Part shown: piece after piece, positions 1 through 46,030 of the stretch
Layout of the letters: each line of letters starts with the position of its first letter
Position numbering within the stretch: the first letter of the stretch is position 1
From: Pseudomonadota bacterium
Lineage (GTDB): Bacteria > Pseudomonadota > Gammaproteobacteria > Steroidobacterales > Steroidobacteraceae
Assembly (NCBI GenBank): GCA_021807675.1
Contig: JAKBCR010000010.1
Span: 1 to 46,030 of the forward strand
Reading direction: 5' to 3'
DNA: 46,030 nucleotides
The notes under the pieces: generated by a model
Seen by the model: the letters and a program-made list of their open reading frames with translations, nothing else
Database searches by the model: none
What the model was told of the DNA's origin: nothing
Made by a program: the position numbers and the translations under genes

Positions 1-6
1 TTCAGC

Positions 7-390
7 TCAGTGCGCTATCATGTCGATCTGCATCGATCCCAGCCAATAGCGTCCGGCACGATCGGTCCGACCGTCGTTGAAACGGAGTCGCGAGGTGTCA
101 TAGGGCGCATCGACCGTCTTCTTCAGCGAGCCGAGCCCCCCACCGGGATCGAACCGGTAGAAGCCATCTTGCATCGCGATGGTGACCCCGCCCCCTTCAT
201 TCAGGACGTAGGAGCCCGGCATTTGCGGCAGCGTCCAGCGCTCGTTGGTGCCGCTGGCCGGATCGAAGCGGTTGAAGTGCTTTTGCTGGATATCGATCCA
301 GTAAAGACGCTGCTCGTCGGGACACCAGATCGGACATTCGCCGAGCTCGGCCTTCACATTCAGGACGCACTCAGGCTGATACTGCGGCAT
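7..390 (-). pseudogene. SMP-30/gluconolactonase family, truncated by a stop
   Basis: This reads as the first 127 residues of an SMP-30/gluconolactonase/LRE-family six-bladed beta-propeller, a family that hydrolyses sugar lactones using a divalent metal. Visible family signatures are LGECPIW near the N-terminus (Glu is a metal ligand), the YWIDI strand, and RFNDGRTDRAGRYWLGSM with the ligand Asn. Family members run to about 290 residues, but here a TGA at 7-9 ends the frame just after the NDG/GRYW blade. The ATG at 390 follows a purine-rich GGGAGA site seven bases upstream. The remainder of the gene would lie beyond the window edge, so a frameshift or nonsense mutation cannot be told apart. 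It is divergent from the GH39 gene, a pairing that suggests pentose catabolism (inference). Confidence 0.6.
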
Positions 391-715
391 CCTCGTCTCC
401 CGAACAGGTTGGGTGTGGAATGGGAGCGCCGTCCGACACAAGCCGGCCGCCCTGCTGGGTGTGGGCGCCGACCTCCGAGACCGCCGCTCCGTGACCAGTC
501 TGCAATTCCGAGTGACTCAATGCAACACCCATTGACGATACAATATAGATCATCCTCAAAAGTGCGTCTTGCTAAGGCCGCTATCAGGGCGAGCGGACTG
601 CTGGCGCCGCGCGAGAGCGGCGGCTGACCGCGCATCGATCCGCCGCTCTGGCGCAGCTCCTCCCGGATCGGGCAGACTGGCGCGACGATCCTGATTCCGC
701 CGGAGAGCCGATCCG
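391..715. other. Divergent intergenic region, possible promoters
   Basis: This 325-base gap separates the SMP-30 fragment from the GH39 gene. It contains an AT-rich patch at about 532-560, against the high-GC background, with a TATATT-like hexamer on the minus strand and a short GAGTGACTC palindrome at about 510-518. I could not align a convincing -35/-10 pair at standard spacing on either strand. No coding remnant was recognised. Confidence 0.3.
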
Positions 716-2254
716 ATGACGCCACGTTGCTTGTGCAAGACTATGGCCGTGTCGGCCGTGCTCGCGCTCGAAGTCCTCGCGGCGCGGCGCGTCGACGCGC
801 AGTCCCCCGTGCCGTCTCCCGTTCAGATCGAGATCGATGGCAACGCTCCGGCGCACCCGTTCCCGCATTTCTGGGAGCAGATGTTCGGCTCGGGGCGCGC
901 CATACTCTCGTTGCGAGCCAGCTATCGCCGCGACATGCGTGAGGTCAAGGGCATCACCGACTTCCGGTTCGTGCGGTTCCACGGCATCTTCGATCGAGGC
1001 GTCGGTGTCTACACCGTCGGCCCCCGAGGGCGGCCAGACTACAACTTCACGTACGTCGATCAGATCTACGACGGCCTGCTGCGGCAGGGCGTGCGGCCCT
1101 TCGTGGAGCTCAGCTTCATGCCGCCGCAGATGGCCGTCCGCCAGCAGAGCATGGGTTTCTGGTACAGGCCCGTTGTCGCGCCGCCCAAGGACTGGGCGCT
1201 CTGGAGTGACTTGATCCGGCGCTTCGCGCAGCACCTGGTGACCCGGTACGGGATCGACGAGGTCTCGCGGTGGTATTTCGAGGTTTGGAACGAGCCGAAC
1301 GGACCTTTCTGGGGCGGGGATCCGAAGGAGGCGACCTACTTCCATCTTTATGACGTGACGGCGCGCGCGCTGAAGAGCGTCAGTCCCCGCTTGCGCGTGG
1401 GCGGCCCGGCCACCGCGCAGGCGGCGTGGGTGGCCGCCTTCATCCGCCATTGCGCAACCGATCATGTTCCGGTGGATTTCGTCTCGACACACGTCTACGG
1501 CGACGATTCGGCCGAAAACGTGTTCCACTCCCACGAGAAGATAACCCGGCGCGACATGGTGATCCGGGCGGTGCAAAAGGTTCACCGGGAGGTAGAGGCA
1601 TCGCCGATGCCGGATCTTCCCATCTTCTTCAGCGAATTCAACGCGACCTACACCGGTACGGAAGTCGACGTGACCGACTCCCCCTACATCGGACCCTGGC
1701 TCGCCAACACCATCCGGGCCTGCGACGGGCTGGTGCATTCGATGTCGTACTGGACCTTCTCGGACGTGTTCGAGGAAGGTGGCGTGGTGAAGAGCCCATT
1801 CCACGGCGGCTTCGGGCTGATCGCGGCAGGCGGTATCCCGAAGGCGTCCTTCAACGATTTCCGCTTGCTTCACATGCTCGGCGAGGAGAGGCTCGCCGAG
1901 TCATCCCATTCCGCGCTGGTCACGCGCCGCGCCGACGGCACGCTCGCCATCGCTGTCTGGAACTACGCGCCCCCCGGGCCCGGTGGGGCAACCAAGACCT
2001 ACCGGCTGGCGTTCCGCAATATCGGCGGCGTCCATCGCGCCTACATCTGGCGGGTCGATCGCGATCATGGGTCCGCGCTCACGGCCTGGAAAGCCATGGG
2101 TGAGCCGAGATTCCCGAGCTTCCGGCAGCACCGCATATTGCTGCAGGCCGCACGGCTGCCGGCTCCCCGCATCGAGACCGTGCCGCCCGCCGACGCGCGG
2201 CTCACCCTGCGGCTTCGTCCGCACGCGCTGGCTCTGATAGAGCTCGTCCGTTGA
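716..2254 (+). CDS. Glycoside hydrolase family 39 (beta-xylosidase-like), exported
   Basis: The 512-residue product has a hydrophobic N-terminal segment ending near residue 29 (AARRVDAQS), consistent with a signal peptide, followed by a (beta/alpha)8 glycosidase of GH39 type. The acid/base Glu is E193 in EVWNEPN and the nucleophile is E307 in FFSEFN, the spacing expected for clan GH-A. A C-terminal beta-rich domain follows from about residue 400. GH39 enzymes are mostly beta-xylosidases or alpha-L-iduronidases; a xylosidase role in the periplasm or outside the cell fits the neighbouring sugar-lactonase fragment, but the substrate is inferred. The start could also be the internal ATG at 743. 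Its stop overlaps the TTG start of the DUF167 gene. Confidence 0.85.
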   Translation: MTPRCLCKTMAVSAVLALEVLAARRVDAQSPVPSPVQIEIDGNAPAHPFPHFWEQMFGSGRAILSLRASYRRDMREVKGITDFRFVRFHGIFDRGVGVYTVGPRGRPDYNFTYVDQIYDGLLRQGVRPFVELSFMPPQMAVRQQSMGFWYRPVVAPPKDWALWSDLIRRFAQHLVTRYGIDEVSRWYFEVWNEPNGPFWGGDPKEATYFHLYDVTARALKSVSPRLRVGGPATAQAAWVAAFIRHCATDHVPVDFVSTHVYGDDSAENVFHSHEKITRRDMVIRAVQKVHREVEASPMPDLPIFFSEFNATYTGTEVDVTDSPYIGPWLANTIRACDGLVHSMSYWTFSDVFEEGGVVKSPFHGGFGLIAAGGIPKASFNDFRLLHMLGEERLAESSHSALVTRRADGTLAIAVWNYAPPGPGGATKTYRLAFRNIGGVHRAYIWRVDRDHGSALTAWKAMGEPRFPSFRQHRILLQAARLPAPRIETVPPADARLTLRLRPHALALIELVR

Positions 2255-2535
2255 CCGCAGCCCGCCATGCCATTCGCTTCGAGGTGCGGGTCCTGCCGCG
2301 CTCCTCGAGGACGGAGCTTGCGGGCATGCACGGCGCGGCGCTGAAAGTCAGAGTGGCCGCGCCTCCTGTCGATGACGCCGCCAACCGAGCGCTGATCGAG
2401 TTCCTGGCGCACGCCTTGGGCGTGGCGAAACGCGCCGTGCGGATCGTGTCCGGCGAGACGAGCCGGACGAAGCTGCTCGAGGTCGACGGCGTAACGCCGG
2501 AGCAGATCGCGGGACTGCGGCAGCGCTCGGCCTAG
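2251..2535 (+). CDS. yggU: DUF167 (UPF0235/YggU) family protein
   Basis: This 94-residue protein matches the DUF167/YggU family: an LPRSSRTELAG strand, the central LKVRVAAPPVDDAANRALIEFLA block and the VSGETSRTKLLEVDG hairpin are all diagnostic. The family is a small alpha/beta fold of unknown biochemical role. The best start is the TTG at 2251, overlapping the GH39 stop (TTGA), which suggests translational coupling; no ATG occurs before the conserved domain. In many proteobacteria yggU sits beside yggT or proC, so the link to a glycosidase is probably incidental. Confidence 0.85.
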   Translation: MTAARHAIRFEVRVLPRSSRTELAGMHGAALKVRVAAPPVDDAANRALIEFLAHALGVAKRAVRIVSGETSRTKLLEVDGVTPEQIAGLRQRSA

Positions 2536-2549
2536 GGCCGGCACAGCAT

Positions 2550-3395
2550 TCAAGCCGCCTCCGCGCCTCGAGTGCGAACCCGCTCTCCCGGGTCGCGAGG
2601 CTCGATCCATCCTGGCGCGTGCCGTCGAGGCTTCGAGGGATCGATGTCGATCGTCATGACGGGATCGAAGGCGGCATTGAGCTCGAATGGGCCGTAGCCA
2701 CGCGGATTGCAGACCACCCGCGTGCCGTCCTCGATGTAGTCGCACGACTCGTGCGTGTGGCCGTGAATCCATACGGCCACCGGCGGTCCCATGAGGTGCG
2801 CGAGATCGCTGGCAAAGCTCGGGTTGAGAGCCGAGCCCCGGTATTTGCGGTGGATGCTGCGCGGATGAGGCAAGTGATGGGTCATGAGAACGGTCGGGCC
2901 ACGAAAATCGTCCGCCAGCCTTTCTCTGATCCAACACACCTGCTCGAGGTGCATCGCACGCGCGTCCTCGGGACGGAGCCATTCGCGGAGGCCGTGGCGG
3001 ATGATGCTGAAGTCGCTCATCCCGTACTTCGCATCGCTCATCGCTCGGCGGAGCGACCGGGCATCGGTGCCGTGAAGGGCGAAATCGGTCCACAGCGTTG
3101 CCCCGAGAAAGCGCACGCCGCCGATCAGGACACCGCGTCCGTGCAGCACGTCCACCCCGAAGCGCCTGCCCGCTTTCTGCAGGTCCGAGAGAGTCTCCTG
3201 TATGTCCCGGCCGTAGAATTCGTGGTTGCCGGGCACATAGAGGATTGGCATGGTGGGGAATTTCCGGCGCGCCCACTCGACGCCGCGAGTGCCTGAATGG
3301 ATGTCGCCCGCCAGAGCGATGATGTCGGCGTCCGCAGCGGGCGGATTCCAGTCCTGGAGCTCCAGGTGCAGGTCGGAAAGAACTCGGATTCTCAT
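2550..3395 (-). CDS. Metallophosphoesterase (calcineurin-like)
   Basis: A 281-residue calcineurin-like phosphoesterase. The metal-site motifs are in order: SDLHLE (D-x-H), ALAGDIHSG (GD), PGNHEFYG (GNH[E]), MTHHLPHP and IHGHTHES (GHxH). This sub-group acts on phosphodiester or phosphomonoester substrates that vary widely, so no substrate is assigned. The ATG at 3395 is preferred over longer in-frame starts because the conserved core begins at residue 2 and a GAGGGA ribosome site lies upstream. The protein has no signal peptide and is probably cytoplasmic. It converges with DUF167 and has its own promoter at 3442-3469. Confidence 0.88.
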   Translation of the reverse strand: MRIRVLSDLHLELQDWNPPAADADIIALAGDIHSGTRGVEWARRKFPTMPILYVPGNHEFYGRDIQETLSDLQKAGRRFGVDVLHGRGVLIGGVRFLGATLWTDFALHGTDARSLRRAMSDAKYGMSDFSIIRHGLREWLRPEDARAMHLEQVCWIRERLADDFRGPTVLMTHHLPHPRSIHRKYRGSALNPSFASDLAHLMGPPVAVWIHGHTHESCDYIEDGTRVVCNPRGYGPFELNAAFDPVMTIDIDPSKPRRHAPGWIEPRDPGERVRTRGAEAA

Positions 3396-3825
3396 CTCGA
3401 TCCCTCGCGCGAGGCGCCAAGTTGGCAGTGGATGGACGTGTAGGATATATCCGCCAGAGCGCCTGTCAACGTTGGGCTCGCTTGGAGCGTCGTTCGAGAG
3501 TACGAGTCGGTTACGTTCCTTCGGCCGAGACAACGTTGTCATGACACGTGTGCGCCAGCGTGCAGGCTGCACGCGGTTGTGTGCATCAGTCGAGCGAAGT
3601 ACCGCTCGACGTGCGGCGGCGCACGAGATCCTATCCAGTTGCCCGTCGACGGCCGATGACCCCGCAGCCATGAAGCGGCCCAGGCCCTATCGCAGCCACA
3701 AGGAAGCGGCGCTGGGCAGCGCAGGGAGCGGCGCATGCGTCGCACGGGTGCCCCTGGACGGCCACACCGGAGCTCGGCGCGCAGCAGGGACTGCGCAACA
3801 CGATGTCGGGGTCCCGCGCTTTCAA
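3396..3825. other. Intergenic region without recognised gene
   Basis: Apart from the promoter at 3442-3469 I see nothing I can name. Frames on both strands are open but low in recognisable protein motifs, and none has a convincing ribosome site. Because other gaps in this window contain decayed genes, it could hold an unrecognisable remnant. Confidence 0.4.
3442..3469 (-). promoter_or_regulatory. Sigma-70-type promoter of the metallophosphoesterase
   Basis: On the minus strand a perfect TTGACA (-35, 3469-3464) is followed after 16 bases by TATCCT (-10, 3447-3442). Transcription would begin near 3435, giving a leader of about 40 nt before the ATG at 3395. The -10 overlaps a palindromic GGATATATCC at 3443-3452. 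Confidence 0.55.
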
Positions 3826-4671
3826 CTAAAGCATCAGGAAATCGAGCAGCGCCCTCTGCTCGGCGTTCATCTGCTCCCTTGGCGTCACCACCGCAGCTTT
3901 GAGCGCCTGCCGGCAGGGCCGCGCCTCATCCTCCGCGTACTCGGCCACCACCCGGGCGAGGAGCCGCTGCACTTTGCCCAGGCTCTCCTTGAATTGCCCC
4001 ATCACCTGCTCGGCCGATACGTGCTGCGCGGCGTCATCCAGCCAGCAGTCGTAGTCCGTCGGTACCGTGATCACGCAGTACCCTACCTGCGCCTCCAGCG
4101 CGAGGAATGCCTCCGGCACGTTGGTCATTCCCACCAGGTCCGCGCCTGCGCTGCGCAGCCAGAAGCTTTCCGCCCGCGTGCCGAGCCGCGGCCCTTCCAC
4201 GCAGGCATAAGTCTTGTCGCGATGGATCGGCTGACCGATCGACTCCGCGACCCGCGCGATCAGCGCCGCCGTGTGCGCGCAGGTCGGATGAGCCGTCGAT
4301 ACGTGCGCGACCAGGCCCTTCCCGAAGAAGCTGGCGGCCCGCCGCCCCGTGGTGAAATCCAGATACTGCGAGGGTAGCGCCAGATCGCCGGGCCGGATCT
4401 CCTCCCGGAGGCTTCCTACCGCCGAGACGCCGATGATCGTCCGCACCCCCGCGCTCTTCAGGGCCCAGATGTTCGCGCGAAAATTGATCTCGCCGGGCAG
4501 CAGGTCGTGCCGCAGCCCGTGCCGCGGTAGAAACGCAATATCCCGACCGGCCAGCCGGCCCATCATGACCGGACCGGATGGCTGCCCGAACGGCGTGTCG
4601 ACCTCGCTCGAGCGAGTGACTTCGAGCCCTTCCATCCGGTAGAGACCCGTGCCGCCGATGATGCCGATCAT
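3826..4671 (-). CDS. mtnP: S-methyl-5'-thioadenosine (or thioinosine) phosphorylase
   Basis: A 281-residue purine nucleoside phosphorylase family-2 enzyme, phosphorolysing methylthioadenosine for methionine salvage and polyamine recycling. It shows IIGGTGLY at 4-11 (phosphate site), LPRHG at 48-52, NFRANIWALK at 63-72, the MTNVPEA purine/ribose loop at 182-188 and TDYDCW at 205-210. The two Asp of TDYD match the base-recognition pair known in MTA phosphorylases. Some pseudomonads use a close relative that prefers methylthioinosine, so the base specificity is not certain. The ATG at 4671 has GGAGA upstream. It is divergent from gshA; no other methionine-salvage genes are next to it. Confidence 0.85.
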   Translation of the reverse strand: MIGIIGGTGLYRMEGLEVTRSSEVDTPFGQPSGPVMMGRLAGRDIAFLPRHGLRHDLLPGEINFRANIWALKSAGVRTIIGVSAVGSLREEIRPGDLALPSQYLDFTTGRRAASFFGKGLVAHVSTAHPTCAHTAALIARVAESIGQPIHRDKTYACVEGPRLGTRAESFWLRSAGADLVGMTNVPEAFLALEAQVGYCVITVPTDYDCWLDDAAQHVSAEQVMGQFKESLGKVQRLLARVVAEYAEDEARPCRQALKAAVVTPREQMNAEQRALLDFLML

Positions 4672-4788
4672 TGAAGAATCTCCGTTGCGCGGACGCCCCG
4701 CGAGGCGGCAAGATGCCAGATGCGCGGCCCTCGCGATAGGCTTATGGGTTGGCGCTTACCCAGAGCGAGTGGCAAAGCAGTCCGATTC

Positions 4789-6372
4789 ATGAACAGTCCC
4801 GGCCTCGACATCACCTATGAGCGGCGCCTGTCCGCGCTCATCAACAGCGGACAGCCCGAGATCCTCCAGGGTGGCCGCAAGGGCCTGGAGAAGGAGTCGC
4901 TGCGCGTCACGCCGGAGGGGCGCCTTGCGCAGACACCGCACCCACGTGCGCTCGGCTCCGCGCTTGCCAGCGAGCACATCACCACCGACTACTCCGAGTC
5001 GCTGATCGAGCTCGTCACGCCCACTTTCACCACCACCTGGGAGCTGCTGCAGTACCTGCTCGATCTCCACCAGTTCGTTTATCGCCATCTGAGGAGCGAG
5101 CTGCTGTGGGCGACCAGCATGCCGGGGTCGATCTCCCGGGACGAGGACATCCCCATCGCGCAGTACGGCCGATCTCACATCGGTCTCATGAAATCCGTGT
5201 ACCGCAGGGGCCTCGGGCTGCGCTACGGCCGGATGATGCAGGCGATCTCCGGGGTGCACTTCAACTACTCCTTCCCGTTGCCCTTCTGGGATGCTTATGC
5301 GGATCTCGTGAAATCCCGCGAGCGGGATGCTGCCTTCGTCTCCGCGCGCTACTTCGATCTCCTGCGCAATTACCGGCGGCACGGCTGGCTGGTGTTGTAC
5401 CTCTTCGGGATCTCCCCGGTAGTCTGCAAATCCTTCCTCAAGGGACGCGACCATTCGCTAGGCGATTTCACGGCCGGCACCGTGTACGAGCCCTACGGGA
5501 CGAGCCTGCGGATGAGCGATATCGGCTACCGCAACCGCAACCAGGCAGATCTCGCCGTCTCCGTCAACAGCCTCGATGAGTACGTTCGCGACCTGACTCA
5601 TGCCATCACGACGCCACATCCGCCCTATGCGGCCCTCGGCGTCAAGGTTGACGGAGAGTACCGGCAGCTCAACGCCAACATCCTGCAGATCGAGAACGAG
5701 TATTACAGCTTCATCCGTCCGAAGCGCGTGGCCCGCTCCGGCGAGCGACCGACCAAAGCGCTGAAGCGCGCGGGAGTCGAATACGTGGAGGTGCGCGCGC
5801 TCGACGTCAGCGCCTTCGACCCCGTGGGCGTGAACCAGAACAAGCTGCGCTTCCTGGAGGCATTCCTCGCCCTGTGCCTGCTCAAGGAAAGTCCCCTGAT
5901 CGGCGCCGACGAGCAGCGCTCGCTCGATGAGAACCATCTCACCGTCGCCCGCCGCGGCAGGGAGCCGGGGCTCACCCTCTGGCGGGACGGGCGGAATGTG
6001 TCGATGCGGGATTGGGCACGGGAGCTGATCGACTCGCTCGCCGGAATTTGCGAGATCCTCGACCGTGGCGATGCCTCCCGGCCTTATTCGGCGGCGCTCG
6101 CCGACCAGGCGGCCAAGGTCGATGACGTCCGGCTCACGCCCTCGGCCCGGATGCTGAAGGAGCTGACCGATACCGGCGAGCCCTTCTTCGACCTGGCGCT
6201 GCGCATGTCGGCGACCCACAAGGGGTATTTCCTGGACCTCTACCCCCCGAACGAGGCGCGCCTGCGGGAATTCGCGGTGGAGGCCGAGGACTCGCTCACC
6301 CGCCAGCGGGCCATCGAGAGCGCCGACCGGGGTACCTTCGATGAGTTCCTGGCGCGCTACTTCACGGATTGA
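4789..6372 (+). CDS. gshA: Glutamate--cysteine ligase, class I
   Basis: This 527-residue protein is the gammaproteobacterial class of gamma-glutamylcysteine synthetase (E. coli GshA is 518 residues), the first step of glutathione synthesis, ATP-dependent and cytoplasmic. Diagnostic blocks include GGRKGLEKESLRVTPEG near the N-terminus, TTDYSESLIELVTP, SGVHFNYSFPLPFW, YEPYGTSLRMSDIGY and VEYVEVRALDVSAFDPVG. I chose the ATG at 4789 because homology begins there; ATGs at 4720 and 4744 would add non-conserved sequence, and none has a strong ribosome site. The gene stands alone, with yadGH 79 bases downstream. gshB is not in the window. Confidence 0.95.
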   Translation: MNSPGLDITYERRLSALINSGQPEILQGGRKGLEKESLRVTPEGRLAQTPHPRALGSALASEHITTDYSESLIELVTPTFTTTWELLQYLLDLHQFVYRHLRSELLWATSMPGSISRDEDIPIAQYGRSHIGLMKSVYRRGLGLRYGRMMQAISGVHFNYSFPLPFWDAYADLVKSRERDAAFVSARYFDLLRNYRRHGWLVLYLFGISPVVCKSFLKGRDHSLGDFTAGTVYEPYGTSLRMSDIGYRNRNQADLAVSVNSLDEYVRDLTHAITTPHPPYAALGVKVDGEYRQLNANILQIENEYYSFIRPKRVARSGERPTKALKRAGVEYVEVRALDVSAFDPVGVNQNKLRFLEAFLALCLLKESPLIGADEQRSLDENHLTVARRGREPGLTLWRDGRNVSMRDWARELIDSLAGICEILDRGDASRPYSAALADQAAKVDDVRLTPSARMLKELTDTGEPFFDLALRMSATHKGYFLDLYPPNEARLREFAVEAEDSLTRQRAIESADRGTFDEFLARYFTD

Positions 6373-6451
6373 GACCGCGCCAAGGGCCGCGCACCGACAT
6401 CCACCGAAATAGGCATTGCGGTGTGCCAGCCCCTGACGGATTCTTCGGTTC

Positions 6452-7372
6452 ATGAACGCACTCTCGGTCCGCGCACTGACGAAGACGTACAAGAACGGCG
6501 TGCAGGCGCTGAAGGGGATCGACCTCGAGGTCGAGCGGGGCGATTTCTTCGCGCTCCTGGGACCCAACGGCGCCGGCAAGACCACCCTGATCGGCATCGT
6601 CACCTCCCTGGTCACCAAGACCGGGGGCGAGGCCAGGGTGTTCGGCTATGACATCGACCGCGAGCTCGAGGCGGCCAAGGCCTGCATCGGCGTCGTGCCG
6701 CAGGAGCTCAACTTCAACATGTTCGAGTCTCCCGAGACGATCGTGGTCAATCAGGCGGGCTTCTACGGCATTCCTCGCCCCGAGGCGCGGCGGCGAGCGG
6801 AGCGGTACCTGAAGCAGCTGCAGCTCTGGGACAAGCGCGACAAGGCGGCACGCGGCCTTTCCGGCGGCATGAAGCGGCGGCTGATGATCGCCCGCGCCCT
6901 GATGCACGAGCCGCGGCTCCTCATCCTCGATGAGCCCACCGCCGGGGTCGACATCGAGGTCCGCCGCTCCATGTGGGATTTCCTGCGGGAGATCAACCGC
7001 CAAGGCACCACCATCATCCTGACGACACACTACCTCGAGGAAGCCGAGACCCTCTGCCGCAACATCGCCATCATCGACGGTGGCCGTATCGTCGAGCGCG
7101 ACCGCATGAGCACCCTGCTGCTGCGGCTGCACACGGAGACTTTCGTGCTCAACGCCAGCGCGCCGCTCGCCGCCGCCCCCAGGCTGGACGGCTATCCGGT
7201 GCGGCTCACCGACGATCACACGCTGGAGGTCGATGTCTCCAAGGAGCAGAACCTCAACGACGTCTTCGGGCGTCTCTCGCAGCTCGGCATCCAGGTGGTG
7301 AGCATGCGCAACAAGGTCAACCGGTTGGAGGAGATATTCATGCGCCTGGTGGATAAAGGAGTCGCCGCATGA
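6452..7372 (+). CDS. yadG: ABC-2 type exporter, ATP-binding protein (YadG-like)
   Basis: The 306-residue ATPase has Walker A GPNGAGKT at 37-44, Q-loop VVPQE, signature LSGGM at 136-140, Walker B LLILDE at 156-161 and an H-loop TTHYLEEAE. Sequence and partner match the E. coli YadG/YadH type of ABC-2 transporter, a family that includes drug and polysaccharide exporters; the substrate is unknown. The C-terminal 70 residues form the DrrA/NodI-like extension. Its stop overlaps the start of the permease gene by ATGA, so the two are translationally coupled. Confidence 0.9.
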   Translation: MNALSVRALTKTYKNGVQALKGIDLEVERGDFFALLGPNGAGKTTLIGIVTSLVTKTGGEARVFGYDIDRELEAAKACIGVVPQELNFNMFESPETIVVNQAGFYGIPRPEARRRAERYLKQLQLWDKRDKAARGLSGGMKRRLMIARALMHEPRLLILDEPTAGVDIEVRRSMWDFLREINRQGTTIILTTHYLEEAETLCRNIAIIDGGRIVERDRMSTLLLRLHTETFVLNASAPLAAAPRLDGYPVRLTDDHTLEVDVSKEQNLNDVFGRLSQLGIQVVSMRNKVNRLEEIFMRLVDKGVAA

Positions 7373-8181
7373 GCACGCTCGCCGAGACCGTCACCCCGGA
7401 GCCGCTGCATCTGGGGCGTATCCGCTGGATCGGCTTCAAGACCGTCGTTCTTCGCGAGTACCAGCGGATCATCCGGATCTGGACCCAGACCATCCTGCCA
7501 TCGGCCGTATCGCAAGGACTCTACTTCGCGATTTTCGGCAGCCTGCTCGGCGGGCGGATAGGGCCGATGGGCGGCTTCGGGTACATGCAGTACATGGCAC
7601 CCGGCCTGATCATGATGGCCGTCAACATAAATTCCTACTCCAACGTCGTGTCCTCCTTTTATGGCGCGAAGTTCGGCAAGCACGTGGAGGAGCTTCTCGT
7701 CTCACCGCTGCCCGGCTGGCTCATCGTTTCGGGCTATGTGACGGGTGGCCTCGTGCGCGGGGTGTTGGTCGGGATCGCCGTGACGGGCGTGTCGCTCCTC
7801 TTCACGCACATTCACGTGCAGCATCCGCTGATCATGGTGGGGGCGGCCCTCCTGGCCTCGATCATCTTTTCCCTGGGAGGCTTTCTCAACGCGCTCTTCG
7901 CGCAGAACTTCGACCAGGTCAACATCATTCCGACTTTCGTGCTGCAGCCGCTTTACTGGTTCGGCGGCATCTTCTACTCGGTGCCGCTGCTGCCGCACTG
8001 GGCGCGGCCGATCTCGTACTTAAATCCCGTCCTGTACATGGTCAACGCCTTCCGCTACGGCTTCCTTGGCGTGTCCGACGTCAATATTGGCGCCGCGTTC
8101 GCCATCATGGTGGGCGCGGCGGTCGCCCTCTTCGTCGCCGCGATACTGCTGATGGAGCGAGGCGCCGGAATTCGCGAATGA
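7369..8181 (+). CDS. yadH: ABC-2 type exporter, permease (YadH-like)
   Basis: A 270-residue integral membrane protein with six predicted hydrophobic segments and the ABC-2 signature around LNPVLYMVNAFRYGFLGVSD near residues 218-238. An N-terminal cytoplasmic amphipathic stretch (TVVLREYQRIIRIWTQTI) precedes the first membrane helix, as usual for the family. It forms the membrane half of the transporter with the upstream ATPase. Its own stop is overlapped by another ATGA that opens the ATP-grasp remnant downstream. Confidence 0.9.
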   Translation: MSTLAETVTPEPLHLGRIRWIGFKTVVLREYQRIIRIWTQTILPSAVSQGLYFAIFGSLLGGRIGPMGGFGYMQYMAPGLIMMAVNINSYSNVVSSFYGAKFGKHVEELLVSPLPGWLIVSGYVTGGLVRGVLVGIAVTGVSLLFTHIHVQHPLIMVGAALLASIIFSLGGFLNALFAQNFDQVNIIPTFVLQPLYWFGGIFYSVPLLPHWARPISYLNPVLYMVNAFRYGFLGVSDVNIGAAFAIMVGAAVALFVAAILLMERGAGIRE

Positions 8182-8426
8182 GCCGCGTGTCCGCCCCCCG
8201 CGAAGCGGGGGCAGGGTCCAGGCAGGGCCGCGTAATGAAGCGGATCGCATGGGTCAGCGCGCGCGACCTCTCGACGCCTCTCCACGCGCGCGTGGACCCC
8301 ATCGGGTCCGATGACGGCAGTCCCTGGCTGCTCGAGCTCGAGCTCGAGCTCACCGAGCCGTCACTGTTCTTCGCGCAGGCGCCAGGAGCGGCGGGCCGGC
8401 TCGCCCGTCATTTGTGCTCCCACTGA
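8178..8426 (+). pseudogene. Remnant of an ATP-grasp protein
   Basis: This 82-codon frame begins with ATGA overlapping the yadH stop and ends 19 bases inside the 3' end of the ydbL-like gene on the other strand. Its last 45 residues, from TPLHARVD through LTEPSLFFAQAPGAAGRLA, strongly resemble the C-terminal end of stand-alone ATP-grasp ligases, which read like ARVD...LELELIEPSLF...APGAAERFA. A short N-terminal stretch from the internal ATG at 8235 (MKRIAWVSARDL) looks like the N-terminus of the same family. About 200 residues, including the ATP site, are missing, so this looks like an in-frame internal deletion. A CTCGAG hexamer expansion lengthens its LELELEL stretch. Whether a short product is made is unknown. 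Confidence 0.55.
8331..8351. repeat. CTCGAG hexamer tandem repeat
   Basis: Three and a half copies of CTCGAG form a fully self-complementary 21-base tract. In the ATP-grasp remnant it encodes LELELE-type repeats, about two residues longer than the usual LELELIEP motif. This looks like slippage in a sequence no longer under selection. Confidence 0.7.
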
Positions 8427-9073
8427 CCGCCGCTGTCGCGGTAGTACCAGCCATTCTGGCGCGCGTGCGCGATCCAACGCTTCGCGAAGACGTTGCGGAT
8501 GTCTGACGTCCACTCCGGGTGGCCATTGGCTCTGGCGACCTCGCTGTAGAGCAGCGACAGGTACCGGTTCTGCCGCGCGACCAGCTGCAGGAGCATCGCG
8601 CGCTGCGCGAACGGCACCGAGCTCGCATTGCGGATGGCGACCGTTCCCGTGGCGGTGACCCCGATCACGCCCGATGCGAGGAAGGGCTTCAGATGCTGGA
8701 AGTTCTCATGCATGGAGGCAATGATGGCGCGGACCTGCGGCGTCGAGATGTCGAGGTTGGCCTGCTCCTGCGCTGCGGCGGCGGGCACGAGGAGCTCGAG
8801 CGCCCGGCCGGTGGCGGCTAGCAGCACCGATCCCGGCTCGGCGAGCGCGCCGCGGTCCGCGGACGGTGGCTGCGCACCGGGAGCGGTATGAGGCCTCGGT
8901 TGCGAGTCCTGCGCCGGCGGCGAGCCGGTACTGCCGGTCACCGCATCGATGATCTTGTCGGCCGCTTTCTGCGCCTCGGCGGCGGGGAAGTACACATTGA
9001 CCGTCACGCAACCTGCCAGGAGGGCGAGCGCCACGAGGCTGGTGAGACTGCCAACGGCAATTGTTCGTTTCAT
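8408..9073 (-). CDS. ydbL: DUF1318 (YdbL-like) lipoprotein
   Basis: A 221-residue lipoprotein: MKRT start, hydrophobic segment and lipobox LLAGC with the lipidated Cys at 22, followed by VTVNVYFPAAEAQKAAD. The C-terminal domain from about residue 115 matches DUF1318/YdbL, ending in the typical ARQNGWYYRDSGGQW motif comparable to the E. coli YdbL tail. A low-complexity Pro/Ala linker and a second hydrophobic stretch (LELLVPAAAAQ, about 92-102) separate the two parts. E. coli has ydbH-ynbE-ydbL, where YnbE is a separate small lipoprotein; here the lipid anchor and N-terminal beta strand belong to the DUF1318 protein itself. The ATG at 9073 has GGAGA upstream. It lies 170 bases downstream of ydbH on the same strand. 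Confidence 0.8.
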   Translation of the reverse strand: MKRTIAVGSLTSLVALALLAGCVTVNVYFPAAEAQKAADKIIDAVTGSTGSPPAQDSQPRPHTAPGAQPPSADRGALAEPGSVLLAATGRALELLVPAAAAQEQANLDISTPQVRAIIASMHENFQHLKPFLASGVIGVTATGTVAIRNASSVPFAQRAMLLQLVARQNRYLSLLYSEVARANGHPEWTSDIRNVFAKRWIAHARQNGWYYRDSGGQWEHK

Positions 9074-9243
9074 CAGGGATCTCCGCTTGCGGGTGCATTT
9101 TGGCATCGGCCGCTGAATGATGCCTTAACCCGCCTGCGACTTTGAAGTCGCCGCCGGCGCTGCGGCCGTCTCTTGGGGTCCATACGATCTCGCGGCCGCC
9201 GAGCGGCCTGTGCCCGCTTGCCGGCTTTCTCGGCTGGTGTTCC

Positions 9244-11424
9244 TCAGTCGCCGTCGCCGTCACCGGTATTCACCACCAAATTGTGCTCGCGCATGCCTGC
9301 CGCGATCTGTCCGATGAGCTGCGGCCAGTCGACCCGGCGCACGTTGCCGATGATATCGAGCCGCGGCAGGCCGCTGCCTTTCACCAGATAATAGCCGCCG
9401 TCCGGTGCGGGCCCGGCGCCCGACATCGTGCAGACCTCGTTCTGCAATCGGCAGCCGATGCCGATGCGAGCGTAGTGGAAGGTATGGAAGAACCTGAGAA
9501 CGCCCGATTCCAGCGCCGCGGCCACCGCCCCTCCGGCACCCCCCAGGCCGGCGATGCGCGTCACCGCGTTCTGGCTGATGCGATGCGGTGAGCGATCGCC
9601 GGGCATGGTGTAGAGCCGGGCGTCGAAGGCGACGGGCGACCAGTCGAAGAGCTGCAGGCCCTGGATGTCGGCATCCACTCGTCCCGTCATGGACCCGAAG
9701 GCGAACGTGTGTGTCACGAGGTCGAGGTCGAGGCCGCGCGCCTCGACGTCCGCCGAGAGGCTCGGCCACGGACCCAGCGGATGCTTGAGTACGATGTGGC
9801 TGCCGGTCACAGTGCCATCGAACACCCTGGCGACGAGGTCGCCGTCGAATGTCAGCTCGCGGTTGCGGTAGCGTACCAGGGGGATGTGACCCGCGACCGC
9901 GCCGCTCATGACCGGCCAGCCGAAGGCCTTCGACAGCCGCGGCATGCTGATGGGCGTCACGTCGGCATCGAAGTCGACCTTCGCCCTGGAGGTGCCGAGG
10001 TCCCGGCCTACCAACGTATGCACGATGACGGCACCATCCAGGATGGGCAAGCGCGTGTTGCCACCGAGCAGGGCGAAGTTGTGATGCCATGCGACGAATC
10101 GCAGCCGCACCGGGCCGCCTTTCAGGCCGTAAGCCGCCGCGCGCCGCCAGCTGACTTCGGACTGGGCCACGGCCGCGCCGGGCGCGGAGGCCCAGTGGAT
10201 GTTGCCGCTCACGTGCCGGATGAGCACGCGCAAAGCCGGATCCGTGAAGTTGATGTCATGCAGCGCGCAGCTCAGTCGTGAAACGGCATCGTGGGCGATG
10301 TCGATCGAGCCGCTCGCCCTGCCGCTGCTCTGCGGCGAGCCGAGTTGGGTCGTGGCGAGCGCGAGTTGCAGGTAGCTCGTGTAAGCCGCAGGGAATCTCA
10401 GGCTCGTGACCCGCAGGTGGGCGCTCGCGATGTCGGGATGCGGGGCCAGCTGCACCACGCCCCGTGCCTGCGCCTGGATCAGGCTCCGCTGCCTGAGCTC
10501 GAGCCGCGATATCACGAGAGGACCGTTGCCCACGCGCTCGAGGCTGGCATCGAGGGTCAGGGGGTTGGCGCCGAAGTCGAGGAGCACCGGGCCCGCGAGC
10601 GCCTGACCGCGCGAGCCGTGTACGAGCGCATGGAGCGTCAGCGTACCGTTGCGCCGTGCCAGCGTGCCGGAGAGCGACGCGGCCACTTGTTGCGCGGCCA
10701 CCGTTCCCGGCTGGTTGGTCAGATTGAGGTCCGCGCTGCGCGCAGCGACTTGCGCCGTCAGCGCGGCTCGCGACCTCACCGCGATGCGCACATCGGCGCG
10801 ACCGGAGACCGTGTATCCCGCGGGCAGGCTGACCCAGGGGCGTGCGATCCGGCTCGCCTGCTCGAGATCGATCCCGACTGCGCGGGCCTCGAGGCTCCAG
10901 CCCGCCGGTTGCAGGATTCCGGCGACTTGCGTGCGGCCCGCGGCCACGGGGATCCCTCTGGCCTCGATGTGCCAAGTGTGGCTGCGGGGCTGGAATCGCA
11001 CCGACATCGCCGCCGAGAGCGGCCCGAGTTTCCCCGCGCGGGCTTCGAGGCTTCCGCGAAGACAGGCAAAATCCTCGGGACCCAGCGCCAAGCCGCGGCA
11101 ACTCAGCCGCAAGTCATCGAGCCCGGGCAAGCCGGCGCGTCGGACCTGAAGGTGCGCGATGCGCGCATCGAGGCTCAGAGCGTTGCCCGGTGTCTTTGCG
11201 CTTGCGAAGGCGGGTCTCAGGCCCTTCGCGAGGTCCAGCGACAGTCTGGCGCCCTCCAGAGTGGCCATGGGCGAGGCGATCCGCCCCACTGTGAGAACCA
11301 GCCGGTCGATCGCGATGGCGGGGGATGCGGTGCCGAGGCCGACGAGGGCCGCGCAGAGCGCCAGGCCGCCGGAAATACGCTCTGGTAACACGATACTCAC
11401 ATTCCAGTCATCGGGACGACGCAT
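9244..11424 (-). CDS. ydbH: YdbH-like AsmA-family intermembrane lipid-transport protein
   Basis: The 726-residue protein has an N-terminal hydrophobic segment (residues 14-38, GGLALCAALVGLG to PAIA) and then repetitive beta-strand sequence with scattered polar/hydrophobic alternation, typical of AsmA/TamB/YdbH proteins that form a lipid-conducting groove across the periplasm. The C-terminal part, with GLGGAGGAVAAALESGVLRFF and CTMSGAGPAPDGGYYLVKG, matches the YdbH (DctA-YdbH) domain. E. coli YdbH is about 880 residues, so this one is shorter. The neighbouring YdbL-like lipoprotein supports the call. The start may be the ATG at 11424 or the GTG at 11400. It is divergent from the PAP2 gene, separated by only 32 bases. 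Confidence 0.78.
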   Translation of the reverse strand: MRRPDDWNVSIVLPERISGGLALCAALVGLGTASPAIAIDRLVLTVGRIASPMATLEGARLSLDLAKGLRPAFASAKTPGNALSLDARIAHLQVRRAGLPGLDDLRLSCRGLALGPEDFACLRGSLEARAGKLGPLSAAMSVRFQPRSHTWHIEARGIPVAAGRTQVAGILQPAGWSLEARAVGIDLEQASRIARPWVSLPAGYTVSGRADVRIAVRSRAALTAQVAARSADLNLTNQPGTVAAQQVAASLSGTLARRNGTLTLHALVHGSRGQALAGPVLLDFGANPLTLDASLERVGNGPLVISRLELRQRSLIQAQARGVVQLAPHPDIASAHLRVTSLRFPAAYTSYLQLALATTQLGSPQSSGRASGSIDIAHDAVSRLSCALHDINFTDPALRVLIRHVSGNIHWASAPGAAVAQSEVSWRRAAAYGLKGGPVRLRFVAWHHNFALLGGNTRLPILDGAVIVHTLVGRDLGTSRAKVDFDADVTPISMPRLSKAFGWPVMSGAVAGHIPLVRYRNRELTFDGDLVARVFDGTVTGSHIVLKHPLGPWPSLSADVEARGLDLDLVTHTFAFGSMTGRVDADIQGLQLFDWSPVAFDARLYTMPGDRSPHRISQNAVTRIAGLGGAGGAVAAALESGVLRFFHTFHYARIGIGCRLQNEVCTMSGAGPAPDGGYYLVKGSGLPRLDIIGNVRRVDWPQLIGQIAAGMREHNLVVNTGDGDGD

Positions 11425-11456
11425 TCGTCCGGCAAGCTCTCCACCCGGAGAGAGCT

Positions 11457-12005
11457 ATGCCGGAAGCGCCGACTTCGTCGTTGGTTGTCTGGTTCGCACG
11501 GGCGGATGCCGCGGAGTACCGGATCTGTCGCAGGCTGAACCTCGGTGCGGCTTGGCCCGTTCCCCGGCGCATCTTCCAGCTCGCCAGTCGTCTCGGCGAC
11601 GGCAGCATCTGGTATGCGCTCATCATAGCCCTGCCTTGCATCTACGGCCGCGAGGCGTTCCGGCCCGCGGTGGTGATGACGCTCACGGGAGCACTCGGCG
11701 TGGCGGTCTACAAGGTGCTCAAGCGCGCCTTCGTTCGCGAGCGCCCGTTCATCACCCACGCCGCGATCGAGCGGGCCATGCCGCCCCTCGATCGCTACAG
11801 CTTTCCATCCGGCCATACTCTGCATGCGGTGTCCTTCGCCCTGCAGGCAAGCATGCACTTTCCGCCGCTCGCCTGGGTGCTCATTCCCCTCGCGGTGACC
11901 ATCGCGGCTTCCCGCGTCGTCCTCGGCTTGCATTATCCGAGCGACGTTCTGGCGGGGGCAGTCCTCGGGGCATCGTTCGGGGCGCTGGGCCTGTCGCTGA
12001 GTTGA
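11457..12005 (+). CDS. PAP2-family phosphatase (lipid phosphatase)
   Basis: A 182-residue membrane protein with the three PAP2 signature motifs: K89-x6-RP (KRAFVRERP), PSGH at 117-120 and SR-x5-H-x3-D (S152 to D163, SRVVLGLHYPSD). Several hydrophobic segments surround them. Members dephosphorylate phosphatidate, undecaprenyl pyrophosphate or related lipids in the inner membrane; the exact lipid is not decidable here. The ATG at 11457 has GGAGAG just upstream. The glycosyltransferase follows 15 bases later, so a membrane-lipid or glycolipid role for the pair is plausible. Confidence 0.88.
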   Translation: MPEAPTSSLVVWFARADAAEYRICRRLNLGAAWPVPRRIFQLASRLGDGSIWYALIIALPCIYGREAFRPAVVMTLTGALGVAVYKVLKRAFVRERPFITHAAIERAMPPLDRYSFPSGHTLHAVSFALQASMHFPPLAWVLIPLAVTIAASRVVLGLHYPSDVLAGAVLGASFGALGLSLS

Positions 12006-12020
12006 TACATCCGGTACCGC

Positions 12021-13208
12021 GTGCGCGTCCTCTTCATCTCTGACGTCTACTTCCCAAGAGTCAACGGCGTCTCCACGTCCATTAAAACCTTCCGGGAGGA
12101 CCTCGCACGCCGTGGAGTCGAGACACTGCTGCTCGCTCCCGAGTATCGCGGGCAATCTCAGCCCGGGGAGCACGGAGTGATCCGCGTGCCCGCCGGCCTC
12201 GTTCCCGGTGATCCCGAGGACCGGCGGTTGCGCTGGAGCGCCCTCGGACGCGCTCTCGAGAGGCTGCGGCCGATGGCGTTCGATCTCGTCCACGTCCAGA
12301 CACCGTTTGTCGCACATTACGCTGGAGCCAGGTTTGCGCGACGGGCGCGCGTACCGTGTATCGAGACATATCACACTTTCTTCGAGGAGTACCTGCATCA
12401 CTATGTCCCGGTGATGCCCCGCATCATGGGCCGTGCGCTTGCGCGCGCGGTGACTCGCTCGCAATGTCGTGACGTGCAGGCCCTGATTGCCCCATCGGAG
12501 CCATTGCGGCAATCGTTGCTGGGATACGGGATCGGTACGCCGGTGCACGTCATTCCGACAGGACTGCCGGCGGATCGTTTCACCCGCGGGGAAGGCCTGC
12601 GCTTCCGCGAGCACGCCGGCCTGCCCGCTGACCGGCCCCTCGTCACGTACATCGGTCGTGTCGCGCACGAGAAGAACGTCGAGTTCCTCGTGCGAATGTT
12701 CCCGCGCGTGCGCGAAGCCGTTCCGCGCGCCATGCTGGTGATCGCGGGCGAGGGGCCCGCGCGTGAGTCGCTGCGGCGGCTTGCCGCGCAGCTCGGTCTG
12801 GCGGACGATATCCACTTTGCGGGCTATCTCGAGCGGCATACGACCCTTCTCGACTGCTACGCGGCAGCGGCCGTGTTCGTGTTCGCCTCCCGCACGGAGA
12901 CGCAAGGGCTGGTGTTGCTCGAGGCGATGGCCCAGGGCACTCCGATCGTCTCGACCGCGGAGCTCGGCACGCGGTCGATTCTGTTGCCCGGATGTGGCGC
13001 ACTGGTCGTGGAGGAGCGGGCCGGGCCGTTTGCCGCGGCCGTGGTCCGCATTCTGAAGGAGGACGGTCTCGCGAATGCCCTCTCGCACCGCGGACGATCG
13101 TATGCTCGTGGGTGGTCGTCCGATGCCATGGCGGGACGCCTGGCCGATCTGTATCGCTCGGTGTCGGAGACGTCGAAGCCCATTGCGCGCCGCGCACAGC
13201 GCATGTAA
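12021..13208 (+). CDS. Glycosyltransferase family 4 (GT-B)
   Basis: A 395-residue GT-B glycosyltransferase of family 4. The N-terminal domain opens with VLFISDVYFPRVNGVS, typical of the MgtA/PimB-like branch that glycosylates membrane lipids such as diacylglycerol; the C-terminal nucleotide-sugar domain contains YIGRVAHEKNVEFLV and the EX7E motif in RTETQGLVLLEAMAQGTP. The start is GTG at 12021 because the conserved sequence begins immediately; the ribosome site is weak. The product is probably cytoplasmic and membrane-associated. Acceptor and sugar donor are unknown. Downstream spacing to the response regulator is 11 bases, indicating one transcript. Confidence 0.88.
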   Translation: MRVLFISDVYFPRVNGVSTSIKTFREDLARRGVETLLLAPEYRGQSQPGEHGVIRVPAGLVPGDPEDRRLRWSALGRALERLRPMAFDLVHVQTPFVAHYAGARFARRARVPCIETYHTFFEEYLHHYVPVMPRIMGRALARAVTRSQCRDVQALIAPSEPLRQSLLGYGIGTPVHVIPTGLPADRFTRGEGLRFREHAGLPADRPLVTYIGRVAHEKNVEFLVRMFPRVREAVPRAMLVIAGEGPARESLRRLAAQLGLADDIHFAGYLERHTTLLDCYAAAAVFVFASRTETQGLVLLEAMAQGTPIVSTAELGTRSILLPGCGALVVEERAGPFAAAVVRILKEDGLANALSHRGRSYARGWSSDAMAGRLADLYRSVSETSKPIARRAQRM

Positions 13209-13219
13209 GACTCTCGCGC

Positions 13220-14572
13220 ATGGCGCAGAAGCGGGCGTTGATCGTCGACGACTCGAGATCGGCGCGTCTTTCCCTCGCGCGCATCCTCGAGAAGCACGAT
13301 ATCGAAGTCGACAGCGTCGAGAGCGCCGAGGCCGCGATCGGCTACCTCGCCAGCCGGCGCCCGGACGTCGTCTTCATGGACCACATGATGCCGGGCATGG
13401 ACGGCTTTCAGGCGGTGCAGGCCATCAAGAACGATCCGCGCACCGCCACCATTCCCATCATGATGTACACGTCCCAGGAGGGCGAGGTCTACCTCGGGCA
13501 GGCGCGGGCGCTCGGCGCGATTGGCGTATTGCCGAAGCAGATCAAGCCCGCCGATGTCTCGAAGGTGCTGTACCAGCTGCATCTGATCGCCGACCGGCGA
13601 ACCGACGAGCAGACGACCTTCAAGCCGCTCGAGGCTGCCGTGCAGAATGCCGGCAAGGAAGGCCCCCGCAAGGCAACCCGTGACCCGCCATCCCATCCGC
13701 AGCATACCCGGGTCGCCTTCGGCGATAAGTCTCTGCGGCCGCCCTCAGCGCAGGGGGGCGGATCCGGTGCCATGCCGGGCGGCGGCCCTGAATCGGACTC
13801 GCTGCCTGCGCTGCGCCGTTGGCTGCAGGGGAGTCTCGAGGCGCAGGCGGAGCGCATCACGGCCGAGATTCGCGGGCTGCTGCCCGCCGAGCGCGCCTCA
13901 CGTGGGTCGGGCTGGGTTGCCGGCGTGGCCGTCGTAGCGTGCGCCGCGGCCCTGGTCGCCACCGGGTTCTGGTCGAGCGAACACACCCAGTTGCAGGCGG
14001 CCCGCGCGGAGCTGACGCTCCTGCGGCAGGCGGTCGCCCTACGAGCGACCGCGGCACCCACGGCTGCTCCGAGCTCCACGCCGCGCGACCTTTCAGCGCC
14101 CAGCGTGGCGCCGCAGGTGCGGCCCAAGCCGCTGGTGCTCGAGGTTCCGTACGGCGCCGATGCGCTCGGTGGCTCGCGGCTTGGCGTGATCAGGCGGCTG
14201 CTGAACCGCCTGGTGGCGGATCACGTGAGCGGCGTGGTGCGGATCCGCACCTACGCCGGCCGGTTCTGCCTCACGGGGGACTCGGTCAACGGGTACGCCC
14301 TGGCTGCGGGCAAGACGCCTTTCGACCAGTGTGACGTGGTTGGCAACCCTGCCGATGACGCTCTGCCGCCTGCGCAGCGCATGCCGCTGGCGCTCGCAAA
14401 TCTGATCGCCGGGATCCGCGACTCGACCCATGGGGCGCTGGACGTTCAGACCTCCGTAGGCGATCCTGCGGATATCCGAACTCCCTATCCTCCGATTACC
14501 GACGAGCTGACGGCGGGCGAATGGAACCGAGCCGGCAAGGCCAACAATCGAGTCGAGATCCTGGTGCGCTGA
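13220..14572 (+). CDS. Membrane-spanning response regulator with OmpA-like tail
   Basis: A 450-residue protein with an unusual layout. Residues 4-125 are a CheY-like receiver: acidic pair D10/D11, phospho-acceptor D54 in VFMDHMMPGMDG, T84 and K106 (LPKQIKP). A Pro/Gly-rich linker runs to about 190, then a short helical stretch, then a single hydrophobic segment at about 232-251 (WVAGVAVVACAAALVATGF) followed by a coiled-coil-like stretch and a Pro/Ala linker. Residues 305-450 form a domain with two Cys (350 and 371) that ends AGKANNRVEILVR, close to the NRRVEI end of OmpA peptidoglycan-binding domains. There is no DNA-binding or enzymatic output domain. The membrane topology would put the receiver in the cytoplasm and the tail in the periplasm. 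No cognate kinase is adjacent. Confidence 0.75.
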   Translation: MAQKRALIVDDSRSARLSLARILEKHDIEVDSVESAEAAIGYLASRRPDVVFMDHMMPGMDGFQAVQAIKNDPRTATIPIMMYTSQEGEVYLGQARALGAIGVLPKQIKPADVSKVLYQLHLIADRRTDEQTTFKPLEAAVQNAGKEGPRKATRDPPSHPQHTRVAFGDKSLRPPSAQGGGSGAMPGGGPESDSLPALRRWLQGSLEAQAERITAEIRGLLPAERASRGSGWVAGVAVVACAAALVATGFWSSEHTQLQAARAELTLLRQAVALRATAAPTAAPSSTPRDLSAPSVAPQVRPKPLVLEVPYGADALGGSRLGVIRRLLNRLVADHVSGVVRIRTYAGRFCLTGDSVNGYALAAGKTPFDQCDVVGNPADDALPPAQRMPLALANLIAGIRDSTHGALDVQTSVGDPADIRTPYPPITDELTAGEWNRAGKANNRVEILVR

Positions 14573-14610
14573 GTGCCGCGCCGGGCTCGCCCCACGACGG
14601 TACCGCCGCC

Positions 14611-15639
14611 GTGAGCGGAATCCCCGCGTCCATCGAAGCCGATTTTCGCCCCCCCGCATGGCTGCGTAATCGGCACCTGCAATCGATGCTCGCCAGCACG
14701 GGGGCCAGAAGGGGTCCGATCGCTCGCCGCGCCGCCCCCCTGATCGCGGCGCAGCGCGAGATGCTTCTCGACTGCGGCGGGGGCGTACGCCTGCAATGCT
14801 TGCACTCCTCTCCCGGTAAGCGCCGCGGCAGCCCTGTCGTGCTGCTGCACGGCTGGGAAGGGAGCGCCGAGTCGCTGTATGTCCTTTCGCTCGGCCAGCA
14901 GCTCTTCGAGCGCGGTTGCGACGTCTTCCGGCTCAACTTGCGCGACCACGGGGATACCCACCATCTCAATCGGGAGCTCTTCCACTCCTGCCTTCTGTCG
15001 GAGGTGGTCGCCGCGATGCGGGCCCTGCAAGCGGCGATCGGGGGCCAGCCGCTGCGGCTCGTGGGATTCTCGCTCGGGGGCAACTTCCTGCTGCGCGTCG
15101 GGGCGCAGGCCCGCACCGCGGATCTGGACATCGCGAGAATCATCGCCGTCTCGCCCGTGTTGGACCCGAGCGACACTTTGCGCGCGCTGGAAAGCGGCTT
15201 CGCCGGCTATTCGCGCTATTTCGTGCGCAAGTGGTGGCGCTCTCTCCTGAAGAAGCAGGCGGCGTGGCCCGCGCATTACGACTTCGCACCGCTGCGCCGC
15301 GTGCGTGATTTGCGGCGCCTGACCGCGGAGCTCATCCGCCGTTTCACGGCCTTCCGTAGCCTGGAGGAGTATCTCGACGGCTACTCGATCACCGGCGAGC
15401 GGCTGGCAGAGCTGGAGGTGCCGACCACGCTCATCACTTCGCTCGACGATCCCATCATCCCCGCGGGCGGACTCGAGCGGCTGGCCCGCACCCCATCGCT
15501 GCGCATCGTCGTGACACGGTTCGGCGGTCACTGCGGATTTCTCGACCGGCTCACCGGCCCCACGTGGGTGGAGCGTCGCATTCTGGCCGAGCTCCACGCC
15601 GGGGACGAGCCGGCGGCTCTCGACCCCGTGCTCGCCTAG
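14611..15639 (+). CDS. yheT: YheT-family alpha/beta hydrolase
   Basis: From the GTG at 14611 the product is 342 residues, close to E. coli YheT (340). The N-terminal PPAWLRNRHLQSML block, the LLHGWEGSAES oxyanion region, the nucleophile elbow GFSLGGN (S154), D279/D280 in TSLDDPIIP and H307 in FGGHCGFL give a complete catalytic triad at the family's spacing. YheT proteins are putative carboxylesterases of uncertain substrate. A longer frame from ATG 14521 would overlap the response regulator gene by 52 bases and adds non-conserved residues, so the later start is preferred although it lacks a clear ribosome site. Confidence 0.85.
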   Translation: MSGIPASIEADFRPPAWLRNRHLQSMLASTGARRGPIARRAAPLIAAQREMLLDCGGGVRLQCLHSSPGKRRGSPVVLLHGWEGSAESLYVLSLGQQLFERGCDVFRLNLRDHGDTHHLNRELFHSCLLSEVVAAMRALQAAIGGQPLRLVGFSLGGNFLLRVGAQARTADLDIARIIAVSPVLDPSDTLRALESGFAGYSRYFVRKWWRSLLKKQAAWPAHYDFAPLRRVRDLRRLTAELIRRFTAFRSLEEYLDGYSITGERLAELEVPTTLITSLDDPIIPAGGLERLARTPSLRIVVTRFGGHCGFLDRLTGPTWVERRILAELHAGDEPAALDPVLA

Positions 15640-15664
15640 GTGCCTGTCGGACGCGCTGCGCGGG

Positions 15665-16072
15665 TCATCTCCCGTGCGTGTGACGGCGCTTCTCGTCGAA
15701 GTGCACGACCGGCTGTCCGCCCGTGACCGTCATATCGCCGTCCACCACCGCGCCGCGGGCAATCGCGACGGCATGCGCCACGATGTCCGCGTGGATCACG
15801 GCAGACGCCCCGATCTCCAGCTTCCCCTCGACGACCAAGCGGCCGGTGAAGCGTCCGGCAATCACTGCCGTTGCGGCATGTACCTCGCCTTCCCATTGCG
15901 CCTGCGCCGTGAGGCTCAGCGCGCCGCCCACGCGGCCGTCGCCGCGGATCGCGCCGCAGAGGAGCAGCGGTCCCTCGGTCTCCACATCGCCGGTGAGCCG
16001 GCAACCCGCCGCCACGAAGGTCGGCGCGGCTCCCATCCGGTCCAGCAGGCGGCGCTTGGGCGTTTCGGCCAT
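15665..16072 (-). CDS. Bactofilin family protein
   Basis: This 135-residue protein fits the bactofilin (DUF583) family, cytoskeletal proteins that polymerise through a right-handed beta-helix and often localise cell-wall enzymes. The central 90 residues consist of short repeating beta turns rich in Gly, Ala and Val (GDVETEGPLLLCGAIRGDG; VVEGKLEIGASAVIHADI), and the tails are short and basic. It lies on the opposite strand between yheT and the SPOR lipoprotein gene. The SPOR neighbour, which binds denuded peptidoglycan, makes a cell-wall role plausible. The start has no clear ribosome site. Confidence 0.82.
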   Translation of the reverse strand: MAETPKRRLLDRMGAAPTFVAAGCRLTGDVETEGPLLLCGAIRGDGRVGGALSLTAQAQWEGEVHAATAVIAGRFTGRLVVEGKLEIGASAVIHADIVAHAVAIARGAVVDGDMTVTGGQPVVHFDEKRRHTHGR

Positions 16073-16104
16073 GGCCGAACATAATAGGAGGAGGTTCAGC
16101 GGGG

Positions 16105-16836
16105 ATGTCGATGAGATTCCAGTACCGTGCGGCAGGTCCGATTGCAGCCGCGTCCATTCTGGCTCTGCTCACGGCTTGCAGCCGCACTCAGCAGGACTGG
16201 CGGGTCGCCCAGCAGGCCGGCACGGCCCCGGCCTACCAGGTCTTCGTCGCGCATCATCCCGGCAGTGAGCTTGCGGCCGTCGCGCGCCAGCGCATCGCGC
16301 AGCTGACCGAGCAAGCCGCGTGGCGGCAAGCGAAGCAGGCAAACACCGCGGCAGCGTATCAGGCTTACCTCGCGAAGTACCCGGACGGCGTCTGGTCGCA
16401 GGACGCGCGTATCCGCATGGAGAGCGGGGCGCTGACCGGACTCACTGAGGCCCACCCCGATGAGAACCGGGGGCGCAGTAAGGGGCCCCTGATGCCAGGC
16501 GCGACGGGTACGGCGCCGCAGGAGCCCCGACCTCCCGCGACCCCAACCGGTACTGGCGTTGCCGCCACCGTCACCCCTGCGTCCACCGGCCATTCCGGGC
16601 GATACGCGGTGCAGCTCGGTGCCTTCAGCAGCGCCGCCAACGCAAAGATCGCACAGGGCCGGATCTCCTCGCGGTTCCGGGCGCAGCTTCGAGGACGGAC
16701 TGTCAGAGTGGTTCCCGTGTCGGTTGCGGGCCACAAACTCTACCGGTTGGAAGCGGGCGTCGCGGACCGGGCCACGGCGCATCGGCTTTGCCACGAGATC
16801 CAACAACATTCCCAGGGGTGTTTCCCGGTGCCATAG
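16105..16836 (+). CDS. SPOR-domain lipoprotein with tandem repeat
   Basis: A 243-residue lipoprotein: a basic start and hydrophobic stretch lead to lipobox LLTAC with Cys25. Two related segments follow, residues about 31-67 (DWRVAQQAGTAPAYQVFVAHHP) and about 71-107 (WRQAKQANTAAAYQAYLAKYPDG), which look like a duplicated TPR-like helix pair. After a Pro/Thr-rich linker, residues 165-243 form a SPOR domain (YAVQLGAFSSAANA to YRLEAGVADRATAHRLCHEI), which binds glycan strands lacking stem peptides at division sites. The ATG is preceded by a strong GGAGGAGG at 16087-16094. It is divergent from the bactofilin gene with about 32 bases between them. Confidence 0.85.
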   Translation: MSMRFQYRAAGPIAAASILALLTACSRTQQDWRVAQQAGTAPAYQVFVAHHPGSELAAVARQRIAQLTEQAAWRQAKQANTAAAYQAYLAKYPDGVWSQDARIRMESGALTGLTEAHPDENRGRSKGPLMPGATGTAPQEPRPPATPTGTGVAATVTPASTGHSGRYAVQLGAFSSAANAKIAQGRISSRFRAQLRGRTVRVVPVSVAGHKLYRLEAGVADRATAHRLCHEIQQHSQGCFPVP

Positions 16837-16849
16837 GGAGCAGGTGCCC

Positions 16850-16875
16850 GTCACAACGTGACAATTACCGTCACG
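16850..16875. promoter_or_regulatory. Inverted GTCAC half-sites (candidate activator site)
   Basis: Two overlapping palindromes share a half-site: GTCAC-AAC-GTGAC at 16850-16862 and CGTGAC-N7-GTCACG at 16857-16875. The centre lies about 91 bases upstream of the predicted sigma-54 start, the distance at which bacterial enhancer-binding proteins usually act. An AT-rich tract with a TTGATT core, suitable for an IHF bend, lies between the site and the promoter at about 16898-16925. The binding protein is unknown. Confidence 0.5.
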
Positions 16876-16930
16876 GGACCGGAGTTGGGGGGTAGAGTTT
16901 AAGTTTTTGATTTTTCAGTATTTTTGCCGC

Positions 16931-16946
16931 TGGCATGGCGCTTGCT
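16931..16946 (+). promoter_or_regulatory. Sigma-54 (-24/-12) promoter
   Basis: TGGCATGGCGCTTGCT matches the RpoN consensus TGGCACG-N4-TTGCW with one change, and the essential GG and GC are separated by exactly ten bases. The predicted start is near 16957. The next thing downstream on this strand is not a protein gene but an intrinsic terminator at 17026-17070, so the promoter appears to serve a small RNA. Confidence 0.7.
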
Positions 16947-16956
16947 TAAACTACCG

Positions 16957-17070
16957 CGGACGCCGCTTCTGCGAGGCGACGTCGGTTGGAATCGCGAACA
17001 ACTTCCCCGGTGTTCGCTGACCTCATGCGCCGCGACGCGCCTTCCCCCGCGCGCGGCGCACCTTTTTTTT
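16957..17070 (+). ncRNA. Candidate sigma-54-dependent small RNA with C-rich loops
   Basis: A transcript from the -24/-12 promoter to the terminator would be about 114 nt. It can form three stem-loops: SL1 at 16961-16978 (CGCC-GC / GC-GA-GGCG, loop UUCU), SL2 at 16994-17017 (perfect 7-bp stem GCGAACA/UGUUCGC, loop ACUUCCCCGG) and the terminator hairpin at 17026-17060 (13 bp with one bulged A, loop CCUUCCCC) ending in eight U. The heptamer CUUCCCC is shown in both SL2 and the terminator loop, an arrangement typical of small RNAs that pair with ribosome-binding sites. Size and layout recall Xanthomonas sX13 (C-rich loops) and Vibrio Qrr RNAs (sigma-54 control), but I see no direct sequence relationship. 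The only open frame here is antisense to the neighbouring pseudogene and is not protein-like. Confidence 0.6.
17026..17070 (+). terminator. Rho-independent terminator
   Basis: TGCGCCGCG (17026-17034) pairs with CGCGGCGCA (17052-17060); inside it CGCG pairs with CGCG around loop CCTTCCCC, leaving A17035 bulged. CC and eight T follow (17063-17070). It points along the plus strand only. Confidence 0.8.
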
Positions 17071-17079
17071 ACAGGCGGC

Positions 17080-17651
17080 TCAAGTCAACATCGCCACGTC
17101 GAGCTGCGCTGCGAGGATCCTGACGGCGCGCTCCTTCGACGGCGAGGCGGACAGGCCTGCGGCGATCACGGCATTGTCGTGCGGCCCGATCGAGCCGTTG
17201 TGATACGCCATGGGGTTGCAGCGTACCTCGGAAACAGCAGCGCCAGGGCCCCGCCGGGCAGCCGCGCCTTGGAGCGCTCGTCGATCTCGCCGAGGTACTC
17301 GACCCCGGGGGCGCCGAGCAGGGGCTCGACAGCCGAGGCGAAATACTCTCGGTCGGCCATATCGATCCTGGCGGCAATCTTGAGCGGCAGCCCGGCGCGA
17401 CGCGCGATCGCGCGGTCCACCCGTTTCCCGGGTGCGATGCGCCCAAGGAACACGAGGTAGCTTCCCGCGTCATAATGCGGACGGTGCAGCTCGAGAGGCA
17501 GGCCATGATGGACCGTTCCCGCCCAGCTCGCCCATGGCAATGGCGCGCGTTGGGCATTGGAGATAGAGAGGTAGGACACCACGCGTTCCGTCCCGCCGTA
17601 GAGCTTTGCGGGAACGCTCTCACAAAGCGGTGCCACCTGAGCGATGCGCAA
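17080..17651 (-). pseudogene. Chimeric remnant: GT4 glycosyltransferase plus debranching enzyme
   Basis: Reading leftward from about 17651, the frame gives LRIAQVAPLCESVPAKLYGG, TERVVSYL, the N-terminal signature of a GT4 glycosyltransferase. It then jumps directly to SISNAQRAPLPWASW, YLVFLGRIAPGKRVDRAI and LPLKIAARIDMADREYF, which normally lie more than 100 residues later, so the middle is deleted in frame. At about 17230 the sequence switches frame to EVRCNPMAYHNGSIGPHDNA and VIAAGLSASPSKERAVRILA, a match to the amylo-alpha-1,6-glucosidase (glycogen debranching) family, ending at TGA 17080-17082. The two genes are often neighbours in proteobacteria, so a deletion probably joined them. Neither part can be functional: both lack large portions of their catalytic domains. 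Confidence 0.7.
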
Positions 17652-17722
17652 GTCCGTCCCCGATTTCAGGATCGTCGCTTGGACAGCAAAATGCATACCC
17701 GTCGCGCAGCGAAACCAACGAC

Positions 17723-19078
17723 ATGACCATTCCAGCAGCCTCACCTGAACCCGCTCCGGCTCCGCGCCACGCAAGCCTCGCCGCGTCACGGCGCCTCTGC
17801 GTGTCAGGAAGGGAAATCGTGCGCGATGCGACGCTGGCCAATGGAATGCGCATCATCGTCTGGCCGGTCCACGATATCCCGAATGTCGCGCTCTACAACT
17901 GGGTACGCGCCGGCAGCCGCAACGAGGCGCCCGGCGCCACCGGGCTCGCGCATTTCTTCGAGCACATGATGTTCAACGGCACGAGCCACCATCCACCGGG
18001 ACACTTCGACCGCTTGATGGAGGCCGAGGGCGGGGCCAACAACGCCTTCACCACCGACGACGTCACGGTGTACCAGGACTGGTTCCCGGCGAGCGGACTC
18101 GAGCTCGTGCTCGACCTGGAATCGGACCGCGTCGCGCGGCTCGCCTTCACCCCCGAGGTGATCGAGAGCGAGCGCGGCGTGGTTGCTTCCGAGCGGCGGC
18201 TGCGCGTAGAGGACAACAGTCACGGCCTGCTCGCGGAGCAGGTGCAGGCGAGCGCCTTCGTCGCGCATCCCTACCGTTTCCCGACCATAGGCTGGCCGGC
18301 GGACATCGAGTCCTGGCGGCTGGAAGACCTGCAGGCGTTCTATCGCACGTACTACGCACCCAACAACCTGACACTGACGCTCGCGGGAGACGTGGATCCG
18401 GAGCGGGCGATCGCATCGGTGCGGCGATTCTTCGAGTCCATTCCCGCGCAGGCACCGCCGCCGCCCGTGCGCGCCGTGGAGCCCGAGCAGGTTTGCGAGC
18501 GGCGCGTATCGATCCGCCGCAAGGCTCAGACGCCCCTCCTGCAGTGTGCGTACAAAGCCCCGCGCGCGGCCGATCCACGCGCGCCGGCGGTCAGCCTGCT
18601 GCTTTCCGCTCTGGTGGAGGGCGATGCGTCGCGGCTGCACCGGGCGCTCGTCGAGGATCGGCAGCTCGCGATCGAAGTGAGCGGACACTGGCAGGAGGGG
18701 TTCGACCCCGGACTGCTCTGGCTCTCACTGACGCTGCCGGAGGGTGCCGACCCCGAGGAAGCGCGCCGCGCGCTCGATGCGGAGCTTGCGGCGGTCGCCG
18801 CCGATGGTGTCACCGAGGCGGAGCTCGAGCGCGCGCGCAATCTCGCCACCGTGGGCCTGTGGAAGAAGCTTGCCACCATCGACGGCAAGGCGCAGATGCT
18901 TGGCGAGTACGAGGTGTTTCACGGCCACTGGTCGCGGCTGTTCGATGCGCCGGCACGGATCGCGGAAGTCTCCACCGAGGAGCTGCGCGCCGTCGCGGAG
19001 GAAATACTCGACCCGAGGCGGCGAACGGTCGGAGTGTTGGTGCCCTCGAGCCCTCCTTCCGCGAGCACCGCTTCATGA
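17723..19078 (+). CDS. M16 zinc metallopeptidase, active subunit
   Basis: From ATG 17723 the product has 451 residues and the inverted zinc motif H77-F-F-E80-H81 in GLAHFFEHMMFNGT, with the downstream Glu ligand in the ESERGVVASERR segment near residues 148-159. The C-terminal half carries the M16 inactive-lobe domain. Homology starts at about residue 35 (ATLANGMRIIVWPV); a GTG at 17819 is preceded by a much better AGGAAGGG ribosome site and may be the true start, giving 419 residues. No signal peptide is evident with either start. The gene overlaps its partner by ATGA, so the two should be made in equal amounts. Confidence 0.9.
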   Translation: MTIPAASPEPAPAPRHASLAASRRLCVSGREIVRDATLANGMRIIVWPVHDIPNVALYNWVRAGSRNEAPGATGLAHFFEHMMFNGTSHHPPGHFDRLMEAEGGANNAFTTDDVTVYQDWFPASGLELVLDLESDRVARLAFTPEVIESERGVVASERRLRVEDNSHGLLAEQVQASAFVAHPYRFPTIGWPADIESWRLEDLQAFYRTYYAPNNLTLTLAGDVDPERAIASVRRFFESIPAQAPPPPVRAVEPEQVCERRVSIRRKAQTPLLQCAYKAPRAADPRAPAVSLLLSALVEGDASRLHRALVEDRQLAIEVSGHWQEGFDPGLLWLSLTLPEGADPEEARRALDAELAAVAADGVTEAELERARNLATVGLWKKLATIDGKAQMLGEYEVFHGHWSRLFDAPARIAEVSTEELRAVAEEILDPRRRTVGVLVPSSPPSASTAS

Positions 19079-20436
19079 CGGTGCGGGTACCGGAATACGA
19101 ACGGCTTTCGCTCGGCAACGGCGTGGCGCTCGTTCTGATGCCCCGGCGCGACGTTCCGCTGGTGACGTTCAACGCCGTGCTGCGCGGCGGCGGCTCGTGC
19201 GACCCTGCTTCGAGGCCGGGTGTGGCCTCCCTCGTCGCCGGCCTGCTGGAAAAGGGTGCCGGTGAGCGCGACGCCTATGCCTTCGCCGATGTGGTCGAGG
19301 GGGTCGGCGGCAGCTTCGGCGCCGGGGCGGGGGCCGAGACGATCAACGTGCGTGGACAGTTCCTCGCGCGCGATCAGCAATTGATGTTGGAGCTGCTGGC
19401 GGATGCGCTGTTGCGGCCGCTGTTGCAGGAAGAGGAGCTCCAGGAGCTGGCGGCCCGCCAGGTCGAGCTCATCAAGGCGGCCAAGGGCTCTGATCCGGCT
19501 GAGCTCATCGGCACCTACGGGCGGGCCTTCCTCTTCGGGCAGCATCCGTACGGATGGCCGGTGTTCGGCAGTGAGGCCTCGCTGACCGCCATAGACCGCG
19601 AGGATGTGAGGCGCTACTACGACGGGCAGTTCGGCGCCGAGCGGCTGATCCTCGTGCTGGCGGGCGATATCGACGCCGATTTGCTCGCACGTATGGCGGC
19701 CGAGAGCTTTTCGCGCTGGCCTCGCACCTGCACGCCGTTGCCGGTCCTGGCGCGCCCTCGCCCTCTGCGCGAGCGGCGCGTGCTGCTGGTCGACTTTCCG
19801 GAATCCGCGCAGACTTACTTCTGGATCGGCAACGTGGGCGTCGATAAGCGATATCCGCGACGCGCGGCGCTCGACCTGGTGAACACGCTCTTCGGCGGAC
19901 GCTTCACCTCACTGCTCAACACCGAGCTGCGGATCAGGTCCGGACTCTCGTACGGGGCACGCTCGAGTTTCGCGCGCGGCAGCGTGCCCGGAGAATTCTC
20001 GCTCCGTTCCTTCGCGCAGACCGGGAATACCGGCAGGGCGCTCGAGCTCGCGCTACGGACGCTCGACCGCTTGCGCAGCGATGGAGTGACCCGCGAGATG
20101 CTGGATTCCGCGCGCGCCTACACGCTCGGACAGTACCCCCTCGGCTTGGAGACGGCCGCGGACTGGGCGGCGATGCTGGCGGAGATCGAGCTTTACGGCC
20201 TCGGCAGGGGATACATCGACGACTATCCGGCACAGCTCGCCGCGGTCGGCGTAGCGGAGGCGCAGGCGGTGATCGAAGAGGCGTTCCCCCGGGCCGACTC
20301 GGTAGCCATCGTGACAATCGGGGATGCGGCGCGGATCGAGGGTGCGCTCGAGGGGTACGGCCTCGTGTCGCACATGGCGCTCACCGACCCGGAATTCTCG
20401 GGTGGGTGGGCGTCGGGAGACGAAAACCGCCCTTGA
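19075..20436 (+). CDS. M16-family subunit without zinc motif
   Basis: A 453-residue M16 protein in which the HxxEH motif is replaced by SLVAGLLEKGAG, so it cannot bind catalytic zinc. It keeps the R...Y substrate-binding segment (LRIRSGLSYGARSSF) that the catalytically dead subunit supplies in heterodimeric M16B peptidases. Together with the upstream gene it should form an active/inactive pair, as known for several bacterial M16 enzymes. Start ATG at 19075 overlaps the preceding stop. Likely cellular location is not clear, since no obvious signal sequence is seen. Confidence 0.9.
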   Translation: MTVRVPEYERLSLGNGVALVLMPRRDVPLVTFNAVLRGGGSCDPASRPGVASLVAGLLEKGAGERDAYAFADVVEGVGGSFGAGAGAETINVRGQFLARDQQLMLELLADALLRPLLQEEELQELAARQVELIKAAKGSDPAELIGTYGRAFLFGQHPYGWPVFGSEASLTAIDREDVRRYYDGQFGAERLILVLAGDIDADLLARMAAESFSRWPRTCTPLPVLARPRPLRERRVLLVDFPESAQTYFWIGNVGVDKRYPRRAALDLVNTLFGGRFTSLLNTELRIRSGLSYGARSSFARGSVPGEFSLRSFAQTGNTGRALELALRTLDRLRSDGVTREMLDSARAYTLGQYPLGLETAADWAAMLAEIELYGLGRGYIDDYPAQLAAVGVAEAQAVIEEAFPRADSVAIVTIGDAARIEGALEGYGLVSHMALTDPEFSGGWASGDENRP

Positions 20437-20506
20437 GGGGGGGAGGGCGGCTCGTCTCCCGGGCCCGTTCGATCGTTCGGCCCATCCCGGGCCTCTCATC
20501 CGGATG

Positions 20507-21079
20507 TCAGCTCCTCGGCGTGGGCGTCCCCGCCTGGGCCAGCATGGTGTGCATCTTGAGGGCGGCGAGGTTCCGAGCCACGAAGCGCGCCCGCGGCGAG
20601 AGCTCCTGCGCCCTTGCGAGATCCTTGCGGGCCGCCGCCTCGTCGTGCAACAGCCAGTGCATCACTGCCCTGTTGGCGTATGCCACCGCCACAGCGTCGG
20701 CGGACGCGGGTATCGCGCCCCACCAGGCGGGCGTGGCGTCTCGTTGCTCCCTGGCTTCGCTCACCGCGGCATCGCATGCCGCGTGCGCCGATCGCCATTG
20801 CAGAGTCATCGCATACGCCACGCAGAGGTTGGTGTTGGTGGCGGAGGATCGCGTGTCCATGATGTGCGGATAGCGGTTCAGCTTCTCGATTGCGGCTCGG
20901 TAACGGCCGGCCACGATGTCGCGGCCACCGGCCGCGTCACTGTAGGCCGTGAAAACGAATCGATGCGCACCGTCCGCCAGCGCGGCTCCGCTCAGCAGCA
21001 TGAGCGCGATCCCGGCCCCGAACGCCCGCGAGCGCATGGGGGAGTTTGCACGGCGGGTGTTACAGCTGAATGACGACAT
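20507..21079 (-). CDS. Exported TPR-like protein of unknown function
   Basis: A 190-residue protein from the ATG at 21079 (AGGAG ribosome site). A signal peptide is visible: basic residues, then MRSRAFGAGIALMLLSG with likely cleavage after LADG region (ALA-D). The mature part has helical repeats: AYAMTLQWRSAHAACDAAVSEA and YANRAVMHWLLHDEAAARKD, with PRARFVARNLAAL, which look like TPR units with small/aromatic residues at the expected positions. No enzyme motif is seen. I do not recognise a specific family. It converges with the M16 genes and is followed upstream by the LysR gene. Confidence 0.65.
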   Translation of the reverse strand: MSSFSCNTRRANSPMRSRAFGAGIALMLLSGAALADGAHRFVFTAYSDAAGGRDIVAGRYRAAIEKLNRYPHIMDTRSSATNTNLCVAYAMTLQWRSAHAACDAAVSEAREQRDATPAWWGAIPASADAVAVAYANRAVMHWLLHDEAAARKDLARAQELSPRARFVARNLAALKMHTMLAQAGTPTPRS

Positions 21080-21178
21080 GACTGCGATCTCCTGCAGGTT
21101 CCGATCTGACGGTGTCAGGATATGGAGCGAGCCGCGCCGCGACAAACGAAAAGAATTGCTGCGACGGATGAGCGGCGC

Positions 21179-22108
21179 TCATCCGCAGGCGATACGGTGG
21201 CGCGAGGACTCGGCTGGGTCGCGGAACTGCGACAGCGCCCACTCGGTGAGCGCATGGATCTCGGGTCTGCCGGCATCCTTGCGGCGGCTCGCCAGGAAGT
21301 AGGTGTCGTCGGTGGTGAGCTCCGTGGCGAAGATCCGCACCAGTGAGCCTGAGCGGAACCACGCCTCACACAGACGCGAGGGCACGAGTGCGACACCGAC
21401 TCCGCGCTCGGCGGCGCGCACGACGGCATACATCGTGTCGAGCTCGATCAGATTCTTCGGTTCCGGAGCCTCCAGGCCGATCTGCTCCGCCCAGCTCGTC
21501 CAAGCGTACGGGCGGGGCCTGTGCACGATCAGCGGCACTTCCCTGAGCACCGCGCCGCCGAGTCGCGCCACCGCGGCCGCATGCTGCCGGGCGCAGACGG
21601 CGGTCAACGTCAGTGTGAAGAGCCGCGACGCCTGCAGTCCCTGCGGCTCGGCGTCGGCGAGCAGGATGGAGACATCGGCGCTCGGAGGATGAAGGGACGG
21701 TCGCGGGTCGCGCGTGTCGATCTGGATGTCGATCTCGCGGTGCTCGGCGCAGAAGCCGGCGAGCCGCGGAATGAAGAGCTCACTGGCGAAGAATGGCGGC
21801 AACAGGATGCGCAGCGTTCGCCTGCGACCACTGCGGCGGGCGACGTGGGCGAGGCTGCGGTCCAGTGCCGCGAGCAGCGGCTCGATCTCCTCGAGGAGCG
21901 TCGAGCCCGCCGCGGTGAGCTCGAGCGCGCGTGACTTGCGCACGAAGAGCTCCACGCCGAGCACTTCCTCCAGCTCCTTCATCTGGTGGCTGACCGCGGA
22001 GGGCGTCAGATACAACTCGTCGGCGGCACGCTTGAAACTGCGGTGGCGGGCGGCGGCACAGAAGACGCGCAGGTTCCTGGTGGGCGGCGGACGGGAGAGG
22101 CGCATCAT
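21179..22108 (-). CDS. LysR-family transcriptional regulator
   Basis: A 309-residue LysR-type regulator. The N-terminal winged helix-turn-helix is NLRVFCAAARHRSFKRAADE followed by LYLTPSAVSHQMKELEEVLG; from about 90 to the end is the periplasmic-binding-protein-like effector domain. The HTH resembles the GcvA subgroup. The start at ATG 22108 (or 22105) gives the standard length; an upstream in-frame ATG at 22156 has a slightly better purine site. No divergent target gene exists: the next gene upstream, trxC, is on the same strand. Confidence 0.88.
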   Translation of the reverse strand: MMRLSRPPPTRNLRVFCAAARHRSFKRAADELYLTPSAVSHQMKELEEVLGVELFVRKSRALELTAAGSTLLEEIEPLLAALDRSLAHVARRSGRRRTLRILLPPFFASELFIPRLAGFCAEHREIDIQIDTRDPRPSLHPPSADVSILLADAEPQGLQASRLFTLTLTAVCARQHAAAVARLGGAVLREVPLIVHRPRPYAWTSWAEQIGLEAPEPKNLIELDTMYAVVRAAERGVGVALVPSRLCEAWFRSGSLVRIFATELTTDDTYFLASRRKDAGRPEIHALTEWALSQFRDPAESSRHRIACG

Positions 22109-22337
22109 GCGGGCAGCGGCACGTTGTCGAACACCAGTGCGGTTTGCAATAACCATGCCCCGGGCCTCAATCGCAGCATTTGGGCGGCTCGTCACACTAC
22201 AGCGGCCGCTTGACGGCGTCGTTGCATCGCCATGGGGGGCGGAAGGGGGCCCGCGCACCGGCTCGGCGCAGGCGTCATCGAGCCGTCAATTCGCTCCGCC
22301 GATCGCGGCGGCTCATGTCGCTTGTTGGAAAGCGCGC

Positions 22338-22793
22338 TCAGGTCAGGGCGCGATCCAGCCAGCGCGAGAGGCCGGTCGCATCGACCGCGCCGGACTGGCG
22401 CGCGAGCTCGCGGCCCGCACGAAAGAGAATCAGTGTCGGGATGCTGCGGATGCCAAAGCGTCCGGCGAGCTCCGGCTGCTCGTCGGTATTGACTTTCGCC
22501 ACGCGAAGCGCCGTCGCGCGCTGCGCCGCGGCGCGATCGAGCACGGGCGCCATCATCCGGCACGGACCGCACCAGGGCGCCCAGAAGTCCACGAGCACGG
22601 GCAGTGTGGCGCGCTCGACGTGCGCGGCGAAGGCGGTGACGTCCAGCGCGAGGGGCTGGCCGGTCAGGACCTGCGACTTGCAGCGCGGGCATTTGGGATG
22701 CTCGCCCGCTCGTGCCTCGGGCACGCGGACGAGGGAATGACACTGGGGGCACGCTACCAGCACGGCCCCAGCGGCGTGGGTTTCTGCGCTCAT
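22338..22793 (-). CDS. trxC: Thioredoxin 2 (zinc-containing)
   Basis: At 151 residues this is thioredoxin-2: an N-terminal zinc ribbon with C15-x2-C18 and C35-x2-C38, then a thioredoxin fold with active site WCGPC (C75, C78) and cis-Pro in SIPTLILF. It reduces protein disulphides in the cytoplasm and is usually induced by oxidative stress. It lies divergent from cbpA with about 119 bases between, so the two may share a stress-responsive region. Length and domain order match E. coli TrxC (139) with a slightly longer N-terminus. Confidence 0.93.
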
Positions 22794-22838
22794 GTCCGCT
22801 GCATGGGGCTGGCGGTACGCGATTCAAGCGCTTGGGGG

Positions 22839-22866
22839 CTTGGCTTCGCATCCGGCGCCCCCATGT
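22839..22866 (+). promoter_or_regulatory. Sigma-32-like promoter of cbpA
   Basis: CTTGGCT (22839-22845), 13 bases, then CCCCATGT (22859-22866) resembles the RpoH consensus CTTGAAA-N11-14-CCCCATNT: the CTTG and the whole -10 block agree. Transcription would begin about 22874, leaving a 40-nt leader before the ATG at 22913. Confidence 0.45.
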
Positions 22867-22912
22867 CACCGCTTCACCGTCTCTCGACATATCCAAGAGG
22901 GCTGCGGCGTCG

Positions 22913-23887
22913 ATGGAATACCGGGACTACTACAAGATTCTGGGCGTCGCCCGGACGGCAACGGCCGAAGACATCAAGAAGTCCTATCGGCGTCTCGCCC
23001 GCAAGTACCATCCCGACGTCAGCAAGGAAAAGGACGCCGAGCAGAAGTTCAAGGAGATGCAGGAGGCATACGAGGTGCTGAAGGACCCGGAGAAGCGCGC
23101 CGCCTACGATCAGCTCGGCAGCGACTGGAAGTCCGGCCAGCAGTTCCGACCCCCGCCTGATTGGGCTAGCGGTTTCGAGTTCAGCGGCGGTGGCCGTTCC
23201 CGCGGCGCCGGGGGCGGCGCGCACGTGTTCGAGGAGGAAGGTTTCAGCGACTTCTTCTCCACTCTCTTCGGAGGGGCGAGTCCCTTCGCAGCGGCCGGAA
23301 GGCGGCAGCCACAGGCCGGTCGCGATCATCATGCCCGAATGGATCTCGACCTCGAGGAGGCCTTTGGCGGTGGCACCCGGACCCTGGATCTCAAGCGGCC
23401 GGAGCTCAAGCCGGATGGAACGCTGGAGCTGCGCTCGCACACTGTGCGCGTCACCATTCCCGCTGGCGTCAACGATGGCCAGCTCATCCGGCTTGCCGGC
23501 CAAGGCGAAGCGGCTCCGGGCGGTGGGCGCGCCGGCGACCTGTACCTGGAATTACACGTCCGTCCGCACCGCCTCTATCAGCTGGACGGACGTGACGTCA
23601 CGCTGACATTGCCGATCGCGCCATGGGAGGCGGCACTTGGGGCGACGATCACCGTGCCGACGCTTGGCGGCGCCGTCGACATGCAGGTGCCCGCCGGGGC
23701 GCAGTCCGGTCAGAAATTGCGCCTGCGAGGCCGCGGCCTTCCGGGGAGCCCGCCGGGGGACGAGTACGTCCAGCTCAAAGTCGTCGTTCCTCCCGCCAAC
23801 TCGCCCGCGGCGCGGGCGTTGTACGAGGAGATGCGCGCGAAGCTCGGCAGCTTCGACCCGCGCGCCGACCTGCAGGCGAGACCTTGA
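22913..23887 (+). CDS. cbpA: DnaJ-like co-chaperone CbpA
   Basis: A 324-residue class II J protein. The J domain (1-68) has the HPD motif at 33-35; a Gly/Phe-rich linker follows (about 80-135) and two beta-barrel substrate-binding domains complete the protein, with no zinc-finger domain, which separates it from DnaJ. This matches CbpA, a DnaK partner that also binds DNA in E. coli. Its start at 22913 has AAGAGGG eleven bases upstream. The cbpM gene follows after 13 bases, as in E. coli. Confidence 0.93.
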
Positions 23888-23900
23888 GGAGGCAACACGC

Positions 23901-24233
23901 GTGAGCGACGCCGTGGAGATGCATGAGGCGCAGCTCGTGGGCGAGGCGGAGTGGATCGCCGCGAGCGAGATCTGTCGGCTGTGCCGGCTGGAGCCGGACG
24001 CTGTGATCGAGCTCGCTGAGCTGGGGCTGGTCTCACCGCGGGGCTATGCGCCGGCGCAATGGCAGCTTCCGGCCGCAGCGGTGCCCCGTCTCGCCATGGC
24101 CGGCAGGCTCATGCGGGATCTTGGAATCAATGTCAGCGGTGCGGTGCTTGCGGTGGAGTTATTGGAGGCGCAACGCGAGCTCGAGCGGCAGATCCGCCGC
24201 TTGGAGCGGCTGGTGAGCCAGCTGCCCGAATGA
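23901..24233 (+). CDS. cbpM: CbpA modulator, MerR-like
   Basis: A 110-residue protein homologous to CbpM, the inhibitor that binds the CbpA J domain. The MerR-like helix-turn-helix part is ASEICRLCRLEPDAVIELAE followed by LGLVSPRG; the C-terminal half is helical with EAQRELERQIRRLERL, a short coiled coil. The GTG start at 23901 is supported by an excellent GAGGAGG eight bases upstream; the frame is open further upstream only within cbpA. Coupling with cbpA makes the assignment firm. Confidence 0.88.
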   Translation: MSDAVEMHEAQLVGEAEWIAASEICRLCRLEPDAVIELAELGLVSPRGYAPAQWQLPAAAVPRLAMAGRLMRDLGINVSGAVLAVELLEAQRELERQIRRLERLVSQLPE

Positions 24234-24240
24234 CAGTCCA

Positions 24241-24867
24241 TCACTGGCCGAAAGTCCGCGGGCCCTGGCCGAGGTAGGCCGCTTCCTCGGCGGTGTGGTG
24301 GCGCCCCAGCACCCGATTGCGGTGCGGAAAGCGCCCGAAGCGCGCCACGATCGAGCGATGCAGCTCCGCGGATTCGAGCGTGCTCGCGAAAATCCCCTTG
24401 AGCTCTTCCGGAGCCTCGCCGAGAAGCCTGCGGTACGCCGCCACGGACTCCTCCTGAGCATCGCGCAGCTCGGCGTGCTGCAGCGGCATGTAGAAGAAGA
24501 TCCTCTCCACGGAAGTCAGCGCGGCGTCCGCCGCGGACTGCATTCCCGACAGTGTCAGCGCCAGCGCGTCCCGGTCGGTCGCGAAGGCGCGCTCCGTGCC
24601 GCGATAGATGTGGCGTGGAAGCTGATCGAGCAGCAGGATCAGCGACAGGCGTCGTCGGGGGCTGTCGGCCCACGCCGTCAGTGCGCCGTCGGCCGCCCGC
24701 TCGACGAGGGCACCGAAGCGCGAGCGGATGAGCTCGTCGGCCCGACGCTGCTCCTCGGCATCACCGCCGAACCACAGTGTGAGGCGCGCCTTCACACCCT
24801 CCGGCTTCAGCGGCGGTTTGCCGAACCAGAACTGGCGTACCTGCAGGGCTTCGTCCATGCGCCCCAT
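24241..24867 (-). CDS. DUF924 family protein
   Basis: The 208-residue product fits DUF924, an all-helical TPR-like fold of unknown biochemical role. Diagnostic blocks: RQFWFGKPP near the start, LILLLDQLPRHIYRGTERAFATD in the middle and FGRFPHRNRVLGRHHTAEEAAYL near the C-terminus. It converges with cbpM (7 bases apart) and shares a transcript with the small gene immediately upstream on the same strand (6 bases). The start may instead be the ATG at 24858. Confidence 0.88.
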   Translation of the reverse strand: MGRMDEALQVRQFWFGKPPLKPEGVKARLTLWFGGDAEEQRRADELIRSRFGALVERAADGALTAWADSPRRRLSLILLLDQLPRHIYRGTERAFATDRDALALTLSGMQSAADAALTSVERIFFYMPLQHAELRDAQEESVAAYRRLLGEAPEELKGIFASTLESAELHRSIVARFGRFPHRNRVLGRHHTAEEAAYLGQGPRTFGQ

Positions 24868-24873
24868 TATGGG

Positions 24874-25254
24874 TTACTCGCAGAGGCTTTCCAGGTAGCC
24901 CTGTGCCACCGGCGACAGCCGCTTCAATGCCAGCGCCCGCGCCTTCGGCGCATCGACGATGTATTCCAGAGGACCCGAGACCAGCATCTGCCGGATGCGT
25001 GGATGCCGCGCCGACGCCCGCGCCATCTTGTTGAGCACGGTGAAGCCGCGGTTGATCTTGTCTCGGGGAGCCCGGTTCAACTCGATGGACCGGGCCAGAT
25101 ACTGACCGAAGCGCGCGTAAAGGAAGTAATCGTCATCTCCGACCTGGAAGCGCGCCTCGGCGAAAAAGTCGGGAAAGTTCTTCTCGAGATACGAGTTGAC
25201 GCTGCGAAGAGAGGGCCCAGGGTCGCTGTCAGTCGACGCTTTGCTCGTCTTCAT
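24874..25254 (-). CDS. Small conserved protein (possibly DUF7674-like)
   Basis: A 126-residue soluble protein. From residue 15 it reads SVNSYLEKNFPDFFAEARF, then VGDDDYFLYARFGQYL, INRGFTVLNKMARAS and MLVSGPLEYIVDAPKARALA: mixed alpha/beta, acidic and helical. The pattern of a helical start, short strands and an 'INRGFTVLNKMA' helix resembles DUF7674-type proteins, but I am not sure. The ATG at 25254 has GGAGG eleven bases upstream; longer frames lack conserved sequence. It is cotranscribed with the DUF924 gene. Function unknown. Confidence 0.6.
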   Translation of the reverse strand: MKTSKASTDSDPGPSLRSVNSYLEKNFPDFFAEARFQVGDDDYFLYARFGQYLARSIELNRAPRDKINRGFTVLNKMARASARHPRIRQMLVSGPLEYIVDAPKARALALKRLSPVAQGYLESLCE

Positions 25255-25837
25255 CTCGTTCGTCACACCTCCAAAGCCGGTCTGAGATCCGCCAGCGCTA
25301 GTGCAACCGCCCCGGGAAACGGTCCGGACGACCATCGCTGGACGCCGCGAAAGGCACCACACCCCCCGCTGCGCGGCGCGGATGTTGATCCAGTGCGCCG
25401 CGCAATGCAATACCCGCCATCGCAAAAAGAGAGCTTCGTTCAACGGCACGAAGCGATCCGGGCCGCTCCTGCCGGGAACCGCCAAGTCCGGAGGAGGCGT
25501 TGCGGCGTGGGACGGGGCCGGGCAACGTGCCATGAGGAGATAAAAAACAGCCCGCCGGGAACGGCGGGCTGGCTAGTTTTTTAATTAGATGGTCCGTCCC
25601 GGTAGATCGCTGTCAGCTCAGGCGTCACGGGCATCTATGTTACTCGGCTGAAACGCTGGGGCTTGCGCCCCGGCCCAATCTCGAGGCCCGCGTGTCAATG
25701 CACGCGTTGGATCGTTCCTGACAGCCGCTGCAAAAGTTGCGGCCGTCACCCGTGCCCGCGTCGACCTCCGGACTTCTGCTTCGTTGTCCTCCGCGAGTAT
25801 GGCGTGCGCGCATCACTCGTCGCTCTCTCGCGCAAAA
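25255..25837. other. Long intergenic region with bidirectional terminator
   Basis: This 583-base gap separates the small gene (minus) from the histidine kinase (minus). The only clear element is the terminator at 25541-25582. Between the kinase stop and that terminator lie about 255 bases containing a GGGGCGCAAGCCCC hairpin at 25658-25671 and a 57-codon frame (25640-25813, minus, CxxC...C content) with no recognisable homology. Between 25255 and 25540 I see no gene. Confidence 0.4.
25541..25582. terminator. Bidirectional Rho-independent terminator
   Basis: CAGCCCGCCG (25548-25557) and CGGCGGGCTG (25562-25571) form a perfect 10-bp stem with a GGAA loop. On the minus strand six T follow immediately (complement of 25542-25547), so this is the likely end of the histidine kinase transcript. 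On the plus strand GCTAG and six T follow. Confidence 0.85.
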
Positions 25838-27850
25838 TCATACCGATTCCAGCTTGACTTTTTCGTTGTAATTGGGCAACAGCGGGGCGTCCGCGAGCGG
25901 CAGTCGGACCCCGAAGCGCGCACCGCCTCCGCCGGGCAGGTCGGTGGCTGCGACCTGGCCGCCGTGATGTTCCGCGATGAGGCGCACTATGTAGAGACCG
26001 AGCCCGAAGTGCGGCCGGCTGTCGCTCCCGCTGCGAGACTGCCAAAGCGACTCGAAGAGCCGTCCCCGGGCCTCGGCCGCGAGCGGAGGCCCCGGATTGT
26101 CGACTTCCAGTACAGCGGCCTCCGGCTCGAGCCGCAGACGGACGGTGATCGTAGCCCCGGCGGGACTGAAGTCGACGGCATTGTCGATGAGCTTATCGAG
26201 AAGCTGCACGATCAGGTCGGGCGCGCCGTCGATCTCGACTGCTTCAGGCGGTAGATCAGCTGCGAAGCGACGTTCCGGAAACGCGGCTCCGTACGCACTC
26301 ACAGCGGACGCGACTACTGGCTTCAGGTCGAAGCGTGACCGCTCGGCGTTGCCGATGGCCTCCTCGACCCGGGTCGCGGCTCCCATCGCCACCAGAATTG
26401 CATTCAGGCGCTCGCTGCCCTGGCGTGCCCGCTCGACGTATTGGCGCGCGGCCGGTGAGACTTCCTCGGACTCCAGGTTCTCGAGCGAAGAGCGCACGAT
26501 GGTCAGCGGTGTGCGGATCTCGTGCGCCAGCTTTCCGGCGAGCGACCGCAGATATCCCGTGTACTCGTTGAGGCGCCCCAGCAGCCGGGAGAAGCTGCGC
26601 GCAACGTCGCCGAGCTCGTCCGCGGCCGCTGTCTCGGGGAACTGCGTCACGAGTCCCTCCCGGGTCAACGCGGACTCGCTCGCCCGGCGCAGGCGTGACA
26701 GGCGTACTGCCAAGTGCGCCGCAAACGCGAATGTGACGATAACCGCTATCACGCTCGTCACCAACGTGAGGTCCAGCAAGCGCGTGAGGGCGCGATCCCG
26801 CAGCCCTTCCCAGCGATTCGCCGCCTGGGTCACCTCGAGCTCCCCAATGACCGCGTGGTGACCGGCATCGTAGACCGGTGCCGCGGAGGTGATGAAGGGC
26901 GGCTCACCTTGCCGGTCGACGAACCGACGGTAGATCTGTGTCAGGATGCTGGGCTCCGGCGCCAGAACGCCCGGCACCGCCAGCTCGTCCGATTGTGCCA
27001 GGACGAAGCCCGCCGGCGTGGTCACCGACAGCCTCATCCCAGGCTGCATGAATTGCGCGAGGTATGGCGTCAGCGACGGCGAGGCGACGATCAGCCTTCC
27101 GAGCGTATGAAGGTCGGTGCTGCGCAGCATCCCGTAGCTCAAGGGGGTGGCGCCACGCCGGTCGCGATCGTCCAGCAGTACACCGAACCCACTGCCTACC
27201 ATCGAGAGAGGCATGGCCAACTCGATGTAGTAGCCACCGGGTCTCGGCTGAAGCGCGCCGACGATGCGCGGGTCTTCCAGCGCGGTCTCCTTGCCGTACT
27301 CGCCGGTCTCGATGCGCCGTGCGATGAGGGGTCCGGGCCCGGTCAGAGCCAGAAACTCCTGCCTTTGGGCGCCCTGGGGGTCCTCATAACCTACCCACAC
27401 GCGGTCGCCAAGCGCTGCGGAGTCGAGCGGATTGGCGCCGGGCGCATCGTAGACGAGATGCGGGTCCCGCACGTCGAGAAGCACATAAAGCATCCGCCCG
27501 TGAACGCCGGTCAGGATGCCGAAACGGTGCGCGCCGGTGCCGTAATACCGCCATGCTTTGGGGTCATGAGGCCAATCATCCGGATATCCGTCGATGTAAG
27601 GCGCTGCCGTCAGCGCGAGGGGCGCAAGGTCGTAGGGGCCCAATTTACCGGGCGCGGGCTCGCCCGCATTGCGGTAGAGCAGGTCCGTCCGGCCCTGAAG
27701 CGAGGCGGCGATCGTCTCCGAGACGGCCTGCAGCGCATGCTGCTCGCTCTGCCGCAGCGCGGATTCCATCTCTCTCGCGTAGCGGATGCCATCCCAGGGC
27801 AGCACCAGCGTCGCCAGGCCGAGCAGCAGCAGTTTCAGTCGCAGCGACAT
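25838..27850 (-). CDS. pdsS: Sensor histidine kinase (dedicated sortase system type)
   Basis: A 670-residue inner-membrane kinase. TM1 is residues 5-20; a large periplasmic domain (about 30-355) opens with APYIDGYPDDWP and looks like a carbohydrate-binding-type beta sandwich followed by a second sensor region; TM2 is about 362-382; then HAMP; H-box LAHEIRTPLT with H443; N-box DKLIDNAVDFS; and G-box HFGLGLYIV. The N-terminal sequence and length resemble the histidine kinase of the proteobacterial dedicated sortase system (PdsS), as does its neighbour. No sortase or LPXTG target gene lies in the window. The signal sensed is unknown. It follows its response regulator by 7 bases. Confidence 0.82.
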   Translation of the reverse strand: MSLRLKLLLLGLATLVLPWDGIRYAREMESALRQSEQHALQAVSETIAASLQGRTDLLYRNAGEPAPGKLGPYDLAPLALTAAPYIDGYPDDWPHDPKAWRYYGTGAHRFGILTGVHGRMLYVLLDVRDPHLVYDAPGANPLDSAALGDRVWVGYEDPQGAQRQEFLALTGPGPLIARRIETGEYGKETALEDPRIVGALQPRPGGYYIELAMPLSMVGSGFGVLLDDRDRRGATPLSYGMLRSTDLHTLGRLIVASPSLTPYLAQFMQPGMRLSVTTPAGFVLAQSDELAVPGVLAPEPSILTQIYRRFVDRQGEPPFITSAAPVYDAGHHAVIGELEVTQAANRWEGLRDRALTRLLDLTLVTSVIAVIVTFAFAAHLAVRLSRLRRASESALTREGLVTQFPETAAADELGDVARSFSRLLGRLNEYTGYLRSLAGKLAHEIRTPLTIVRSSLENLESEEVSPAARQYVERARQGSERLNAILVAMGAATRVEEAIGNAERSRFDLKPVVASAVSAYGAAFPERRFAADLPPEAVEIDGAPDLIVQLLDKLIDNAVDFSPAGATITVRLRLEPEAAVLEVDNPGPPLAAEARGRLFESLWQSRSGSDSRPHFGLGLYIVRLIAEHHGGQVAATDLPGGGGARFGVRLPLADAPLLPNYNEKVKLESV

Positions 27851-27857
27851 CGCCGGC

Positions 27858-28550
27858 TCACTCGACCCAGCGGTAACCCATCCCGTAAACGGTCTGCAAT
27901 GCGTCGAATGCCGGCTCGATGCTCTGGAACTTGCGCCGAATGCGCTTCACGTGCGAGGTGATCGTGTTGTCATCCAGCACGACGCTCGCCGCGTCCATGA
28001 GCTGCTGCCGGTTCTTCACATGGCCCGGGTGGCGCGCCAGGGCGTGGACGATCCAGAACTCCGTGAGCGAGAGCAGGACGACCTTGCCGTCCCATTCCAC
28101 GCGCATCCGCTCCAGGTCGAGCTTGAGCGGACCGCGCCGAGTGATCTGGCCCTCATCGCTCGGAGGCTTGCGCAGCGCATCGACCCTGCGAAAGAGGGCA
28201 TTCACCCGTGCGATGAGGTGCGCGAGGCTGAGATCCTTGGTCAGGAAATCGTCCGCGCCGAGACGCAGGCCTGACACCGCATCGAGCTCCGAGTCGCGCG
28301 CCGTCAGAAAGATGATCGGCAGCTCCGCCGACAAAGCCCGCAGTTGCCGGCAGAGCTCGAAGCCGCCTTCCGGCTCGTCCTCGAGGGAGATGTCGATCAC
28401 GGCAAGGTCCGGCAGGCGTGCGCCGAACGCCGCCATGGCCTGCGCGCGATTGCCGTAAGCACGCACCACGTAGCCCTCCCGAGTGAAAGCCGCGGCGTAG
28501 TTGTCGCGGATCGCCGGCTCGTCTTCCACAATGCCAATCAGGCGCTTCAT
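27858..28550 (-). CDS. pdsR: OmpR-type response regulator (dedicated sortase system type)
   Basis: A 230-residue OmpR/PhoB-type regulator: receiver with E9/D10, phospho-acceptor D53 in LAVIDISLEDEPEG, Thr in FLTARDSE and Lys in FLTKDLS; then a winged-helix C-terminal domain (LTEFWIVHALARHPGHVKNR to VKRIRRKFQ). The long acidic insertion DEPEGGFELC after D53 is typical of PdsR-type regulators. It is transcribed before its kinase. A TATAAT at 28562-28557 lies seven bases before the ATG at 28550, so the transcript may be leaderless. Confidence 0.85.
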   Translation of the reverse strand: MKRLIGIVEDEPAIRDNYAAAFTREGYVVRAYGNRAQAMAAFGARLPDLAVIDISLEDEPEGGFELCRQLRALSAELPIIFLTARDSELDAVSGLRLGADDFLTKDLSLAHLIARVNALFRRVDALRKPPSDEGQITRRGPLKLDLERMRVEWDGKVVLLSLTEFWIVHALARHPGHVKNRQQLMDAASVVLDDNTITSHVKRIRRKFQSIEPAFDALQTVYGMGYRWVE

Positions 28551-28556
28551 GGCGGG

Positions 28557-28562
28557 ATTATA
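28557..28562 (-). promoter_or_regulatory. -10 TATAAT close to pdsR start
   Basis: A perfect TATAAT on the minus strand ends seven bases before the ATG of pdsR. No -35 match is visible at 16-18 bases. Initiation would fall at or next to the start codon, giving a leaderless mRNA. Confidence 0.4.
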
Positions 28563-28628
28563 GGGCCAAGGCCCTGATCGCTCGCGGCCGTGGCCCGGGT
28601 CCGGGTCTGCTGGTATCGTTTTGCTCCC

Positions 28629-29939
28629 ATGAAAATACCCGAGATCCTGATCATCGAGACGGTGCATCAGCCCGGCAGTCTCGCCAAGGTACTGCAGGTG
28701 ATCGCCGAGGCTGGCCTCACCATCGAGCATCTCGTCGCACTGCGGCGCGACCAGGGCCGAACGGTGTGGGAAATCACGCTCGAGATGGACGAGGAGGCCG
28801 ATCGGAGTCTGTACGAGCGCATCGATCACCTGCCCACCGCCCGCTTCCTGGGAAAATCCGACCGCGTGTTCAATCGGCACCGGGGTGGCAAGATCCGAAC
28901 GGTTGCCAGTCTGCCGATCAACACGCTGCAAGTCCTCCGCGACATCTACACGCCTGGCGTGGCGAGGGTGTGTCTCGCGATCCAGAAGGACCCTCAGGCC
29001 GCGCACGAGTTCACCAGCGTCGGCAGTACCGTGGCAGTGATCACGAATGGCACGGCGGTTCTCGGGCTCGGCAACATCGGGCCTCTCGCGGGCCTGCCCG
29101 TGATGGAGGGCAAGGCGGCACTCTTCGCCGATCTGGTCGGCCTCTCGGCGGTGCCGATCCTGCTCGAGGAGCGCCAGCCCGATAAGGTCGCGGACATCGT
29201 CTCCCGTATTCACCTGTCCTTCGGCGCCATCCAGCTAGAGGATTTCGCCGCGCCCGAGTGCTTCGAGGTCGAGCGACTGCTGCGCGAGCGCTTGCGCAAG
29301 CCCGTGCTTCACGATGACCAGCACGGCACCGCGGTGGTAGCGCTTGCGGCGCTGACCAACGCCACGCGGCGCGTGGGGGTGAGTTGGACCGAGAGCGTGA
29401 TCGGCCAGATCGGGTTGGGCGCCGCGGGTCTCGGCATCGTGCGGCTGCTACGTGCGGGTGGCGCCAAGCGCGTGCTCGGGACGGATCGCAGCCCGGAAGC
29501 TGTGGGGCGCCTCGTCGCGCTGGGGGGCGAGGGTGCGACGCTCGAATCCATCATGCAGCGCGCGGACATCGTGATAGCGACCACGGGCGTCCGCGGTCTG
29601 ATCCAGCCCGGGTGGGTGCGGCCGGGCCAGGTGATCCTCGCGCTCTCGAACCCCGACCCGGAGATCGAGCCCCTCGCGGCTCGCGAGCGCGGCGCGGCCT
29701 TCGCAGCCGACGGCAAGGGAATCAACAATGTCCTGGCCTTCCCGGGCCTCTTCAAGGGCGCTCTCGCCGCGCGCGCGGCGTGCTTCACGGATGCGATGCT
29801 GATGGCAGCCGCCCGCACGATCGCCGAGCTGGCGGACGGGGATACGCTCGTCCCGGATCCGCTCGACAAGTCGATGCACGAGCGGGTCGCGGCCGCGGTC
29901 TACCAGGCTTCTCGCCAAGCCCCGTCCCAAGGCAATTGA
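28629..29939 (+). CDS. NAD(P)-dependent malic enzyme with ACT domain
   Basis: The 436-residue protein couples an N-terminal ACT domain (1-75: IIETVHQPGSLAKVLQVIAE) to a complete bacterial malic enzyme, converting malate to pyruvate and CO2. Catalytic residues: Y107 in RDIYTPGVARV, K162 in MEGKAALF, metal ligands in LEDFAAPECFE and DDQHGTAVVAL, and a Rossmann glycine cluster GLGAAGLGI. Length is like the short SfcA/YtsJ-type enzymes. The ACT domain suggests allosteric control by an amino acid, but no ligand can be named. The cofactor (NAD or NADP) is undetermined. The gene is divergent from pdsR and converges with rpoH. Confidence 0.9.
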   Translation: MKIPEILIIETVHQPGSLAKVLQVIAEAGLTIEHLVALRRDQGRTVWEITLEMDEEADRSLYERIDHLPTARFLGKSDRVFNRHRGGKIRTVASLPINTLQVLRDIYTPGVARVCLAIQKDPQAAHEFTSVGSTVAVITNGTAVLGLGNIGPLAGLPVMEGKAALFADLVGLSAVPILLEERQPDKVADIVSRIHLSFGAIQLEDFAAPECFEVERLLRERLRKPVLHDDQHGTAVVALAALTNATRRVGVSWTESVIGQIGLGAAGLGIVRLLRAGGAKRVLGTDRSPEAVGRLVALGGEGATLESIMQRADIVIATTGVRGLIQPGWVRPGQVILALSNPDPEIEPLAARERGAAFAADGKGINNVLAFPGLFKGALAARAACFTDAMLMAAARTIAELADGDTLVPDPLDKSMHERVAAAVYQASRQAPSQGN

Positions 29940-29941
29940 CC

Positions 29942-29974
29942 GAGCGCCCGCGTCAAGCCGCCGCGGGCGCGCTC
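29942..29974. terminator. Hairpin between malic enzyme and rpoH
   Basis: GAGCGCCCGCG (29942-29952) can pair with CGCGGGCG-CG-CTC (29962-29974, two bulged bases) around a 9-base loop. It sits between the convergent stops and overlaps the end of rpoH. There is no T run, so a role in termination is tentative. Confidence 0.35.
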
Positions 29975-30846
29975 AACCCATCGCCCATGAAGCCCTTCAG
30001 CTTACCGAGCGCGTTCGACTCGATCTGACGGATCCGCTCCGCGGATACGCCGTACTTGTCGGCCAGCTCGTGCAGGGTGGCCTTCTCTTCGCTCATCCAC
30101 CGGCGCTGTACGATATCGCGGCTGCGGTCGTCGAGCTGCCCCAGCGCATCGTGCAGGCGGGCCGAGGAGTCGTCTTCCCATTCCGCGCTTTCCACCCGCT
30201 CCGCGGGGTCCGCATTCGGCGCCGGCAGATAGGCCGCGGGACTGTAGATCTCCTCTTCGTCCGCTTCCGGCGTCGGATCGAATGACATGTCGCGCGCCGC
30301 CAGCCGCTTTTCCATTTCGGTCACCTCGGTCGGCGTGACGCCGAGGTCGCGGGCGACGGCAGCCGTCTCCTCCGCGGAAAGCCACGTCAGATTCTTCTTC
30401 AGCCGGCGCAGGTTGAAGAAGAGCTTGCGCTGCGCCTTGGTGGTGGCGATCTTCACCAGTCGCCAATTGCGCAGCACGTACTCGTGGATCTCCGCGCGAA
30501 TCCAATGGACGCCAAAGGACACCAACCGTACGTTGAGCTCCGGATCGAAGCGCTTGACGGCCTTCATCAGGCCCACGTTGCCTTCCTGAATGAGATCTCC
30601 AACGGGCAACCCGTAACCACTGTAGCCACGCGCGATGTGCACCACGAAGCGAAGGTGCGAGAGCACCAGCGTGCGAGCGGCGTCGAGATCGTTGTGGAAG
30701 CGGAAGCGCTCCGCCAGGTCGCGCTCCTCTTCCCGGGTCAGCACCGGGATGCGGCTCACGCGATCGAGGTACGCATCCAGGCTCCCGACAGGACCGGCGA
30801 GCGCCAGATCACCGGGGCGGGCGACCAATGCGGTATTTGCGGTCAT
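29953..30846 (-). CDS. rpoH: RNA polymerase sigma factor RpoH (sigma-32)
   Basis: From ATG 30846 (TCTGGAG site) the product has 297 residues and is sigma-32. Region 1.2/2.1 begins with [22 protein letters not shown]; region 2.4 is [44 protein letters not shown], spoken of as two blocks: the DNA-reading [14 protein letters not shown] and the RpoH box [10 protein letters not shown], which is specific to the family. Region 4.2 ([20 protein letters not shown]) is complete. It directs the heat-shock regulon. In many gammaproteobacteria rpoH follows ftsX; here it stands apart from ftsYEX. Control is by a CIRCE operator at 30878-30904. Confidence 0.95.
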
Positions 30847-30877
30847 GCAGTCTCCAGATGTCGTATGGGCAGGCATT

Positions 30878-30904
30878 TTAGCACTCAGCATATTCGAGTG
30901 CTAA
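30878..30904 (-). promoter_or_regulatory. CIRCE element (HrcA operator) upstream of rpoH
   Basis: The perfect 9-9-9 inverted repeat TTAGCACTC-N9-GAGTGCTAA lies 31 bases upstream of the rpoH ATG. A candidate promoter, TTAGCA-N18-TAAAAT read on the minus strand, is wholly overlapped by the repeat, with its -10 next to the operator. HrcA binding would block rpoH transcription and heat would relieve it. Confidence 0.9.
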
Positions 30905-31010
30905 GGGGTTGGAAAGGTTCCCGGCCCGGTCCACCTTTTCCCCTTGTCGCCCAGTAGCTTGCGCTTGCGCAGCGGTTCCCGGAATCCCTCCTTAGAGGGG
31001 CTTCCCACCC

Positions 31011-31404
31011 CACCTGGAGAACCACCCTCCCCTGGACATGGTGCCGCTCCCGCTGCCTCTGGGCCTCACGGGCCTCCTCGAGCTTGAACACGGCAGACTC
31101 GTGGGGATGCACCCGGCCCTCATCGATCAGGCGATTGATCTCCACGAGCTCGGCGCGATCGGGATGTGCCATGAAACGGCGCGCTCGAACATGGTGCGCA
31201 CCGGCCTGCTCTTCGGACGGCCGGGCCAGCGAGGAGATCATGGTCCCACCCTTCTCGAGGACGTTCCGGGAGCGCTCCTGGGTCTCGCCGGCTGCGAGGT
31301 CGAGCACCAGGTCGACCTCGCCCTCCTGTTCGCTGGCCTGCCTGCAAGTGGCCATGATCGAAAAGATCCTGCCAAGCCGTCAGTCCCGCGAGCGGGACCG
31401 TGCC
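31011..31404 (-). pseudogene. Remnant of quinone oxidoreductase (zinc-type alcohol dehydrogenase)
   Basis: On the minus strand one frame reads GTVPLAGLTAWQDLFDHGHL around 31404-31333, matching the substrate-domain boundary of NADPH:quinone oxidoreductases. A second frame, from about 31322 to 31011, reads VDLVLDLAAGETQERS, NVLEKGGTMIS, INRLIDEGRVHPH and VFKLEEAREAQRQRERHHVQGRVVL, the C-terminal part of the same family. The nucleotide-binding Rossmann fold between them is deleted and the frames no longer agree, and the N-terminal half is gone. It cannot be functional. No promoter or ribosome site for a surviving piece is apparent. Confidence 0.7.
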
Positions 31405-31559
31405 TGGCGCGTGGCTGTGAGTCGCATCCCGGCGATTCATTCGCGTTGGCAGAATCAATCCTCCCGCGCGATGGCGGTTCCGCATCGGGCGCGGAGTCGC
31501 CTCGCCTTTCTTCAGGCGCGTCACGCGCGCTCAGGCTGGGCATTCGGTACAGTATGTCT

Positions 31560-32369
31560 ATGCCCGAATTGCCGGAGGTCGAGACCACACGGCGCGGCAT
31601 CGAGCCGCACGTCACAGGCCGCCGGATCGTCACCCTCACGGTGCACGAGCCGCGGCTGCGCTGGCGGATTGCGGCTGGCCTGCCGGCGAAGCTGGCCGGC
31701 CAGCGGATTACCGGCACTGGCCGGCGCGCCAAGTACCTGCTGATCGGCCTGGAGTCGGGCACCCTCATCGTGCACCTCGGCATGTCGGGGTCGCTCAGGG
31801 TCATGCCGGCGAACGCCCGGCGCATCGCGCACGACCACTACGACCTGCAGCTCGACTCCGGTAAGAGCCTCCGATTCAACGACCCGCGGCGCTTCGGCAG
31901 CCTCCACTACACGATCAGCGACCCGCGCCAGCACCCGCTGCTCGCCCGCCTCGCGCCCGAGCCCTTCGACCCCGAGTTCAACCCGGATTACCTGTGGCGG
32001 ATCACGCGCGGCAGGCGCGCATCGATCAAGCAAGTGTTGATGAACAGCCGGTTGGTAGTGGGGGTCGGCAACATCTACGCGAGCGAGACGCTCTTTCGGG
32101 CACAAATCCGGCCCCGGCGGGGCGCGCAAAGTCTCTCACGCGAGGAGGCGGCGCGGCTGGTGAAGGAAGTGCGGGCGGTGTTGTCCCACGCGATCGAGGT
32201 CGGCGGGACCACGTTGCGGGACTATGTGGGGGCGAACGGCGAGCCGGGGCGCTTCCGGCAGAGTCTTTATGTGTATGAGCGCAAGGACTGCAGATTGTGC
32301 GGCACGGCGGTGCGGCACCTGGTCCAGCAGGGAAGATCGACCTACTACTGTCCCGTCTGTCAGCCGTGA
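31560..32369 (+). CDS. mutM: Formamidopyrimidine-DNA glycosylase
   Basis: A 269-residue Fpg/MutM, the length of the E. coli enzyme. I start at ATG 31560, not 31554, because catalysis needs Pro2 directly after Met: the sequence begins MPELPEVETTRRG with P2, E3 and E6. Other features: Lys in GRRAKYLL, the NxxYAS segment GNIYASETLF with the H2TH helices, and the C-terminal zinc finger C-x2-C-x16-C-x2-C (CRLCG to CPVC). It excises 8-oxoguanine and formamidopyrimidines. It converges with coaD and has no operon partner. Confidence 0.96.
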   Translation: MPELPEVETTRRGIEPHVTGRRIVTLTVHEPRLRWRIAAGLPAKLAGQRITGTGRRAKYLLIGLESGTLIVHLGMSGSLRVMPANARRIAHDHYDLQLDSGKSLRFNDPRRFGSLHYTISDPRQHPLLARLAPEPFDPEFNPDYLWRITRGRRASIKQVLMNSRLVVGVGNIYASETLFRAQIRPRRGAQSLSREEAARLVKEVRAVLSHAIEVGGTTLRDYVGANGEPGRFRQSLYVYERKDCRLCGTAVRHLVQQGRSTYYCPVCQP

Positions 32370-32381
32370 GGTATCCGGGAG

Positions 32382-33556
<1,175 letters not shown>

Positions 33557-33617
33557 GCCTCGGTGCCGATATGCATCGATGGGAAATTCACTACGATACA
33601 CTACCGGTAGACAGACC

Positions 33618-34610
33618 ATGTTCGGACGCAAACCCAAAGACGGATCCGCCGAGGCCGAGGAGCGCCAGGGCTTTTTCAAGCGGCTTCGCAGCCGGCTGAA
33701 TCGCGGTAACTCGTGGCTGACCTACGATCTGGCCGACCTCTTCAAGGGACGGCAGATCGATGCGCAGATTCTCGAGGAGCTGGAGACGCGGTTGCTCACA
33801 GCCGACGTCGGCGTCGAGGCCACGGAGGACATCCTGAACAATCTCCGCAAGCGTGTGGCGCGCAAGGAGCTCACCGACGTCGAAGCACTCATCAATGCGT
33901 TGCGTGATGCCATCGTGGAGATTCTGGAGCCCTGTGCCCGGCCGCTTGCGCTCGATGACAGCAAGAAGCCGTTCGTGATCCTGGTGGTGGGCGTCAATGG
34001 CTCCGGCAAGACCACCACGATCGGCAAGCTCGCCCGGCAGCTCGCCGATGAGGGACGCGCTGTCACCCTTGCCGCCGGCGACACCTTCCGGGCGGCGGCG
34101 ATCGAGCAATTGCAGGTCTGGGCAGAGCGCTCCGGCGCCGCCTTCATCGCGCAGCGCGCGGGCGCTGACCCAGGCGCTGTGGTCTTCGACGCGCTCAAGT
34201 CCGCAGGCTCACGGGGGGCGGACGTGCTGTTGGCGGATACCGCAGGGCGGTTGCACAGCCAGTCGCACCTGATGGAGGAACTGAAGAAGGTAAAGCGCGT
34301 CATACAGCGCGTCGAGCCATCCGCGCCACACGAAGTGCTGCTGGTCCTCGACGCGAACCAGGGTCAGAATGCGCTCTCACAGGCCATCCAGTTCCACGAG
34401 GCGATCGGCGTGACCGGCATTGCGCTTACCAAGCTCGACGGCACCGCCAAAGGCGGCATCGTCGTCGCTATCGCGCGCCGTCTGGGCCTGCCGATCCGCT
34501 TCATCGGCATCGGCGAGCAGCCGCAGGACTTCGGGGAGTTCGACGCTCAGGCCTTCGCCGCGGCGCTCGTCGAGGGACCGCGGGAGTCGGCCGGTCAGCC
34601 CCGGGCATGA
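33618..34610 (+). CDS. ftsY: Signal recognition particle receptor FtsY
   Basis: The 330-residue SRP GTPase has an N domain (about 30-110), G1 GVNGSGKTT at 125-133, G2 DTFRAAAIEQLQ, G3 DTAGRLHSQ, G4 TKLDGTAKGG and the closing GIGEQPQDFGEFD motif. Unlike E. coli FtsY (497 residues) it lacks the long acidic A domain, leaving a short basic N-terminus (FFKRLRSRLNRG) that may bind the membrane. It docks SRP-ribosome complexes at the inner membrane. Its stop overlaps the ftsE start by ATGA. Confidence 0.96.
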   Translation: MFGRKPKDGSAEAEERQGFFKRLRSRLNRGNSWLTYDLADLFKGRQIDAQILEELETRLLTADVGVEATEDILNNLRKRVARKELTDVEALINALRDAIVEILEPCARPLALDDSKKPFVILVVGVNGSGKTTTIGKLARQLADEGRAVTLAAGDTFRAAAIEQLQVWAERSGAAFIAQRAGADPGAVVFDALKSAGSRGADVLLADTAGRLHSQSHLMEELKKVKRVIQRVEPSAPHEVLLVLDANQGQNALSQAIQFHEAIGVTGIALTKLDGTAKGGIVVAIARRLGLPIRFIGIGEQPQDFGEFDAQAFAAALVEGPRESAGQPRA

Positions 34611-35299
34611 TTGTCTTCGAGCGCGTCAGCAAGCGGTATCCGAACGGCCGGGAGGCCCTGACCCATGTCAGCTTCGGGATCGAGAGCGGCGAGATGGTGT
34701 TTCTCACCGGTCGCTCGGGCGCCGGCAAGAGCACGGTCCTGAAGCTCGTCGCCCTGCTGGAGCGACCGTCGCGCGGCACCGTGACGGTGAACGGCAAGAG
34801 CACGGGCACGTTGAAGGCGCGCCACATTCCGGCCTTTCGCCGCCAGATAGGGGTGGTCTTCCAGGACCACAAGCTGCTCGCCGACAGGCCGATCTTCGAC
34901 AACGTGGCCTTGCCCCTCGTGGTCGCCGGCGCACCGCTGAAAGAGACCGACAAGCGCGTGCGCGCAGCCCTCGACCAGGTGGGGCTTCTCGGCAAGGAGC
35001 AGATGCTTCCCACCGAGCTTTCCGTGGGAGAGCAGCAGCGGGTCGGCATCGCGCGCGCCGTGGTCAGCAAGCCGCCGCTCATCATCGCCGACGAGCCCAC
35101 GGGCAACCTGGATCCGGACCTCTCGCTCGAGGTAATGCGTCTCTTCCGCCGCTTCAGCGATGTCGGAGTCACCGTGCTCGTCGCCACCCACGACCAACAC
35201 ATCGTCCGGGAGCTCGCCAAGCGCGAAATCGTGCTCGCGAGCGGTGAGATCCAAGGCGACGGCGCCGATCCCCTGCCGCACGTGGTGGCGAGCCGATGA
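34607..35299 (+). CDS. ftsE: Cell division ATP-binding protein FtsE
   Basis: A 230-residue ABC ATPase with Walker A GRSGAGKS at 35-42, the FtsE-typical GVVFQDHKLL Q-loop segment, signature LSVGEQQRVGIAR and Walker B LIIADEPTGNLD. With FtsX it controls peptidoglycan hydrolases at the septum. Overlaps both neighbours by ATGA. Confidence 0.95.
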   Translation: MIVFERVSKRYPNGREALTHVSFGIESGEMVFLTGRSGAGKSTVLKLVALLERPSRGTVTVNGKSTGTLKARHIPAFRRQIGVVFQDHKLLADRPIFDNVALPLVVAGAPLKETDKRVRAALDQVGLLGKEQMLPTELSVGEQQRVGIARAVVSKPPLIIADEPTGNLDPDLSLEVMRLFRRFSDVGVTVLVATHDQHIVRELAKREIVLASGEIQGDGADPLPHVVASR

Positions 35300-36219
35300 G
35301 CCTGGGGGTCTTCGGCACGCGTCATGTGCAGGCGCTCCTCGGCTCCCTGGGCCGCCTGGCTCGCAACCCGCTCGCCACCGCGTTGACGCTGCTCGTGATC
35401 GGGCTGGCGCTCGCTCTGCCGGCGGCGCTCAGTGTCTTCGTGATCGACGCGCAGATGGCGACGGGCGGCTTCGGCGACGCGATCGACATGTCGGTGTACC
35501 TGAAATCCGGCGTGCCGCTCGCACAGGCGCAGCAGCTCGCGACCGATGCGCGTGAGCGGCCGGGCGTCGCACGGGTGACCCTGATCCCGGCGGATCTGGG
35601 GCTGCAGGAGTTTCGCAAGTACTCGGGATTCGGCGCCGCGCTCGATGCGCTCAAGTCCAACCCGCTGCCCACCGTGCTGCGCGTGGTGCCGCGCCGGGCA
35701 GCGAGCAGCGCGGCGGACCTCGAGTCGCTGCGGCGCTATTTCGCCGCGTGGCCAGAGGTCGATACCGTGCAGCTCGATACGGAGTGGGTGCTGCGCTTCA
35801 ACGCCATTCTCGGGGTGCTGCGGCGGCTGGGGCTCATCACCGCCGCCCTGCTGGGCGCCGGGGTGCTGGCCGTCGTCGGCAACACCATTCGCCTGGAGAT
35901 CCTCAATCGGCGCGCGGAGATCGAGGTGACCAAGCTCGTGGGCGGCTCCAATGCCTTCGTGCGCAGGCCCTTCCTCTACACTGGCCTGCTCTATGGGGTG
36001 GGGGGCGCCCTGCTCGCCTGGGTGATCCTCGAGGCGGCGGTGCTGATCCTCGATCCGTCCGTGACGACGCTGGCGCAGCTCTATGGAAGCGGCTATTCGC
36101 TGCAGGGGCCGACGGGACAGGTGCTCGCCGGACTCTTCGGCGGCGGCATGGCGCTCGGGTGGCTCGGGGCATGGGTCTCCGCCCATCGCCACCTGCGCGG
36201 CATCGAGCCGCGGGCGTAG
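35296..36219 (+). CDS. ftsX: Cell division membrane protein FtsX
   Basis: A 307-residue FtsX with a short cytoplasmic N-terminus, TM1 near residues 26-50, a periplasmic loop (about 55-165) that activates murein hydrolase regulators, and three C-terminal TM segments (near 175-200, 225-250 and 275-295). The block ILNRRAEIEVTKLVGGSNAFVRRPF is diagnostic of the family. It completes ftsYEX. rpoH, which commonly follows, is absent here. A short CCGCC/GGCGG hairpin follows the stop (36221-36235). Confidence 0.95.
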   Translation: MSLGVFGTRHVQALLGSLGRLARNPLATALTLLVIGLALALPAALSVFVIDAQMATGGFGDAIDMSVYLKSGVPLAQAQQLATDARERPGVARVTLIPADLGLQEFRKYSGFGAALDALKSNPLPTVLRVVPRRAASSAADLESLRRYFAAWPEVDTVQLDTEWVLRFNAILGVLRRLGLITAALLGAGVLAVVGNTIRLEILNRRAEIEVTKLVGGSNAFVRRPFLYTGLLYGVGGALLAWVILEAAVLILDPSVTTLAQLYGSGYSLQGPTGQVLAGLFGGGMALGWLGAWVSAHRHLRGIEPRA

Positions 36220-36261
36220 TCCGCCACCTCGGCGGCGGGGCTCATCCTTGTACCTGAATGC

Positions 36262-36417
36262 CTACTTGATCTTGGTCTCTTTGTAGGCGACGTGCTTGCG
36301 CGCCACGGGGTCGAACTTGCGCACCTCGAGCTTGTCGGGGTGCAGGCGCTTGTTCTTCGTGGTCACGTAGAAGTGGCCGGTGCCGGCCGAGGAGAGCAGC
36401 TTGACCTTCTCGCGCAT
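36262..36417 (-). CDS. rpmG: 50S ribosomal protein L33
   Basis: A 51-residue L33: start [17 protein letters not shown], then [19 protein letters not shown] and a [14 protein letters not shown] tail. It is too short for a 60-codon ORF cut-off but has a good AAGGAG site and the family's exact length. It lacks the CxxC pairs found in zinc-type L33, so it is the zinc-free (C-) form. It follows rpmB by 10 bases in one operon. Confidence 0.95.
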
Positions 36418-36427
36418 GGGGGCTCCT

Positions 36428-36664
36428 TCAGACCTTCAGGCCTTGCGCACGCAGCTCGGCAACGACTTTGTCGATGCCCTTCTTCTCGATCGTGCGCATG
36501 CCGTGGGTGGACACGCGCAGCGAGACCCAGCGCTTCTCGGTCTCCAGCCAGAACCGCTGGGTGTGCAGGTTCGGCAGGAAGCGGCGGCGCTTCTTGTTGT
36601 TCGCGTGGGAGACGCGGTTTCCGACGGCCGGGCCTTTTCCGGTGATCTCGCAGACGCGCGACAT
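36428..36664 (-). CDS. rpmB: 50S ribosomal protein L28
   Basis: A 78-residue L28: [37 protein letters not shown] and [17 protein letters not shown] are all diagnostic. The single Cys5 leaves no zinc site. It leads the rpmB-rpmG operon, driven by the promoter at 36745-36773. Confidence 0.96.
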
Positions 36665-36744
36665 ATTGATCGACCTTGAAATTCAGCTACTTGGGTGCGG
36701 GGAGGTGCCTTGAGGGCTGTGACCATGCCTCGCGGGAGCCGAGC

Positions 36745-36773
36745 TTTATACCAGCGGGATGGGGTGGAGACAA
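36745..36773 (-). promoter_or_regulatory. Sigma-70 promoter of rpmB-rpmG
   Basis: On the minus strand TTGTCT (36773-36768), 17 bases, TATAAA (36750-36745). It lies about 81 bases before the rpmB ATG, immediately downstream of the radC stop. Confidence 0.6.
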
Positions 36774-36777
36774 GGCC

Positions 36778-37509
36778 CTATAGTAGGCCATGCTCGGCGA
36801 AGGAGTAGCAGGACCTGTCACCCACGATGATGTGGTCCGCCAGCCGCACGTCCATCAGCGCCAGCAGGTCCTTCAGGCGGCGGGTGATGAAGTCGTCGGC
36901 GGGGCTCGGCTCGAGAACGCCGGAAGGGTGGTTGTGCGCCACGATCAGGACGGTGGCGTTGTGCAGCAGTGCCTGCCGCAGGACTTCCCGCGGATGCACC
37001 TGAGCGCAGTCGACCGTGCCCCGAAAGAGCTCCTCGAAGGCGATCAGCCGATGGCGGTTATCGAGGTACATGCAGCAGAAGACCTCGTACGGTCGATCGC
37101 GGAGCTGCGCTTGAAGGTAGCGGTAGGTGGCCTGGGGGCTCGTGAGCGGTGAGCCGATCCGCATTTCCTCGTGCAGGTGCCGCTTTGCGAGCTCCACGGC
37201 CGCCTGTACGGTGGCATAGCGGGCGAGGCCTATGCCCTTGCGGCGCCAGCGAGAGAAGCGCGCGTTCAGCAGATCGCGGAGGCAGCCGAAATCCTTCAGG
37301 AGCGAGCGGGCCATCGCGACCGCCGAGCACCCGGGGATGCCGGAGCCGAGCAACAGCGCGAGCAGCTCGGCATCGGAGAGGGCATTGGCGCCCCGCTTGA
37401 GGAGCTTCTCTCGGGGGCGCTCCGACTCCGGCCATTCGCGGATGGGAAGGGTCCCGCCCCCGTTCGATGAGCCGGCCCCGCTCGCCGTGTCCACTGCTGT
37501 ACGTTCCAT
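36778..37509 (-). CDS. radC: RadC/MPN+ (JAMM) domain protein
   Basis: The 243-residue protein has an N-terminal helix-hairpin-helix-like part (ANALSDAELLALLLGSGIPG) and a C-terminal MPN+ domain with the JAMM metal motif in LIVAHNHPSGVLEPSPADD. Historically linked to DNA repair, its biochemical activity is still unsettled. The radC-rpmB-rpmG order is standard in gammaproteobacteria. Divergent from coaBC across 152 bases. Confidence 0.93.
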   Translation of the reverse strand: MERTAVDTASGAGSSNGGGTLPIREWPESERPREKLLKRGANALSDAELLALLLGSGIPGCSAVAMARSLLKDFGCLRDLLNARFSRWRRKGIGLARYATVQAAVELAKRHLHEEMRIGSPLTSPQATYRYLQAQLRDRPYEVFCCMYLDNRHRLIAFEELFRGTVDCAQVHPREVLRQALLHNATVLIVAHNHPSGVLEPSPADDFITRRLKDLLALMDVRLADHIIVGDRSCYSFAEHGLL

Positions 37510-37661
37510 GCTGGCTCCCGCGCAACCCGGTGACTCGATGCCATGATGGCCGCGGGGCGCGGCGGGGGCGAGGGGCTCAAAGGCGGCGTCTTGGGCAGAA
37601 AGACCGCATTTCAGGCTCGACTCGTTTGCGCCGCCGGGGAGCGGCGTCCGATAATCCTTCC

Positions 37662-38894
37662 ATGCAAGGCAAACGCATCCTTCTCGGTGTGACCGGTGGC
37701 ATCGCCGCTTACAAGAGCGCGGACCTGGTGCGGCGTCTGCGCGAGCGCGGTGCCGAGGTGCAGGTGGTCATGACGAGCGCGGCCCGGGAATTCGTGGGGC
37801 CGCTCACGTTCCAGGCGCTCTCCGGCCACCCGGTTCGCGAGGAGATCTGGGATGCCGCGGCCGAGGCGGCAATGGGACACATCGAGCTCGCGCGCTGGGC
37901 GGAGCTGGTGCTCGTCGCACCGGCAAGCGCCGATTTCCTGGCGCGCCTGGCCGGCGGCCACGCGAACGATCTGCTCGCCACTCTTTGCCTGGCGACACAG
38001 GCGCCGATCGCCGTCGCGCCCGCCATGAATCGCATCATGTGGGCGAATGCGGCCACAGCGTCGAACGTTGGTCTCCTCCGCCAGCGAGGCGTTCAGGTGC
38101 TCGGCCCTGCGCAAGGCGAGCAGGCCTGCGGCGAGGTGGGCGAGGGCCGGATGCTCGAGCCTCTCGAGATCGCCGATCGCCTCGATCTCCTGATGCCCCG
38201 CAGCGGACCGCTTCAGGGGCGGCGCGTGTTGATCACCGCCGGTCCCACACGCGAGCGCATCGATCCCGTCCGCTTCATCAGCAACCGCAGCTCCGGCAAG
38301 ATGGGCTTCGCCGTCGCCCAGGCCGCGCGCGAGGCCGGGGCCGAGGTCGTCCTCGTCGCCGGACCGGTCGCCATCCCGACACCCGCGGGTGTGCGCCGCG
38401 TGGACGTGGAGAGCGCGCAGAGCATGCTGGCCGCCGTGTTGGAAGAGGTGGAGAGCGCGGACATCTTCATCTCGACGGCCGCGGTCGCCGACTATCGGCC
38501 CTCCAACCCGCACGACCAGAAGATCAAGAAGACCGCCAACACTCTCGAGCTCAACATGGAGCGCACGCCGGACGTGCTGGCGACCGTGGCCGCGCGCCCG
38601 CGCCGGCCGTTCGTGGTGGGCTTTGCCGCGGAGACCGAGTCCGTCGAGCAGAACGCGCGCGCGAAGCTCCTGAAGAAGAACCTGGACATGATCGCCGCCA
38701 ATGAGGTGGGCGACAACAAGGTCTTCGAATGCGAGGACAATCACCTCATCGTCCTCTGGCGCAGTGCCCGCCGCGATCTCGGCCACGGCTCGAAGCTCTC
38801 CCTGGCGCGTGAGCTCATCCGCCTGATCGCGGAGTCGTACGCCGCATCCGCCGCCGCCCAGCCGCCCTGCGACAGCGCGCAGGCCCAGGCGTGA
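37662..38894 (+). CDS. coaBC: Bifunctional phosphopantothenoylcysteine decarboxylase/synthase
   Basis: A 410-residue CoaBC. The CoaC flavoprotein half has [19 protein letters not shown], the catalytic His in [10 protein letters not shown], the PAMNRIMW motif and Cys in [11 protein letters not shown]. The CoaB half has [22 protein letters not shown] and the [16 protein letters not shown] segment. It converts 4'-phosphopantothenate to 4'-phosphopantetheine. GTGA overlap with dut indicates coupling. Confidence 0.96.
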
Positions 38895-39370
38895 GCGCGG
38901 CGACGGGCGTCCCGGGGCGCCCCCTCAAGATCAAGATTCTGGATGCGCGGATCGGCACGGAGTTCCCGCTGCCGGCCTATGCGACGGCGGGCTCGGCGGG
39001 CCTCGACCTTCGCGCGTGCCTCGATGCACCGCTCGAGCTCGAGTCCGGCAGGGCGGAGCTCATTCCGACCGGCATGGCCATCCACCTGGAGGATCCGGCG
39101 CTGGCCGCGGTGGTGTTGCCGCGCTCAGGGCTCGGCCATAAGCACGGTATCGTATTGGGCAACCTGGTGGGTCTGATCGACTCCGACTACCAGGGCCAGC
39201 TCATGGTGTCATGCTGGAACAGGGGCAGGGAGCCTTTCACCATCCGCCCGGGCGAGCGCATCGCGCAGCTCGTCGTCGTGCCTGTGGTGCAAGTGGCTCT
39301 GGAAGTGGTCGCGTCCTTCGAGGACAGCGCCCGTGGCGCGGGCGGATTCGGGCACTCCGGTAGAGCCTGA
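38891..39370 (+). CDS. dut: dUTP diphosphatase
   Basis: A 159-residue trimeric dUTPase with its five motifs: [42 protein letters not shown] and [10 protein letters not shown]. It lowers dUTP and supplies dUMP. GTG start overlaps the coaBC stop; the coaBC-dut order is the usual gammaproteobacterial one. Confidence 0.96.
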
Positions 39371-39478
39371 GCGGGCGCGGCCGACGCCCCCGGCTGGCGT
39401 CGCGCCGATGCGCTTGATTCGGCCGCCGGTTCCGGCGACCCTCTGCTGCGGCAGCGCATTGACCCGAGGAGATCGAGC

Positions 39479-40039
39479 ATGACCGAGAGCATCGATGTGG
39501 TCGGTATCGTGGGAAGCCTGCGGAGGCAGTCTTTCTCCCATCGGCTCGCGCTTGCGCTCGCGTCGGTCGCACCGGGCGGCCTGAGCATCGATCTGGTGCC
39601 GATCGGCGGTCTCGCGCTCTACAACCAGGACGACGATGCCGAGCCGCCGACGCCCTGGCGGGAATTTCGCGAGCGGGTCCGCCGGGCGGATGCGGTGCTC
39701 TTCGTCACCCCGGAATACAACCGCTCCATACCCGGCGCGTTGAAGAACGCCATCGATGTGGGCTCGCGCCCCTACGGACAAAGCGCCTGGAGCGGCAAGC
39801 CCTGCGCGGTGGTGAGCTGCTCGCCGGGCTCGCAAGGCGCATTCGGCGCCAATCATCATCTGCGCCAGTGCCTCGTATTTCTCAACATGCCCGTGATGCA
39901 GCAGCCGGAAGCCTACATCGGCGGCGTCGACAAACTGGTGGACGAGCAGGGAAAGTTCACCAACCCGTCGACGGGCGAGTTCTGCCGTGGAGTCATGTCG
40001 AGCTTCGAGCGCTGGATCCGCGCCGTTCGCAGTCCGTGA
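39479..40039 (+). CDS. NAD(P)H-dependent FMN reductase
   Basis: A 186-residue flavodoxin-like FMN reductase (ChrR/YieF-like). The FMN phosphate loop is VGIVGSLRRQSFSHRL and the FMN ring site is TPEYNRSIPGALKNAID; GKPCAVVSCSPGSQGAFG follows. It may reduce quinones or metals. GAGGAGA lies upstream of the ATG. It is a single gene; a LysR remnant lies immediately downstream on the other strand. Confidence 0.9.
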   Translation: MTESIDVVGIVGSLRRQSFSHRLALALASVAPGGLSIDLVPIGGLALYNQDDDAEPPTPWREFRERVRRADAVLFVTPEYNRSIPGALKNAIDVGSRPYGQSAWSGKPCAVVSCSPGSQGAFGANHHLRQCLVFLNMPVMQQPEAYIGGVDKLVDEQGKFTNPSTGEFCRGVMSSFERWIRAVRSP

Positions 40040-40042
40040 TCG

Positions 40043-40198
40043 CGGTGGGACGCGCAAGCGGCCGCCGCGCTCCAGGGCCCCCTTCACTGCGAACGCAGGC
40101 ATCTGCGCGATGCCGAGTCCCGCCTCGGCGGCGCTCACGTAGCTGTTCTCATCCTCGAGCGCCAGATGCCCGGGAAAGACGGCTTGCACGCGCTCGCC
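40043..40198 (-). pseudogene. Remnant of a LysR regulator C-terminal domain
   Basis: In the minus frame a 52-codon stretch reads GERVQAVFPGHLALED, ENSYVSAAEAGLGIAQMP and AFAVKGALERGGRL, a close match to the effector-domain end of LysR-type regulators. The surrounding frame (upstream to about 40456, downstream to 39209) is Arg-rich or antisense to the FMN reductase and dut, with no HTH. So only about a sixth of the gene survives. It may once have controlled the FMN reductase. Confidence 0.6.
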
Positions 40199-40496
40199 CG
40201 TGCGGCGCCGAGGCGCGCTGTGCCAGAGCCTCTTCGGCTTCCCGGACTGCCGCGAGGATGGCGGCCGCGCCTCCCGAATAGCTCGCCCATGGGAACCGGC
40301 CCTCCCGGTGCGCCGTTTAGAACGCCGGTGGCCACCCCGACATGCTTTGGTGACATGGCGGCGACACGCTACGGCGGCGTGGCCGCTCGAATGCGCAATG
40401 GCAGTTGACCGCACGCCCCTCGGCGCGCAGAGACTGTCGCCTGCCCCCATGCTCATGCGACCCGCCTTGCCGCTTCCCCTGGCTGCGGCGCATGGT

Positions 40497-40516
40497 TATA
40501 GTAAAGTATGCTTTAC
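40497..40516 (+). promoter_or_regulatory. -10 element overlapped by GTAAAG palindrome (putative XRE operator)
   Basis: TATAGT (40497-40502) is a candidate -10. It runs directly into GTAAAG-TATG-CTTTAC (40501-40516), arms of six bases with a four-base centre. Transcription would start near 40509 inside the palindrome and the membrane protein ATG follows at 40532. A site here would suit autorepression by the XRE protein encoded two genes later. No good -35 is visible. Confidence 0.45.
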
Positions 40517-40531
40517 CCTGAGGCGCGCTCG

Positions 40532-40915
40532 ATGGAATCGACAACGCTCGGGCGGTCCGCGATCCGCGGAGTCTTCTATAGTCAGTGGGCTTATTGGATC
40601 TCCCTGGGAATGGCGGCTTACGGCGGCGTTTTCGTGCCCCGTGGAAGCGTCCGCGACATCCTCATCCTGACTCCCGTCCTGACGGAGCTCTTCTGTGTCC
40701 TGAGCACGTATTGGCTCTACCGGGCCTGTGACGAATACCTGCGGCTTCGGCTTCTCAAAGCCGCCGCCGTTACCGGGATCATCATCGCGTTCTGCACGCT
40801 CGCCGGGTTCTTCCTCGTACTGTTCGGCCAGCCTCCCGTGAGCATGGTATGGATCAATCTTTTGGGATGGACCGTCTTCAACCTGCAACTCCTGCACGTC
40901 GTCTCGAGCGATTGA
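40532..40915 (+). CDS. Four-helix membrane protein, partner of XRE regulator
   Basis: A 127-residue integral membrane protein with four hydrophobic segments at about 16-36, 43-64, 76-99 and 103-123, and no catalytic motif. I do not recognise the family by name. Its pairing with a 65-residue XRE regulator, with a TGATG stop/start overlap, is a recurring arrangement in bacteria in which the membrane partner's role is unknown. The start at 40532 is preceded by TGAGG; an earlier ATG at 40508 would lie inside the putative operator. Confidence 0.7.
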   Translation: MESTTLGRSAIRGVFYSQWAYWISLGMAAYGGVFVPRGSVRDILILTPVLTELFCVLSTYWLYRACDEYLRLRLLKAAAVTGIIIAFCTLAGFFLVLFGQPPVSMVWINLLGWTVFNLQLLHVVSSD

Positions 40916-41112
40916 TGAAGAACATCCTTCCCGAGCTGCGCGCCCGGCGCGGTTGGACTCAGGTCGACCTCGCGGCGCGCCTCAAGGTCTCGCGTCAGAC
41001 GGTCAACGCCATCGAGACCGGACGCTACGATCCGAGCCTTCCCCTGGCATTCGCCATCGGGACCGTCTTCGGCCGGCCGATCGAGTCGATATTCGATCCC
41101 GAGAAGCATTGA
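40915..41112 (+). CDS. XRE-family transcriptional regulator (YozG-like)
   Basis: A 65-residue single-domain HTH protein: KNILPELRARRGWTQVDLAA, RLKVSRQTVNAIETGRYDPS and LPLAFAIGTVFGRPIESIFD, all characteristic of Cro/CI-type regulators of about this size. It probably binds DNA as a dimer and may recognise the GTAAAG palindrome upstream. It overlaps the membrane gene by one base and is followed by the sirtuin gene after 17 bases. Confidence 0.88.
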   Translation: MKNILPELRARRGWTQVDLAARLKVSRQTVNAIETGRYDPSLPLAFAIGTVFGRPIESIFDPEKH

Positions 41113-41129
41113 CGTTATCCTCATCATCC

Positions 41130-41987
41130 GTGCAGGCCCGTGTGGACCCGAAACCGCTCCGCGACTTCATCCATCGATACCCCAGGCTTTTCATCCTGAC
41201 CGGGGCGGGCTGCAGCACGGAGTCGGGCATCCCGGACTATCGCGACTCGGACGGCAGCTGGAAGCGCCCGCCGCCGGTCAACTTTCAGGCTTTCATGGAC
41301 AGTGCCGCGGTGCGCCAGCGCTATTGGGCCCGGAGCTTCGTCGGCTGGCAGCACTTCCGTCACGCAAGACCCAATGCGGCGCATGAAGCTCTCGCGAGAC
41401 TCGAGCGGCACGGTCGCGTCGAGATGCTCCTCACGCAGAACGTCGATGGGCTGCATCAAGCCGCAGGAAGCACGCAGGTGATCGACCTGCACGGACGGCT
41501 CGATCGGGTTCGATGCATGGACTGTCACAGCCTCGGCCCCCGCGAGGAATTGCAAGCCGAGCTGATGCGGCTCAACCCGGAGTGGGCCAGGTTGCAGGGA
41601 AACGCTGCCCCCGATGGCGACGCCGATCTCGAAGGGCTCTCATTCGGAGAATTCGCGGTACCATCGTGCGCCCGCTGTGGAGGGGTGCTGAAGCCGGATG
41701 TCGTTTTCTTTGGCGAGAGCGTTCCCCGCCGCCGGGTCGAGGCGGCGCTGCAGGGGCTGCAGCGGTCCGATGCCGTGCTCGTCGTCGGCTCCTCGCTCAT
41801 GGTGTATTCCGGCTTCCGATTCGTGCAGACCGCCGCTCAGGCAGGCAAGCCGGTCGCCGCGATCAATCTCGGCCGTACGCGCGCCGACCAGATGTTGACC
41901 CTGAAGGTGTCCGCACCCTGCGCCGCGGCGCTGGCGCTCTGTAGCGCTGGCGTCGTTGAAGTGGCCGATGTGAGCGAAGCATGCTGA
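41130..41987 (+). CDS. Sir2-family NAD-dependent protein deacylase
   Basis: A 285-residue sirtuin from GTG 41130 (TTG 41109 or GTG 41142 are alternatives). NAD binding: TGAGCSTESGIPDYRD at 24-39 and TQNVDGLHQAAGS at 102-114; catalytic H121 in DLHGR; zinc Cys 129, 132, 180 and 183 (RCMDC, SCARCG). GAGCSTESGIPDYRD is the class II (SIRT4-like) form, and all catalytic and zinc residues are intact, so it is a deacylase candidate, not a degenerate defence NADase. Overlaps the ABC gene by seven bases. Confidence 0.88.
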   Translation: MQARVDPKPLRDFIHRYPRLFILTGAGCSTESGIPDYRDSDGSWKRPPPVNFQAFMDSAAVRQRYWARSFVGWQHFRHARPNAAHEALARLERHGRVEMLLTQNVDGLHQAAGSTQVIDLHGRLDRVRCMDCHSLGPREELQAELMRLNPEWARLQGNAAPDGDADLEGLSFGEFAVPSCARCGGVLKPDVVFFGESVPRRRVEAALQGLQRSDAVLVVGSSLMVYSGFRFVQTAAQAGKPVAAINLGRTRADQMLTLKVSAPCAAALALCSAGVVEVADVSEAC

Positions 41988-43714
41988 TCCGCCTTCTGCG
42001 CAGGTACCTGCAGCCTTATGCACGCTGGCTGCTGGCCGTCATCGTATTGCAGCTTCTCGGCACGATCGCCGCGCTATACCTGCCAACCCTGAACGCCGAC
42101 GTGATCGACTACGGAGTCGTGAAGGGCGACACGGCTTACATCCTGCGGATCGGCGGATGGATGCTGCTCATGACGCTGGGCCAGATCGCCTGCTCGGTAG
42201 CTGCGGCCTACTACGGCGCGCGCATCTCGATGAGCTTCGGGCGCGACCTGCGCTCCTCCCTTTTCAGACACGTCATGGGCTTTTCGGGACGGGAGGTCGC
42301 ACGGTTCGGCGCGCCGTCGCTCATCACGAGAAACACCAACGACGTGCAACAGGTGCAAATGCTCGTTGCCGCGAGCGGGACCACGATGATCGGCGCGCCC
42401 ATCATGGGAGCCGGGGCCATCTTCATGGCGATACGTGAGGACCCGGGACTCTCATGGCTGATGGGTGTCTGCGTTCCCGTTCTTGCGATCGTCATCGGCT
42501 ATGTGGCGTGGAGAATGGTGCCTCAGTTTCGGCGCATGCAAGTGTTCGTCGACGGAGTCAATCGCATCCTGCGCGAGCAGATCGCCGGAATTCGCGTGGT
42601 GCGCGCCTTCGTGCGAGAGCCGGATGAGACGCGGAGGTTCGCCAAGGCGAATGCCGATCTGACAGACACCGCTTTACGGGCCGGCCGCCTGATGGCGCTG
42701 CTGCTTCCCTCCATCGTCCTCATACTGAACGCCTCGAGCGCGGCGGTGCTGTGGGTCGGCGCGGAGCGCATCGCCGCGGGACGGGCACAGATCGGCGACC
42801 TGGTGGCGTTCCTCGTCTATCTCGCCCAGATACTGTTGTCCGTGATGATGGCGACCTTCATGCTGATGATGGTGCCGCGGGCGGCCGTATCCGCTGACCG
42901 CATCGGCGAAATTCTCGGGACGGACTCCTCGGTCGTCCCTCCTCACGATCCGGTGCGGACCATCTCGGCCCGCGCGCAGGTGGAGCTGCGGGCCGTGACC
43001 TTCAAATACCCGGGGGCTGCGGATCCGGTGCTGCGGGAGGTCTCGCTACGGGTCGCCGCAGGCCAGACCCTGGCCGTGATCGGCAGCACCGGAGCGGGCA
43101 AGACGACGCTCCTGTCGCTCGTTCCGCGGCTGCTGGACACGACGGGAGGCGTGGTCCTGCTCGACGGCGTCGATGTGCGCAAGCTCGATCCGGACTTGCT
43201 GTGGAGCCGGATCGGTCTCGTCCCGCAGAAACCCTACCTCTTCTCCGGCACCGTGGCGAGCAATCTGCGCTTGGGCGATCCGCACGCCACGGACGAAGAT
43301 CTGTGGAGTGCGCTCGAAGTGGCCCAGGCGCGCGATTTCGTGGAGGAACTGCCCGCGGGCCTCGAGGCACGAATATCACAAGGCGGCACGAATGTGTCTG
43401 GCGGTCAGCGGCAGCGCCTCGCCATCGCGAGGGCCTTGCTGCGCAAGCCGGAGATTTACCTGTTCGACGACTCGTTCTCCGCGCTCGATCTCGGGACGGA
43501 AGCACGGCTGCGGGCCGCGCTTCAGCCCGTCACTCGCCAATCGGCGGTCGTCATCGTCACGCAGCGGGTCTCCAGCATCCGGTACGCGGACCAGATAGCG
43601 GTGCTCGATGGCGGTGTCATCGTCGGTCTCGGCCGCCATCGTGAGCTGCTCGACACCTGCGCGACCTACGGGGAGATCGTCGCCTCCCAGCTCACGGCGG
43701 AGGAGGCGGCGTGA
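41981..43714 (+). CDS. Heterodimeric ABC exporter, degenerate-site half
   Basis: A 577-residue half-transporter: six TM helices (about 1-310) and one nucleotide-binding domain. Walker A GSTGAGKTT near 367, signature NVSGGQRQR and Walker B IYLFDDSFSALD, in which Asp replaces the catalytic Glu; the H-loop His is replaced by Gln in IVTQRVSS. These changes mark the non-hydrolytic half of heterodimeric exporters such as TM287/288, BmrCD and LmrCD. The sequence starts LLRRYLQPYARWL. Substrate is unknown; lipids, peptides and drugs are all precedented. GTGA overlap couples it to its partner. Confidence 0.9.
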   Translation: MLIRLLRRYLQPYARWLLAVIVLQLLGTIAALYLPTLNADVIDYGVVKGDTAYILRIGGWMLLMTLGQIACSVAAAYYGARISMSFGRDLRSSLFRHVMGFSGREVARFGAPSLITRNTNDVQQVQMLVAASGTTMIGAPIMGAGAIFMAIREDPGLSWLMGVCVPVLAIVIGYVAWRMVPQFRRMQVFVDGVNRILREQIAGIRVVRAFVREPDETRRFAKANADLTDTALRAGRLMALLLPSIVLILNASSAAVLWVGAERIAAGRAQIGDLVAFLVYLAQILLSVMMATFMLMMVPRAAVSADRIGEILGTDSSVVPPHDPVRTISARAQVELRAVTFKYPGAADPVLREVSLRVAAGQTLAVIGSTGAGKTTLLSLVPRLLDTTGGVVLLDGVDVRKLDPDLLWSRIGLVPQKPYLFSGTVASNLRLGDPHATDEDLWSALEVAQARDFVEELPAGLEARISQGGTNVSGGQRQRLAIARALLRKPEIYLFDDSFSALDLGTEARLRAALQPVTRQSAVVIVTQRVSSIRYADQIAVLDGGVIVGLGRHRELLDTCATYGEIVASQLTAEEAA

Positions 43715-45720
43715 CGAGCGCGCCACGTCCGGTTCCCGCAGCCGGCCCGCCGGGTGGCGGCCCCGCCTGGGCGAGTCTCGGCCGGCCGACCGAGAAGCCG
43801 ACGCGCTTCTGGCCCGCGGCGCGCCGGCTGCTGCAGTGCTTGCGGCCACAACGGCTGCGCCTGATCTGCGCCGTGGCGCTTTCCGCCTCGAGCGTAGCCC
43901 TCTCCGTCCTCGGACCGATGCTCATCGGGCATGCGACGGACATCATCTTCTCCGGCGCCATCGGCGAGCATCTCGTGCCTGGCACGACCCAGCAGCAGGC
44001 CGTGGCGTCCGCGCGCGCCGCCGGACACATTCACATCGCAGAGATGTTCGCCCGCATGCACCTCGTGCCTGGCCGGGGAATCGATTTCGGAGAGCTCGAG
44101 ATCACACTGCTGAAGGTGATCGCGGTTTATCTCACCTCCGCCGCGTTCCTCTGGGCGCAGGGCTACCTGCTCAATGACGTCGTCCAATCCGTCGTCTTCG
44201 GATTGCGCTCGGACGTGGAGGAGAAGATCCATCGACTCCCGCTGAGCTACTTCGACGGACGGCCCCGAGGGGAGCTGCTGAGCAGGGTGACCAACGACAT
44301 CGGCAACATCTCGATGAGCCTCCAGCAGTCGCTCAGTCAGATCTTGACCGCGCTGCTTACCCTTTTGGGCGTCGTCTCGATGATGTTCGTCATCTCGCCG
44401 CTTCTGGCGCTGATCGCGCTCATCACCATCCCGCTTGCCCTGCTCCTCACCCGAGTCGTTTCCAAGCGCTCGCAGCGGCACTTCATCGCGCAATGGACCC
44501 GGACGGGGGAGCTGAATGCGCAGATCGAGGAGGCATTCACCGGCCATGAGCTCGTCAAGGTGTTCGGCCGACAGAGCGAGACCGCGCAGCGCTTTGATGC
44601 GAAGAACGGGCAGCTCTACGATGCCGGATTCGCCGCGCAATTCCTCTCGGGGCTGATCATGCCCGCGGTGATGTTCATCGGCAGCCTCAACTACGTCCTG
44701 ATCGCGATCATCGGGGGCCTAAGCGTCGCAACGGGTGGCATGACCCTTGGAGCCGTCCAGGCCTTCATCCAGTACTCGCGACAGTTCAATCGGCCCCTGA
44801 CCCAGGTGGCCTCCCTGGCAGGCACGATCCAGTCCGGCGTCGCCTCCTCCGAGCGGATCTTTGCCGTCCTCGACGAAGGGGAGTTGCGCTCCGAGCCGGC
44901 GGTGCCCGCGAGGCCGGCCGAGCTCCAGGGGCGGGTCGAATTTCAGCGCGTCTCCTTCCGTTACCAGCCGCAGACCCCGCTGATCGAGGATCTCTCCCTG
45001 ACGGCCGAGCCCGGCCACACGATTGCGATCGTCGGGCCAACGGGGGCGGGGAAGACGACGCTCGTCAATCTCATCATGCGCTTCTACGAGCTCGGCAGCG
45101 GCCGTATCACCCTGGATGGCATCGACATCACCGCCATGCGCCGCAGTGATCTGCGATCACGCATCGGCATGGTGTTGCAGGACGCGTGGCTCTTCCACGG
45201 CACCATTCGCGACAACATCCGCTACGGACGGCCGGACGCGACCGACGAAGAGGTGCTCGAGGCCGCTCGGGCGGCTTTCGTCGACCGCTTCGTGCGTGGC
45301 CTGCCGGAGGGCTATGACACGGTGATCGACGAGGAATCGGGCAATGTCAGCGCCGGACAAAAGCAGCTCATCACCATCGCGCGGGCGTTTCTCATCCGCC
45401 CGGCGCTTTTGATCCTGGATGAGGCGACGAGCGCTGTCGATACGCGGACGGAGGTGCTGGTGCAGCATGCCATGGCGAAGTTGCGCAGGAATCGCACCAG
45501 CTTCGTCATCGCCCACCGCCTGTCCACGATCCGCGATGCCGATCTCATTCTCGTGATGCGCGACGGCCGGATCGTGGAGCAGGGAACACATGAAATGCTC
45601 CTCTCCCGTGGCCGGATCTACCACGCGCTCTATAACGCACAGTTCGGCGGCGAGGAGGCCGAGGAGGAGCGGCGGGTCGCCAATGACACGCGCCCGCGCT
45701 CGTCGGCGGCGGGGGCCTGA
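43711..45720 (+). CDS. Heterodimeric ABC exporter, catalytic half
   Basis: A 669-residue half-transporter with a longer N-terminus. Walker A GPTGAGKTT is near 440, the signature is NVSAGQKQL (changed from LSGGQ), Walker B is LLILDEATSAVD and the H-loop is VIAHRLSTI. The intact catalytic Glu and His belong to the working ATP site, whose other half is the NVSGGQ motif of the partner; the altered signature here belongs to the degenerate site. Start is GTG at 43711, overlapping the upstream stop. Confidence 0.92.
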   Translation: MTSAPRPVPAAGPPGGGPAWASLGRPTEKPTRFWPAARRLLQCLRPQRLRLICAVALSASSVALSVLGPMLIGHATDIIFSGAIGEHLVPGTTQQQAVASARAAGHIHIAEMFARMHLVPGRGIDFGELEITLLKVIAVYLTSAAFLWAQGYLLNDVVQSVVFGLRSDVEEKIHRLPLSYFDGRPRGELLSRVTNDIGNISMSLQQSLSQILTALLTLLGVVSMMFVISPLLALIALITIPLALLLTRVVSKRSQRHFIAQWTRTGELNAQIEEAFTGHELVKVFGRQSETAQRFDAKNGQLYDAGFAAQFLSGLIMPAVMFIGSLNYVLIAIIGGLSVATGGMTLGAVQAFIQYSRQFNRPLTQVASLAGTIQSGVASSERIFAVLDEGELRSEPAVPARPAELQGRVEFQRVSFRYQPQTPLIEDLSLTAEPGHTIAIVGPTGAGKTTLVNLIMRFYELGSGRITLDGIDITAMRRSDLRSRIGMVLQDAWLFHGTIRDNIRYGRPDATDEEVLEAARAAFVDRFVRGLPEGYDTVIDEESGNVSAGQKQLITIARAFLIRPALLILDEATSAVDTRTEVLVQHAMAKLRRNRTSFVIAHRLSTIRDADLILVMRDGRIVEQGTHEMLLSRGRIYHALYNAQFGGEEAEEERRVANDTRPRSSAAGA

Positions 45721-45828
45721 CCGGAGCTCGTGGCGCGGTGATTGTCCCGCGTTGAGATGCGGATCCGGATAGACTCACTCAGCCGGATGGAAATGACTCA
45801 GCCTGTATGGTTTTCGAGAGAGCCCAAC

Positions 45829-46030
45829 ATGAACGCCGATGAGCTGCGGGCCCTGCAAGCCCCATTGAAGCAAAAATATCGCACCGACCCCGCCTCGGCC
45901 CTGGTCACCTCCCACGCCGAGGTGACACTCGATCCACAACGTCTGCAGGCGATCCTCGCCGGCAACCGGCCGAGAATCGCCGGTCTGCACCCCGCCACAG
46001 GAGGTACCGGGAACGAGGCCTGCTCCGCGG
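45829..46030 (+). CDS. OsmC-family protein, 5' part
   Basis: Sixty-seven codons are visible before the window ends. The sequence starts MNADELRALQAPLKQKYRTD, and later AGLHPATGGTGNEACSA, which closely matches the beginning of OsmC-type peroxide-reduction or Ohr-like proteins, where the ATGG/ACS region precedes the active-site Cys. The ATG follows GAGAGAG at good spacing. The catalytic Cys would lie outside the window. It is preceded by 108 bases of non-coding sequence after the ABC genes. Confidence 0.65.
   Translation, partial: MNADELRALQAPLKQKYRTDPASALVTSHAEVTLDPQRLQAILAGNRPRIAGLHPATGGTGNEACSA

Follow-up and report, generated by a model that had tools for sequence, protein, structure and literature searches.

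A conserved small RNA behind a sigma-54 promoter shares its activator site with pilA and is a probable noncoding arm of the Steroidobacteraceae type IV pilin regulon

We analysed a 46,030-nt stretch of DNA from a Pseudomonadota bacterium of the Steroidobacteraceae (JAKBCR010000010.1; hereafter the window), in which comparative evidence indicates that positions 16850-17070 hold a real small RNA that is shared by many related soil bacteria and appears to be undescribed. The RNA structure, the promoter and the activator site shared with pilA are supported by comparison of related sequences, and since the dyad and the promoter are common to pilA and the RNA, the RNA most likely represents the noncoding arm of a pilin regulon governed by PilR and sigma-54. 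We consider it probable that in the Steroidobacteraceae it belongs to the type IV pilin regulon as a trans-acting arm, pairing with G-rich mRNAs. The features of the locus and its neighbours, all on the forward strand, are as follows.

16105-16836, +: SPOR-domain lipoprotein gene, upstream neighbour (PF05036)
16850-17070, +: small RNA locus as a whole
16859-16873, +: activator site TGACAATTACCGTCA, a TGAC-N7-GTCA dyad and probable PilR site; the same dyad stands at pilA
16900-16912, +: IHF-like site TAAGTTTTTGATT, with 0 mismatches to YAANNNNTTGATW
16931-16947, +: sigma-54 -24/-12 promoter TGGCATGGCGCTTGCTT, with GG-N10-GC spacing
16957-17070, +: small RNA of ~114 nt, from its fold and covariance model R1; start predicted from the promoter
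16959-16983, +: stem-loop 1, lineage-specific; predicted fold, with similar sequence in 5 close relatives
16994-17017, +: stem-loop 2, a conserved hairpin with its CUUCCCC loop at 17002-17008
17026-17070, +: terminator stem-loop with its CUUCCCC loop at 17041-17047 and T8 at 17063-17070; helix with two-sided changes
17606-19078, +: M16 peptidase gene, downstream neighbour (PF00675/PF05193)

The first-pass annotation had described a unit of about 114 nt that ends in a T8 terminator and contains no evident protein gene, all of which is present in the sequence. The region from 16957 to 17072 folds at -51.2 kcal/mol compared with -40.5 +/- 2.95 kcal/mol for shuffled sequences (z -3.64), and none of 200 shuffles was as low. 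Covariance model R1, made from 12 copies, gives the window, itself one of these 12 sequences, 88.5 bits over 16992-17072; model R2 was made from 50 copies. Of the three stem-loops originally proposed, stem-loop 2 and the terminator stem-loop are conserved and vary little among the 30 genus copies, whereas stem-loop 1 is not generally conserved; because the 5' segment is variable in the relatives, we regard stem-loop 1 of the window as specific to its lineage. In alignment A4 the -24 element stands anywhere from 26 to 251 nt before the RNA core. Single-base indels that distinguish the relatives in their loops and linkers ruled out coding read-through across the RNA.

Of the 61 loci searched, 50 entered alignment A4, and several of the R1 sequences recur in it. 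Six loci with promoter and dyad were left out merely to keep 50 (L027, L039, L040, L041, L043 and L047), as were L054, which is the same site as L096, the rejected L056, and the weak or partial L112, L114 and L115, at which promoter and dyad are present. Compensatory changes of the stems, which the first-pass annotation had expected from a covariance search, were found: two-sided changes occur in 14 of the 20 base pairs across the 50 copies, a count that leans towards the model's structure because A4 was fitted to it, and none of 500 shuffles reached the observed value. There were 49 two-sided cells as against 8.0 in shuffles, 97.9% of the A4 cells pair, and 0/500 shuffles matched the observed value on any of five measures. 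Controls in which the alignment was slid gave at most 5 pairs with two-sided changes, and the terminator helix by itself has such changes in 10 of its 12 pairs.

BLASTN gave matches in 13 of 60 genomes, the own genome included; one of its matches (L014 in G029) was set aside as a chance match with no T-run after it. Searches with R1 matched 32 of the 58 genomes of the genus, leaving 26 without a match, and 61 of the 396 genomes of the order, 56 of them in the same family and five outside it with E-values of 2e-4 to 5e-4. A second match in G016 (L056, E 9.6e-4) was rejected because it has no promoter. At the level of the class, R2 matched 3 of 369 genomes, namely the own genome, G531 and G532, in a type of large covariance search whose stricter filters lose weak matches. 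The match in G531 lies on contig C134 (L188) with a g25-type SPOR end, a promoter and a small ORF, and beside the RNA match in G532 no promoter was found; neither is a clear independent case of the RNA. The genome G531, which shows 6% contamination, is placed in another family, and C134 is possibly a stray contig. A scan with the stem-loop 2 hairpin pattern returned 26 stretches, all MAG, of which 6 are labelled Steroidobacteraceae and the others carry broader names. As far as sampled, the small RNA is specific to the Steroidobacteraceae.

The SPOR lipoprotein gene that had been placed before the small RNA was confirmed by a PF05036 match. Within flanks of ~1.5 kb or less, 41 of 50 copies of the RNA have a SPOR-domain homologue upstream and 22 of 50 are accompanied by an M16 peptidase homologue, and the keeping of these neighbours supports orthology of the RNA loci across genera. 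In the window, a bactofilin gene (PF04519; 15665-16072, reverse strand) adjoins the SPOR lipoprotein gene.

The -24/-12 promoter with GG-N10-GC spacing that had been read from the sequence holds up well. Its match to TGGCAY-N5-TTGCW at 16931-16947 is the only strict one on either strand of the 46-kb window, and a strict TGGCAY-N5-TTGC precedes 49 of the 50 RNA copies even though the covariance model includes no promoter sequence, the fiftieth copy (L095) having just 218 nt of upstream sequence. The paired GTCAC/GTGAC half-sites are likewise present at 16850-16874; they are better read, though, as one TGAC-N7-GTCA dyad, with an additional GTCAC at 16850-16854 upstream of it, which also occurs in the near relatives G035 and G032. 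Of the 49 promoter-bearing copies, 46 have this dyad 68-103 nt before the -24 element, and three (L106, L108 and L116) lack it. The comparative side of the proposed sigma-54 control thus amounts to a promoter in 49/50 copies and promoter plus dyad in 46/50. Promoter and dyad accompany all 30 genus loci returned by the R1 search; outside the genus, where 27 of the 32 family loci were looked at, the strict promoter was found at 26 and the dyad at 23.

The consensus of IHF sites is YAANNNNTTGATW. The AT-rich bend region noted earlier is present and holds an exact match to this consensus at 16900-16912. Across the family, an IHF-like site with at most one mismatch lies between dyad and promoter in 31 of 46 copies, compared with 0.46 expected from shuffled spacers, and keeps a nearly fixed register between the two. 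The RNA hence carries, as far as its sequence can tell, the promoter and activator site of a sigma-54-dependent small RNA. That promoter-like and hairpin-like sequence came together by chance is contradicted by conservation, covariation and promoter co-occurrence, and we hold this explanation to be extremely improbable.

The link to pilin genes emerges from the activator site. Its pattern occurs at 6 places in the own genome, one ahead of a type IV pilin gene with its -24/-12 promoter and one ahead of the small RNA; at the other four, no strict promoter stands at the right position. In a genus-wide search for the exact site, 18 of the 30 loci listed have a -24/-12-like promoter within 260 nt, and among these matches 8 are at pilA, 8 at the small RNA (L059 and L062 by position) and 2 at unrecognised places (L074 and L075). 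A search with the pilin protein in 23 genomes, mostly picked for carrying the RNA, matched pilA in 20 of them from 11 genera, lower-scoring matches (L164-L169) being left aside. All 20 pilA genomes have a strict -24/-12 promoter with TGAC-N7-GTCA 91-136 nt before the -24 element. In 207.5 kb of sequence chosen around pilA and the small RNA, together with the window, there are 11 strict promoters, all at pilA or the small RNA by position, and 10 of the 11 carry the dyad. The RNA shares its activator site with pilA, as a member of the PilR regulon would.

Two side observations belong here. At L074 and L075 the exact activator site is followed ~205 nt downstream by a -24/-12-like sequence, and neither locus is pilA or the small RNA; they are possible further members of the regulon. 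At L145/L163 (G064:C4), a tandem pilA pair has -24/-12 promoters at both genes and the dyad at the first only.

The pilA stretch of the own genome (L181) contains a PilS-like kinase (6TM_PilS) beside an NtrC-type regulator ~10.5 kb before pilA, as well as pilB, recognised by NCBIfam, and genes that we take for pilC and for pilD, the latter having no NCBIfam hit. Homologues of the regulator occur in 5 of 7 pilA stretches (L181-L184 and L186) and lie directly before pilA in L183 and L184. Given the dyad shared with pilA and a regulator gene near pilA, PilR is most likely the activator of the small RNA, both its identity and its binding being deduced from sequence. The regulator scores below every NCBIfam cut-off shown and is named PilR by its position, its domains and the adjacent 6TM_PilS kinase, which leaves room for a real sigma-54 small RNA whose dyad is read by another enhancer-binding protein and which is not an output of PilR. 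The PilR sites of Pseudomonas aeruginosa also speak for such an activator, as they are described in PMC6058289 as NifA-like TGT-N11-AGA and GTCT elements, in contrast to TGAC-N7-GTCA here. However, with the dyad at pilA in 20/20 genomes, a separate activator must control pilA too, and we regard this alternative as unlikely.

The second conserved trait is the C-rich loops. The twin CUUCCCC proposed at the outset does stand in both loops of the window, but the exact twin recurs in only 17 of the 30 genus copies, and the shorter UCCCC is what both hairpins carry in all 30 (alignment A2). Across the family, 37 of 50 copies carry UCCCC in both hairpins, 9 in stem-loop 2 alone and 4 in the terminator alone, and 0 lack it in both, so that 46/50 have it in the stem-loop 2 hairpin and 41/50 in the terminator hairpin. 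The expectation of invariant CUUCCCC loops in relatives therefore failed: 9 of 50 copies lack the terminator UCCCC (seven g25 copies, L097-L102 and L104, plus L107 and L116) and 4 of 50 that of stem-loop 2 (L106 and three g20 copies). Folds predicted for 13 chosen copies leave 4-5 of the 5 UCCCC bases unpaired; both hairpins carry the motif in 10 of these copies, and the terminator alone in the three from g20. In the seven g25 copies, stem-loop 2 keeps UCCCC exactly, the terminator hairpin has lost it, and the RNA follows a small ORF. The 5' segment of L103 (g29) adds a third UCCCC hairpin loop, so that this copy matches sX13 in the number of its C-rich loops, three, and L105 and L107 have 5' sequence resembling that of L103, a likeness of sequence, the fold having been made for L103.

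Such loops invite comparison with known small RNAs, though the window has no Rfam match at gathering thresholds. The Qrr RNAs of Vibrio have a sigma-54 promoter and a response-regulator-type activator. The locus had been likened to a cross between Qrr and sX13. The Qrr half of this comparison comes down to sigma-54 control, the single shared trait, with no Qrr model among the Rfam matches listed and no sequence relation seen. The sX13 half is real but below threshold: the sX13 model (RF02232, Xanthomonadaceae) gave sub-threshold matches over the small RNA in 7 loci of a diverse set of 20 and in 2 of 12 genus loci, the best being 30.6 bits (L108) against a gathering score of 50, and sX13 is not among the matches listed for the window. 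According to PMC3771888, sX13 is an RNA of ~115 nt with stem-loops and 4C/5C motifs in the loops; through these loops it represses G-rich mRNAs, including those of type IV pilus genes, Hfq being dispensable, and deletion of sX13 raises 14 type IV pilus genes. The same paper places sX13 downstream of polA and calls it constitutively expressed, in contrast to the SPOR gene upstream and the sigma-54 promoter with the pilA dyad here. The shared trait is C-rich motifs in hairpin loops, which are predicted to be unpaired in our RNA. By this analogy we file the small RNA as a separate family that would work like sX13, and not as a member of it. The ar14 model (RF02344) scored 28.9 bits (E 7e-4) in the window and 34.5 bits at L092, short of the gathering score of 58.8; its C-rich hairpin loops are alike, and ar14 comes from another class, the Alphaproteobacteria.

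We infer the following course of events. Active PilR, together with PilS, would bind TGAC-N7-GTCA; IHF would bend the DNA between dyad and promoter; and sigma-54 RNA polymerase would start transcription at ~16957, as at pilA. The product of ~114 nt would end at the intrinsic terminator and expose UUCCCC in the loops of stem-loop 2 and the terminator. By analogy with sX13 of Xanthomonas, the probable partners of these loops are G-rich (GGGGA-like) stretches in or close to the ribosome-binding sites of unlinked mRNAs, and the pairing would mainly repress these mRNAs, which is also the effect of the loops of sX13.

Candidate targets were sought in several ways. The scan of mRNA leaders for G-rich sites, proposed with the original description, yielded no convincing target: the pattern GGGGAAGT-N{2,9}-ATG occurs at 11 sites in the own genome compared with 3 for the reversed-pattern control, and in our judgement none of the 11 is at a convincing gene start. 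For pilA in 19 genomes, RNAduplex energies were no better than those of shuffled leaders (mean z -0.10), in a comparison that used single-base shuffles and ignored the RNA's own fold. The starts of pilA, pilB, pilR and pilD, where found, gave no target lead, and nor did pilin-like starts, only 2 of 33 of which have GGGG nearby. In pilT-family and pil stretches there were five matches, none at a recognised pilus gene. That the target scans found no target is what would be seen if the C-rich loops bind a protein or sponge another RNA rather than pair with mRNA leaders; yet the known C-rich loop RNAs, sX13 and HPnc5490, the latter as described in PMC3771888, work on G-rich mRNAs, and we give this explanation a low probability. 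Against the RNA as an arm of the pilin regulon we count the absence of a target, including the pilA duplexes and the scarcity of GGGG, together with the unmatched genus genomes, the dyad-less copies, the loop losses and the distance of the regulator from pilA.

Since the RNA is apparently under the regulator of pilA and has C-rich loops, the making of pili may bring the silencing of other genes. If so, the system that tunes pilin levels acts post-transcriptionally as well, and a direct test of what is silenced during pilus building could start from the dyad common to pilA and the RNA, from the RNA family and from its UCCCC loops. Our searches of open-licence PMC papers on PilR and small RNAs, sigma-54-dependent small RNAs and small RNAs of Steroidobacteraceae yielded no small RNA driven by the pilin activator.

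The family also contains a second arrangement. In g25 (L097, L098, L099, L100, L101, L102, L104 and L188) and g34 (L092, L094 and L095), an ORF of 58-67 aa, MSTRTLTLLMPALRPSD...RVDARLARARC... with starts of our choosing, precedes the RNA core and, where the contig extends far enough, sits between the sigma-54 promoter and the core. The DARLARA stretch is common to the ORFs of g25 and g34, and one ORF of each had no significant Pfam match. Judged by substitution rates, the small ORF of g25 is under amino-acid constraint, with dS above dN in all 28 pairwise comparisons of the 8 g25-type copies (dN 0.05-0.33, dS 0.35-2.09). This coding signal, the position of the ORF between the same promoter and core, and the terminator-loop UCCCC lost from seven g25 copies are together what one would see if the RNA core were the 3' end of a small-protein mRNA, and the stand-alone form in the window a remnant kept as a terminator. 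In 26 genus copies of A4, however, the -24 element lies just 28-108 nt before the core, too short a distance for such an ORF, yet all 30 genus copies of A2 retain stem-loop 2 and the UCCCC of each hairpin; a lone terminator has no need of a second hairpin with a conserved loop. We therefore consider the mRNA 3'-end origin of the window's form improbable and retain the reading of a free-standing regulatory RNA there.

GlnZ and NrsZ are RpoN-dependent RNAs according to PMC9731577, in which GlnZ, derived from an mRNA 3' end, is called the NtrC regulon's noncoding arm. GlnZ resembles the g25 and g34 arrangement in its 3'-end origin and differs in serving the NtrC nitrogen regulon, as opposed to the pilin regulon here; the GlnZ and NrsZ sequences were compared via Rfam only. 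More tentatively, and with odds we place somewhat below even, the family may span a transition between a small-protein mRNA with the RNA as its 3' end (g25 and g34) and a free-standing RNA (the genus of the window), within a family-wide PilS-PilR RNA arm that is made whenever pilin is called for and silences mRNAs with G-rich ribosome sites, the sX13 of the Xanthomonadaceae being a counterpart rewired to constitutive expression that has kept its action on pilus genes. The g25/g34 and g1 arrangements would then form a natural series of a 3'-end RNA becoming free-standing, or the reverse. At L112 (g37), a strict -24/-12 promoter is followed by a different ORF of ~80 aa (MDNTEVIAVLVAGYDDDG...), which has no Pfam match, and then by sequence that matches the RNA core weakly.
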